Assembly (NCBI RefSeq): GCF_017635265.1
Contig: NZ_JAGBLU010000145.1
Span: 1 to 47,718, forward strand
From: Butyrivibrio sp.
Lineage (GTDB): Bacteria; Bacillota; Clostridia; Lachnospirales; Lachnospiraceae
Reading direction: 5' to 3'
DNA: 47,718 nt
Positions 1 to 47,718 of this stretch are shown here, one piece after another. How positions within the stretch are numbered: the first letter of the stretch is position 1; each line of letters opens with the position of its first letter. Below the pieces are notes generated by a model. It saw only the letters and a list, made by a program, of their open reading frames with translations, was not told where the DNA came from and searched no databases. A program made the translations under genes and the position numbers.

Positions 1-310
1 AGTTCCGTCAGTTTGAGAACCTTGTTAGATTATAAAGGTGTAAAGCGCTGCTTTATGGACAGGAATCAAAGAGTATGTTTGAGAACCTTGTTAGATTATA
101 AAGGTGTAAAGCAAAAAGGTAACTTCAATAGCTTACGTGTATGTTTGAGAACCTTGTTAGATTATAAACGTGTAAAACAAAACACATCTGAACAATGTTT
201 ACAGAATAGTTTGAGAACCTTGTTAGATTATAAAGGTGTAAAGCAGTATTCATCTTTTCTGTGGGACTGTGCTTGTTTGAGAACCTTGTTAGATAAGAAA
301 GGCGTAAGGC
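1..310 (+). CRISPR. CRISPR array, type II-like repeats (leader-distal end)
   Basis: Five 36-bp repeats lie at 11-46, 77-112, 143-178, 209-244 and 275-310, separated by four 30-bp spacers (47-76, 113-142, 179-208, 245-274). Bases 1-10 are probably the tail of another spacer, so the array continues to the left. The repeat starts GTTTGAGAACC and ends GGTGTAAAGC. Repeat 3 has two substitutions (AAACG and AAAAC near its end), and the last repeat is degenerate (AGATAAGAAAGGCGTAAGGC), which marks 275-310 as the leader-distal end and places the leader off the left edge. A 36-bp repeat beginning GTTTGAGA with 30-bp spacers is typical of Cas9 (type II) arrays; that assignment is inferred because no cas gene or tracrRNA is visible. 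Confidence 0.95.
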
Positions 311-792
311 ACAGGCAACGCAAGCGGAAGTTATACTTCATTTGGTATGGTTAAGGAATAATTATTAGATGTAAAAAAATGGGAATGCTTGGTATGATAA
401 TGGGATGATGTTATGCAATAAATTTGAAAAAGTGTATCAGTTTGGCGGCTTAAACTGCCTAAATTAAAGATACTGATATTATAGCAGTACAAAATCGCTG
501 AAAATGAACTATATTTTGATAAAAATGACCTAAAATAAATAGATTTGAAGGGATTATCAATAAATAAGTAACAGATAAATGATTGTTAGTAAAAAAAGCA
601 AAAATTTAACTGCCGTAATTTAAATAATGCAAATTACGGCAGAGTCATGTTTTTAAAGTTTACGGTATTTTGGAAAAAGAGTAGATCTGGTGACTCTTAT
701 CTTCAGAAAGCAAATTCATGTGATTTGCTAACTGTTTAAAATTGAGAGATGTTCAGGCTACGTATCATATTAAGTTCCGAAAGGAATGCCGT
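311..792. other. intergenic region between CRISPR array and ABC-F gene
   Basis: No convincing gene lies in these 480 AT-rich bases; all reading frames are short. The only clear structure is the perfect hairpin at 610-642. I looked for a tracrRNA-like anti-repeat complementary to the CRISPR repeat and found none. Confidence 0.6.
610..655. terminator. perfect 12-bp hairpin, possible terminator
   Basis: CTGCCGTAATTT (610-621) pairs perfectly with AAATTACGGCAG (631-642) around a 9-nt loop. On the plus strand a T run follows only after a short gap (GTTTTT at 649-654); on the minus strand the sequence beyond is TTAAATTTTTGC. It lies about 150 bases beyond the stop of the minus-strand ABC-F gene and could end that transcript. 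Confidence 0.5.
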
Positions 793-2835
793 TCATTCTG
801 ACAAGGTTTCCCACTCATCATACAGTGCTGCAAGCTTATCCTGAATTTCAGACTGTTCATCTGTGAGTTTTCTAAGCTTTGCAAGGTCTGTGCCTACCGA
901 TGGATCAGCGAGAAGTTCATTTATTTCTCCATCCCGTGTTTCGAGTTTTGCAATTTCTTCTTCACATTTTTTGAGTGCAGCTTCCTGCTTGCGCTTCTGG
1001 GCCTGAGCTTCTTTCTGGGCTTTCCAGTCCATAGCACCGCTTGAAGAGCTTTGTGCTGAAGAAGCAGCGCCCGTATCGTTTGAAGCCTGTGAGGAGGTTG
1101 TCATATTTGATGATGAAGAAGTATTGACTGAAAAAGCGCCATTATCACTTGATCCTGCATACTTAAAACTTCCTGAACCGAGAGAACTACCGTCATTTGT
1201 AGAGGTCTCGCCAAACAGTCTGTTGTTCTGCTCATCGCAGTGATCAATATAATAGTCGTAGTTGCCTATGTAGTTAACAATCCGGCCGTGAGTAAGATCT
1301 AGGATTCTTGTAGCTGTCTTGTTTATGAAATATCTGTCATGGCTAACATACAGGACAGTTCCCTCATAACCTGAAATTGCACTTTCAAGGATCTCTTTAC
1401 TGGTTATATCAAGGTGGTTTGTAGGCTCATCCAGGATAAGAAAGTTGGCGTCGGAGAGCATAAGCTTTGCCAGCGAAACCCGGCCTTTTTCTCCGCCTGA
1501 TAAGTCACCGATTCTCTTAAATACATCATCGCCTGTGAAAAGAAAAGCAGCAAGAGTGTTGCGTATTTCTGTATTATTAAGTGTCGGATAAGCATCTGAA
1601 ATTTCTTCAAAAAGAGTCTTTTCATCGTGAAGAACGTGGTGCTCCTGATCGTAGTAACCAATCTGCACTTTTACTCCAAGTTCAATTTTTCCATGGTCAA
1701 GGGACTCGATGCCGTTGATCATTTTGAGCATGGTTGTTTTTCCTGTTCCGTTATCACCTATAATGGCAACGTGTTCGCCTTTTTTGATTTCGAAGCTTAT
1801 ATTGGAAAAGAGCTGTTCATTGCCAAAAGATTTGGAAATACCATCGACTGTAAGAACATCATTACCGCTTTCGCAGACAGGTTTAAGAGAAATCTTCATT
1901 CTGTCATCGATAACTGTCGGTTTGTCCAAAACCTCAATCTTATCCAGCATTTTTTCGCGGCTTTCAGCTCTTTTTATTGATTTTTCCCTGTTAAAGCTTT
2001 TTAGCTTTGCAATAACCTCTTCCTGATGCTTGATTTCCTGCTGTTGTTTTAAGTAGGCGCTGAGTTCAGCGGCTCTGACCTGTTCCTTTTTTATTGCGTA
2101 AGTGCTGTAGTTACCGGTAAAAGAGCTGACTTTTGTGTTTTCAACTTCGATTACCTTACCGGCAATTTTATCAAGGAAATATCTGTCGTGTGAAACAATA
2201 AGAACAGCCCCCTTGTAGTTTAAAAGGTAGTTTTCAAGCCATCTGATAGAATTCATATCAAGGTGGTTGGTTGGTTCGTCAAGGATAATAAGATCGGGCT
2301 TTTGAAGGAGCAGTTTACCAAGTGCTACTCTTGTTTTCTGACCGCCGGAGAGAGTAGAAATCTGTTTATCATATTCTTCCTGAATAAAACCAAGACCTTT
2401 TAATACGCCTAAGATTTCACTTTTCCAGGCATAGCCGGATTCTCTTTGAAACTTTTCGTTCATCCGGGTATATCTGTCCATAAGTCTTGTAAGATCATCA
2501 CCTGTGAGATGTTTCATCGATTCTTCGGCATCTCTGAGCTCTTTTTCGAGATCAATGATATCTTTTTTTACTGTAACAAGCTCATCCCAAATGGTGTTTT
2601 GGGTGTCTATATTCTGATTCTGAGCAAGATAACCCCAGGAGGTGTCCTTTGAAAAAGTAACCTCACCATCATCAGGTGAGAGCTCTCCGATAATCATTTT
2701 TATGAGAGTGGTTTTGCCTGCGCCGTTGCTGCCTACAATAGCGGCTTTTTCATTATTTTCTATATGAAAAGAGGCACCTTTCAAAATGTCTTTTCCATCA
2801 AATGACTTGCATAAATTGTGAACTGATAAAATCAT
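793..2835 (-). CDS. ABC-F family ATPase (duplicated ATP-binding cassette protein)
   Basis: A 680-residue soluble protein with two ABC cassettes and no membrane segment, the layout of ABC-F proteins, which act on the ribosome during translation. Cassette 1 has Walker A GSNGAGKTT (35-43), signature LSGGQ (162-166) and Walker B ending DEPTNHLD (186-193). Cassette 2 has GDNGTGKTT, LSGGEKGRVSLAK and a second DEPTNHLD. A charged linker joins the cassettes. After cassette 2 comes a long Ser/Thr/Gly-rich stretch and then a Lys/Glu-rich coiled coil (from about WKAQKEAQAQ to the end), as in Uup/YdiF-type members. The start at 2835 is chosen because GGAG precedes it by 7 bases; the open frame runs upstream to 2937 without a ribosome site. 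Subfamily, and so translation factor versus antibiotic resistance, cannot be decided from motifs alone. Confidence 0.93.
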   Translation of the reverse strand: MILSVHNLCKSFDGKDILKGASFHIENNEKAAIVGSNGAGKTTLIKMIIGELSPDDGEVTFSKDTSWGYLAQNQNIDTQNTIWDELVTVKKDIIDLEKELRDAEESMKHLTGDDLTRLMDRYTRMNEKFQRESGYAWKSEILGVLKGLGFIQEEYDKQISTLSGGQKTRVALGKLLLQKPDLIILDEPTNHLDMNSIRWLENYLLNYKGAVLIVSHDRYFLDKIAGKVIEVENTKVSSFTGNYSTYAIKKEQVRAAELSAYLKQQQEIKHQEEVIAKLKSFNREKSIKRAESREKMLDKIEVLDKPTVIDDRMKISLKPVCESGNDVLTVDGISKSFGNEQLFSNISFEIKKGEHVAIIGDNGTGKTTMLKMINGIESLDHGKIELGVKVQIGYYDQEHHVLHDEKTLFEEISDAYPTLNNTEIRNTLAAFLFTGDDVFKRIGDLSGGEKGRVSLAKLMLSDANFLILDEPTNHLDITSKEILESAISGYEGTVLYVSHDRYFINKTATRILDLTHGRIVNYIGNYDYYIDHCDEQNNRLFGETSTNDGSSLGSGSFKYAGSSDNGAFSVNTSSSSNMTTSSQASNDTGAASSAQSSSSGAMDWKAQKEAQAQKRKQEAALKKCEEEIAKLETRDGEINELLADPSVGTDLAKLRKLTDEQSEIQDKLAALYDEWETLSE

Positions 2836-2989
2836 TGTTTTTCTCCATATGTAAATGCTGTGACAACACATTTTAGCATGATAATTTAAAAGATACAAAA
2901 CTAATAATTTCTGAATAAATATGATTGACCTTGTCAAGACCTATATATATAATATGAGTGGATTTTTTGATTGTTCAAAGGAGTTTGCC

Positions 2990-3622
2990 TTGAAACGAAT
3001 ATATATACCTGTTGCGTGGGAACTTGTTTTTGTAATTGCCACAATTATATGGCCTAAGCAAGCTTTCCATTTATTTTTTGGATTCTATTTTGGATTACTT
3101 ACATATTTCTATTTTATTTATAAGCAGTTCTCATTCAGAAAGCTGTACAAGAATTTTGGGAGAGTGACGGGATTTTGGATTCCGGTTGCAGCAACCTTTA
3201 TTGGACTGATACTTGCGAGTAAGTTGAGGATGCTTTTGTCATCACAGTTTTCATTTAATATTGACGAGGGTGCTGTTAGCATAATAGTTCATAATGATAT
3301 CGTTCCGACTTTCTTTTATGCTCTTATGATGATTATCATAAAGCCGGTATCGGAGGAACTTTTCTTTAGAAAAGCGCTAATTAGATTTGACAATAAAAAG
3401 CAAACTATATGCTTTACTATAATAAGCTTGATTCTGTGTGCACTGACAAGAGCACATGGACCGTTGGGGATTTTGGAATGGGCAGTCATGGCTCTTCCGG
3501 TAACAATTGCATATATTGCCACCAAAAACATTTATATATCGGTTATGGCTCACGTATTATTCGAGTTTTACGACAATATCTATGAGGTTGTTTACACTGT
3601 CGGAAGAATCTTGAATAGATGA
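2990..3622 (+). CDS. CPBP family intramembrane metalloprotease (CAAX protease-like)
   Basis: A polytopic membrane protein of about 210 residues. The family motif EExxxR is present as SEELFFRK (E122, E123, R127 counting from the TTG start). Further histidines lie in RAHG (about 156) and in VMAHVLFEF (about 188), the usual metal-binding positions. Members are glutamic or metal-dependent intramembrane peptidases, in bacteria often linked to bacteriocin self-immunity or surface protein processing; the substrate here is unknown. I chose the TTG at 2990 because AAAGGAG (2977-2983) lies 6 bases upstream and the product then starts MKRIYIPVAW directly before the first membrane segment. In-frame ATGs at 2921 and 2954 have no ribosome site. 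It is divergent from the ABC-F gene. Confidence 0.82.
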   Translation: MKRIYIPVAWELVFVIATIIWPKQAFHLFFGFYFGLLTYFYFIYKQFSFRKLYKNFGRVTGFWIPVAATFIGLILASKLRMLLSSQFSFNIDEGAVSIIVHNDIVPTFFYALMMIIIKPVSEELFFRKALIRFDNKKQTICFTIISLILCALTRAHGPLGILEWAVMALPVTIAYIATKNIYISVMAHVLFEFYDNIYEVVYTVGRILNR

Positions 3623-3676
3623 TTCTAAGTGTTTAAGAACAAATTTATAAATGTCTTCAAAGGAGAGGAAAAAAGT

Positions 3677-5026
3677 ATGTTGGAGAAGTGTTTCAAACTC
3701 AAAGAGCATGGCACTACCGTAAAGAGGGAGGTGCTTGCCGGATTAACCACATTCCTTACTATGGCATATATTCTTGCCGTAAACCCTAACATTTTAGGAA
3801 CAGTAATGAATGCAAACGGCGTATTTGTCGCAACTGCGCTTGCTTCTGCAATCGCAACATTTGTAATGGCTTTCTTGGCTAATTATCCGATCGGTCTTTC
3901 AGCAGGACTTGGACTTAATGCATATTTTGCATACACAGTTTGTCTTGGTGAACTTGCCGCAGAGGAGAATCCTTTCACAATCGCTCTCACAGCAGTATTT
4001 TGTGAAGGTATTATCTTTATTATTCTTTCATTCTTTAAATTCCGTGAGCAGATTATCAACAGCATTCCACAGAATCTTAAGTATGGAATTTCAGCAGGTA
4101 TTGGTCTTTTCGTAGCATTTATCGGTATGCAGAATGCTCATATTATCGTTGCAAATGATGCAACAATAGTAGGACTTGGAAGCTTCTCGGATCTTGATAT
4201 GGTTCTTGCCCTTGTAGGACTTATCATTATTGCAGCACTTGTTCATTACAATGTAACAGGTGGCGTTCTTATCGGAATCATTGCAACATGGATTATCGGT
4301 ATGATTCTTCAGGCAACAGGAGCTTATACAGCAGCTAACCTTTTCCCTGATTTCTCACAGGGACTTCAGCTTGGCGCAATTTCAGAAACAGCATTTAAGC
4401 TTAACTTTGGATGGGCAGCTAAGCACCTTATCCAGTTCATTGCAATTACATTCAGCTTCCTTTATGTAGATCTTTTCGATACAGTCGGAACTGTTGTAGG
4501 TGTAGCTGATAAGGCAGGACTTCTTGATAAGGATGGAAACCTTCCAAGAGTTGGTCAGGTATTTATGGCAGACGCCGTTGGTACAACTGCAGGTGCTCTT
4601 CTTGGTACATCAACTGTAACAAGTTTTGTAGAGTCAAGTGCAGGTGTAGCTGCAGGTGGAAGAACAGGTCTTACAGCATTAACTACCGGCGTAATGTTCC
4701 TTGTTTCAATCGTTCTTAGCCCATTGTTCCTTGCTATTCCTTCATTTGCTACAGCTCCGGCACTTATCTATGTTGGTATGCTTATGCTTATGTCAATTGC
4801 AAAGGTTAAGTTTGATGGTGACATTGCTGATTCTGTAGGTGCTTATCTTGCAGTAGTTATGATGCCTCTTGCATATTCAATTGCTACAGGTATTATGTTC
4901 GCAGTTCTTGCATGGGTTATTCTTAAGGTTATTACCAAGAAGGCTAAAGATGTAAGTCCGGTTATGTGGATCGTATTTGCATTATTTGTTCTGAGAATTG
5001 CAGCTCTTATTTTTAATTTCCAGTAA
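3677..5026 (+). CDS. NCS2 family purine permease (AzgA/PbuG-like)
   Basis: A 449-residue membrane transporter of the nucleobase-cation symporter 2 family, AzgA subgroup, predicted to import guanine, hypoxanthine or adenine with protons. Family landmarks are the N-terminal REVLAGLTTFLTMAYILAVNP, GLSAGLGLNAYFAYTVC, the DLFDTVGT helix (about residue 275) and about 12 hydrophobic segments throughout. The start at 3677 follows AGGAGAGG at 3661-3668 with ideal spacing; the frame opens earlier at 3629 without a ribosome site. A strong hairpin terminator lies directly downstream. No purine riboswitch is visible upstream, where the gap to the protease gene is only about 50 bases, so the two may be co-transcribed. 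Which purine is carried cannot be read from the sequence. Confidence 0.93.
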   Translation: MLEKCFKLKEHGTTVKREVLAGLTTFLTMAYILAVNPNILGTVMNANGVFVATALASAIATFVMAFLANYPIGLSAGLGLNAYFAYTVCLGELAAEENPFTIALTAVFCEGIIFIILSFFKFREQIINSIPQNLKYGISAGIGLFVAFIGMQNAHIIVANDATIVGLGSFSDLDMVLALVGLIIIAALVHYNVTGGVLIGIIATWIIGMILQATGAYTAANLFPDFSQGLQLGAISETAFKLNFGWAAKHLIQFIAITFSFLYVDLFDTVGTVVGVADKAGLLDKDGNLPRVGQVFMADAVGTTAGALLGTSTVTSFVESSAGVAAGGRTGLTALTTGVMFLVSIVLSPLFLAIPSFATAPALIYVGMLMLMSIAKVKFDGDIADSVGAYLAVVMMPLAYSIATGIMFAVLAWVILKVITKKAKDVSPVMWIVFALFVLRIAALIFNFQ

Positions 5027-5045
5027 TATATTTTTGAACAAAAGG

Positions 5046-5084
5046 ATGCATGACATGCTGTATGAGTGCATGTCATGCATTTTT
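5046..5084 (+). terminator. rho-independent terminator after the purine permease
   Basis: ATGCATGACATGC (5046-5058) pairs perfectly over 13 bp with GCATGTCATGCAT (5068-5080) across a 9-nt loop, followed by TTTT. Confidence 0.85.
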
Positions 5085-5127
5085 AATATCATACGAGGAA
5101 ATTGCTTTGCAATACCGCTCGGACGCG

Positions 5128-5152
5128 AAGAGTCGCGAGCGACTCTTTATTA
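5128..5152 (+). terminator. second hairpin before hflK, terminator or leader attenuator
   Basis: AAGAGTCG (5128-5135) pairs with CGACTCTT (5140-5147) around CGAG, followed by TATTATTTC. It lies between the previous terminator and the hflK start at 5180, so it could be a back-up terminator or a leader hairpin for hflK. Confidence 0.5.
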
Positions 5153-5179
5153 TTTCTATTGTGCTTATGGAGAATATAT

Positions 5180-6115
5180 ATGTCAGCTAAAAAAAATAAT
5201 GGTTTTGTAACTAAGAAGTTTAGCCTGAAGATAGTGTTTATTGTTATTGCAGCTCTATTTGTGCTGACTCTTGCTCAGGGTAGTTTTTACTCTGTAAAAG
5301 AGCAGGAACAGGCTATTCTTACAATGTTTGGAAAAGTTGTCAGAGTTGATACTGCAGGACTCTATTTTAAAATCCCATTTATTCAGCAGGTTCATCTGGT
5401 AGATATGACTACTCACGGTATCGGTATCGGATATGTTCTTAAGGATGGTCAGAACATAACTGTTGAAGATGAAGGAGTTATGATCACGTCTGACTTTAAC
5501 TTTGTAGATATTGATTTTTATTTGGAATACAAGGTCAGCGATCCTGTTGCTGCATATTATAACAGCGAAGATCCTGAAATGATCATGAAAAACATGGCAC
5601 TTGCCAGCATCAGAAACACAGTGGTTAATTATCCTGTTGATGATGTTATTACCACAGCAAAGGGGCAGATACAGGCAGAGGTTAAGGAAAGACTTACAAA
5701 CGAACTTGCCGAAAAAAATATTGGTATGTCTGTAGTGAATATTTCTGTACAGGATGCTGAGCCACCGACAGAGGATATTGTTCAGGCGTTTAAGTCTGTA
5801 GAGACAGCCAAGCAGGGAAAAGAAACTGCTGTAAACAATGCCAGGAAGTATCAGAGTGAGGAACTTCCCAAGGCAGAGGCTGCTGCTGATAAAATCCTAC
5901 AGGACGCAGAAGCTGCCAAACAGGCCAGAATCGCAGAAGCTGAAGGTCAGGTTGCCAGATTTAATGAGATGTACGAACAATATAAGCTTCAGCCATACAT
6001 CACCAAGAAGAGACTTTTTTATGAAACAATGGAAGAGCTTCTTCCTGATTTAAAGGTAATAATAACAGATGGAAACACACAGCAGATGCTTCCGCTTGAC
6101 AGTTTTAACGGATAA
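5180..6115 (+). CDS. hflK: HflK-like SPFH/band 7 membrane protein
   Basis: A 311-residue protein with a basic N-terminus, one membrane anchor (about residues 14-35) and a band-7/SPFH domain (EQEQAILTMFGKV, then GLYFKIPF), followed by an Ala/Glu/Lys-rich helical region (AEAAADKILQDAEAAKQARI) typical of coiled stalks. In the known family HflK and HflC assemble into a large cage around the FtsH protease in the membrane and modulate its access to substrates. The start at 5180 follows GGAG; the frame upstream (from 5102) crosses the hairpin at 5128-5147 and is not expected to be translated. The hflC gene follows 11 bases later in the same direction, so the pair forms an operon. Confidence 0.9.
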   Translation: MSAKKNNGFVTKKFSLKIVFIVIAALFVLTLAQGSFYSVKEQEQAILTMFGKVVRVDTAGLYFKIPFIQQVHLVDMTTHGIGIGYVLKDGQNITVEDEGVMITSDFNFVDIDFYLEYKVSDPVAAYYNSEDPEMIMKNMALASIRNTVVNYPVDDVITTAKGQIQAEVKERLTNELAEKNIGMSVVNISVQDAEPPTEDIVQAFKSVETAKQGKETAVNNARKYQSEELPKAEAAADKILQDAEAAKQARIAEAEGQVARFNEMYEQYKLQPYITKKRLFYETMEELLPDLKVIITDGNTQQMLPLDSFNG

Positions 6116-6126
6116 GGAGAACGACT

Positions 6127-7017
6127 ATGGAAACAGTTAATGAAAAAAAAGGCATTTTTAAATATGTTTTACTTGTTGTAGTTCTCTTTTTAGCATTCAT
6201 GGTGGGAGCTTCAACATATGTGGTTCATCAAAATGAATATGTAACTGTAAGAAGATTTGGTAAGATAATCAATATTGCGCAGGATCCGGGACTTCATTTT
6301 AAGACACCGTTTATGGACAGTACACAGTCAATTTCAGCAAAAGTAATCCTTTATGATATTCCTCAGTCCGATGTAATAACAAAGGATAAGAAGTCTATGA
6401 TCACAGATACCTATGTCCTTTGGAAAGTATCTGATCCCCTTAAATATGTTCAGACACTTAATGCCATTGACGCAAGAGCAGAGGAGAGAATTGAGGCATC
6501 TGTCTATAATGCTACGAAAAATGCCATATCTTCAATGACTCAGGATGAAGTTATTGAGGCAAGAGGTGAGCAGCTTACACAGCTTATTACAACAGAGGCA
6601 GGTTCCGATATGGAAGGATACGGAATTGCCATAGTTCAGGCTCAGATCAAAGCTTTGGATCTTCCTGATGATAATAAACAGGCTGTTTATGACAGAATGA
6701 TTTCTGAAAGAAATAATATTGCTGCTTCTTATACTGCGCAGGGTGATGCAGAGGCTCAGAAGATTCAGAACGAAACTGACAAGCAGGTTGCCATCATAAA
6801 AGCTCAGGCACAAAAAGATGCGGCTGTTTTAGAGGCAGAAGGAGAGGCTGCATATATGGAGACACTTTCCAAAGCCTATGACACAGAGGAAAAAGCAGAC
6901 TTTTACAGCTATATCAGAGGCCTTGATGCTCTCAAGGAGTCACTAAAGGGTGAGAAGACACTGATTCTTGATAAGAATTCAGAACTTGCTCAGATCCTTT
7001 ATGGTAATTTTAATTAA
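6127..7017 (+). CDS. hflC: HflC-like SPFH/band 7 membrane protein
   Basis: A 296-residue partner of the preceding HflK. It has an N-terminal anchor (YVLLVVVLFLAFMVGAS), an SPFH domain beginning VHQNEYVTVRRFGKI with GLHFKTPF, and an Ala/Glu/Lys-rich helical segment (QGDAEAQKIQNETDKQVA) that would form the coiled part of the HflK-HflC cage. The closing segment ETLSKAYDTEEKADFYSYIRGL fits the HflC family. AAGGAG lies 7 bases before the ATG. A GC-rich terminator follows. Role inferred from the family: modulation of FtsH proteolysis at the cytoplasmic membrane. Confidence 0.9.
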   Translation: METVNEKKGIFKYVLLVVVLFLAFMVGASTYVVHQNEYVTVRRFGKIINIAQDPGLHFKTPFMDSTQSISAKVILYDIPQSDVITKDKKSMITDTYVLWKVSDPLKYVQTLNAIDARAEERIEASVYNATKNAISSMTQDEVIEARGEQLTQLITTEAGSDMEGYGIAIVQAQIKALDLPDDNKQAVYDRMISERNNIAASYTAQGDAEAQKIQNETDKQVAIIKAQAQKDAAVLEAEGEAAYMETLSKAYDTEEKADFYSYIRGLDALKESLKGEKTLILDKNSELAQILYGNFN

Positions 7018-7034
7018 ATAATAAGCAGTAGGTT

Positions 7035-7062
7035 AAGGCGTCCCTTGGGGGCGCCTTTTTAT
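7035..7062 (+). terminator. rho-independent terminator of the hflKC operon
   Basis: AAGGCGTCCC (7035-7044) pairs with GGGGGCGCCTT around a 2-3 nt turn, with one G-U pair, followed by a run of Ts. Confidence 0.85.
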
Positions 7063-7142
7063 GTCTGCCGACGTAAAAAAAGCAGCACACAAAAAATTAA
7101 TAATTTAACTGTTGATTTTCTTTTTTTTATGTTGTAAGGTAT

Positions 7143-7172
7143 TTGTGACATAACGTTAGTTTACAGTATAAG
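7143..7172 (+). promoter_or_regulatory. candidate sigma-A promoter for rho
   Basis: TTGTGA (7143-7148), an 18-base spacer and TATAAG (7167-7172). This would give a leader of about 115 nt before the rho start. No transcription data; other AT-rich -10-like sequences exist nearby. Confidence 0.4.
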
Positions 7173-7293
7173 TTATTTCTATTAGGACAGAATTCGTCAG
7201 ATTGACGTAAATCGTTCGAAGATCCCACGTTAAGAGCTTTTATAGATACAAGGTATTGTTGATATAGTGCGTTATGCACAGAATGGAGTTAAT

Positions 7294-8784
7294 TTGAGAG
7301 AAAAATACGAAACATTAAAACTTAGTGACCTCAGAGAAATTGCAAAATCAAGAGGAATAAAAGGCGCAACATCCATGAAGAAAGCGGAGATCATTGATCT
7401 TATGTGCGAAATGGATGAAAAAGAGACCAAAACCAAAACAGAGAAAAAAATTGAAAAGGCTCCAAAGGCTGAAAAAACTGAGAAATCAGATAAAACTGAA
7501 AAGTCAAAGGATAGCGAAGCACATTCAGAAAAAACTCAGAATCATGAAAAGAATGGTGCACATCGCAAAAATATCGTGGTTAAGACTGTAAAGAAAGAGG
7601 AAACAGCTGAGACTGCCAAGACAGAGCCTAAGAAGGAAGAGCCGGAGACACCTGTGGCTGATGGCGATGCTGCAGATGGAATCCTTGAAGTTATGCAGGA
7701 CGGATATGGATTTATCAGATGTGAGAATTATCTTCCCGGTGAAAATGATGTATATGTAGCACCAAGTGTTATAAGAAAGTTTAACCTTAAGACCGGAGAT
7801 ATCCTTAAGGGAAGATGCAGAGAGAAAAAGGAATCTGACAAGTTCGCTGCTCTTGCAGTACTTGATTCTGTAAATGGGTACAAACCTGAAGTAGCTATGG
7901 GAAGGTGGAACTTTGAAAATATGACACCTATTTTCCCAAATTCAAGGATTAAGCTGGAACAGCCGGGGGCATCTGTAGCCATGAGGATTATGGACCTTAT
8001 AAGCCCAATAGGTAAGGGACAGAGAGGTATGATAGTTTCCCCTCCAAAGGCAGGTAAGACAACTCTTCTTAAGGATGTTGCAAAGTCTATTCTTAAAAAC
8101 AGTCCTGATATGCATCTTCTTATCCTGCTTATAGATGAGCGTCCCGAGGAAGTTACAGATATCAAGGAGTCAATAGAAGGATCAAATGTAGAAGTTATCT
8201 ATTCTACATTCGATGAGCTTCCGGAACACCATAAGAGAGTAGCAGAGATGGTTATGGAAAGAGCGAAGCGCCTTGTTGAGCATGGCAAGGATGTTGTTAT
8301 ACTTCTCGACTCAATTACACGTCTTACAAGAGCTTATAACATTGTAGTTCCACCTTCAGGAAGAACTCTTTCCGGTGGTCTTGACCCTGCAGCTCTTCAT
8401 ATGCCTAAAAAGTTCTTCGGAGCTGCCAGAAACATGAGAGAGGGCGGAAGTCTTACAATCCTTGCAACAGCTCTTATTGAGACAGGTTCCAAGATGGATG
8501 ATGTTATTTACGAGGAGTTTAAAGGAACCGGTAACATGGAAATGGTTCTTGACAGAAAGCTTCAGGAAAAGAGAATCTTCCCTGCAATCAATATACCAAA
8601 ATCAAGTACAAGACGAGAGGATCTTCTTCTTTCGAGTGAAGAGCTTGCTGCTATTAACAGCTTAAGAAAGGGATTCAACGGCATGAAAGCAGATGATGCT
8701 GTTGATCAGTGCATAAACCTCTTCTCCAAGACCAGAAACAACGTAGAATTTGTTCGTATGGTTGAAAAGCAGATTCGTTATTGA
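7294..8784 (+). CDS. rho: transcription termination factor Rho
   Basis: The ATP-dependent RNA helicase that terminates transcription as a hexamer; 496 residues from the chosen start. Rho-N domain at 1-37 ([17 protein letters not shown]), then a Lys/Glu/Thr-rich insert (about 41-125), the cold-shock-like RNA-binding domain ([18 protein letters not shown], 130-147) and the ATPase with Walker [10 protein letters not shown] (249-257), [17 protein letters not shown] (Walker B), the Q-loop/R-loop region ([20 protein letters not shown]) and the C-terminal [12 protein letters not shown] low-complexity insert between Rho-N and the RNA-binding domain is common in Clostridia and Actinobacteria. I place the start at TTG 7294 because GGAG (7285-7288) sits just upstream and the product begins [10 protein letters not shown] as in homologues; GTG at 7267 is the alternative, without a ribosome site. 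Confidence 0.97.
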
Positions 8785-8795
8785 TAATAATAATA

Positions 8796-8840
8796 AAAAC
8801 CATGTCCTATTGATTAAATGATAGGGCATGGTTTTTTTGT
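8796..8840. terminator. bidirectional terminator between rho and the PilZ gene
   Basis: CCATGTCCTAT (8800-8810) pairs with ATAGGGCATGG (8821-8831), with A runs on the left and T runs on the right, so it can end both rho (+) and the convergent PilZ gene (-). Confidence 0.85.
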
Positions 8841-9721
8841 TAGATATCTCGCAGATCAAGAAGGTTTTCAATTTCTTTGGCCTGTTTTGCCATGTTTTCT
8901 TCCTTCTTTTTCTGACGAAGTGTTTTATCTGTAATATGCTCAAGGTTAGAAGGATCAAAAGGATTGGTACCGTTAGAAGCAATGTTTAGTGCTTTCTTTT
9001 CATCGGGTACAATCTCTTTGGCAATATCTTCCTCGACCTCGTTGATTTGTTGCTTTTGGGATATTTCGGGATTCAGGTTTATTTCAGGTGCTTCGGCCAG
9101 CGGAGCATGTTTTTCATTTCGCTTTGCAGCCAAAAGACCGATCAGGTCTACATTTAAGTTGGATATGCTGCAACCGACAGCATTTTTACCCTGAATATCA
9201 AAATTTCTGACTACAATAGTGCTCATTTCATAGTTGTGGAGTGTGGCACCATAGCGGAACCTGACATCAAGCGCATCTCCGGGCTTTAAAGTTGTATTTT
9301 TGTCTAAAATAAGTGAAATGCCTCTGAGTGAGATGTCGTGTATGATACAGTTTTTTAGATCGGCGTTGTTGCCGTTAACTGACATAAGTCCGAGCTTTTC
9401 AATATAAAATCTTTCAGCTCTTCTGGAGTTTTCGGGTTCAAGCTTTGAAGAAGCTTTTATCAGGTGAAAATTACCATATCTGGTTTTGACAGGAGTAATT
9501 GTTGTAGACATGAATTTGTAGATACGACCGTCACGTTTGTTGAATACCTGAACCTGAGATGGCTCTAAAAACTGCATATATTTGCCAAAGTATTCCATTG
9601 GCTTGACCAATAGACCGGCAGATACACCAAATACGGCTTCTGTCATAATGACAATACTGTGACCACCGATTGCGGCATAGATTTTTATCTCGGAACCATT
9701 TGCAATGTCATTGACATTCAT
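8840..9721 (-). CDS. PilZ domain protein, probable c-di-GMP receptor
   Basis: A 293-residue cytoplasmic protein. An N-terminal beta-rich domain (about 1-95, YcgR/YpfA-like) precedes a PilZ domain with both c-di-GMP motifs: RRAER (100-104) for the RxxxR switch and D129-x-S131-x-x-G134 in DISLRG. From about residue 210 a hydrophilic Glu/Lys-rich tail follows and ends in a probable coiled coil (LRQKKKEENMAKQAKEIENL), longer than usual for YcgR. Known family role: binding c-di-GMP and acting on the flagellar motor or other surface outputs. Two diguanylate cyclases in this window could supply the ligand. GAGGGGG precedes the ATG at a rather long distance. The gene ends at the terminator shared with rho. 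Confidence 0.85.
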   Translation of the reverse strand: MNVNDIANGSEIKIYAAIGGHSIVIMTEAVFGVSAGLLVKPMEYFGKYMQFLEPSQVQVFNKRDGRIYKFMSTTITPVKTRYGNFHLIKASSKLEPENSRRAERFYIEKLGLMSVNGNNADLKNCIIHDISLRGISLILDKNTTLKPGDALDVRFRYGATLHNYEMSTIVVRNFDIQGKNAVGCSISNLNVDLIGLLAAKRNEKHAPLAEAPEINLNPEISQKQQINEVEEDIAKEIVPDEKKALNIASNGTNPFDPSNLEHITDKTLRQKKKEENMAKQAKEIENLLDLRDI

Positions 9722-9789
9722 TATTATATAATACCCCCTCTTTAGGAACTGAAGTAAAGTTCCTTACTATTTCTCTTTTTGGTTAGAGA

Positions 9790-9817
9790 GTTTTATCCCC
9801 TAAAAATATGATATAAT
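9790..9817 (+). promoter_or_regulatory. candidate extended -10 promoter for yggS
   Basis: TGATATAAT (9809-9817) is an extended -10 with a perfect TATAAT hexamer; the -35 region (GTTTTA near 9790) is weak. A 7-bp inverted repeat (AGGAACT/AGTTCCT, about 9744-9764) lies between this promoter and the divergent PilZ gene. Confidence 0.5.
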
Positions 9818-9881
9818 AAGCCCCAGAAAAAATAAAGCGTAAAAACGTTTAAAGTTATAAACATAAATGGAGCGAGACAGT

Positions 9882-10580
9882 ATGATCAAAGAAAATCTTG
9901 AGTTTGTGGAAAAAAGAATAAGTGATGCCTGCAAAAGAGCAGGGAGGGATAGAAGTGAAGTGACTTTAATAGCTGTCAGTAAGACAAAGCCTGTCAGCGA
10001 CATCAGACAGGCTATGGAAAGCGGAATAAGAGTCTTTGGTGAAAATAAGGTGCAGGAGATCAGAGATAAGCATGCTGAAATCACGGAGCCTCTTGAATGG
10101 CATATGATTGGACATCTTCAGGCCAATAAAGTCAAATATCTTCCGGGGATTGTCTGTATGATACATTCAGTTGACAATGAAAAGCTGGCACTTGAGATTG
10201 AAAAACAGTTTTCAAAGGCTTCCCTTGTTGCTGATGTTCTTATTGAAGTTAATATGGCAGGTGAAGATACTAAATTTGGGATCAGACCTGATGAGGCACT
10301 GGATTTTGTAAAGAGTATAAGTGTTTTAAAACACCTTAATATAAGGGGACTTATGACAATTGCTCCATATACTGATGATCCTGAAAGTAACAGAGTCTAT
10401 TTTAAAGGCTTAAGAGAACTTAAGGACAGGATAAATGCCGGGAATATTGATGGCGTTCAAATGGATACGTTATCTATGGGAATGACAGGCGATTACGAGG
10501 TTGCCATAGAGGAGGGAGCCACATTTGTGCGTGTTGGCACAGGTATTTTTGGTGAAAGAAATTATTCAAATATTAAATAA
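9882..10580 (+). CDS. YggS/PROSC family pyridoxal-phosphate homeostasis protein
   Basis: A 232-residue single-domain TIM-barrel protein that binds PLP without a known catalytic reaction and helps to keep vitamin B6 and amino-acid pools in balance. Landmarks are LIAVSKTKP with the PLP-binding lysine K34, RVFGENKVQEIRDK, EWHMIGHLQANKVKY, HSVDNEKLALEI, LIEVNMAGEDTKFG, RGLMTIAP, and the phosphate-binding LSMGMTGDYEVAIEEGATFVRVGTGIFG. The start at 9882 follows ATGGAG (9867-9872) at 9 bases; an ATG at 9867 overlaps that ribosome site and is unlikely. In many Firmicutes this gene sits with sepF/ylm cell-division genes; here it stands alone, followed by its own terminator. Confidence 0.95.
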   Translation: MIKENLEFVEKRISDACKRAGRDRSEVTLIAVSKTKPVSDIRQAMESGIRVFGENKVQEIRDKHAEITEPLEWHMIGHLQANKVKYLPGIVCMIHSVDNEKLALEIEKQFSKASLVADVLIEVNMAGEDTKFGIRPDEALDFVKSISVLKHLNIRGLMTIAPYTDDPESNRVYFKGLRELKDRINAGNIDGVQMDTLSMGMTGDYEVAIEEGATFVRVGTGIFGERNYSNIK

Positions 10581-10605
10581 ATATAAACGAATTTACACTA
10601 AAACT

Positions 10606-10648
10606 GCCAGATAGTATAATTGATTTATACTATTTGGCTCTTTTTTTG
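10606..10648 (+). terminator. rho-independent terminator after yggS
   Basis: GCCAGATAGTATAA (10606-10619) pairs with TTATACTATTTGGC (10625-10638) with one G-U pair, followed by TCTTTTTTT. Confidence 0.9.
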
Positions 10649-10679
10649 AGATTATTAAGCTGAATAAAGGATGTTTTAT

Positions 10680-10952
10680 ATGTTAAAGACCATTCCATTG
10701 AGCAAAAATTATACTATAGATCAACTGAATCATTTGATAGATACCGGCCATGTGTTTATTACTCCTTTTGTGCTTAACAGAACTGCGTATATTGTGGTAA
10801 ATCATAAGCCTTTTATGGTCATTACAACGGATATTTCCATAAAAGGAGTTCAGCTTAGCGGCGCCTGGTACTCATGGGAAGATCTTGAGGCTATGGGTGG
10901 TGTTTATGAGTCTGAATTCGATGCTTTAAAGGCTATAGCAGGTGGAGCTTAA
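10680..10952 (+). CDS. 90-residue protein of unknown function
   Basis: I do not recognise this family. The product is a small mixed alpha/beta protein with no signal peptide, membrane segment or cysteine. It contains a hydrophobic strand pattern (AYIVVNHKPFMVITTDISIK) and ends with a short acidic helix and GGA. AAAGG (10666-10670) lies 9 bases before the ATG at 10680; the ATG at 10671 overlaps the ribosome site and is less likely. It sits between the yggS terminator and the promoter of the diguanylate cyclase, so it is probably its own transcription unit or a short lead-in to the cyclase gene. Confidence 0.7.
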   Translation: MLKTIPLSKNYTIDQLNHLIDTGHVFITPFVLNRTAYIVVNHKPFMVITTDISIKGVQLSGAWYSWEDLEAMGGVYESEFDALKAIAGGA

Positions 10953-10994
10953 GTCCCAAATTATAAACAATGTATAAAATCGCATAAAAATTCA

Positions 10995-11022
10995 TTACAA
11001 GGCTACTTTTTCGTGATAAAAT
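10995..11022 (+). promoter_or_regulatory. candidate promoter for the diguanylate cyclase gene
   Basis: TTACAA (10995-11000), 16-base spacer, TAAAAT (11017-11022). The predicted start of transcription near 11029 rules out translation from the open-frame start at 11030 and supports the TTG at 11057. Confidence 0.45.
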
Positions 11023-11056
11023 TCTTTCATTGCACGAAAATGGTGGAGGTTTTATT

Positions 11057-12202
11057 TTGGGGTACGTTTTTTACTATGTAGAAGCCCATTTGGCTTGTCT
11101 TTTTTTATTGAGCATAATCCTGTATAAAATTGCCAAAGGTGTTAATAAAGATCTTTCGACAGTTTATCTTGGCGACATAGTCTTTGTGACAATGCTGTAT
11201 TTTTTGGCGGAAATTTTCTGGGCACTTGTTGACGGCAATGTTATAAACAGCACTAAGCCTCTTCTTTATTTATCCAACATATTTACTTATCTGTTAGTAA
11301 GTTTAGACGCATATTTGTGGTTTATTTTGTCGGAAACTCTTCAAAAAGGCAAAATAGTAGAAAAGGATATTGCCAAACTTCTTATAAGCATTCCTGTGTG
11401 GATTTCAGGAATATTATGTATCTCTGCGTACAGAACAGGTCTTGTTTTTTACGTGGACGAAAATAACGTTCTGGTAGGCGGAAAATTATATGTGATTCTG
11501 ATTATCGTTCCGTTTGGATATCTGATAGCATCTTCTGTAAAGGCTTTTTACAGAGCTCTTGATAAAGACAGATATGCCGATAGAGGAATGTATTTTATGA
11601 TCGGCGTATTTCCTGCAATGCCGATTATTCTGGGTATAATGCAGGCACTTTATTGGAGAGTTCCGTTTGTCTGTTACGGCATGGTCGCTGCTGTTTTTTA
11701 TGTTTATGTGACTCAGATGGAAGGTCTGATATCGCTTGATCCTCTTACTCAGATAAATAACAAAAATCAGATGTACAGATATCTTGCCAAGAAGATGAGA
11801 GAAGAAGATCCTGGAATGTCTCTTTTTATTCTTCTGATTGACATTGATCATTTCAGAACAGTTAATGAAACCTATGGACACCTTGAGGGAGACAATGCGC
11901 TTGTCAGAGTGGCAGATGCCATTAAGGATGCCTGTCAGGGACCAAGAAGCAGATTTTTTGTTTCAAGATATGGCGGGGATGAATTTATCGTTGTAGCTGA
12001 GATGTCTTACAGAGCTGAAGCAACATGGCTTGCTGACCAGATCAAGAATAATATAAAACGTATAACTCAAAACTACGGTACTAACTATGATCTTTCAGTG
12101 AGCGTTGGAATTGCCCAGTATGATTACAATTCACCGATATCGCTTCAGGCATTTATTGCCAGAGCAGATTCTGATCTCTATAAGCAAAAGAAGATTAATT
12201 GA
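11057..12202 (+). CDS. membrane diguanylate cyclase (GGDEF)
   Basis: A 381-residue protein: about seven hydrophobic segments (residues 8-25, 40-58, 70-92, 108-126, 143-162, 178-197, 203-220), then a GGDEF domain (about 222-381) with LTQINNKNQ, LLIDIDHFRTVNETYGHLEGDN and SRYGGDEF (GGDEF 306-310). The intact GGDEF loop and the metal-binding aspartates in DIDHF argue for an active cyclase making c-di-GMP from GTP. The inhibitory RxxD site upstream of GGDEF is not preserved (RSRF instead), so product inhibition may be weak. The start is TTG at 11057: GGAGG (11045-11049) lies 7 bases upstream, while the open frame from 11030 has no ribosome site. The membrane part is presumably the sensor; its ligand is unknown. 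Confidence 0.9.
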   Translation: MGYVFYYVEAHLACLFLLSIILYKIAKGVNKDLSTVYLGDIVFVTMLYFLAEIFWALVDGNVINSTKPLLYLSNIFTYLLVSLDAYLWFILSETLQKGKIVEKDIAKLLISIPVWISGILCISAYRTGLVFYVDENNVLVGGKLYVILIIVPFGYLIASSVKAFYRALDKDRYADRGMYFMIGVFPAMPIILGIMQALYWRVPFVCYGMVAAVFYVYVTQMEGLISLDPLTQINNKNQMYRYLAKKMREEDPGMSLFILLIDIDHFRTVNETYGHLEGDNALVRVADAIKDACQGPRSRFFVSRYGGDEFIVVAEMSYRAEATWLADQIKNNIKRITQNYGTNYDLSVSVGIAQYDYNSPISLQAFIARADSDLYKQKKIN

Positions 12203-12228
12203 ATAAAAGAATGATTGATAATACCTAT

Positions 12229-12266
12229 GAATGCTTACGCCTATAGCGCAAGCGTTCTTTTAATTT
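12229..12266 (+). terminator. terminator after the diguanylate cyclase
   Basis: GAATGCTTACGC (12229-12240) pairs with GCGCAAGCGTTC (12246-12257) with one G-U pair and one mismatch, followed by TTTTAATTT. It overlaps the end of the convergent 30-codon gene at 12265. Confidence 0.75.
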
Positions 12267-12357
12267 AGAAAAGCCTGCCGATAAGACTTACCAACAGTCC
12301 GGCAAGGATAAAAGCGGCAAGTATTGCAAAAGCATAGATGAATTTCATTCGTCCCAT
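12265..12357 (-). CDS. 30-residue single-span membrane peptide
   Basis: A short gene easily missed by length cut-offs. It encodes MGRMKFIYAF at the N-terminus followed by a hydrophobic run (AILAAFILAGLLVSLIG) and a basic C-terminus (RLF). A good GGAG lies about 10 bases upstream of the ATG at 12357; the internal ATG at codon 4 is a weaker alternative. The basic start, roughly 20-residue hydrophobic core and basic end fit a small inner-membrane peptide. It is divergent from the GH120 gene and convergent with the cyclase. Small membrane proteins of this kind are known as regulators of larger membrane proteins or as type I toxins; nothing here decides between these. Confidence 0.6.
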   Translation of the reverse strand: MGRMKFIYAFAILAAFILAGLLVSLIGRLF

Positions 12358-12470
12358 AACAGTTAATCTCCTATTCTAAAAAGTGCCTTTATTTAAGGAA
12401 AAGTATACCATAAAAGTGTTATACTATTTATAGATATTTCTTGATATATGTCGTATTACAGGAGGGGAGT

Positions 12471-15125
12471 ATGCAGATATATGTAGCGGGTAATGTACCA
12501 CGAAGTGGTGATGGCAGCGTTAATCATCCTTTTAGAACCATTCAGGAAGCTGCGGATACAGCAAGGTCAGGTGATATCGTTTTAGTTGCACCGGGAATTT
12601 ACAGAGAATGGGTAAAACCAAAAAACTCCGGCAGCGAGGATGCAAGGATCGTATATAAAAGTACAGCCAGAGGAGCAGCGATAATAACAGGCTCCGAGGA
12701 ACTAAAGGGATGGGAAGCCTTTGAAAATGTATGGAGGGTACGGATCCCCAACAGCTTTTTTGGTGAGTACAATCCATATATTTCTGAAGTTTCAGGTGAT
12801 TGGTTTTCTTCACAGGACAAAAATCCCCACACAGGTGAAGTATATCTAAATGGCAGATCAATGACGGAAGTATTTGATCTTTCTTTTTGTATGCATCCAT
12901 CTAAGGATAAGCGCTCCTGGGATCCCGATTTTTCTGAGTATGTATGGTTTACTGCTCAGGAAGACAACAATACTGTTATTTATGCTAATTTTCAGGGAAA
13001 AGACCCTAATCAGGAAGAAGTGGAATTGGCAGTCAGAAGAGCCTGCTTTTTCCCTGAAACAAAAGGGATTAACTATATTACTTTAAGCGGATTTACAATT
13101 AAAAATGCTGCAACACAGTGGGCGCCACCTACCGCTATGCAGGAAGGTATGGTAGGACCTAACTGGTCCAAGGGATGGATAATTGAAGAGTGTGAGATCA
13201 GCGAGTCTAAATGTGTCGGAATCAGCCTTGGCAAGTACTACCAGAAGGGGAATAACAATAAATGGACAACCTACTGGCTAAAGGACGGGACGCAAAACCA
13301 GAGAGATGCAGTCTGCCAGGCGGTTAACGACGGATGGGATAAGGAGACAATAGGCTCACATATCGTAAGAAGGTGCGATATTCATGATTGCGGTCAGGCA
13401 GGTATTGTGGGACATATGGGATGCGCATTTTCAATCATTGAAGACAATCACATCCACCACATCAATAATAAACATAATCTTGCCGGTGCCGAGATTGGCG
13501 GTATAAAGCTTCATGCAGCCATAGATACTCAAATAAGACGAAATCATATCGATCATTGTACCAGAGGCATATGGCTTGACTGGGAAGCACAGGGTACGAG
13601 AGTTTCCCAGAACTTTCTTCATGATAATGTTCCGCCAAAAGGAACAATCATAGAAAGCGGTCTTGCTCTTGGAGAGGATATTTTTATAGAAGTATCCCAC
13701 GGTCCCACACTTGTAGATCATAATCTGCTTTTGTCAGATATTGCAGCAAGACTCAGTACTCAGGGTATAGCCTTTGTACACAACCTTATAGCAGGTTCTT
13801 TTACCTATGTGGGAAACGGAACAGATAATGGCGGCAAGAAGTTTGCAACAAACAGATACACTCCATATCACGTGCCACACTCTACCGCGATTGCAGGTTT
13901 CATGACAATCCTTCATGGTGATGCGAGATTTTATAACAATATTTTTGTTCAAAAGACTATAAGACAGGACCTTCTTGACTACTGCGTTTCAAAAGAGGCA
14001 GATACAGTAGACAAGAACAATTTTATATGCGGAACAATTCCCTACAATACTTATCCAAGTCCTGCCGAGTACTTTGGAAAATTTGGGAAGAATGCCAAGA
14101 AGACTCTTGGTTCCAATGACCATTACTATGATCACCTGCCGGTTTACTTTGGCGGCAATGCCTATTTCAATGGTGCAAGGAGCTGCGATTTTGAACCATC
14201 GGCCCATGTGGATAAAGACCACAAGATAAGTCTTTATATTGATGAGGAAGACGGAAGATACACGCTTCACACAAATCTTTACGAGTATCTTCCAAGGAAT
14301 TTTACGCTTCCGGTTAACTCTGATATATTGGGGCTTGCCTTTGAGCCGGAGCAAAGATTTGAAAATCCTGATGGCAGTGCGATTATCTTTGATCTTGATT
14401 ATTTTGGAAGGAAAAGAGGAAGATTTCCTGCATCAGGTCCCTTTGAGGAATGTGGAAGCGACAGATTTACAGTTCAGACACCACTGTTTTATTCCTACAG
14501 GCTAAAGCATGACGAAAATGCCAGAATTGAGGAAAAAAACAATGCCGGGGAAGATGATTCTAAGTATGAGTCCGAATCTGAAATGGTTGCCGATACAATC
14601 GGATTTGAAACGGATATTGGAGATTATGTTGCTGAAGTAAATGCTAATGTGTTGCTTACAGGATGTTCAAATGTAGGCATTAAGTTCCCGTTTGAAGGCG
14701 AGCTGTTTGTGGTCAGTGATATGTTCGTCAAGGGAAATGAAGTGTGGCTCTATGATTCTGCCGCTGAAAAACTTGTGGAGCTTGACTGCGAGTATGGAAT
14801 ATATCATAGTTTAAAAAAGTGGTCGGTTGGAGCACTGCAGTCACTGGATGTAACAGAGGATCCCAACGCAGAAGGGATAGTAAGGACTGCAGGGACACTT
14901 CTTTGTATCTTAAATAAGAGCTTGGCACATGATCCGGCTGATACATGCAGTACCATCGAAGAGAAGGTCAATACCGGTCTGGAGCCAAAGGGCATTAAGA
15001 TGAGATTTAAGCCCAAGTATTTAAAGTTTATTAAGGGCAAAAAGTTCATATCACTTGAGGATGTTATCTATAGGATAAGCAGAGCATCTATGGATATAGT
15101 TACCGAGAGAATTGAACATTTATAA
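12471..15125 (+). CDS. GH120 beta-xylosidase-like enzyme with extra C-terminal domain
   Basis: An 884-residue protein with no signal peptide. Residues 1-620 resemble glycoside hydrolase family 120 (right-handed parallel beta-helix; type enzyme XylC of Thermoanaerobacterium saccharolyticum, a beta-xylosidase acting on xylo-oligosaccharides). Shared blocks include GIYREWVKPK (42-51), PNSFFGEYNPY (93-103), the WAPPTA and GPNWSKGWII segments, AGIKLHAA-like GGIKLHAA, IWLDWEAQGTRVS and IEVSHGP. By alignment from memory, the nucleophile would be D370 and the acid/base E407. An insert of about 14 residues separates these two motifs compared with XylC. From about 640 on there is an acidic linker and a domain of about 220 residues that I do not recognise. 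AGGAGGGG precedes the ATG at 12471. First gene of the carbohydrate cluster. Confidence 0.85.
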   Translation: MQIYVAGNVPRSGDGSVNHPFRTIQEAADTARSGDIVLVAPGIYREWVKPKNSGSEDARIVYKSTARGAAIITGSEELKGWEAFENVWRVRIPNSFFGEYNPYISEVSGDWFSSQDKNPHTGEVYLNGRSMTEVFDLSFCMHPSKDKRSWDPDFSEYVWFTAQEDNNTVIYANFQGKDPNQEEVELAVRRACFFPETKGINYITLSGFTIKNAATQWAPPTAMQEGMVGPNWSKGWIIEECEISESKCVGISLGKYYQKGNNNKWTTYWLKDGTQNQRDAVCQAVNDGWDKETIGSHIVRRCDIHDCGQAGIVGHMGCAFSIIEDNHIHHINNKHNLAGAEIGGIKLHAAIDTQIRRNHIDHCTRGIWLDWEAQGTRVSQNFLHDNVPPKGTIIESGLALGEDIFIEVSHGPTLVDHNLLLSDIAARLSTQGIAFVHNLIAGSFTYVGNGTDNGGKKFATNRYTPYHVPHSTAIAGFMTILHGDARFYNNIFVQKTIRQDLLDYCVSKEADTVDKNNFICGTIPYNTYPSPAEYFGKFGKNAKKTLGSNDHYYDHLPVYFGGNAYFNGARSCDFEPSAHVDKDHKISLYIDEEDGRYTLHTNLYEYLPRNFTLPVNSDILGLAFEPEQRFENPDGSAIIFDLDYFGRKRGRFPASGPFEECGSDRFTVQTPLFYSYRLKHDENARIEEKNNAGEDDSKYESESEMVADTIGFETDIGDYVAEVNANVLLTGCSNVGIKFPFEGELFVVSDMFVKGNEVWLYDSAAEKLVELDCEYGIYHSLKKWSVGALQSLDVTEDPNAEGIVRTAGTLLCILNKSLAHDPADTCSTIEEKVNTGLEPKGIKMRFKPKYLKFIKGKKFISLEDVIYRISRASMDIVTERIEHL

Positions 15126-15151
15126 AAAATAGATAAGGATTAGAATTTTTA

Positions 15152-16423
15152 ATGGAGAGAAAGAATTGGTACAAGCTCGATAATGCTGCGAAGATCGTTC
15201 CGTCCACAGCAAGAGGAGCAAACACTAGAGTATTCAGACTTACATGTGAGTTAAAAGAAAATGTTGATAAGGATACACTTCAGATAGCACTTGATGAAAC
15301 TATTGATGAGTTCCCTTTTTTTAACTGTGTTCTTCACAGAGGAATTTTTTGGTATTACTTGGAGGATAGTGACCTTAAACCTATTGTTGAAGAGGAGCAT
15401 ACGCCTGCGTGCATGCCGCTTTATATTCCGGGACACAAAAATCTGTTATACAGAGTAAACTTTTTTGAGAAGAGAATAAATCTTGAAATGTTCCATGTTC
15501 TTGCAGACGGAACAGGGGCGTTTATGTTTTTTAAGACACTAATAATCAGATATCTTCAGCTAAGACATAACCTTAGCGAGGATATCAAACCGATAGATGA
15601 GTTTTCTGTAGAAGAAAAGAATGTGGATGCCTTTACTGATAATTATAGTAAGCAAAAGGGACTCAAGCAGTTAAAAGAAATGTCTTCAGTAAAAGCATAT
15701 CAGGTAGGCGGTGATCTTGATGAGAACCTTCTTCCGCATCTGCTGGAGGGAACTGTATCAAGCAGTAAATTTCTGGCATTTGCCCATGAATACAACACGA
15801 CTGTCGGCGTATTGTGCGTTGCAATTTACATTAAGGCTGCGATACTTAGCATGAATAGGGGACAAAAAAAGAGACACGTTGTAGTAAGCGTCCCCGTTAA
15901 TTTAAGACAGTTTTATCACAGCGGAACAGCAAGGAATTTCTTTGGTGTTATCAATATTGATTATGATCCTTCCAATTATGACGGAAATCTATCATCAATT
16001 ATTGAACCTGTTGATAAAAAGTTTAAGGAAAAGCTTTCAGCAGAAAACATTGAGCAGACTATGAATTCATATTCTGCGCTGGAACATAACCTGGCCGTTA
16101 AAGTAGTTCCGCTGCCTATTAAGGATTTTACAATCGGCAGATTTGATTCAGCAGCAAAAAAAGGTGTTACCACGTCAATGTCCAATATCGGAAGGATAAA
16201 GATGCCAAAAGAGGTTGAAGAATATATAGACAGATTCAGTGCCTTTATGACAGCCTCATCCCAGCAGGTTACAGTATGCTCTTTTGGTGACAAGATGACC
16301 TTTGGAGAGGCATCACCTTATAAAACCCACAGAGTCATGCTTAATTTCTTTAGATGCTTATCAGAAGCCGGAATAGAAGTTGAGCTTGGTTCTAATGATT
16401 ATGACGGGGAGGTTTTAGCGTGA
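15152..16423 (+). CDS. condensation/acyltransferase-fold protein (HxxxDG)
   Basis: A 423-residue cytoplasmic protein of the chloramphenicol-acetyltransferase/condensation-domain superfamily; the catalytic motif HVLADG (115-120) fits HxxxDG, and a downstream FFGVINIDYDPSN segment occupies the place of the family's second core motif. Related clostridial proteins are often labelled alcohol acetyltransferase. The acceptor and acyl donor cannot be read from the sequence. It starts 27 bases after the GH120 gene (AAGGA upstream at 11 bases) and runs directly into the next gene, so it belongs to the same operon. An acylation/deacylation pairing with the esterase-like gene downstream is possible but is only inferred from position. 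Confidence 0.72.
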   Translation: MERKNWYKLDNAAKIVPSTARGANTRVFRLTCELKENVDKDTLQIALDETIDEFPFFNCVLHRGIFWYYLEDSDLKPIVEEEHTPACMPLYIPGHKNLLYRVNFFEKRINLEMFHVLADGTGAFMFFKTLIIRYLQLRHNLSEDIKPIDEFSVEEKNVDAFTDNYSKQKGLKQLKEMSSVKAYQVGGDLDENLLPHLLEGTVSSSKFLAFAHEYNTTVGVLCVAIYIKAAILSMNRGQKKRHVVVSVPVNLRQFYHSGTARNFFGVINIDYDPSNYDGNLSSIIEPVDKKFKEKLSAENIEQTMNSYSALEHNLAVKVVPLPIKDFTIGRFDSAAKKGVTTSMSNIGRIKMPKEVEEYIDRFSAFMTASSQQVTVCSFGDKMTFGEASPYKTHRVMLNFFRCLSEAGIEVELGSNDYDGEVLA

Positions 16424-17088
16424 TGCAGATATGTCCTAAGTGTAAAGTAAATATCAGAGGCAACAAGAGCTGTTGCCCATTATGTCAGGGGAAACTTAAA
16501 AATGTTGAAGGCGAGCTTAGTCCCTCTTTTCCCACAATAAAAAGAAAAAAAATCAGTAATATTACTTTTTTGAAGGTATGTACATTTTTGTTTGTGGCAT
16601 CTGAGATCGTGTTTACCACCATCAATATCATGACTGCGGGAAAATATCCTTTTATCAGTCCTGTTATGCTGGGAATTCTGGCCGGATGGATAACCATAAT
16701 AACAACCATGTACCTTAGAAACAATCTCATAAAGGTAATAACCTGGGAAGTGATAGTTGCGATAGTAATAGATATCTACGTTGACATTCACACGGGCTTT
16801 AAAGGATGGAGTATAGAGTGGATGATTCCGCTGACACTGATCGGTCTGGCAATTGCAACCATCATTACAGCCCATGTGTTAAAACTAAGGCTTGATGAGT
16901 ATATTCTTTACCTGGTCCTGGACCTTGTGATGGTTCTTTTGCAGATAATACTAATCAGAAATGGAGTCAATCAGGTTCCGTGGCCTGCAGTAAGCAGTGT
17001 GATGATTTATCTGATTCTTTTTGCAGCCGTAATAATATTCAGATTTAATGACTTAAAGAATGCTTCCGAAAAGATGTTTAATATGTGA
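16423..17088 (+). CDS. zinc-ribbon membrane protein (DUF6320-like)
   Basis: A 221-residue protein. The N-terminus has a zinc ribbon CPKCKVNIRG...CCPLCQG (two CxxC pairs within the first 25 residues), followed by about six hydrophobic segments covering the rest. This layout fits DUF6320 proteins, which are commonly found next to condensation-fold acyltransferases in Firmicutes (assignment from memory). GGGGAGG (about 16406-16412) serves either the GTG at 16420 or the ATG at 16423; I give the ATG. The coding region overlaps the stop of the acyltransferase gene, indicating translational coupling. Function unknown; the pairing suggests a membrane partner of the acyltransferase. Confidence 0.75.
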   Translation: MQICPKCKVNIRGNKSCCPLCQGKLKNVEGELSPSFPTIKRKKISNITFLKVCTFLFVASEIVFTTINIMTAGKYPFISPVMLGILAGWITIITTMYLRNNLIKVITWEVIVAIVIDIYVDIHTGFKGWSIEWMIPLTLIGLAIATIITAHVLKLRLDEYILYLVLDLVMVLLQIILIRNGVNQVPWPAVSSVMIYLILFAAVIIFRFNDLKNASEKMFNM

Positions 17089-17098
17089 TGATATAGGT

Positions 17099-17232
17099 GT
17101 CACAGATTAAATATGTATTCATGCTTGCATGAGTAAACATATTTGATCTGGTGACCCTAACAAGCATGAGGAAGTAGGCATATGTGCCGGATTCCTCATG
17201 CTTGTAGGATTGAGAGAGCGAAGCGGAGCAAT
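17099..17232. repeat. three consecutive stem-loops in the carbohydrate operon
   Basis: Stem 1: GTCAC at 17099-17103 with GTGAC at 17151-17155, continued by an imperfect AGATTAAATATGT / ACATATTTGATCT stem and an inner TCATG/CATGA tip. Stem 2: CAAGCATGAGGAA (17161-17173) pairs perfectly with TTCCTCATGCTTG (17192-17204). Stem 3: GGATTG with CAATCC (about 17207-17234). None is followed by a T run, so they look like RNA processing or stability elements or a repeated palindromic element rather than a terminator. Confidence 0.7.
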
Positions 17233-17265
17233 CCGTATATCATCACAAAGTGTAATAGGTGTTTC

Positions 17266-18501
17266 ATGAGTTTAAAAAACAGACTTAATAAAAACAACTT
17301 CAAAAGGGGAATTGTCTTTGCAAGTAAGGTGGGAGATTTTGTTGAGAACTCTATAGGCAAAGCCATGGAGGACAGAAACAGACTTGCAGATGAACTTCCG
17401 GATGATCCTCAGGAGATGACATGGTACAGAGTAAGCCTTCCAAAGGGGCTTTCCGGAGACGGCTCCGAGTACTATATTTACGTTAAAATAGCTAATCCTG
17501 ACAAATTGTGTATCTTTTTATCGGGAGGCGGAGTTGCATGGAATGAGTATACTGCAGCAAGGCCTGTTACCGGTGGGAAAGTAGCAGCTCACCTGCCAAA
17601 CTTTTATTGGAACAATTTAAGGCCCTTTACCCAGATTATGAATATCAATGTGGGGATTACGGATATATCATCAGATAAAAATCCGTTCAAGGACTGGAGC
17701 TTTGTGGTAATAACATATGCAACCGGAGATTTTCATATCGGCAACAATGATTATACTTACAAATCGGAAGATGGCAAGGAGGAAGTGCTTCACTTCCATG
17801 GATATGTAAATTTTTTGGAGAGTATGAAAGTCTCCAAAAAACTATTTCCAAAGCCGTCAAAGCTTTTAATAGCCGGCAATTCAGCCGGAGCCTTTGCGGT
17901 GCCTGCACTTGCAGGAGAGATTGTGGATGATTATTATCCGGGAGCCGGAAATATCACATTGTTTTCTGATAGTGGTCAGCTCTTATATAAGAACTGGAGA
18001 AAAACCGCAAAGAATATCTGGAAGACCAAGGAAAGCCTTTGGAAGCCCATAGTATCAGACAATATTACTTTGGACTGGTATAAAGCATTATATACAAAGT
18101 ATGGGGACAGATTCAAACTTCTTTATTCAAGCTCAACCAGAGATTATCTTCTGAGCGCTTATTACAATGACATTATTCGCAAGAAATATGAGACAGACGC
18201 AGCTGTTCAGGATGAATATTACTTGCAGCTTCGTCATATGATAAAAGAGCTAAAGAGTATAACTCCGGCTTTTGGAATCTTTATAGATGATTGGAAAATT
18301 CCCCTTATAACAATGGGAGGAACTGTTCACACCAGTGTAAGAGAGCTCCATTTTACAGCTTTTACCCAGAATGGTATATCCATGGCCCAGTGGCTTGGGG
18401 ATGCAGTTGAGGGAAAGGTATATGATGTGGGAATGGATCTTTTGCGAGATGATAAAGAAAAGACAAAAAAGAAAGGGATAGCTAGGACTAGAAAGAAATG
18501 A
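17266..18501 (+). CDS. pectin-acetylesterase-like serine hydrolase
   Basis: A 411-residue alpha/beta-hydrolase related to the pectinacetylesterase (PAE/Notum) family. Visible landmarks are the oxyanion strand IFLSGGGVAWN (about 83-93), YATGDFHIGN (151-160, matching the YCTGDxHxGN block of the family), the nucleophile S206 in GNSAGAFAV, and a late histidine in GTVHTSVRELHF. Family members remove acetyl groups from pectin or related acylated glycans. No signal peptide is visible: the N-terminus is basic and polar, so the enzyme is probably cytoplasmic. I chose ATG 17266 with AGGTG close upstream; the open frame begins at 17182, inside the hairpins. The gene overlaps the next one by 4 bases (ATGA). 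Confidence 0.8.
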   Translation: MSLKNRLNKNNFKRGIVFASKVGDFVENSIGKAMEDRNRLADELPDDPQEMTWYRVSLPKGLSGDGSEYYIYVKIANPDKLCIFLSGGGVAWNEYTAARPVTGGKVAAHLPNFYWNNLRPFTQIMNINVGITDISSDKNPFKDWSFVVITYATGDFHIGNNDYTYKSEDGKEEVLHFHGYVNFLESMKVSKKLFPKPSKLLIAGNSAGAFAVPALAGEIVDDYYPGAGNITLFSDSGQLLYKNWRKTAKNIWKTKESLWKPIVSDNITLDWYKALYTKYGDRFKLLYSSSTRDYLLSAYYNDIIRKKYETDAAVQDEYYLQLRHMIKELKSITPAFGIFIDDWKIPLITMGGTVHTSVRELHFTAFTQNGISMAQWLGDAVEGKVYDVGMDLLRDDKEKTKKKGIARTRKK

Positions 18502-19925
18502 CTTACACAGCGGATTGGGATTCATTATCAAATTACAGAGTGCCACAGTGGTATTCAGACGCAAAATTTGGAATATTCATTCATTTTGGAGTATATTCTG
18601 TTCCTGCATATGCTAATGAGTGGTATTCAAGAAACATGTATATTCAGGGAACAAGAGAGTTTGAACATCATGTAAATACTTACGGACCTCACAAGGACTT
18701 TGGGTATAAAGACTTTATTCCCATGTTCAAAGCAGAAAAATTTAATGCTGATGAATGGGCGGAGCTTTTTAAAAAGGCCGGAGCTAAATATGTAGTTCCT
18801 GTAGCTGAACATCATGATGGTTTTCAGATGTATAAGAGTAAAATTTCAAAGTGGAATTCTTATGAGATGGGACCAAAGATTGATTATCTTGGAGAGCTTA
18901 AAAAGAGCGTAGAGAAAAAAGAAATGCGACTGGGAGCCTCTTCTCACAGAATTGAGCACTGGTTTTTTATGAGCCATGGAAGAGATTTTGAGAGTGATAT
19001 AAATGATTCCATTACAAAAGATAGCCTTTATTGGCCGGCGATGAAGGAACCTGCCGATCACTATGATCTTTATGCTGAGCCTGCACCGACCGCAGAGTTT
19101 ATGGAGGATTGGCTTCTAAGAACCAGGGAAATCATTGATAATTATCATCCTGAAGTCCTTTATTTTGACTGGTGGATACAGGAAGCGTGTTTAAAGCAAT
19201 ATCTTAGGGAAATGGCGGCATATTATTATAATGAGATGGAGAAAATCGGAAAGGTCGGTGTGATCAATTATAAGCATGACGCCTTCCCGTTCGGAGTTGC
19301 AGTTCCTGATGTTGAAAGAGGACAGATGGCTACTGCACAGCCTTTTATCTGGCAGACAGATACTGCCATTGGAAGACGCTCATGGTGTTACACAACAGAC
19401 AACGAGTACAAGGATTCAGAGGAAATTGTATGCAATCTCATTGATGCCGTCTCCAAAAATGGAAATATGCTTCTTAATGTGGGACCAAAGCCTGATGGAA
19501 CAATATCGGAAGATGATAAGAAAACGCTTCTTGGAATTGGAAAGTGGCTTTCTGAAAACGGAGAGGCGATTTATGATTCAAAGCCATACAGAGTCGCAGA
19601 GGAAGGTCCAACCAAGATGGCAGGAGGTCAGTTTACCGATAAGAGTAAGATTATTTACACACCTGAAGATATCAGATTTACAGTAGGGCATGGAAATATT
19701 TATGCTCATGTGCTCAAATGTGCTGATAACGGTGAGTATATAATTAAGAGCCTGGGTATTCAAAAAGATGCTGCAAGTTCAAGGGGATTTTCGGGTATTA
19801 TCAAAAATATCAGTATTTTAGCGGATAATAGTCCTGTAAGTTTTGATAGAAAAGATGATGGACTCCACTTAAAGACAGAATATAGAAGTGATATGCCTGT
19901 TGTATTCAAAATTGAAATGCTGTAA
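18498..19925 (+). CDS. GH29 alpha-L-fucosidase
   Basis: A 475-residue cytoplasmic enzyme of glycoside hydrolase family 29, which releases terminal alpha-L-fucose from oligosaccharides. Family landmarks are WYSDAKFGIFIHFGVYSVPA (18-37), NEWYSRNMY, FNADEWAELFKKAGAKYVV, AEHHDGF (103-109), and the likely nucleophile D224 in VLYFDWWIQ. The segment WCYTTDNEYKDSEEIVCNL and the later NGNMLLNVGPKPDGTI are also typical. A beta-sandwich C-terminal region completes it. The catalytic acid/base is variable in GH29 and I do not assign it. The start overlaps the preceding stop (ATGA). Together with the xylosidase-like and esterase-like genes it suggests breakdown of fucosylated, acetylated plant wall oligosaccharides such as xyloglucan or rhamnogalacturonan fragments. 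Confidence 0.95.
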   Translation: MTYTADWDSLSNYRVPQWYSDAKFGIFIHFGVYSVPAYANEWYSRNMYIQGTREFEHHVNTYGPHKDFGYKDFIPMFKAEKFNADEWAELFKKAGAKYVVPVAEHHDGFQMYKSKISKWNSYEMGPKIDYLGELKKSVEKKEMRLGASSHRIEHWFFMSHGRDFESDINDSITKDSLYWPAMKEPADHYDLYAEPAPTAEFMEDWLLRTREIIDNYHPEVLYFDWWIQEACLKQYLREMAAYYYNEMEKIGKVGVINYKHDAFPFGVAVPDVERGQMATAQPFIWQTDTAIGRRSWCYTTDNEYKDSEEIVCNLIDAVSKNGNMLLNVGPKPDGTISEDDKKTLLGIGKWLSENGEAIYDSKPYRVAEEGPTKMAGGQFTDKSKIIYTPEDIRFTVGHGNIYAHVLKCADNGEYIIKSLGIQKDAASSRGFSGIIKNISILADNSPVSFDRKDDGLHLKTEYRSDMPVVFKIEML

Positions 19926-19964
19926 ATGATTCAGGTGGAAGTTCTGCCAGTCGTGAAACGGTTT

Positions 19965-20012
19965 AATTTAAAAATGCTTCAATAATGTTCAGATACCGGA
20001 CATTATTGAAGC
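19965..20012 (-). terminator. terminator of the 56-codon minus-strand gene
   Basis: GCTTCAATAATGT (19976-19988) pairs perfectly with ACATTATTGAAGC (20000-20012). Reading on the minus strand the stem is followed by ATTTTTAAATT, so it fits the end of the 20189-20019 gene; on the plus strand no T run follows, although the stem may still mark the 3' end of the fucosidase transcript. Confidence 0.75.
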
Positions 20013-20018
20013 CTGCCG

Positions 20019-20189
20019 TCAATCGACGAAACAGGCTTCTATCTGAGCTTCGTATTCATCACGAAGTTCCTCAGGTATATCATATTCATCCAGCGCTTCC
20101 GCAACGGACCAGTGCTCATTGGTCATAGAACGAAGAATGCTACGTATAATAAGCAGGTCTGAAGCCTCCAAAGTAGCAACTTTATTCAT
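20019..20189 (-). CDS. 56-residue acidic protein of unknown function
   Basis: A short gene that begins MNKVATLEASDLLIIRSILR and ends EAQIEACFVD. It is acidic, mostly helical in appearance and without a membrane segment; the central part NEHWSVAEALDEYDIPEELR resembles a small helical bundle. GGAGG lies 7-8 bases before the ATG at 20189. It has its own promoter (TTGTAT, 16 bases, TACAAT) overlapping an 18-bp palindrome and its own terminator, so it is a complete minus-strand unit between the fucosidase and the next plus-strand gene. I do not recognise the family. Confidence 0.75.
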   Translation of the reverse strand: MNKVATLEASDLLIIRSILRSMTNEHWSVAEALDEYDIPEELRDEYEAQIEACFVD

Positions 20190-20231
20190 AACACGTCCTC
20201 CTCAAAAAAACGAAAATTCATTAACATTCTA

Positions 20232-20269
20232 ACTACAATATATTGTAGTATAAAAAAATATAGATACAA
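20232..20269 (-). promoter_or_regulatory. promoter with palindromic operator for the 56-codon gene
   Basis: On the minus strand TTGTAT (20269-20264), a 16-base spacer and TACAAT (20247-20242). The -10 hexamer lies inside the perfect 18-bp palindrome ACTACAATATATTGTAGT (20232-20249), a likely repressor site. Confidence 0.6.
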
Positions 20270-20331
20270 GTATTGACATTTTTATGATAATAACTTTTGT
20301 GCAAAGTGCACATAAAATGAGGGGTAATTTC

Positions 20332-21519
20332 ATGCAATTGCTTGTAATTACAATTTTATTATCTGTACTTGGTTTTGCAACATCTTTCATATTAGTTGGA
20401 ATATTTCCATCTATTATAGCGTTTTGTCTGAGTATTTATTGCTTTTTACAGAAAAAATCAATAAATATTGTCAGAGCACTTGGCATGTCTTTTGGAGGAA
20501 TGCTCGTTCCGATCATCATGTACTTAAATTGTTACGGTATTTCGTTGCCTTTTGATAAGGGAACAGGAATGCCTTTTGCCAGACAAATTATTTATGATAA
20601 TTACACCAATATGGGATTTGATATGTCTTTTCTTGAGAATAAAGAATTGAACTCAGAGGCAGACAGTGTAGATACTGAAAGCAATTCATCAAGAGAAGAT
20701 AAGGATATTCATTATGTTAGTGAAGGTGCTAGTGATGATAGCGCAGGTTTGTTAAAAAGTGACAGCAAAATTGCCGGTGCAAAAGAAGAAAATGATGAAA
20801 AAGAAGTTAATGAAAATAAAAATGACTCCATTGATTACAGAGACTATCCTGATACTATTTTTGAAAAGTTTGAGGAGATAGAAAATAACTATGATATTAA
20901 ACCGGCCAGCGGCTTTGTCGGAGCATCGGATGATGACATGCCATCCTATGGTGGTCTTCCTCTGGGAACAGTAGTAGTTGCTCAGTATTTCAGAGAGGAT
21001 GATCACAACTGTAACCCTGTTATTGTATTGAAGAATGAGACAGGTAATCTTCACAGATATGAGTGCATATTTACCGCAAGAGATGAAGAGGGGAATGAAA
21101 TAGCAATTTCGGAAAAAACGTCTGAAGTTGTACCTGACGGAGCACAGTTTGTAATTGAGGGCAGGTTTGACAAGAGTGAACTTGGCGGGAAAAAACCTTC
21201 GATGTATGAGTTCACCATAACAAAAAGAGTCCCCTATGAAGAGGACATGACTGATGAAGTTATGGTTTATACAAAAGTTGACGGAAATTCAGTTGTTTTG
21301 GCTGCTGATAATAAATCAGACAGAAAAGTAAAAGTAGATGCTTATGTGCTTTTCTTTGACGGAGATGAGCTTGTGGACTGTATTTGGCTCATTCCTTCAA
21401 ACACAGATGAAGTGTGTATTGATCCCATGAGTCTGGCGACTATTAAAGGTGATGCATATTATAGATTTGACAGGATAGAAACATATTATACAGCCTATGA
21501 AGCCATAGAGACACAATGA
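20332..21519 (+). CDS. membrane-anchored protein with acidic linker and extracellular domain, unknown function
   Basis: A 395-residue protein I cannot assign to a family. Residues 1-70 carry two to three hydrophobic helices (LLVITILLSVLGFATSFILV, then IIAFCLSIYCFL and MLVPIIMYLNCYG). A long acidic, Ser/Asp/Glu/Asn-rich linker follows (about 100-190), then a beta-rich domain (about 205-395) starting PLGTVVVAQYF, with strands such as PVIVLKNETG and VDAYVLFFDGDELVDCIW; it resembles the FxLyD-type extracellular domains of Firmicute lipoproteins in style, not proven. The start at 20332 follows GAGGGG at 7 bases; the frame opens at 20284 without a ribosome site. It ends 5 bases before the convergent 100-codon gene. 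Confidence 0.75.
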   Translation: MQLLVITILLSVLGFATSFILVGIFPSIIAFCLSIYCFLQKKSINIVRALGMSFGGMLVPIIMYLNCYGISLPFDKGTGMPFARQIIYDNYTNMGFDMSFLENKELNSEADSVDTESNSSREDKDIHYVSEGASDDSAGLLKSDSKIAGAKEENDEKEVNENKNDSIDYRDYPDTIFEKFEEIENNYDIKPASGFVGASDDDMPSYGGLPLGTVVVAQYFREDDHNCNPVIVLKNETGNLHRYECIFTARDEEGNEIAISEKTSEVVPDGAQFVIEGRFDKSELGGKKPSMYEFTITKRVPYEEDMTDEVMVYTKVDGNSVVLAADNKSDRKVKVDAYVLFFDGDELVDCIWLIPSNTDEVCIDPMSLATIKGDAYYRFDRIETYYTAYEAIETQ

Positions 21520-21524
21520 ATCAT

Positions 21525-21827
21525 TCAGGTGGCATTTGTACCTTTATTTCCGGATTCCGTAAGAATACTGATGGCTTCTGAGGCAACCTCATATAAAGTA
21601 GCAAGGTCTTTTGCACCTTCATCGTCTTTTACGGCAAGCTTTCTGTACTGACTTGTGAAATAGAGCTTTGCCTGGTCTATTGTAGATTTTGATATAACAT
21701 GTCCGTTGCAGTATAAAGAGCCTGCATCGACGTTGTATTTACTTGAGGAAATCTTTGATTTTTGGGCATCGCCAACGCCCATTGATTTTGCCAGTGAATG
21801 GATAAGATCTTCTCTTCCTATGGACAT
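21525..21827 (-). CDS. 100-residue soluble protein of unknown function
   Basis: An unrecognised small protein, mostly helical, starting MSIGREDLIHSLAKSMGVGD and containing a central Tyr/Lys-rich stretch (LYCNGHVISKSTIDQAKLYF) and a C-terminal acidic helix (LYEVASEAISILTES). GGAGG lies 5 bases before the ATG at 21827. It is divergent from glpK and convergent, almost touching, with the membrane-anchored protein gene. No membrane segment or known motif. Confidence 0.7.
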   Translation of the reverse strand: MSIGREDLIHSLAKSMGVGDAQKSKISSSKYNVDAGSLYCNGHVISKSTIDQAKLYFTSQYRKLAVKDDEGAKDLATLYEVASEAISILTESGNKGTNAT

Positions 21828-22003
21828 GAAAACCTCCTCTAATAATTTAATATTTGATATTGTGATAATATTATAAACCAGAAAAAGAATATTTGCTATA
21901 ACGCAGGTTTAGGGGATTTTTTAAATCACAAGAAAACTAAAAATGATATATCAGTTTCCAACAAAAAGCATTTATTTAATTTGTGCAAAAGCAACAAAAA
22001 TTA

Positions 22004-23596
<1,593 letters not shown>

Positions 23597-23666
23597 ATAT
23601 AAAGATATCCGCATTCGACTTAAATTTATCGGATGAAAGCTATCGTTTTTCAGAGGAGAGATTATT

Positions 23667-25112
23667 ATGTTTGATGTATTGATCATAGGTGCCGGCGTTT
23701 CCGGAAGCGCTATAGCACGTGAAGTATCAAGATATAAGCTTACAGCATGCGTTCTTGAAAAATGCGAGGATGTATGCGAAGGAACTTCAAAAGCCAATTC
23801 AGCCATAGTACATGCCGGCTTTGATGCTGAAGAAGGCTCTCTTATGGCTAAATTAAATGTTGAGGGCAACGAGATGATGGACCGGCTCACAAAAGATCTG
23901 GACATTCCATTTAAGAGAAACGGTTCCATGGTTGTATGTGTGCATAAAGAAGAGCTTGACGGACTTAAGGTTTTATATGACAGAGGTGTAAAAAACGGAG
24001 TAAAGGGGCTTAAAATCCTTACTAAAGAAGAAGCTCATGAGATGGAGCCAAATCTTTCAGACAATGTTGAGGGAGCTTTATTTGCACCTACAGGCGGAAT
24101 CATCTGTCCTTTCGAGCTTACAATTGCCATGGCTGAAAATGCCAATGTGAACGGTGTTGAGTTCAGATTTAACACGGAAGTTGAAGATATCAAAAAAGGT
24201 GAAGACGGCCTCTTTCATGTTCGTACAAACAACGGAGAGTACGTGAGCCGTCTGATTGTAAATGCAGCCGGCGTACATGCTGATGAGATCCACAACATGG
24301 TCAGCAGCGATAAGATGCATATCATTGAAAGACGAGGTGATTACTGCCTGTTGGATAAACAGGTTGGTGACTTTGTGTCACATACTATTTTCCCCCAGCC
24401 CACAAAATATGGTAAGGGCGTTTTGGTAACACCTACTGTACATGGAAATCTCCTGGTCGGACCAACAGCCATTGATATTGAGAATAAAGAGGGAAATAAC
24501 ACAACGCAGGCAGGACTTGATGAAGTTATTTTAAAGGCCGGTGAAAATGTTAAGAACCTTCCTATGAGAAATGTTATTACTTCTTTTGCGGGGCTACGGG
24601 CTCACCTTGAGAGGCATGAGTTTATTATCGAGGAAGTAAAGGATGCTCCGATGTTTATTGATGTAGCCGGAATTGAGTCACCGGGGCTTTCGGCTTCGCC
24701 TGCTATTGGAAAAATGGTTGGAGATATGATAAAAGACATGCTTTCATTAGAGGAAAAAGAAAACTGGCAAGGCACAAGAAAAGGGATTACCAGAACAGAA
24801 GGCCTTTCAGTAGAAGAGATGAATGAGCTTATTAAGAAGAATCCGGCATATGGAACTATCGTATGCAGATGTGAATCCATAACAGAGGGAGAAATACTTG
24901 ATGCCATTCACAGACCTCTTGGCGCGCGCTCACTTGATGGAGTAAAACGCAGGACAAGAGCAGGAATGGGAAGATGTCAGGCAGGTTTTTGCAGCCCCAG
25001 AACAATGGAAATCATCAATAGAGAATTAGGACTCCCATACGAAAAAATAACCAAGAGCGGTGGCAAATCGTACATTGTCCTTGAAAGAACAAAAGGGGAG
25101 GCAAGCTTATAA
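23667..25112 (+). CDS. GlpA-like FAD-dependent glycerol-3-phosphate dehydrogenase with BFD [2Fe-2S] domain
   Basis: A 481-residue flavoprotein. The N-terminus has the FAD-binding dinucleotide fold (DVLIIGAGVSGSAIARE), a DAO-type core (SKANSAIVHAGFD, VTPTVHGNLLVGPT, GLRAHLERHEFIIEE), and the C-terminus carries a BFD-like [2Fe-2S] domain with cysteines in IVCRCESITEGEI and GRCQAGFC. This is the architecture of anaerobic glycerol-3-phosphate dehydrogenase subunit A and its clostridial relatives: oxidation of glycerol 3-phosphate to dihydroxyacetone phosphate with electrons passed on to the partner flavoprotein. AGAGGAGAG precedes the ATG. The next gene overlaps the stop by one base (TAATG), so the two products are likely made together. 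Confidence 0.9.
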   Translation: MFDVLIIGAGVSGSAIAREVSRYKLTACVLEKCEDVCEGTSKANSAIVHAGFDAEEGSLMAKLNVEGNEMMDRLTKDLDIPFKRNGSMVVCVHKEELDGLKVLYDRGVKNGVKGLKILTKEEAHEMEPNLSDNVEGALFAPTGGIICPFELTIAMAENANVNGVEFRFNTEVEDIKKGEDGLFHVRTNNGEYVSRLIVNAAGVHADEIHNMVSSDKMHIIERRGDYCLLDKQVGDFVSHTIFPQPTKYGKGVLVTPTVHGNLLVGPTAIDIENKEGNNTTQAGLDEVILKAGENVKNLPMRNVITSFAGLRAHLERHEFIIEEVKDAPMFIDVAGIESPGLSASPAIGKMVGDMIKDMLSLEEKENWQGTRKGITRTEGLSVEEMNELIKKNPAYGTIVCRCESITEGEILDAIHRPLGARSLDGVKRRTRAGMGRCQAGFCSPRTMEIINRELGLPYEKITKSGGKSYIVLERTKGEASL

Positions 25113-26380
25113 TGAAAACAGTAGATATAGTTATCGTAGGTGGCGGACCTGCCGGACTTGCAGCCGCAGTTGCAGCCAAAAAAGCCGGAAATGACAGTAT
25201 TTTGATTCTTGAGAGAGATCATGAACTTGGCGGAATTTTAAATCAGTGTATTCACAACGGATTCGGTCTCCATACATTTAAGGAAGAACTCACAGGTCCC
25301 GAATATGCATACAGATTTATTAAGCAGGTTTACGACCTTGGTATCGAGTACAAATTAAATACCATGGTAATGGATATATCAAAAGACAAAATAGTAACAG
25401 CCATGAACAGGGAAGATGGAATGTTCCAAATTTCTGCAAAAGCCGTTATTCTGGCTATGGGATGCAGAGAAAGGCCAAGAGGAGCCTTAAATATTCCAGG
25501 TTACAGACCTGCAGGAATATTCTCAGCAGGAACTGCACAGCGACTTGTGAATATAGAAGGTTATATGCCTGGAAGAGAGGTTGTTATTCTGGGTTCCGGT
25601 GATATTGGACTTATCATGGCTCGTCGTATGACATTAGAGGGAGCAAAGGTAAAGGTTGTAGCAGAGCTTATGCCTTACTCAGGAGGACTTAAGAGAAATA
25701 TTGTTCAGTGTCTTGACGACTATGGAATTCCTCTTAAGCTTTCCCATACGGTTGTTGATATTGAGGGAAAAGACCATGTGACAGCCGTAACTATTGCTGA
25801 AGTCGGACCTGACAGAAAGCCTATAAAAGGCACAGAAGAGAGATATACCTGCGATACACTTTTATTGTCCTGCGGACTTATTCCTGAAAATGAGCTTTCA
25901 AGATCAGCAGGAGTAACAATGAGCCCTGTTACTTCAGGACCTGTTGTAAATGAGTCACTTGAGACCAATATTCCCGGAGTTTTTGCCTGCGGCAATGTAC
26001 TTCATGTTCACGATCTTGTGGACTATGTTTCAGAAGAGGCGGGGAGAGCCGGTCAGAATGCTGTTAAATACATAAATGATGGCTGCAAAGATGAGAGTAG
26101 CGCAGAGACAATTGAAATTACGGCTACAGAGGGTGCCAGATATACGGTTCCAAGTTCTATCAATCCCGAACGCATGGATGATCTTTTGACAGTAAGATTC
26201 AGAGTCGGTGATATTTACAAGAACTCTTTTGTCAGCGTGTACTTTGATGATGAGCGCATCATGCATAATCAAAAGAGAATCATGGCTCCCGGTGAAATGG
26301 AACAGATAATACTAAGAAAAAGCCAGATTCAGGAGCATGGCGGACTTAAGAAGATAACGGTTAAGATTGAGAATGAGTGA
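25112..26380 (+). CDS. FAD/NAD(P)-binding oxidoreductase, partner of the GlpA-like protein
   Basis: A 422-residue pyridine-nucleotide-disulfide-type oxidoreductase. FAD site VDIVIVGGGPAGLAAAVAAK (4-23), GCRERPRGALNIPG, a second nucleotide-binding motif VVILGSGDIGLIMARRM for NAD(P), and the final FAD block GVFACGNVLHVHDLVDYV. It lacks the CxxxxC redox disulfide of thioredoxin-reductase types. In clostridial glycerol operons this protein takes the place of GlpB and probably passes electrons between the GlpA-like subunit and NAD(P) or another carrier. The gene overlaps the previous stop by one base; no terminator separates it from the DUF1667 gene. Confidence 0.88.
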   Translation: MKTVDIVIVGGGPAGLAAAVAAKKAGNDSILILERDHELGGILNQCIHNGFGLHTFKEELTGPEYAYRFIKQVYDLGIEYKLNTMVMDISKDKIVTAMNREDGMFQISAKAVILAMGCRERPRGALNIPGYRPAGIFSAGTAQRLVNIEGYMPGREVVILGSGDIGLIMARRMTLEGAKVKVVAELMPYSGGLKRNIVQCLDDYGIPLKLSHTVVDIEGKDHVTAVTIAEVGPDRKPIKGTEERYTCDTLLLSCGLIPENELSRSAGVTMSPVTSGPVVNESLETNIPGVFACGNVLHVHDLVDYVSEEAGRAGQNAVKYINDGCKDESSAETIEITATEGARYTVPSSINPERMDDLLTVRFRVGDIYKNSFVSVYFDDERIMHNQKRIMAPGEMEQIILRKSQIQEHGGLKKITVKIENE

Positions 26381-26492
26381 TTGAATCTAAAGATTACAGC
26401 TAAACTAAGAAAGTGTTATCGACTCAGATAACTACTTTCAAAGAACTTGAAAGATCTTTATAAAAATGATCAGGAAAATAGAGGTATAGGAA

Positions 26493-26858
26493 ATGGAGAA
26501 AAGAGAACTTACCTGTATAGGGTGCCCAATGGGATGCCAATTAACTGTATCAATGGAAAACGGAGAAGTTTTGGAAGTTTTTGGCAATACCTGCCCCAAG
26601 GGCGATATATATGCAAGAAAAGAAGTTGTTAATCCAACAAGGATTGTTACAAGTACCATCAGAATAACAGGTGGAGATAAAGAGAGAGTATCAGTAAAAA
26701 CTGCAAGCGATATTCCAAAGGACAAAATATTTGAAGTTATGAAGGATATTGACAGCGCAGTTGTCAGTGCTCCCGCTCATATCGGAGATGTCTTAATAAA
26801 AGATGTTGCGGGAACCGGAGTAAGTGTTATCGCCACAAGAGAGATAGCATCGGTTTGA
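26493..26858 (+). CDS. DUF1667 protein, cysteine-rich component of the glycerol operon
   Basis: A 121-residue protein with four cysteines arranged CIGCPMGC (8, 11, 15) and NTCPKGD (33), enough to bind an iron-sulfur cluster or zinc, followed by a beta-rich domain. This matches DUF1667, a family known from its linkage to clostridial glycerol-3-phosphate oxidation genes; it resembles the N-terminus of molybdopterin oxidoreductases in its cysteine pattern. The likely role is electron transfer or assembly in the GlpA-like/GlpB-like complex, replacing GlpC of enterobacteria; this is inferred. AGGAA lies just upstream of the ATG at 26493. It is the last gene of the operon and is followed by a strong terminator. 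Confidence 0.88.
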   Translation: MEKRELTCIGCPMGCQLTVSMENGEVLEVFGNTCPKGDIYARKEVVNPTRIVTSTIRITGGDKERVSVKTASDIPKDKIFEVMKDIDSAVVSAPAHIGDVLIKDVAGTGVSVIATREIASV

Positions 26859-26863
26859 TGAAA

Positions 26864-26905
26864 AGGGGCTGTAAAAATGAATAATCATTTTTACAGCCCT
26901 TTTTG
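26864..26905 (+). terminator. terminator of the glycerol operon
   Basis: GGGCTGTAAAAATGA (26866-26880) pairs perfectly with TCATTTTTACAGCCC (26885-26899), then TTTTTGTG. On the minus strand the A/T flank (AAAAGG side) also gives a short U run, so it may act for the convergent gene at 26923 too. Confidence 0.9.
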
Positions 26906-26922
26906 TGCTTTTAGATTAGTGA

Positions 26923-27393
26923 TTAAGCTACGTTTGTTGCAGAAGTAAGTTCATTAATTTTTGCTACTACAGCTGAAGCATCTTCTTTCTGAGTTGCAAG
27001 CTTAGCGCCAAGAATCTTTTTCGGCAACTGAAGTGTGCACTTCTTTCCGGCTTTTACCATATGAAGTGATGAGCATGTCTTTCTATCAAGAGCAACAATT
27101 TTTTCAAGCTCAGAGAAATTAAACTTCTCTGCATATTTAATCTTATTGTTGTTAAGACCATCAAGGATAACTACATTAACGCCTGTAGCAGTAACACCAA
27201 GGTAAACATTGTGCCTTGTTCTGTAGCCTTCTTTGTCTACCATCTCACCGATAAGAACGCCAATAAGTCCAAACATTGAAAATAGGTTGCAACCGGGAGT
27301 TGTAAATGCATAAGCAGTTGCCAAATAGTTCTCTCCGGTACCAAATGCCTCCCCAAGCATTCTCATTTTTGCTTCATCATTAACTTTTGCCAT
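26923..27393 (-). CDS. 156-residue protein of unknown function
   Basis: I do not recognise the family. The product has a hydrophobic patch near residues 35-52 (FSMFGLIGVLIGEMVD), perhaps buried, followed by beta strands (NVYLGVTATGVNVVILD) and the regular pattern KYAEKFNFSELEKIVAL, which together resemble a small PH-like barrel as in bacterial PH-domain proteins; this fold guess is weak. A C-terminal helix ends it. GGAGG lies upstream of the ATG at 27393; the frame continues to 27420 through the ribosome site. Monocistronic and convergent with the glycerol operon. Confidence 0.7.
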   Translation of the reverse strand: MAKVNDEAKMRMLGEAFGTGENYLATAYAFTTPGCNLFSMFGLIGVLIGEMVDKEGYRTRHNVYLGVTATGVNVVILDGLNNNKIKYAEKFNFSELEKIVALDRKTCSSLHMVKAGKKCTLQLPKKILGAKLATQKEDASAVVAKINELTSATNVA

Positions 27394-27836
27394 TTTAATT
27401 TTTCCTCCGCATAATGTCATTTTTTTTCAACAGAAAAAAGTATACACTGAGATTTTATTTTTTCAACATATTTATTTAATAAAAAATTCATACTTTTTTC
27501 GCAAATTTCTGCGAGATAAAAAATATAAATATGGACTGTTAAATGAAAAATGTCTTCATTACACGGACATTTGTTTTTTCTACACAAGAAATAAAATAAT
27601 CCATTAAAAATTTTGTTGATATTTTATCTAGTTTTGGGCTTTTCATATATGTTAAGTTTGGATTATAATTTTTTAAGACTTTAATCCGGCAAAGTAAATA
27701 AATCGGTTCAGGAGCTGAATATTGTTAGCGAACGTATTTTGATCGGTTATCAAAACGGATCAGCTGTGCGTCGCGGTATCAGCATCCGACCGGACTTATT
27801 CAGATAAAAACAATCGTTTTTCGAGGAGAAGAATAA
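27394..27836. other. regulatory region with structured leader upstream of argH
   Basis: No gene is visible. The left part (27421-27660) is very AT-rich. A perfect -10 TATAAT lies at 27664-27669 with a weak TTTCAT at -35. From about 27681 the base composition becomes more balanced and contains inverted repeats: TTCAG/CTGAA (27707-27719), TTTTGAT/ATCAAAA (27737-27755) and CGGAT/ATCCG (27756-27788) with inner GCTG/CAGC. The last two share the bases 27756-27757. This would give a leader of about 160 nt before argH. It does not match a T-box or the ykkC/guanidine motifs that I know. Confidence 0.55.
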
Positions 27837-29219
27837 ATGGCGCAGCTTTGGGGTGGAAGATTTACAGGCAGCATAAATGAACTTGCATGGAGTTTTAATG
27901 CTTCGATTACTTTTGATAAGAGATTTTTGGAAGTTGACGTATTGGGAAGTAAGGCTCATGCACGTATGCTGGCAAAACAGGGCATTATTTCCGGTAAAGA
28001 AATGGAAGATATTGTAAATGGTCTTGATTCAATACTTAAAGATGTAAAGGCAGGCAACCTTGAAATAACTACCGGATATGAAGATATTCACAGCTTTTTG
28101 GAAGCTAATCTTATAGAGCGGATTGGTGATGCAGGCAAAAAGGTTCATACAGGACGTAGCAGAAACGATCAGGTAGCCCTTGACATGAGGCTTTATGCAA
28201 GGAACGAAGTAGAGCATATAAAAGGTCTTTTGACAGATATTCTGAAAGTGATAAATGGCATAATGGAGGAGAACCTTCAGACCTATATGCCCGGATTTAC
28301 TCATCTTCAGAAGGCACAGCCTGTTACACTTGCACACCACTTCGGTGCGTACTTTGAGATGTTTAAAAGAGATGTTCTCCGAATGAAAGATATATATGAG
28401 AGAATGAATTATTGCCCACTGGGAGCCGGAGCCCTGGCAGGAACCACATATCCTCTGGATAGGGAATACACTGCAGAACTCCTTGATTTTTACGGACCTA
28501 CACTTAACAGTATGGACTCTGTTTCAGACAGGGATTATCTTTTGGAATTTATGTCAGCTCTTTCAGTAGTGATGATGCATTTATCGAGATTTAGTGAGGA
28601 GATCATCATCTGGAATTCCAATGAGTACAGATTTGTAACTATTGATGATGCCTATTCAACAGGTTCAAGCATTATGCCTCAGAAAAAGAACCCTGATATA
28701 GCAGAGCTTGTAAGAGGCAAGACCGGAAGAGTATATGGAGATCTGATGAGTCTTTTGACTACCATGAAAGGTATACCTCTTGCATACAACAAGGACATGC
28801 AGGAAGATAAAGAGGCTTTCTTTGATGCCGTGGACAATACATCTAATTGCCTGATACTTTTTACGCAGATGTTATCTACTCTTACATTTAATAAAGAGAA
28901 CATGAAGCGAAGTGCTATGCTTGGTTTTACCAATGCAACAGACGCAGCTGATTATCTTGTAAAAAAAGGAATGCCATTCAGAGATGCCCATTCGGTTATT
29001 GGAAGACTTGTGCTTTATTGCATAGATAAGAACTGTGCAATTGATGATTTACAGATCAGTGAGCTTAAAGATTTTTCAGAATTGTTTGATGAAGACATAT
29101 ATGATGAAATCAGTTTGGAAACATGTGTAAACAAACGCCTGACTATCGGAGCACCAAGCCTTAAGTGTATGTCTGAAGTCGTTAAGATGAATAATGAATT
29201 TATTAACAGCTTAGCATAA
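27837..29219 (+). CDS. argH: argininosuccinate lyase
   Basis: A 460-residue fumarase/aspartase-superfamily enzyme that cleaves argininosuccinate to arginine and fumarate, the last step of arginine biosynthesis. Typical blocks are QLWGGRFTG at the N-terminus, EDIHSFLE, HTGRSRNDQVALDMRLY, MPGFTHLQKAQPVTLAHH, and the superfamily signature GSSIMPQKKNPD, whose serine belongs to the mobile catalytic loop. Full length. GAGGAG lies 8 bases before the ATG at 27837. argG is not next to it; instead asd follows 37 bases after the stop, suggesting a mixed amino-acid operon. Confidence 0.97.
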   Translation: MAQLWGGRFTGSINELAWSFNASITFDKRFLEVDVLGSKAHARMLAKQGIISGKEMEDIVNGLDSILKDVKAGNLEITTGYEDIHSFLEANLIERIGDAGKKVHTGRSRNDQVALDMRLYARNEVEHIKGLLTDILKVINGIMEENLQTYMPGFTHLQKAQPVTLAHHFGAYFEMFKRDVLRMKDIYERMNYCPLGAGALAGTTYPLDREYTAELLDFYGPTLNSMDSVSDRDYLLEFMSALSVVMMHLSRFSEEIIIWNSNEYRFVTIDDAYSTGSSIMPQKKNPDIAELVRGKTGRVYGDLMSLLTTMKGIPLAYNKDMQEDKEAFFDAVDNTSNCLILFTQMLSTLTFNKENMKRSAMLGFTNATDAADYLVKKGMPFRDAHSVIGRLVLYCIDKNCAIDDLQISELKDFSELFDEDIYDEISLETCVNKRLTIGAPSLKCMSEVVKMNNEFINSLA

Positions 29220-29256
29220 ATTCACAAATATTAATAATATGGAGGAGTTTTTTATT

Positions 29257-30342
29257 ATGAGCGAGAAGTTAAAAGTTGCAGTACTTGGTGGAACAGGAAT
29301 GGTTGGTCAGAGATTTATTGACATCATCAATAACCATCCGTGGTTTGAAGTTACAACTATTGCAGCAAGTCCGCGAAGCGCAGGTCAGACCTATGAGGAA
29401 GCAGTAGGAAAAAGATGGAAGATGGATAACCCGATTCCTGAGTCTGTTAAGAATATCGTTGTTAAGGATGTTACAGATGTTAAGGCTGTTTCTGAGGATG
29501 TTGACTTTGTACTTTCTGCAGTCAACATGTCCAAGGATGAAATCAAACATATCGAAGAAGAGTATGCCAAGACAGAAACTCCTGTAGTTTCTAATAACAG
29601 TGCTCACAGATGGACTCCTGATGTTCCGATGATAATCCCTGAGATCAACCCTGAACACATGGATGTTATCGAGTTCCAGAAAAAGAGACTTGGAACAACT
29701 AACGGCTTTATTGCCGTAAAGCCAAACTGCTCAATTCAGAGCTATACACCTGCTCTTACAGCATGGAAAGAGTATGAGCCATACGAAGTTGTTGCCACAA
29801 CATATCAGGCTATTTCAGGTGCCGGCAAGAACTTTGAAGAGTGGCCTGAAATGGTTGGCAATGTCATTCCTTTTATTTCAGGTGAGGAGGAGAAGTCTGA
29901 AAAAGAGCCGCTTAGAATCTGGGGAAAGGTTGAAGGCGGAGTTATTGTTCCTGCTGACGATGTTAAGATTACTTGCCAGTGCATAAGAATTCCTGTTCTT
30001 TACGGTCACACAGCAGCTGCATTTGTTAAATTCAAAAAGAATGTTTCCAAGGAAGAACTTATCGAGAAGCTTGAGAGCTTTTCCGGACTTCCTCAGAAAT
30101 TACAGCTTCCAAGCGCACCCAAGCAGTTCATTCAGTATATGCAGGATGATAACAGACCACAGGTTACTCTTGATGTTAACTATGAAGGCGGAATGGGTGT
30201 AAGCATCGGCAGACTTCGTGAGGATACAATCTATGATTATAAGTTTGTCGGTCTTTCACACAATACACTTCGCGGAGCAGCAGGCGGAGCTGTAGAGTGT
30301 GCAGAACTTTTGAAGGCAAGCGGATACATTAACAAAAAATAA
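29257..30342 (+). CDS. asd: aspartate-semialdehyde dehydrogenase
   Basis: A 361-residue NADP-dependent enzyme converting aspartyl phosphate to aspartate semialdehyde, at the branch to lysine, methionine and threonine. The N-terminal VAVLGGTGMVGQRF is the NADP-binding fold; the catalytic cysteine is C158 in VKPNCSIQS; further conserved parts are QAISGAGK and the C-terminal GGMGVSIGRLREDTIYDYKFVGLSHNTLRGAAGGAVE. The length and the PNCSIQ context match the archaeal/fungal-type subfamily rather than the shorter Gram-negative type. The start at 29257 follows GGAGG; the ATG at 29239 lies over that ribosome site. Confidence 0.96.
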   Translation: MSEKLKVAVLGGTGMVGQRFIDIINNHPWFEVTTIAASPRSAGQTYEEAVGKRWKMDNPIPESVKNIVVKDVTDVKAVSEDVDFVLSAVNMSKDEIKHIEEEYAKTETPVVSNNSAHRWTPDVPMIIPEINPEHMDVIEFQKKRLGTTNGFIAVKPNCSIQSYTPALTAWKEYEPYEVVATTYQAISGAGKNFEEWPEMVGNVIPFISGEEEKSEKEPLRIWGKVEGGVIVPADDVKITCQCIRIPVLYGHTAAAFVKFKKNVSKEELIEKLESFSGLPQKLQLPSAPKQFIQYMQDDNRPQVTLDVNYEGGMGVSIGRLREDTIYDYKFVGLSHNTLRGAAGGAVECAELLKASGYINKK

Positions 30343-30363
30343 TTTGATTTATATATTGGGGTT

Positions 30364-31740
30364 ATGGAAGAACAAAGAAGAGAAGATTTATCTTTCCTAA
30401 ACAGATACTATGAAAGCGGACTTTCCAATATTCTTGTGGTTTATGGCCACAGGAATATTGAGAGTACCTCTCTTTTGACAAAGTTCATAGAAAACAGAAA
30501 AAATTATTATTTTACTGCTCGCTCCGTGTCAGAGAGAGAGCAGCTTTTTTTGTGGGCGGGAGAACTAAAAAATAAAGGAATCAGCATTTCTGAATATCCT
30601 GATTTTAAGGAGTTTTTTGACGCTTTACTTGATGGCATGAACAGAGCACCACTCATACTTGTCTTTGAGTCTTTTGAAAATATAATCTCCAGGACAAGTG
30701 ATTTCATGAAGGAAATGGTGGAGTTTATGTCTGAAAACGGCAGAGAAAGACAGATACTGATCCTTCTTGTCAGTCATGATATAAACTGGGTTGAAAACAA
30801 TATGGTGGCAAGCCTTGGCGATCTTGCAGGTAATATCGCCGGATTCAGGAAAATAAAGCCGCTTCCGTTTTCAGAAATGAGAGCATATTTTCCAAATATG
30901 TCTTTTCGCGATGCGGTACTGACCTATTCGGTTCTTGGAGGGCAGACGGCTCTTTGGAAGTATTTTGATGACAAACTTTCTTTTAAAGAAAATATATGTA
31001 AGAATTTTTTGAATCCGGGAAGCTTTTTATATGGGGAACCTAAAAGGCTTATAGAATATACTTTGCGTGAGACAGCTGTATATAACACGATTATGTCCCA
31101 GATGGCAAGGGGAGTAAACAAGCTCAATGACCTCTACCATGCTACCGGATTTTCAAGAGCCAAGATTTCAGTATACTTAAAAACCCTTATTCATCATGAT
31201 TTTGCCTGCAAGGGATATTCCTTTGGAAATGCAGGAAGAGAGAATGTTTTAAAGGGAGTTTACAAGATTGCAGACCCACTGCTTAACTTTTATTTCAAAT
31301 TCATTTTTCCAAATGAAAGCAACCTATGTTTGATGCCGACAGATAAATTTTATGATATATTTATATCTGCAGGTATTCAAAGTTATGCAAGCGATAGTTT
31401 CAAAGCTGTATGCAGAGAATATATCTTTAAATCTGAAGAAAGGGGTACCTTCCCGTTTGAAATCGGAGACGATGGACAGTGGCTTGGCAAGGATGGTAAT
31501 ATTGATATCATTTTGCAGAGCGACATGGGAGATACTGCCCTTTGTTTGTGTAAATGGCAGAACCTTGTTACACATAAAGACTATGAAAAACTTGAATCCT
31601 GCGCAAGACTTGCAAGACTTGAGGGAGATTATTACTATTTCTTTTCAACCGCAGGATTTGATGCATGGCTCATTAATGCATCAATGCAATCAAACAGCAA
31701 GGTGCGGCTGATTGGAATAGATGAATTGACGAATGGGTAA
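30364..31740 (+). CDS. DUF234-type archaeal-ATPase family protein with degenerate motifs
   Basis: A 458-residue protein with the layout of the MJ/PH-type archaeal ATPase family: an AAA+ domain, a winged helix (INDL-like NKLNDLYHATGFSRAKISVYLKTL, about 255-280) and a C-terminal DUF234/PD-(D/E)xK-like domain. In active members the P-loop reads GxxxxGKT; here the corresponding segment is YGHRNIESTSLL (27-38), with no lysine. The Walker B position reads LILVFESFENI instead of hhhhDE. In the nuclease-like domain the aspartate is kept (GNIDIIL) but the ExK strand reads LCLCKWQ, without the glutamate. It therefore looks like a catalytically dead relative kept intact as an open frame. It overlaps the topoisomerase gene by 8 bases. 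Confidence 0.75.
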   Translation: MEEQRREDLSFLNRYYESGLSNILVVYGHRNIESTSLLTKFIENRKNYYFTARSVSEREQLFLWAGELKNKGISISEYPDFKEFFDALLDGMNRAPLILVFESFENIISRTSDFMKEMVEFMSENGRERQILILLVSHDINWVENNMVASLGDLAGNIAGFRKIKPLPFSEMRAYFPNMSFRDAVLTYSVLGGQTALWKYFDDKLSFKENICKNFLNPGSFLYGEPKRLIEYTLRETAVYNTIMSQMARGVNKLNDLYHATGFSRAKISVYLKTLIHHDFACKGYSFGNAGRENVLKGVYKIADPLLNFYFKFIFPNESNLCLMPTDKFYDIFISAGIQSYASDSFKAVCREYIFKSEERGTFPFEIGDDGQWLGKDGNIDIILQSDMGDTALCLCKWQNLVTHKDYEKLESCARLARLEGDYYYFFSTAGFDAWLINASMQSNSKVRLIGIDELTNG

Positions 31741-34700
31741 AAAACTTATAATAACCGAGAAACCATCTGTGGCAAGGGATTTTGCCAGAGTACTTAATGT
31801 TTCCGGCAATAATAATGGGTATATTGAGAATGACACTTACGTTATTTCCTGGTGTTTTGGCCACCTTGTGGAAATGGTATACCCGGAAGAATATGATGAA
31901 AAATACAAAAAGTGGAAACTGGAAGATTTACCGTTTCTGCCTGTTAATTATAAATATGGAGTAATTAAGGCAAGTGCCGATCAGTATAAGCTTGTGAATT
32001 CTCTGCTGCACAGGGAAGACATAGATACTGTATATTGGGCAGGTGACTCAGGAAAAGAAGGTCAGACCATTGAGGAGAACATCAGAAACTATGGTGGTGT
32101 CAGAGAGGGAATGACTGAGCTGAGAGTCTGGATTGATTCTATGACTGATGAAGAGGTTAGGCGAGGCATTGCAGAAGCAAGGCCCATGTCAGATTATGAA
32201 CTTCTTGGAAAGTCTGGAATCATGCGTGCCATTGAGGATTATAGCCTTGGCATTAATTTTTCACGTGCTCTGTCAGTTAAATACGGAAAGCTTATAAACG
32301 ATGCAGCTGCCACAAAGTCATATACCGCCATCGCGATAGGGCGTGTAATGACCTGTGTTTTGGGAATGGTTGTCAGAAGAGAGAGGGAGATCAGGAACTT
32401 TGTCAAGACTCCTTTTTACAGGATTGTAGGTTCTTTTTCTGATGCGAATATACTTGCTGAGTGGAAGGCTGTTACCGGAACAGCCTTTTTTGAGTCCCCG
32501 CTTTTATACAAGGAGAATGGCTTCAAAAAAGAAGAGGATGCAAAAAAGCTCATTGATTCTCTATCGGGAAAGTCAGCCGTAATAGACAGCATTGAAGATG
32601 GCATATCTAAAAAGAAAGCGCCCCTTTTATACAACCTTACTGAGCTTCAGGCCGACTGTACCAAGCGCTTTAAGATAAGTCCTTCCCAGACTCTTGATAT
32701 CGCACAGGAGCTTTATGAGAAAAAGCTTACAACATATCCCAGAACTGATGCCAGAGTTCTCACAACAGCTGTAGCCAAAGAAATCTATAAGAATATAAAG
32801 GGGTTGTCAGGAGTAGAGGAAGTCTCTGAATTTTCCGGGCATGTCCTTAAAAACGGTCTGTATAAAGGAATTGAAAAATCATATTATACCGATGACAGTA
32901 AGGTAACAGATCACTATGCCATTATTCCTACAGGTCAGACTGCAGCCATTAATTCTTTGTCAGCTCTGTCAAAAAATGTATATCTTATGATATGCAAAAG
33001 ATTTTTGGCTATTTTCTATCCGCCTGCAGAGTATAAAACGGCTAAATTGCAGATTGATGTGGGTGGCGAAAAATTCTTTGCCTCTGCCAAGGTCATGACA
33101 GCTCCGGGATTCAGAGCTGTTTTGGGAATCCCTGAAGAGAAGAAAAATTCAGGTGAAAGCGAGAACAGCCGGGGCGAATCGGGAGATAGCGTCTTTGATG
33201 AAGAGGATGTTGGTATTTCCAAAGAAGAATTTATTAAGTTCGCCTCTACAGCCCATAAGGGTGATCCGATATCTGTAAATGGCATGAATATAAGGGAAGG
33301 CGCTACAGCACCGCCTAAAAGGTATACTTCAGGTGATCTTGTAATTGCCATGGAGAATGCAGGAAATCTCATAGAAGATGAAGAACTTCGTGAGCAGATA
33401 AAAAAGAAGGGCATTGGAACTGCGGCTACAAGAGCAGGAATCATCAAAAAGCTGATTGATATAAAGTACCTGAATCAGAGCAAGAGTCAGATCATAACAC
33501 CTGAAAATCTGGGAGAAATGATATACGAAGTTGTTTATCTTTCTGTTCCGACTCTTTTAAATCCTGAGATGACAGCCAGTTGGGAAAAAGGACTTGAGGG
33601 AATATACAACGGCTCTGTTGATGCCGGTGATTACAGGGTAAAACTTGAAGACTATATCAGGCGCGAGACTTCCAGAATGATAGACAAAGATCTTACGACT
33701 GAGATAGTTAACCATATAAACCGGTTTACGGGAAAAGAGTCCAAGGGCATTGCAGCCAGAAAACCGATAGGTGTAAAGTGTCCTGTTTGCGGCGGAGAGC
33801 TTACAACAACTTCCTTTGGATATGGATGCAGTAACTATTTTGATGAGTCTAAAAAGTGCTCATTCAGTATAGGTAAGATTGCAGGAAGAGACTTATCAGA
33901 AGACGAAGTAAAACAGCTTCTTACAGAAGGTAAGACCGGTGTACTTGACGGTTTTGCAAGTAAAAAAAAGCAGAAATTCAGCGCAAGTCTCGTTATGGGA
34001 AAGGATGCGGAAGGAAAGCCGTCCATCGGTTTTAATTTTGAAGACGTTCCTATCGAATATGTGGAGGATTTAAAATGCCCGGCCTGTGGTGGCAGAATCA
34101 TAAAAACAGGATATGGCATCACCTGCGAGAACAGGACAAAAGAAGAAAATCCATGTTATTTTAGCATCGGTGAAATAGCTGGCAAAAAGCTTGATACAGA
34201 AACGCTTAAAACTCTTGTAAATGAGAGAAAGACAGATGTCATAAAGGGGTTTAAGAGTAAGAATAAAAAGAGCTTTGATGCAAAGCTTGAACTAAAGACT
34301 GCGGAAGACGGAAAGCTTTCAATAGTTTTTGATTTTGATGGAATAGAACCTGACTATCTAAAGGATGTGGTCTGCCCTGACTGCGGCGGAAGAATTATAA
34401 AAAAGAGCATAGGTTTTGGCTGTGAGAATTTTAAAGCTGAGGACCCGGAGTCCTGTAAATTTTTTATTGGCAAGATTGCATCCAAGCAGCTTTCTGAAGC
34501 AAATGTGGTTGAGCTTTTGAAAGAAGGTCATACTTCTACTATCAGAGGCTTTAAGGGAAAAATAAATAAGAAATTTGACGCGTGCCTTGTGCTTAAGAAA
34601 AACGAAGAAGGAAAAAGTGAGATTTCTTTTGACTTCGAAAATGTTGAAGCACAGGTTGTCAAAGACGTTGTATGTCCGATGTGTGGCGGAGAAATTGTCA

Positions 34701-35230
34701 AGACATCTTTTGGCTACGGCTGCAAGAACTACAACCGTGATGACCCTGAAAACAGCTGTAAGTTCAATATAGGCCAGATTGCCGGAGTTAAGCTTAAGGA
34801 TGCTCAGGTAAAAGAACTTTTGGGCGCAGGCATAACTTCTAAAATCAGCGGTTTTAAGTCAAAGAGTGGCAAGAAGTTTGAGGCTATGCTCGCTCTTAGC
34901 AAGGATGATGAGGGTAAGGTTACAGGGATCAGATTTGTTTTTGAAAACGAAGATGAGGTTTTGGAAGAATTAAAGTGTCCAATCTGTGGCAAGCCTATCA
35001 TTAAAGGTCACATGGGATATCGCTGCGAGGATTATAAGAAGGGCGATGAAGGCTGCAGCTTCTTTGTCGGTAAGATTGCAGGCAAGGATATAGATAAGGA
35101 GCAGTTTTCCAAACTGATAAACGAAAAGAAAACAGATACAATTTCCGGTTTTATCAGTAAAAAAGGTACACCATTTGATGCAAAACTTGCCTTTGATGAA
35201 AAATTTAATATAGTATTCGATTTTAATTAA
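31733..35230 (+). CDS. type IA DNA topoisomerase (TopB-like) with five zinc-ribbon repeats
   Basis: A 1165-residue topoisomerase related to topoisomerase III. TOPRIM domain: IITEKPSVARDFARVLN (6-22) and WAGDSGKEGQTI (102-113), where D105 and E109 are kept but the middle Asp of DxDxxE is Gly, as in TDAGREGE-type members. The catalytic tyrosine is Y335 in TTYPRTDARVL. From about residue 680 come five units of about 100 residues each, starting VKCPVCGGEL, LKCPACGGRI, VVCPDCGGRI, VVCPMCGGEI and LKCPICGKPI, each with a zinc-ribbon CxxC pair, a GY/FGC...C half-site and a tail IGKIAGK...F(K/I)SK. These are topoisomerase C-terminal repeats for single-strand DNA binding. Its start overlaps the preceding gene; its end overlaps the convergent GGDEF gene by 8 bases. 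Confidence 0.9.
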   Translation: MGKKLIITEKPSVARDFARVLNVSGNNNGYIENDTYVISWCFGHLVEMVYPEEYDEKYKKWKLEDLPFLPVNYKYGVIKASADQYKLVNSLLHREDIDTVYWAGDSGKEGQTIEENIRNYGGVREGMTELRVWIDSMTDEEVRRGIAEARPMSDYELLGKSGIMRAIEDYSLGINFSRALSVKYGKLINDAAATKSYTAIAIGRVMTCVLGMVVRREREIRNFVKTPFYRIVGSFSDANILAEWKAVTGTAFFESPLLYKENGFKKEEDAKKLIDSLSGKSAVIDSIEDGISKKKAPLLYNLTELQADCTKRFKISPSQTLDIAQELYEKKLTTYPRTDARVLTTAVAKEIYKNIKGLSGVEEVSEFSGHVLKNGLYKGIEKSYYTDDSKVTDHYAIIPTGQTAAINSLSALSKNVYLMICKRFLAIFYPPAEYKTAKLQIDVGGEKFFASAKVMTAPGFRAVLGIPEEKKNSGESENSRGESGDSVFDEEDVGISKEEFIKFASTAHKGDPISVNGMNIREGATAPPKRYTSGDLVIAMENAGNLIEDEELREQIKKKGIGTAATRAGIIKKLIDIKYLNQSKSQIITPENLGEMIYEVVYLSVPTLLNPEMTASWEKGLEGIYNGSVDAGDYRVKLEDYIRRETSRMIDKDLTTEIVNHINRFTGKESKGIAARKPIGVKCPVCGGELTTTSFGYGCSNYFDESKKCSFSIGKIAGRDLSEDEVKQLLTEGKTGVLDGFASKKKQKFSASLVMGKDAEGKPSIGFNFEDVPIEYVEDLKCPACGGRIIKTGYGITCENRTKEENPCYFSIGEIAGKKLDTETLKTLVNERKTDVIKGFKSKNKKSFDAKLELKTAEDGKLSIVFDFDGIEPDYLKDVVCPDCGGRIIKKSIGFGCENFKAEDPESCKFFIGKIASKQLSEANVVELLKEGHTSTIRGFKGKINKKFDACLVLKKNEEGKSEISFDFENVEAQVVKDVVCPMCGGEIVKTSFGYGCKNYNRDDPENSCKFNIGQIAGVKLKDAQVKELLGAGITSKISGFKSKSGKKFEAMLALSKDDEGKVTGIRFVFENEDEVLEELKCPICGKPIIKGHMGYRCEDYKKGDEGCSFFVGKIAGKDIDKEQFSKLINEKKTDTISGFISKKGTPFDAKLAFDEKFNIVFDFN

Positions 35231-36698
35231 GCAAAGAGTTCAGAGTGATCCTGCTTAAATCTTTTTTGAAAATTGTGTTAATTCCATACTCCTTTGAAGT
35301 TGCAGCTGAGGATTCCTTAGCTGCAATTGTTGTTATATGGATATGGTTGAATTTATCTCTTCTTTTTATATATTTCAAAAACAGAATATCGTCGGAGTTT
35401 TTTTCATCAAACTCCATTATGATCATCTCTATAGAAGCGAACAGCTGGCACAGATATGGAAGTGCATTTCCGGATTCCATATCGAGGATGTCATAGTCAT
35501 CACCAAAAGTGCTGTTTAGGAGAGGGAGAATTTCCGCATCATTGTGATTTAAGTATAAAAGTATATGCTTTTGCGGCACTTCAAACTTATGAGTACTCCA
35601 CACAGTACTCATATTTTTTCCGCAGAGCTTTGATGTGTAAAGGGCATCATCAGCTACTCTAAATAAAACCTCAAGATCGCTTTCAAGACTGTCGAAAGCT
35701 GCACCTATACTGACAGTAAAATTAGCCGAACCATTAACTGAAAAATCAGTGAGAAACATTTGCAGATTTCTGAGTTTAAATGCAGTAAGGTCCAGACTTT
35801 TTGCATCCGGAATAAAGAGGACAAATTCATCTCCGCCGTATCTTCCAACAATATCTCCGGCATGTATATTCATGGCCAAAAGGTCTCCGATATGTTTTAA
35901 AACCTGATCGCCAACATCATGACCGAGATTATCGTTTACTTTTTTGAAATCATCTACATCAATGACACAAAGGGCATAGTTTTGATGTGAGTGATTATTA
36001 TCCAGCCATTCATGAACTTTTTTATAAAAGGTTCTTTTGTTATGGGTGTGGGTAAGAGAGTCGTAGCTGCTAAGTTCAGAAAGCTTTATCCTGGCAAGTC
36101 CTTCGTTACAACGCATATCGATGATTATTCTGCCCAGCAAAAGTGCAATAAAATATGCGGCAATTGCACGGTATATATCAACTGAAAATACATTTGATGG
36201 CTCAAAAAGCAAGGCCATAAATGCATATATAAGAAGAAAAATAGTTTCGTAGAGGCTTATTTTATAGATTCGATCAATAAAGACAATAGGGAATGATAAC
36301 AGGAAAAAAGGAAACCATAATGAAGCCTTTTTGGGAAAAGCTATTATGTCCATTATGAGGACACAAACAAAAAGAAGAGAATAGAAAGAAAGGCATAGTA
36401 TTTTGGATGAAAGCGTCGATATGGACTTAGTTTTTATAATGGTCAGATTTATAAAAAAGTAGATTATTAAAACAATAGGAGTCAGGACAAAGTATCTGAT
36501 CGAGTTTTTAAATGATGGCAACATAAAAAGTGCAAGAAAGAACATGACAATATAAACAATAGAGATATACATGCAGGTTCTTCTTAGCATGAATAAATTA
36601 TTGTTTACTATATCTTTCTCACAAAGCTTAAAATACTGCTTTATTCTTTTTAGCTGCTCGTTATTTCTTTTGATATGATCAACAAATATATTGCTCAT
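35223..36698 (-). CDS. membrane diguanylate cyclase with C-terminal receiver-like domain
   Basis: A 491-residue protein from the chosen start. A short cytoplasmic helix is followed by six to seven hydrophobic segments (about 42-195), a GGDEF domain (about 205-370) with SYDSLTHTHNKR, CVIDVDDFKKVNDNLGHDVGDQ and VGRYGGDEF (GGDEF 288-292), and a C-terminal domain of about 110 residues that resembles a degenerate response-regulator receiver (ILLYLNHNDAEILPLL, MIIMEFDEKNSDDILFLKYIK, IHITTIAAKES). The I-site is only half kept (HAGD). The active-site loop is intact, so c-di-GMP synthesis is likely. Start uncertain: ATG 36698 lacks a ribosome site, and the in-frame ATG at 36722 also lacks one. Convergent with the topoisomerase gene. 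Confidence 0.88.
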   Translation of the reverse strand: MSNIFVDHIKRNNEQLKRIKQYFKLCEKDIVNNNLFMLRRTCMYISIVYIVMFFLALFMLPSFKNSIRYFVLTPIVLIIYFFINLTIIKTKSISTLSSKILCLSFYSLLFVCVLIMDIIAFPKKASLWFPFFLLSFPIVFIDRIYKISLYETIFLLIYAFMALLFEPSNVFSVDIYRAIAAYFIALLLGRIIIDMRCNEGLARIKLSELSSYDSLTHTHNKRTFYKKVHEWLDNNHSHQNYALCVIDVDDFKKVNDNLGHDVGDQVLKHIGDLLAMNIHAGDIVGRYGGDEFVLFIPDAKSLDLTAFKLRNLQMFLTDFSVNGSANFTVSIGAAFDSLESDLEVLFRVADDALYTSKLCGKNMSTVWSTHKFEVPQKHILLYLNHNDAEILPLLNSTFGDDYDILDMESGNALPYLCQLFASIEMIIMEFDEKNSDDILFLKYIKRRDKFNHIHITTIAAKESSAATSKEYGINTIFKKDLSRITLNSLLN

Positions 36699-36919
36699 GC
36701 CAAAATTATAGCATCTTAGCAAAATGGCATGTATAAAGATTTTGTAAATTGAGTTATGTGAGCTATGTCATCCATATAAAGCAGGATATGAGTGATCGTT
36801 TTAAGGGATGGAAAGAAAAATCCAGTTGAAAATCCAAAACAAAATAAGCAAAAAACAGTAAACCATGCTAAAATATAAGTGTTGTATGTAATGATAATTA
36901 TTCTAGGGGGTTGCATCTT
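36699..36919. other. intergenic region upstream of the GGDEF gene
   Basis: About 220 bases with no supported gene. On the minus strand a TATAAT (36712-36707) ends only 8 bases before the ATG at 36698. On the plus strand AGGGGG (36905-36910) precedes a small reading frame that starts at 36920. Confidence 0.5.
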
Positions 36920-37150
36920 ATGCTGCAAAGAAATACAATCGCTGACAGCACAGCACAGCACAGCACAGCACTAGCCACTCCACTAAACTCAGTCTGCGCT
37001 TATAGCTTGACTTCGTTAAGTGGCTGTCTATGGCTCGCACTAAATTCGGACTGCGCCAAAGGCTTGCCCTCATTAAGTGCTCTGCTCAAGCACAGCATAG
37101 TTGAGTGCGCCCTTATTTCCTATAAATCAGAATATATTCGTGATGGATAA
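36920..37150 (+). CDS. possible 76-residue small protein built on a duplicated segment
   Basis: AGGGGG (36905-36910) lies 9 bases before an ATG opening a frame of 76 codons that ends exactly at a strong terminator (37150-37201). The product is Ser/Leu/Ala-rich with five cysteines and contains two tandem copies of a 19-residue unit, LNSVCAYSLTSLSGCLWLA and LNSDCAKGLPSLSALLKHS. The DNA shows the same 57-bp tandem duplication (about 36985-37098, roughly 70 percent identical) after a (ACAGC)5 microsatellite. It may be a real small peptide, but the repeat may equally be a non-coding element; the evidence is the ribosome site and the neatly placed terminator only. Confidence 0.35.
   Translation: MLQRNTIADSTAQHSTALATPLNSVCAYSLTSLSGCLWLALNSDCAKGLPSLSALLKHSIVECALISYKSEYIRDG
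36945..36971. repeat. (ACAGC)5 microsatellite
   Basis: Five perfect copies of ACAGC followed by AC. The 5-bp unit would shift the reading frame of the surrounding small ORF with each gain or loss, so it could act as a phase-variation tract. Confidence 0.9.
36985..37098. repeat. diverged 57-bp tandem duplication
   Basis: Two head-to-tail units beginning CACTAAACTCAGTCTGCGC and CACTAAATTCGGACTGCGC; both continue with GCTTG, a run ending TTAAGTG and a closing GCTC-like end. Coordinates are approximate to a few bases. Confidence 0.7.
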
Positions 37151-37201
37151 CCGTCGGATTTGACGGGGTTACTATACCCTGTCAGGTTCGGCGGTCTTTT
37201 T
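37150..37201 (+). terminator. strong rho-independent terminator
   Basis: A 19-base arm starting ACCGTCGGATTTGACGGGG (37150-37168) pairs with CCCTGTCAGGTTCGGCGGT (37177-37195), mostly Watson-Crick with a few G-U pairs, followed by CTTTTT. It separates the small ORF from the secreted protein gene. Confidence 0.85.
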
Positions 37202-37235
37202 CATATAAAAATTATTTTCTAGGAGGGAATTTGTA

Positions 37236-38087
37236 ATGAAACAAAAAAGAAAATCAGGAAGGAAACTGCTGGGCTTTTTGCTCACGCTGGCGATGGTCGT
37301 CGGGCTGATGCCGGGGATGGGATTGACGGTGTATGCAGATGGTACAACATATAATCCGGCTTCAGAGTATCACGACTATGAAAATTTGATTTCAACCGAT
37401 ACCGAGGTGACCATTAGTGAGGTGTCCGGGCAAACCTGGTATGTAATTGCTTACGATAGTTCTAGTTCAACGGTCACACTGCTTCCAAAATCAGGTTTTG
37501 GGACTTACGCATTTAACAGCGAAAGGTTAGGAGGTAATGTTTATGCAAACTCCGAAATCAAGACATATGTGGATGGATTGACTGGAGAGGGGCAGCCGCT
37601 CGCAGAAATCAGCAGTGTGATATCCGATTTAACCCTGATTGATACATCAACTGCACAAGAATTGTCTGCGACTAAGAGAAAAGGAGCAGGCTCTTCCTGG
37701 TGGCTGTGCTCGCAGGGGAGCAGCACTTACAGTTATGACGCTGCGGCGTACGTGGACAGGTGGAACAACTGGAATGTCAATTTGTATGGCCTCGTTGTGA
37801 CCAACAAGAGTGGTGTTCGCCCCGCTTTAAAGCTTGATCTGTCAAAGGTGATGTTTGATTCTGCTACCAATACCTTCTCGGTGGAATCGGCGACAAAAAC
37901 TCCCGCGACCGTTAAAACGCCTCCGACAGCCAAGGCCCTGACCTACACCGGCTCAGCGCAGGAACTTGTGAATGCCGGTAAAGCAGAAGGCGGCGAGATG
38001 CAGTACGCAATCGGTAAAGATGCAACTACTGCACCTGTAGATGGATATAAAGCATCCATACCTACCGCTACCAACGCCGGAACCTAA
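37236..38087 (+). pseudogene. secreted surface protein, apparently truncated (DUF6273-like)
   Basis: An open frame of 283 codons. The N-terminus is a signal peptide (basic KQKRKSGRK, hydrophobic LLGFLLTLAMVVGLMPG, cleavage near VYADG). Next comes a domain of about 180 residues with TWYVIAYDS, TLLPKSGFGTYAF, SSWWLCSQGS and SGVRPALKLDLSKV, resembling the DUF6273 module of clostridial surface proteins. It is followed by the first part of an MBG-like repeat (PPTAKALTYTGSAQELVNAG, then NAGT) that in homologues continues with YYVWYKV-like strands but here meets TAA right after NAGT. No cell-wall anchor follows. AGGAGGG precedes the ATG. I read this as a gene cut off by recombination or mutation; a short secreted version is possible. 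Confidence 0.65.
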
Positions 38088-38275
38088 ATCACAACACGCT
38101 ACGGCGCAAAGATGATTTTTTCATTTTCGTTTTTTCAAAAAAGGTACTAATAAATCAAGAAAACGGGAGAAAAGGGGTAAATAATGTAGAGGTGTTTGCA
38201 ACGAGCAGAGTTGAAACATTGATTACAACTAAGAAATCGTGCTAAGAGGCAAAAACACATGGATTTTTGATGGAG

Positions 38276-38300
38276 AGACCGAAATCGGTCTTATTTTTTT
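38276..38300 (+). terminator. rho-independent terminator without an obvious gene
   Basis: AGACCG (38276-38281), loop AAAT, CGGTCT (38286-38291), then TATTTTTTT. It could end the truncated surface-protein transcript. Confidence 0.7.
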
Positions 38301-38430
38301 GCTTTCTTTCCTTGGGTAGGGTATTAATACCTAATTCCTACCAAGATAACTACCCAGGTAGCAAAATGCCCACCAGACGGATGAGACTGGTGGACAATTG
38401 CGTTGCATAGATTTTTTCAGTGAGATCCTC

Positions 38431-38478
38431 GTGAGGGACATCATGAGGGACTCCGTGAGGGACATTGTGAGGGACAGT
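38431..38478. repeat. four-copy 12-bp tandem repeat
   Basis: Units GTGAGGGACATC, ATGAGGGACTCC, GTGAGGGACATT and GTGAGGGACAGT, preceded by a degenerate copy (GTGAGATCCTC, 38420-38430). The consensus is RTGAGGGACNNN. A 12-bp period preserves reading frame: the plus strand reads RDIM RDSV RDIV RDSI, the minus strand SLTx repeats, but no start/ribosome site supports either frame. Confidence 0.85.
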
Positions 38479-38596
38479 ATCCATAACTCATTAATTTCTG
38501 TGCTGGTTTCCGTGGGTTGCACAGTAATTTGGAAGGTTGATGTAAGGTTTCTATTGGTTCAATACCTGGATTAGTCCCCTATCATTACCTTGGGTA

Positions 38597-40027
38597 TCAA
38601 TTCGGGTGAGTGATCCATCTTCCGGATCTTGGGGAACCTTCTCTTTCCAACCTTTTTTCATCTTTTAGCATATCAATAGTTCGGGTAAGCTGCCGTCTGG
38701 TCAGATTAAGCTGATCTTGGATTTCATCGAGCTTGATGCTGGGATTATTTTGTATGAGGGCAAATACCATCTCTTTGCGTTCTGTCCAGTCCACTCCGAT
38801 TTGATTATTACCTGGATCATTACCCTGATTGTTACCTTCTTTATTACCTTGGTAATAATTTAGGTTCTTCAGCGTCAGGAAAAACGAACCATGTTCCGAC
38901 CGAAAAGCAGGAGCAAGCTCTTCTGTATAGTTATGCTGGAATTGGTAGTCTTCGATGATCTTCTTGAAGCCGCTGCCGCGCCTCTCCATATAGATCAGGC
39001 GTGTGAACACATCGGCGATGATGGGATTCCGGCGCTGCGAGGGAACGGTCATGATATCCCGGTCCTGTATATTTATCCCGTCAAACATCCCGCCGGGAGA
39101 GTAGATTTCGAGTCGATCATCAAAAATATCGATGTGAACTTCACTGCCAAAAACGAGGTAATCCCGATGTATTAGGGCGTTTACGATACCTTCGGTCACA
39201 GAACGCTCCGGGTAGTCGGGAAGCTCGACACGCCGATCCGGTTCCTTGAACCAGCCTTTATGGGAATTACGCTTCACAAATGCTTCTCCTTCCTGAAGGA
39301 GCGTGATCAGGCTTCCTGTGTATTCCGCATCATCGAGGGCGTCCTGAAGACCGGATGCCTTCGTCAGTCCATTCCATCTTGTGCAGAAGAGACGGGACTG
39401 GTAAATAGGGCAGTTGTCTGCAAGCAGCGCACCGGCATTTGTAAGGTTGCCATTGACATCCCGGATGCCGAATGACTCGTAATCAGTGTCCTGAAAATCT
39501 TTATGTGCCCTCTGGTAATAGGTGGAGATGAGCTTGGTAAAAGCCATCTTGGAGAACTCATATCCTGATGGAAGGCTGTCAAAGCTGCGCCCGGAGCCTT
39601 TAAGAGTGAGTTCTCTCAGCTTGGCTGAATTGCAGATGACGCTTTCGTTCCCAACGCGATGATAGGCAGTTCTCTCACTCTTTCCTGCATAGAAATACGG
39701 CGTTTCGGAGCCGGGATAAACCTCAACGATGATCAGCTTCTTTCCGTCAACGGTAGCAAAACGGAGATTAAACGGCGGGATGGGATCCATCTTGTCTCGT
39801 AGCACACGGCTGATCTTTTCAGAATCGCCCTCAGCATCGTCAAGTCCCACCACCTCATTGGTCTTATCGACGATACCGAAGATAAGCGAGCCGCCAATGC
39901 CGTTGGCAAAGGCACTGATGCTCTTGCACCAGCTTCGCGGATCTTTTTCTTCCAACATTTCTTTTTTATCATATTCGGTGGCCTCACCGATGAGATTCTT
40001 TATTTCATCTTCCTGTATGATGTACAT
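38597..40027 (-). CDS. Schlafen AlbA_2 / HATPase_c_4 / winged-helix protein
   Basis: A 476-residue protein, last gene of the five-gene minus-strand operon. Residues 10-125 form an AlbA_2 (Schlafen core) domain: EATEYDKKEML, SAFANGIGGSLIFGIVD. The middle part has the HATPase_c_4-type block TEGIVNALIHRDYLVFGSEV and IFDDRLEIYSPGGMFDGIN. A low-complexity linker (NKEGNNQGNDPGNNQIG) joins it to a C-terminal winged helix (FALIQNNPSIKLDEIQDQLNLTRRQLTRTIDML). Such proteins are usually called ATP-binding proteins or transcriptional regulators; eukaryotic Schlafens of the same core cleave tRNA, but nuclease activity in this bacterial group is not established. AGGTG lies 9 bases before the ATG at 40027. 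The gap to the AAA_13 gene is 60 bases. Confidence 0.85.
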   Translation of the reverse strand: MYIIQEDEIKNLIGEATEYDKKEMLEEKDPRSWCKSISAFANGIGGSLIFGIVDKTNEVVGLDDAEGDSEKISRVLRDKMDPIPPFNLRFATVDGKKLIIVEVYPGSETPYFYAGKSERTAYHRVGNESVICNSAKLRELTLKGSGRSFDSLPSGYEFSKMAFTKLISTYYQRAHKDFQDTDYESFGIRDVNGNLTNAGALLADNCPIYQSRLFCTRWNGLTKASGLQDALDDAEYTGSLITLLQEGEAFVKRNSHKGWFKEPDRRVELPDYPERSVTEGIVNALIHRDYLVFGSEVHIDIFDDRLEIYSPGGMFDGINIQDRDIMTVPSQRRNPIIADVFTRLIYMERRGSGFKKIIEDYQFQHNYTEELAPAFRSEHGSFFLTLKNLNYYQGNKEGNNQGNDPGNNQIGVDWTERKEMVFALIQNNPSIKLDEIQDQLNLTRRQLTRTIDMLKDEKRLEREGSPRSGRWITHPN

Positions 40028-40087
40028 GGACTGTCACCTGCTTTCTTTCATTATGTAGTATCGGCAGTAAGCCGTGGAATATACATA

Positions 40088-42436
40088 TCATGATTTATTC
40101 CAGTTAACGCTTTCCATCATCATATCAAAATGCTGTTGTTGATCCATTGCCCGGAAGATACGCTCAAAAATATCACGGTAGCGTTCCAGATCGCTCTCGT
40201 CCTCAATGAAGTGCTCCTCGGCAATGACGGATGGAGGTGTTGTTATTTTGGAGATAAATGCTTCGGCAAGGTTATATTCTGATGTGTCAAGCGTCCCATC
40301 GGAAAGGCGGTTGAAGAACTTGTCCTCCCGCTCTTTCAAAATGGTATTTATGAGCTTTTCGCCATCATAGCCACAGAGCTGAACAAAGTAATACTCCAGT
40401 ATCTGATGCATGACGTTGATAAGCGCGGAGGGGCTTCTAAGTTCCCTGTATTCACTCCAAAGGGTGAAATAACTGTTCTTGACCGGGTTATAGTTTTCAT
40501 GCTGACCGGCACTGCATGGTCTGACACAGCGCTTACATTCTGAACGGCTATTTTCCTTCCGAACAAGGAAAAATGAGGTAGTGTCATAATAATCAGCTAC
40601 GGAGCGACCTGCGGTGATGTCTCTATGAAAGTGTACATTATGTGTAAGTATAAAAATCTGGTCGATCTGAGCATCCCCATACTTGTCGTCCACAAGGGTG
40701 CCACGCATCCTGCAACGCTCGGCAAGCTGCTTCACAAGGGAGCCTATGATGAATAGGGCACTGTCATCCATGCTGGAGACAGGGTCATCGATCACGACGA
40801 CCTTGGGCTTTTTCTTTTTGTTGTCATCATCGTCTTTGAAACCAAGAACATCATAGTAGAAATACAGGAAGGCGATAAAGCTGCGCTCGCCTTCGCTCAG
40901 CTTGTCGGCAACTTCATAAGGCTTACCGTCCTTCATCCGCATAACGGCGTATACATTTTCCTTTCCATCCTCCGGACGGAGCTCGAAGCCCTGGAAATTA
41001 GAGTGCCGCAAGAGGTCGTTGATCTTGGACATTGCTTCCTCAGTAGGGACACCTTCCGAGTTGGCTTCCTCAAGTTCCTTCTGGAGTTTGACCAGTTCTT
41101 CTTTTTGAGCTTTAAGCTGAGCGGAGAGAGCCGTTCGCTGTGTCTCCGTGTCCTTCAGTTCTTTGCGGTATTTCTTGTTATCATCCTCAAGCAAGAATGC
41201 CACATACTCCCATACTTTCTTTTTCAGTTCTACTTCTTTGTCGCCGCGTTCTTTGAAGAGTTTGTTATTATCTTCAATCTTTGTATTCAGATCCTTCACA
41301 GTCCGTTCTATCGATTCAATTGCAGAGCGGATGTCCGGAAGCGTATACTTGCCGGAGGGATTAGCAATTTTCTCACGGATGGTATTCAGGCATTCCTGCG
41401 TTACGGTGCCGAGGGTTTCAATCTGCGCATTAAGAGCAGATGTAGAAACGGCAGAGAATGGATTCTTTGCCAGCTCCCGGAGAGAAAGATAGAGCGAGGA
41501 CAGAGTCTGCTTGAAGGAATCCAGGTATGCATTCAGACTTGCCATATTCCTGGCGTAGTCTTCGTTAAAGAGGTCTGCAATATCCTGCTTGAATTCTTTT
41601 GGAAGTCCCTGTTTACAGAAAGGGCATAATCCGTCCTTGTTTTCTTCGTGATACGCATAATGCTCAACGCCTGTCTGCACCCAGGTCATGGCATCCAGCT
41701 TCTTGATAAACAGGGCATATGGTCTGTTGCTGCTGCTGGTGATTTCTGTGCCCATTAGCTTCGCTCCTGGCAGGTTTTCAAATGAGTATGCATTTGAAGG
41801 AAAAGACAGCGTGGGATATTTCTGGAGGTCTGAAGCGAAGAGGGCATTATATTCCTCGGTTAGAGCCTTGGGATCATGCTCAACGGGAGTGGTGCTTGCA
41901 CACTTTGCACTCGCCTCACGAAAGAAGGGTTCCTTTCCGTTCAGGCATCCAGCCATTGATTTCTTGAAGGTTTTTCTGCAATAATCGGTCAGTTTCCAAA
42001 ATGGATCCCAGTATTTCTTTGCAATATCATCATCGGATAACAGCTTGCCAATGGCTTCCTGTGAATCCGTTATTTCTTTTCTATTATCCGCTATTTTGCC
42101 CTTGATGGCGTCCTGTTTTTTGATCGCCTGGTCATTGGCCTTATGGAATATCAGGCGTCCGGTCAGCCCTGTATAATCAGTGAAATTTTCATCGATGTAA
42201 TCCTGATCGTAAACCTTTACATCGAAAGAATCATGTGTTTTAAGATCTTCCCAAACAACGCCGTCATCTGCCTCGATGGCTTTTGCTATCGTGGATTTTC
42301 CTGCACCATTCCTGCCAAAGAAATAGTTGACGAGAGTGGGAGTAATAGGTTTTGTATTACCCTCGAAGGATTTCTTTGTGGGCATTATTGTTTTGATGGC
42401 GGCGGTCTTTTTGCCTAAAATCTCATCATCTTGCAT
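40088..42436 (-). CDS. AAA_13 family ATPase with zinc-hook motif (RloC/PrrC superfamily)
   Basis: A 782-residue SMC/ABC-like ATPase. Walker A GRNGAGKST (41-49), a first coiled region (about 95-135), a zinc-hook-like CPFCKQG (271-277), a second coiled coil (about 370-460, very Lys/Glu/Gln-rich), ABC signature LSEGE (513-517), Walker B VVVIDDPVSSMD (546-557) and the H-loop LTHN (597-600). After it, NSYFTLWSEYRELRS and NVMHQILEYYF match the AAA_13 C-terminal block. RloC and PrrC of this superfamily are anticodon nucleases that respond to DNA damage or phage; I could not identify an anticodon-nuclease triad with confidence here. Other AAA_13 proteins drive different effectors. The ribosome site (AGGAGCT) precedes the ATG at 42436. 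Fourth gene of the operon. Confidence 0.88.
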   Translation of the reverse strand: MQDDEILGKKTAAIKTIMPTKKSFEGNTKPITPTLVNYFFGRNGAGKSTIAKAIEADDGVVWEDLKTHDSFDVKVYDQDYIDENFTDYTGLTGRLIFHKANDQAIKKQDAIKGKIADNRKEITDSQEAIGKLLSDDDIAKKYWDPFWKLTDYCRKTFKKSMAGCLNGKEPFFREASAKCASTTPVEHDPKALTEEYNALFASDLQKYPTLSFPSNAYSFENLPGAKLMGTEITSSSNRPYALFIKKLDAMTWVQTGVEHYAYHEENKDGLCPFCKQGLPKEFKQDIADLFNEDYARNMASLNAYLDSFKQTLSSLYLSLRELAKNPFSAVSTSALNAQIETLGTVTQECLNTIREKIANPSGKYTLPDIRSAIESIERTVKDLNTKIEDNNKLFKERGDKEVELKKKVWEYVAFLLEDDNKKYRKELKDTETQRTALSAQLKAQKEELVKLQKELEEANSEGVPTEEAMSKINDLLRHSNFQGFELRPEDGKENVYAVMRMKDGKPYEVADKLSEGERSFIAFLYFYYDVLGFKDDDDNKKKKPKVVVIDDPVSSMDDSALFIIGSLVKQLAERCRMRGTLVDDKYGDAQIDQIFILTHNVHFHRDITAGRSVADYYDTTSFFLVRKENSRSECKRCVRPCSAGQHENYNPVKNSYFTLWSEYRELRSPSALINVMHQILEYYFVQLCGYDGEKLINTILKEREDKFFNRLSDGTLDTSEYNLAEAFISKITTPPSVIAEEHFIEDESDLERYRDIFERIFRAMDQQQHFDMMMESVNWNKS

Positions 42437-42464
42437 AATAGCTCCTTTCCAGCGTCCAGGCTTA

Positions 42465-42656
42465 TCAGAGTTTTCCTTCGAGTACTAGCTTATCGATTTC
42501 AGAAAGCCTGAATTTGTATCTCTTCCCGACCTTGTTTGCGGGGAGCTTCCCCGAGCGCACCCAGGTACGAACGGTATCCGGTGTGACACTTAAATGCTCT
42601 GCCACATCTTCGATATTCACCCATTTTTCGTTATCAAGTTCTTGTTCCTTGCCCAT
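42465..42656 (-). CDS. excisionase-type helix-turn-helix protein
   Basis: A 63-residue protein consisting of one MerR/Xis-type HTH_17 domain: WVNIEDVAEHLSVTPDTVRT, then WVRSGKLPANKVGKRYKFRL and a final helix EIDKLVLEG. Proteins like this bind DNA as small regulators or excisionases, and are also found as the first or inner gene of restriction and defence operons. Here it is the third gene, 15 bases after the 223-codon gene and 28 bases before the ATPase gene, so it is more likely an operon regulator or a recognition subunit than a phage excisionase; this is inferred. AAGGAGAAGG precedes the ATG. Confidence 0.9.
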   Translation of the reverse strand: MGKEQELDNEKWVNIEDVAEHLSVTPDTVRTWVRSGKLPANKVGKRYKFRLSEIDKLVLEGKL

Positions 42657-42671
42657 AGTATTCCTTCTCCT

Positions 42672-43343
42672 TCAGTTTTTGGGGTTTGAAAGCTTCACGT
42701 GACGGCTTAGCGTGGTGATCAGGTCGGCATTCTTTACGGACCAGTGTATCTCGGTAAATTCGCTGGTGCGTGGCTTGGTAACGATATGGAGATCTTCCAC
42801 AAGTGATTCGATCAGCGACTGGTCTATGGAGTCAGACATCTTAAATCCGAAATAAATGATTCCATGCTGTACATCGATATCAGTTAAATGTCCATAATGA
42901 AATTTCTGTGTTGGGTCGATCTCACCATTATATCTGCGTGTTTTGTTCGCCACAATGGTAGGGAACTTCATGATCTCGGCTATTTCCCTTTTCGTGAGTG
43001 GTTTAAGCCACTTGGCTATCGGCCTCTCCGTGGCATATTCTTCGCATAGGCAGCATTCAGGAATCATCTGAAAATGGCGTGACCGCAGTTTTTCGCCCTC
43101 AATGACGAAAAGGTTGAAATAATCATGGCTGATATCGATGGGGAAGGGGACATTTGATTCCTCATCGACAATCACATTTCCTTCCACCTTGCCAATGGAA
43201 ACATGCTCCGGCTTGCATTTGGTCACCATGTTCATAAGTTCAGCATAGGCCGCCGGTGACAGCTCGTTTTGGAGATTTTCCGTTTCCATGTTTGCACGAT
43301 GCAAGGAGGGTGGGGTATTTGGTTGTGGTAACAAATCATTCAT
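42672..43343 (-). CDS. 223-residue protein of unknown function in the AAA_13 operon
   Basis: I do not recognise this family. The N-terminus is polar and Pro/Asn-rich (to about 30); the main part is mixed alpha/beta with SIGKVEGNVIVDEESNVPFP and a short Cys-rich segment PECCLCEEY (about 113), then a helix pair LKPLTKREIAEIMKFPTI, and a C-terminal region rich in beta strands (HGIIYFGFKMSD) ending in a helix. No catalytic motif is evident; CCLC with nearby His/Cys could be a metal site. AAGGAG lies about 10 bases before the ATG at 43343; the frame opens further upstream at 43439, inside the previous gene. It follows the 307-codon gene by 14 bases, so the two are co-expressed. Confidence 0.78.
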   Translation of the reverse strand: MNDLLPQPNTPPSLHRANMETENLQNELSPAAYAELMNMVTKCKPEHVSIGKVEGNVIVDEESNVPFPIDISHDYFNLFVIEGEKLRSRHFQMIPECCLCEEYATERPIAKWLKPLTKREIAEIMKFPTIVANKTRRYNGEIDPTQKFHYGHLTDIDVQHGIIYFGFKMSDSIDQSLIESLVEDLHIVTKPRTSEFTEIHWSVKNADLITTLSRHVKLSNPKN

Positions 43344-43357
43344 ATGGTCACTTCTCC

Positions 43358-44281
43358 TTACAGATGCAGGTCGCCAAGAACTGATCCGACAATGACACCG
43401 TTGTTGATATAGTTGATGGTTGATCCGCTCTTTGTGCAATCGCCATCCTCTTGGAAACTGTCCCTGCCTGATTCACTATTCGGTTCGATCACATCGCCTT
43501 CCACGACAGGGATATCATATGCCGCAGGGTCATGTATATCATCCCCATATGCTTCTGAGAGTTTAGCCTCAACTCCTGGAAAGGATGGGCGGTTCACGAT
43601 AAGATCGGTACGGAAGCCATTTGCAAAGGATGGATTGTAATCACCTGTGTCGTTTGGGTTTTCCTTATCGAGATAGATCAGCTTAAGTGTATCCTGCCCG
43701 TGCTTATTATCCGGTCTGTTCTGCAGGATATAGTTCCACACACCCAGAAGGAAAGGCTGTATATCTATGGCTTTTGCCTGTACGAGGTCTTTCTTTTTAA
43801 TAGGGGTACAGTTTTTACCACATAGCAACTCATCATCACGCCCTATGTCATCATCCTTCTTTATCACATACAGGATTTTTCTGACGGCGAGGTCAAGCGG
43901 GTATATCCCGTCACCCCGTTTTTTCATTGCAAAGTATTTCTTAAGAATTATTGACATCAGGTAGAGGGCGCGGTCTGTGTCCTGGGTGATCTTTTCACGA
44001 AGGCTCTCCTTGTATTCATACTTGCGAAATGGCATGGACATGCCGTAGTCGCTCCTGCAATTCTTGTATTTTGATACGCTGTCGCCAAAATCGCTCTGTT
44101 TATCGAAATTCGCAAATCCTTTTCCGGGTAGCTCCACCAGATCTTTCATGATGTACTCGTCGCGGACATCGCCCTTGATGCCCTTATATCCCTTCGTGGG
44201 GGAAACGCGTTCACGGCTCGCTTCTACAAGCAGGGTAAAGAACACACCGCCACAAAGATAAGGCGCAGTCTGATCAGCCAT
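43358..44281 (-). CDS. 307-residue protein of unknown function, first gene of the AAA_13 operon
   Basis: I cannot name the family. The protein begins MADQTAPYLCGGVFFTLLVE; a YLCGG-FFTLL start of this sort recurs in uncharacterised Firmicute proteins (from memory). The body is mainly helical with charged loops (LREKITQDTDRALYLMSIIL, then KKYFAMKKRGDG), an NPSFANG-like turn near the middle, and an acidic linker (VVEGDVIEPNSESGRDSFQE). It ends in a short Asn/Gly beta motif, TINYINNGVIVGSVLGDLHL, reminiscent of the NxxNxG...GD tails seen in several bacterial conflict-system proteins. No catalytic motif is clear. GGAGG is placed 7-8 bases before the ATG at 44281, and a promoter lies about 200 bases upstream. 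Confidence 0.8.
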   Translation of the reverse strand: MADQTAPYLCGGVFFTLLVEASRERVSPTKGYKGIKGDVRDEYIMKDLVELPGKGFANFDKQSDFGDSVSKYKNCRSDYGMSMPFRKYEYKESLREKITQDTDRALYLMSIILKKYFAMKKRGDGIYPLDLAVRKILYVIKKDDDIGRDDELLCGKNCTPIKKKDLVQAKAIDIQPFLLGVWNYILQNRPDNKHGQDTLKLIYLDKENPNDTGDYNPSFANGFRTDLIVNRPSFPGVEAKLSEAYGDDIHDPAAYDIPVVEGDVIEPNSESGRDSFQEDGDCTKSGSTINYINNGVIVGSVLGDLHL

Positions 44282-44318
44282 AAGATAACCTCCAGATTTA
44301 TTTCAAAACACCGGCAGA

Positions 44319-44375
44319 CTGAGCGACCCCTAATATTTCTCTGAGCGACTGAAATCAACTCCTAAACTGTCGCTT
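44319..44375. repeat. GAGCGAC direct and inverted repeats in the operon leader
   Basis: CTGAGCGAC occurs at 44319-44327 and again at 44341-44349 (22-bp period), and the inverse GTCGCTT lies at 44369-44375. They lie within the untranslated leader of the minus-strand operon and could be regulator-binding iterons or a remnant of an insertion-sequence end. Confidence 0.65.
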
Positions 44376-44482
44376 GCGGAAATTGACCGTATCAGTGCGC
44401 TACTCCAGAATTTTAAGTGAAAGGAGGAACCCAGACCGCCTGTCAGTATTCAAGTAAAAAACCACATAAACACATATAAACC

Positions 44483-44511
44483 ATTATATCATGACAAGCG
44501 ATTTTCAACAA
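44483..44511 (-). promoter_or_regulatory. extended -10 promoter of the AAA_13 operon
   Basis: On the minus strand TTGTTG (44511-44506), a 17-base spacer and TATAAT (44488-44483), with TG one base before the -10 hexamer. The leader to the ATG at 44281 would be about 195 nt. Confidence 0.7.
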
Positions 44512-44565
44512 CATAAATAAGCAATAAATTTCCCGCTTTGCGGAAGTACTCGAGTTTACGCAGGG

Positions 44566-44706
44566 CGGTGGACATTAAAAGGAAAAAAGAAACAAGGGAT
44601 ACCTATATCCTTTTTCCAAAATTCCGAAGTCCACCGTTTACTTGTCGTGCTTGGGTATATTTCCAAAGCAACCGGTCGGTGAATCTTTGGAAACACCGGC
44701 CTTTTT
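44566..44706 (+). promoter_or_regulatory. structured leader with terminator/antiterminator arrangement
   Basis: Terminator: GGTCGGTG (44674-44681) with CACCGGCC (44694-44701), then TTTTT. Competing stem: TTTCCAAAG (44660-44668) with CTTTGGAAA (44685-44693), whose right arm is the terminator loop, so the two stems exclude each other. Upstream, CGGTGGAC (44566-44573) can pair with GTCCACCG at 44629-44636 or with a second copy just after the terminator (about 44710-44717). This is the layout of a transcription attenuator for the sigma-like gene at 44751. Confidence 0.6.
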
Positions 44707-44750
44707 CGTGTCCACCGCTCTGCTGGAAAAGCAGAAAGGAGGACGCGAAA

Positions 44751-45470
44751 ATGCGATTCCACAAAACACCAAGCATCAGTAAGGCAAAGAAGGCAGAGCT
44801 TCAGGAGAAGATGAAGCAGGAAAAGGATCCCCAAAAGAGGGCAGAACTGCGGCTTCAAGATCCAAGGGCTGTGTACAAGCAGATCGACGAGGATGGTCAT
44901 GTTATAGCCACGTTCGATCCGTTGAAGGATACCACCTTGAATATCACGCTCGTGGAAAAGGAGGCGCTCACGGACGCTATGCACAGAATAGATGACGCTG
45001 AGGCGAGACAAAACTGCAAGGACATCCAGCTTGACGATTTCGACAAGGCGCTTCGGGAAAAGGAGCGAGAGGATTTCATAAGGAAATACAGGGAGGAGTA
45101 TGGATGTGATCCGCATCCTGCTGACCTGCCAAGCCGCCACTGTACCTATATCTATTACCAGGCGACCACGGAGAACGAAGACGAGGGGGAGAACGAGATC
45201 GGGGACTCTTCCAATATAGAATTGGAGCTTTCCGTCAATCCCTTCGAAGATGAGCCCGAGACCGCCACAGAATGCATGAGGAGGCTTGTGCAGGGCTTTA
45301 CCAAGAGGGAGCAGGAGGTTTATGAGATCGTTTTCCGAAGGGGAAAGACAAATGTGTATGCCAGCGGAAAGCTTGAAATCTCGGAGCAGAGGGTAGGTCA
45401 GATCGTAAAAGACATTATGAGGAAGCTCGCCGCGAATGAGGAATTGAGAAAACATTTCCGGGGCCTTTAG
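44751..45470 (+). CDS. sigma-70-like regulator of the phage/ICE module
   Basis: A 239-residue protein. The N-terminal half is highly charged and helical (KTPSISKAKKAELQEKMKQE, then LREKEREDFIRKYREEYGCD), the middle acidic (TENEDEGENEIGDSSNIELE), and the C-terminus a sigma region-4-type helix-turn-helix: LVQGFTKREQEVYEIVFRRG, then SGKLEISEQRVGQIVKDIMR. Such short sigma-like proteins are common early genes in Firmicute prophages and conjugative elements. The ATG at 44751 follows AAAGGAGG; the frame extends upstream to 44538 across the leader and is not expected to be used. A 321-codon open frame on the opposite strand is its shadow. GC and codon use are higher than in the chromosome part of the window. 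Confidence 0.8.
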   Translation: MRFHKTPSISKAKKAELQEKMKQEKDPQKRAELRLQDPRAVYKQIDEDGHVIATFDPLKDTTLNITLVEKEALTDAMHRIDDAEARQNCKDIQLDDFDKALREKEREDFIRKYREEYGCDPHPADLPSRHCTYIYYQATTENEDEGENEIGDSSNIELELSVNPFEDEPETATECMRRLVQGFTKREQEVYEIVFRRGKTNVYASGKLEISEQRVGQIVKDIMRKLAANEELRKHFRGL

Positions 45471-45504
45471 ATTCCGCTTCCGGGCGCGGCCTTTAGAAGT
45501 GTAA
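45465..45504 (+). repeat. 40-bp intergenic element, copy 1
   Basis: CTTTAGATTCCG, nine variable bases, then GCGGCCTTTAGAAGTGTAA. The stop codon of the sigma-like gene lies within the first block. A second copy with the same 9-base spacing is at 47507-47546; only one position differs in the 31 conserved bases. Confidence 0.85.
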
Positions 45505-45538
45505 AGGCAAACAGCACCCATGAAAGGAGGAATCGGAA

Positions 45539-45739
45539 ATGGGATTGAAACACAGAGTAAAGATCAACGTGACCGACGAAACAGCAGCTAAAAAGAGGGT
45601 TCTGGAGGGAGCCGACAAAAGGCTCCCCAGGAGGCTCCTTCGTTTCCTGTTCGGGGATTTCACGACAGTGTATTTACTGTCTCCCGGACAGAGTGTCGAG
45701 TCGGTTGAGATCCACGAGGTTAAGCCTGACGGCGTATAG
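45539..45739 (+). CDS. 66-residue basic protein of unknown function
   Basis: A small basic protein (MGLKHRVKINVTDETAAKKR at the N-terminus; RLPRRLLRFLFGDFTTVYLL in the middle) with a beta-rich end (VESVEIHEVKPDG). The Arg-rich central segment may contact nucleic acid. AAAGGAGG lies upstream at a good distance. It stands between the sigma-like and the Gp157-like gene in the same orientation and resembles the anonymous small proteins of ICE and prophage early regions; I do not recognise it. Confidence 0.75.
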   Translation: MGLKHRVKINVTDETAAKKRVLEGADKRLPRRLLRFLFGDFTTVYLLSPGQSVESVEIHEVKPDGV

Positions 45740-45762
45740 GCCGCAGCGGAAGGGAGGAAGGG

Positions 45763-46278
45763 ATGAAGCTATACGAGGTAAATGCCGCCATACAGTCTGC
45801 GCTCGACAGACTGGACTTCGATCCGGAGACCGGAGAGATCGGCGAGAACACGGAGGCGGTGCTTGAGGAACTGGATGCGCTGGAAATGGAGAGGGATCGG
45901 ATCCTTGAATATATCGCTATGGTCGCTCTCAACATCAGATCCGATGCGGCGGCACTGAAAGCGGAGGAGGAAAGGCTCTCCAAGAGGCGCAAGGCTTTGG
46001 AGCGAAAGGAAGAGAAAATCATTTCCATCTTAGACCGTGAGTGCGGCGGTGAGAAGAAGGATCTGGGATTTGCCACGGTTTCCTATCGGAAGTCTGACAG
46101 CCTTGAGGTCATTGATTCTGCCAAGGCGTGTGCATGGCTCCATGATAACGGGCATAACGACTGTGTTCGCATAAAGCCGCCGGAGGTCATTAAGGACGAG
46201 GTCAAGAAGCTGGTTAAAAATGATGCAAAGATACCCGGCGTAAAGCTGGTTATCAAGAACAACTGCTCGCTTAAGTAA
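45763..46278 (+). CDS. siphovirus Gp157-like protein
   Basis: A 171-residue protein with the Gp157 layout: MKLYEVNAAIQSALDRLDFD, the block DPETGEIGENTEAVLEELDAL, a central coiled coil (KAEEERLSKRRKALERKEEK) and the C-terminal beta part (LGFATVSYRKSDSLEVID, then KAKIP-like KNDAKIPGVKLVIKNN). Gp157 is an early protein of Streptococcus phage Sfi family and is common in prophages and ICEs next to a Sak4-type ATPase; it is thought to take part in phage DNA metabolism. GGGAGG lies upstream. It forms a run with the 66-codon gene and the ATPase gene after it. Confidence 0.9.
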   Translation: MKLYEVNAAIQSALDRLDFDPETGEIGENTEAVLEELDALEMERDRILEYIAMVALNIRSDAAALKAEEERLSKRRKALERKEEKIISILDRECGGEKKDLGFATVSYRKSDSLEVIDSAKACAWLHDNGHNDCVRIKPPEVIKDEVKKLVKNDAKIPGVKLVIKNNCSLK

Positions 46279-46293
46279 AGGAGGTACAGAGCA

Positions 46294-47238
46294 ATGTTAA
46301 ACATATCACAGGGCAAGGTAAAGCGTCCACTGCGTGTCGTGGTGGATGGGGTCGAGGGCGTAGGGAAGAGCACCTTTGCTGCACAGTTTCCTGATCCGCT
46401 TTTTATCGACCTTGAGAACGGCACGGATTCCATGAATGTAAAGAGGACGCAGAAACCGGAAACATGGGAAGAACTGTTACAGCTGGTACGGGATGTGGCG
46501 GCTGATCCGAGTGTCTGTAGGACGCTCATCGTAGATACCGGGGACTGGGCAGAGGCGTTATGCGTGAAGTACATCTGCCGCAAGTATAAGACCGACGGGC
46601 TGGAAAGTTTTGGATATGGCAAGGGCTATGTGTATCTGCGGGAGGAATTCGAGAACCTCCTGCACGAGTTGGATAAGGTGATCGCCGCAGGGGTGAATGT
46701 GGTGATATGCGCACACGCACAGATCAAGAAGTTCGAGCTTCCGGATGAGGCGGGCAGCTTTGACAGATACGAGCTGAAGATGTCAAAGAACGTGTCACCG
46801 CTCGTCCGTGAGTGGTGCGACATCCAGCTGTTCGCAAATTTCAAGACTTATGTCGTGTCCACGGAGAATAAGCACCATAAGGGCACGGGCGGAACCAGGA
46901 GGGTTATGTATGCTTCACATACTGCATCCTGGGATGCGAAGAACAGGCACGGTCTGCCGGATGAGATGGAGCTTGATTTTAAGCGTATCGCTCATCTTTT
47001 CGGCGGCGTTGCACCGGTGCAACAGGAGATATCCCCGTTGGAGAAACTTAGGGAGCTTATGGAGGAGTCGGGCGTGACCGAGGCGGAGCTTAGGAAGGTG
47101 GTCTCGGACAAGGACAAGTATCCCGCCGATACACCGGTTTCCGAATATGACGGTAGGTTCATCACGAACTGGGTCATTAAGTACTGGAATCAGATACTGC
47201 CCATTGTTGAGGCGAACAGGAAAGGAGCGGGCGTGTGA
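46294..47238 (+). CDS. AAA_24 / Sak4-like RecA-fold ATPase of phage type
   Basis: A 314-residue nucleotide-binding protein. Walker A VDGVEGVGKSTFAAQFPDP (about 17-35) and a Walker B-like strand TLIVDTGDW, followed by GYGKGYVYLREEFENLL, VVICAHAQIKKFELPD and the strand KTYVVSTENKHH, as in AAA_24 phage ATPases (Sak4 type), which resemble RecA cores and assist single-strand annealing during phage or ICE recombination. The C-terminal 80 residues (SPLEKLRELMEESGVTEAEL, then AADTP-like YPADTPVSEYD) are an extra helical domain, as in related proteins of ICEs. AAAGGAGG precedes the ATG. The next gene overlaps its stop. Confidence 0.88.
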   Translation: MLNISQGKVKRPLRVVVDGVEGVGKSTFAAQFPDPLFIDLENGTDSMNVKRTQKPETWEELLQLVRDVAADPSVCRTLIVDTGDWAEALCVKYICRKYKTDGLESFGYGKGYVYLREEFENLLHELDKVIAAGVNVVICAHAQIKKFELPDEAGSFDRYELKMSKNVSPLVREWCDIQLFANFKTYVVSTENKHHKGTGGTRRVMYASHTASWDAKNRHGLPDEMELDFKRIAHLFGGVAPVQQEISPLEKLRELMEESGVTEAELRKVVSDKDKYPADTPVSEYDGRFITNWVIKYWNQILPIVEANRKGAGV

Positions 47239-47438
47239 TGGAAACAGCGATCATTACATTTTTATGCTCTGCAGGAATGATAGGAATCGGAGTGTTGGCG
47301 GTTTATATCATTTCGGAGATCCATGACGCGAGAAAGAAGGAAAAACAGAAGCGCCAGGAGACCTTCGATGCCATGAACAGGAGTCTTGACCGGATCATCC
47401 GCGACATGGAGGAGATACAGAAGAGCCTGAAAAGGTAG
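47238..47438 (+). CDS. 66-residue single-span membrane protein
   Basis: A small protein with an N-terminal hydrophobic segment (ITFLCSAGMIGIGVLAVYII) followed by a highly charged helix (HDARKKEKQKRQETFDAMNR, then SLDRIIRDMEEIQKSLK) likely to form a coiled coil. The ATG at 47238 shares a base with the preceding stop (TGATG), and AAAGGAG lies at 47221; a GTG at 47235 is an alternative. Small membrane proteins of this type are common in ICE and prophage early operons; the function is unknown. Confidence 0.75.
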   Translation: METAIITFLCSAGMIGIGVLAVYIISEIHDARKKEKQKRQETFDAMNRSLDRIIRDMEEIQKSLKR

Positions 47439-47718
47439 GAAGTCACGGGGCTTTTGCTCCTCAGAAAAGGCCGCAGGAAATCTTTTTCAAATTTACGGGT
47501 GTCACTCTTTAGATTCCGAAAAAACCTGCGGCCTTTAGAACTGTAACAGTAAAACAGGCCGTAAGGCCTGAGCATATCAAAGTCCAGCTAAGAAATGTCA
47601 AGGAGTAAATTGAAAATGTTAGAAATTAGCCATTACCTGCATTTTGGGTAACCTTAATAAAGCTAATTCATTTATAGCACATTGAAAATGACAAATTAGA
47701 TATCAGGCAGCTTTTGTA
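47439..47718. other. structured non-coding end of the window
   Basis: No gene of useful length. AAAGGCCGCAGG (about 47466-47477) pairs with CCTGCGGCCTTT (47525-47536) across a long loop, and a GNRA-type hairpin CAGGCC-GTAA-GGCCTG lies at 47555-47570. AAGGAG near 47600 precedes a frame of only 11 codons. The next gene of the module must lie beyond the right edge. Confidence 0.6.
47507..47546 (+). repeat. 40-bp intergenic element, copy 2
   Basis: CTTTAGATTCCG, nine variable bases, then GCGGCCTTTAGAACTGTAA, as in copy 1 at 45465-45504. In this copy the second block is also the right arm of the CCTGCGGCCTTT stem. Confidence 0.85.

Follow-up and report, generated by a model that had tools for sequence, protein, structure and literature searches.

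A phage-carried gene cassette with an RloC-like ATPase and motif-matched partner proteins as a candidate conflict module in Butyrivibrio

Do five tightly packed genes in a Butyrivibrio draft genome make up one conflict or defence system, and which of them belong to it? The question is raised by a minus-strand operon in a 47,718-nucleotide stretch of this 4.15-Mb draft genome (the window), which a preliminary description had put forward as a candidate undescribed five-gene conflict or defence system. Gene end coordinates bear out its layout: five co-directional genes, here termed A, B, H, C, and D, are separated by intergenic gaps of 14, 15, 28, and 60 bases. The relevant features are as follows.

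44483..44491, minus strand: extended -10 TGATATAAT (TG-A-TATAAT), exact, read by eye; possible operon promoter
43358..44281, minus strand: gene A, 307 aa; core helical, C-terminal tail (250-307) disordered; no family matched
43361..43417, minus strand: tail motif of A, residues 289-307; putative partner of the B head motif, assigned to the L175/L172 subtype
42672..43343, minus strand: gene B, 223 aa; no family matched; N-terminal motif and a conserved core whose HW lies close to the C-terminus
43167..43208, minus strand: head motif of B, residues 46-59; weak match to the A tail of the window
42465..42656, minus strand: gene H, 63 aa; HTH_17 (E 1e-13)
40088..42436, minus strand: gene C, 782 aa; AAA_13 (E 5e-102), ABC ATPase of PDC-S06, RloC-like
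41615..41626, minus strand: zinc-hook CPFC of C, C271-C274; motif conserved among relatives
40394..40408, minus strand: residues 677-681 of C (H677, E681); column of the PrrC R-x3-E
40130..40132, minus strand: H769 of C; His in 91 of 93 relatives, a gap in the other 2
38597..40027, minus strand: gene D; SLFN_AlbA_2 and HATPase_c_4, with weak winged-helix matches at its end

The start of B at 43343 is the second start of a longer frame. Profile matches confirm the HTH_17, AAA_13, and AlbA_2/HATPase identities first read from the sequence of H, C, and D. H is likely a DNA-binding regulator of the operon; its identification as MAD1 of MADS was rejected at a score of 52.3 against an NCBI cut-off of 80. 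The single extended -10 promoter proposed for the operon can be read as an exact motif about 200 bases ahead of A; a good -35 is absent, and the site is missing from the promoter-scan list. The scan returned no excess of promoter-like sites (11 versus 10.3 ± 3.3 in shuffles). Comparison of the window with its closest relative, L001, shows purifying selection on each of the five genes (dN/dS of 0.12 for A, 0.15 for B, 0.05 for H, 0.11 for C, and 0.03 for D).

A and B had been called unrecognised, which holds at the level of protein families and, for A, of a structure search. A has no match in Pfam, PADLOC, or NCBIfam at E 1, and no Pfam family appeared among 72 members scanned. B has no match in Pfam or PADLOC and a single one in NCBIfam, far under the cut-off; its members matched three Pfam families, one member each. 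An ABC-3C identity for A or B was rejected because the Pfam matches were lacking (A, 0 of 72 members; B, no ABC-3C family among its matches). The AlphaFold model of A combines an ordered core with a disordered tail, and Foldseek with this model found no relative, solved structures included. Housekeeping matches of either protein, which the preliminary description had named as evidence against its proposal, were not found.

C matches the PADLOC profile PDLC04890 of PDC-S06, an unpublished candidate system (PMC11811056), at E 3.3e-171. It keeps Walker A, the CPxC hook, the LSEGE signature, Walker B IDDPVSSMD, and the THN loop, with hook residues C271/C274 showing at least 95% conservation across 93 full-length relatives. 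A relative in prophage Javan105 is annotated RloC, and the C-terminal part of C aligns with two PrrC proteins found in this analysis (hhalign probability 94.5, E 8e-8), such that the PrrC R-x3-E falls on residues 677-681 while the PrrC His is not aligned. Arg, Glu, and His occupy positions 677, 681, and 769 in 71 of 93 C relatives; the window has His, Glu, and His. The RloC triad is defined as Arg-x3-Glu-x36-52-His, and Ala at any one of its residues abolishes activity (PMC2610378). This catalytic pattern is absent from the window, where the Glu-to-His spacing in C is 87. Nuclease activity of the window's C is doubtful because of the His at the catalytic-type Arg column.

What recurs elsewhere is a smaller gene set. 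A profile-type search yielded 71 genome and 40 viral loci for A and 69 viral loci for C, all annotated with profiles built in this analysis; the 69 viral C loci include near copies. At 66 of the 69 the order is kept with B upstream of C, whether or not H intervenes, and relatives usually carry B directly ahead of H or C. Both A and B are present at 58 of the 69 (A is in pieces in L144 and L169), and at the remaining 8 viral C loci with B another domain, E, occupies the A position. B is missing at three loci: L127, where a DUF2130 gene takes its place, and L179 and L185, with a shortened C. Median gaps between longest frames are -8 (A-B), 15.5 (B-H), and 18 bases (H-C). Outside L001, identity to the window is 17-29% for A and 14-28% for B, and C reaches 29-37% in matches spanning most of the protein. 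The order is thus kept at 14-37% protein identity and is not confined to close relatives, the outcome that had been named as telling against a system. By record titles, relatives of A occur in Lachnospiraceae, other Clostridia, Enterococcus, Pilibacter, Selenomonas, some Prevotella and Bacteroidales bins, and a single Desulfobulbaceae bin; others come from prophages of Streptococcus, from gut phages, and from a plasmid of Lactococcus. Among genomes the cassette is uncommon. A was found in 5 of 299 genomes of the family, the window's own included, and PDC-S06 at 1e-30 in 12 of 299 genomes of the phylum; among the 14 listed PDC-S06 genome loci (about 1.5 kb of flank), A, B, and H are present only at the window's.

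Variants of the set occur as well. A-B-H without C is found at L036, L041, L042, L049, and L118. The strong C relatives of L190-L192 are preceded by a gene of L127's DUF2130 family. Such genes (about 440 aa) lie directly ahead of close C relatives at L127:6677-8002, L190:162-1487, L191:165-1487, and L192:3773-5098. Judged by position, the DUF2130 gene replaces A, B, and H, giving this ATPase another gene set. The window's genome also encodes, at G000:C140:43225-45186 (L202), a second, distant PDC-S06-like ATPase (E 1e-31), and A, B, and H were not found within its 1.5-kb flank. Homologues of D, among 187 compared sequences, occur besides the window only in L001/L123, which are one contig. Because B and A keep their order at C loci and D is limited to L001/L123, the core of the system is, by gene order, A-B-(H)-C, and D is local cargo of this lineage. 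The five-gene reading is therefore not sustained, and a role of the Schlafen-type protein D as actor or regulator finds no support. The system is undescribed only in part: its ATPase is known as PDC-S06 and is RloC-like, while the set A-B-H-C is unnamed in the sources searched. No description of A-B-H-C was recognised in the available parts of the literature; work on lactococcal plasmid defence or the original BASS literature might contain one.

A and B also resemble each other at their facing ends. The C-terminus of A and the N-terminus of B each carry a short beta motif in which Gly, Asn, and beta-branched residues are abundant and which is alike within a locus. Local alignment scores were computed for 99 adjacent pairs chosen by length and adjacency, 7 of them E-B, and in non-redundant sets of 70, 39, and 21 pairs the own pairs were compared with 2000 shuffled pairings. 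Own pairs scored 58.2 versus 32.3 ± 1.2 in the set of 70 (own partner first in 17), 58.8 versus 32.1 ± 1.7 in the set of 39 (z 16; first in 16), and 57.8 versus 30.2 ± 2.3 in the 21 divergent pairs (first in 13); in no set was the observed mean reached by any of the 2000 shuffles. The result was unchanged after removal of the E pairs (20 pairs, 57.6 versus 30.3). The head end was not located in 22 of the 99 pairs and was set at residue 90; with these uncertain heads dropped, 17 pairs scored 56.9 versus 30.8 (0 of 2000 shuffles). Control alignments of the A linker or the A middle with the B head stayed at chance level (reached by 210-1832 of 2000 shuffles). The tail against the B core was slightly raised (22.4, 22.6, and 23.8 versus 21.4; reached by 59, 63, and 14 of 2000), an excess of 1-2.4 points compared with 26-28 for tail and head. 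Across 85 high-scoring pairs, identical residues share the same codon at 513 of 1114 positions, with 504 expected from codon usage; thus, the likeness is held at the protein level and does not reflect a fresh DNA copy. The tail of A and the head of B therefore appear, from this covariation, to recognise each other in many relatives. A motif at the C-terminus of one protein and the N-terminus of its neighbour, the BASS-type feature, is present at the family level. For the window itself, the tail-head score is 24, under the mismatched mean, and 253 of 2000 residue shuffles score as high. Its A tail finds its best B head in L175 (41), with L172 third, and its B head finds its best A tail in L175 (38), with L172 second. 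Since L175 is the best match of both, we take the window motif to be a diverged member of the L175/L172 subtype.

The motif travels with other domains as well. Domain E (about 130 aa) holds the A position at L126, L142, L147, L161, L165, L171, L174, and L181; it is unrelated to A by profile comparison (hhalign probability 0.2), has no Pfam match above cut-off in four members scanned, and carries a tail of the A-tail kind. In the 7 E pairs the own B head ranks 0, 1, 2, 9, 11, 20, and 28 of 98, which amounts to a clear match for three pairs, a fair one for two, and a weak one for two. L038, L039, and L040 each have A and then a separate gene for an NLR-type NACHT protein, whose head can be aligned with the A tail at scores of 46-51. 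These A tails score about 30 on average against B heads, with a best head from another locus at 54-63; the NACHT heads are thus above the mean yet are not the best match of their own A tails. Pfam identifies NACHT and SNaCT14 in L039, the other A/NACHT loci being linked to it by phmmer, and the A/NACHT locus L037 is cut by a contig end. A third small protein follows A and NACHT at L040:13689-14210, and its start repeats, by eye, the motif NYGDVKNQTIININKVNGNIVGG. A is fused to NACHT-SNaCT14 in ten loci and to B in L063, and eight further long A proteins end differently. These 19 long proteins have low motif scores (median 29, range 26-37) compared with 99 split tails (median 48, range 27-67; control median 24), with overlap at the low end of the split-tail range. 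In the two-B-gene loci L155, L159, L172, and L175, the motif is seen by eye on all three proteins.

The genes around the cassette differ between its two sides. Genes were scanned at 44 of 55 non-redundant C loci that have at least 1.5 kb of downstream sequence; the scan covered 83 of 114 listed downstream genes and, upstream, 75 of 106 usable genes, the closest one or two at each locus. At 1e-15, 232 PADLOC profiles matched the 83 genes, taken from the first two after C, versus 12, in one gene each, for the 75 upstream genes; since many PADLOC profiles overlap, these figures do not count genes. The top downstream profiles are type I methylase (8-9 of 83 genes) and specificity subunits (6-7). 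Pfam matches in the same 83 genes include N6_Mtase (10), HsdM_N (9), Methylase_S (6), DNA_methylase (5), ResIII (5), McrBC (3), and Eco57I (3), as well as single restriction enzymes. A one-family methylase, by number and size the HsdM set, is among the downstream genes of 9 of the 44 loci; many of the 44 have no restriction gene among the first two downstream genes, and none was found next to the window cassette. A-B-H, A-NACHT, and A-B-H-C share one SNF2-type helicase/DUF4391/type III methylase set as their downstream neighbour, as if the three front modules were interchangeable guards. The loci with this set include L036, L039, L032, L083, and L085. Because one set follows all three modules, B(-C) and NACHT are suggested to fill the same place.

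The phage-type neighbourhood noted earlier for the operon proved real. Window positions 38079-47587 are collinear at 84% with the 48.5-kb IMG/VR viral contig 3300010998_000034, and the neighbour gene at 46294-47238 matches 200 phage records, annotated among those listed as AAA ATPase, Sak4-like ssDNA-annealing protein, or hypothetical. Base composition shifts at about 37 kb from at most 44% to 42-53% G+C. Given the collinearity and this shift, the operon is most likely carried by a prophage. A secreted-type protein with a signal-like start (by eye) is encoded at 37236-38087 and ends beside the phage stretch. Close to its end, the viral contig (L123) has parts of 37106-37297 again, so the element border is probably in this region. 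Outside the phage stretch, the minus-strand gene at 35223-36722 shows a GGDEF motif by eye, and its product is probably a diguanylate cyclase.

The PDC-S06 match, carriage by phages and prophages, and the 232 versus 12 PADLOC profiles after and before the cassette support the conflict or defence role proposed at the outset. The suggestion that the unrecognised pair recognises or carries the effector is possible and is sharpened by the tail-head motif. We see A-B-H-C as a mobile, phage-carried, restriction-linked abortive-infection module in which A and B signal through tail and head, a reading whose chances we judge about evenly balanced. The module would serve as a back-up, often placed ahead of restriction-modification genes. 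H would control expression, and C, an ABC ATPase that combines a zinc hook with an RloC/PrrC-like C-terminal domain, would form the sensing side together with B, whose N-terminal motif is predicted from the family covariation to pair with the C-terminal motif of A. Upon a trigger, C and B may expose or assemble their motifs, which would template the disordered tail of A as in HET-S/NWD2 and BASS pairs; the templated tails would cluster the helical domain of A, which might then act on the cell, and the C nuclease could contribute alongside wherever its triad is complete. A is cast as an exchangeable executor because it forms the N-terminal part of NACHT fusions and is replaced by the unrelated E, and it could equally plausibly be a sensor. 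The amyloid nature of the motif, the direction of signalling, and phage defence itself are what we infer.

Any specific pairing fits the same covariation, and most of the data would be explained as well if the A tail simply docked onto the B head one-to-one, adding a beta strand or arch and forming neither polymer nor template, and the A-B complex silenced C as a tRNA nuclease. C is indeed RloC-like with its hook and has R/E/H triad columns in most relatives (71/93), and a restriction partner keeps PrrC silent (PMC2610378). We nevertheless consider docking rather unlikely, as same-kind tails serve NACHT partners and domain E, three motif-bearing proteins at L155, L172, and L175 (by eye) are what a self-assembling motif would give, and A-B-H exists at five loci without C.

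The restriction linkage could also mean that A-B(-C) serves the linked restriction-modification genes, as an accessory for control or anti-restriction, and is no killing module. Many cassettes precede restriction genes, and one methylase set lies behind three front modules; the window and many of the 44 loci, in their first two genes, have no such neighbours, and NACHT and RloC-like parts are immune sensors or effectors elsewhere, all of which makes a mere accessory distinctly improbable. More improbable still is that C alone is the defence system (PDC-S06/RloC) with A and B as unrelated passengers: the PDC-S06 match and C relatives lacking A and B speak for it, but B precedes C in order at nearly all viral C loci, and the A-B covariation is strong. 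The abortive-infection module with tail-head signalling remains our preferred reading.

The cassette matters in several ways. Two nameless protein families are now characterised through their partners, and the uncharacterised candidate PDC-S06 is linked with a set of genes that recurs. The cassette would offer an easily tested case of immune signalling by matched motifs, with no NLR involved and in non-multicellular hosts, and the split, swapped, and fused natural versions make the motif's role directly testable. More tentatively, and with rather less confidence than in the module itself, we envisage amyloid-type templated signalling outside NLR pathways in single-celled Bacillota, where B and an SMC/RloC-type ABC ATPase of the phage-carried cassette would replace the NLR, locus-specific pairs would insulate copies from each other, and A and E would be swappable executors. 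If true, this would answer the question, posed in PMC7889193, of whether signalling amyloids occur in NLR-independent pathways.

Compared with known systems, C shares with RloC and PrrC the ABC ATPase motifs, the CXXC, and the R-x3-E column as aligned to PrrC, and relatives of the cassette share with PrrC the linkage to restriction genes. The window's C differs by H at the Arg column and by a Glu-His distance of about 87 instead of 36-52, and the available part of PMC2610378 mentions no A, B, or H partners for RloC. C matches the PDC-S06 profile at 3e-171, whereas A, B, and H match none of the PDC-S06 profiles. In NACHT proteins with SNaCT14, A either makes up the N-terminal domain or is encoded separately by the gene immediately upstream; the window cassette has no such protein, and B and C stand in that place. 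In bacterial amyloid pairs, adjacent genes encode an effector with the motif at its C-terminus and an NLR with the motif at its N-terminus, mainly in filamentous actinobacteria and cyanobacteria (PMC7889193). At the family level, A-B shares with BASS (BELL effector plus NLR) the adjacency, the motif placement, and the within-locus matching, and the A tail is disordered in its model. The second protein of A-B-H-C is no NLR, B being family-less and C an AAA_13 protein; the hosts of the cassette are mostly Bacillota and their phages, unlike those given for amyloid pairs in PMC7889193. The A/NACHT loci follow the BASS plan, and in A-B-H-C it is B that stands in the NLR position.
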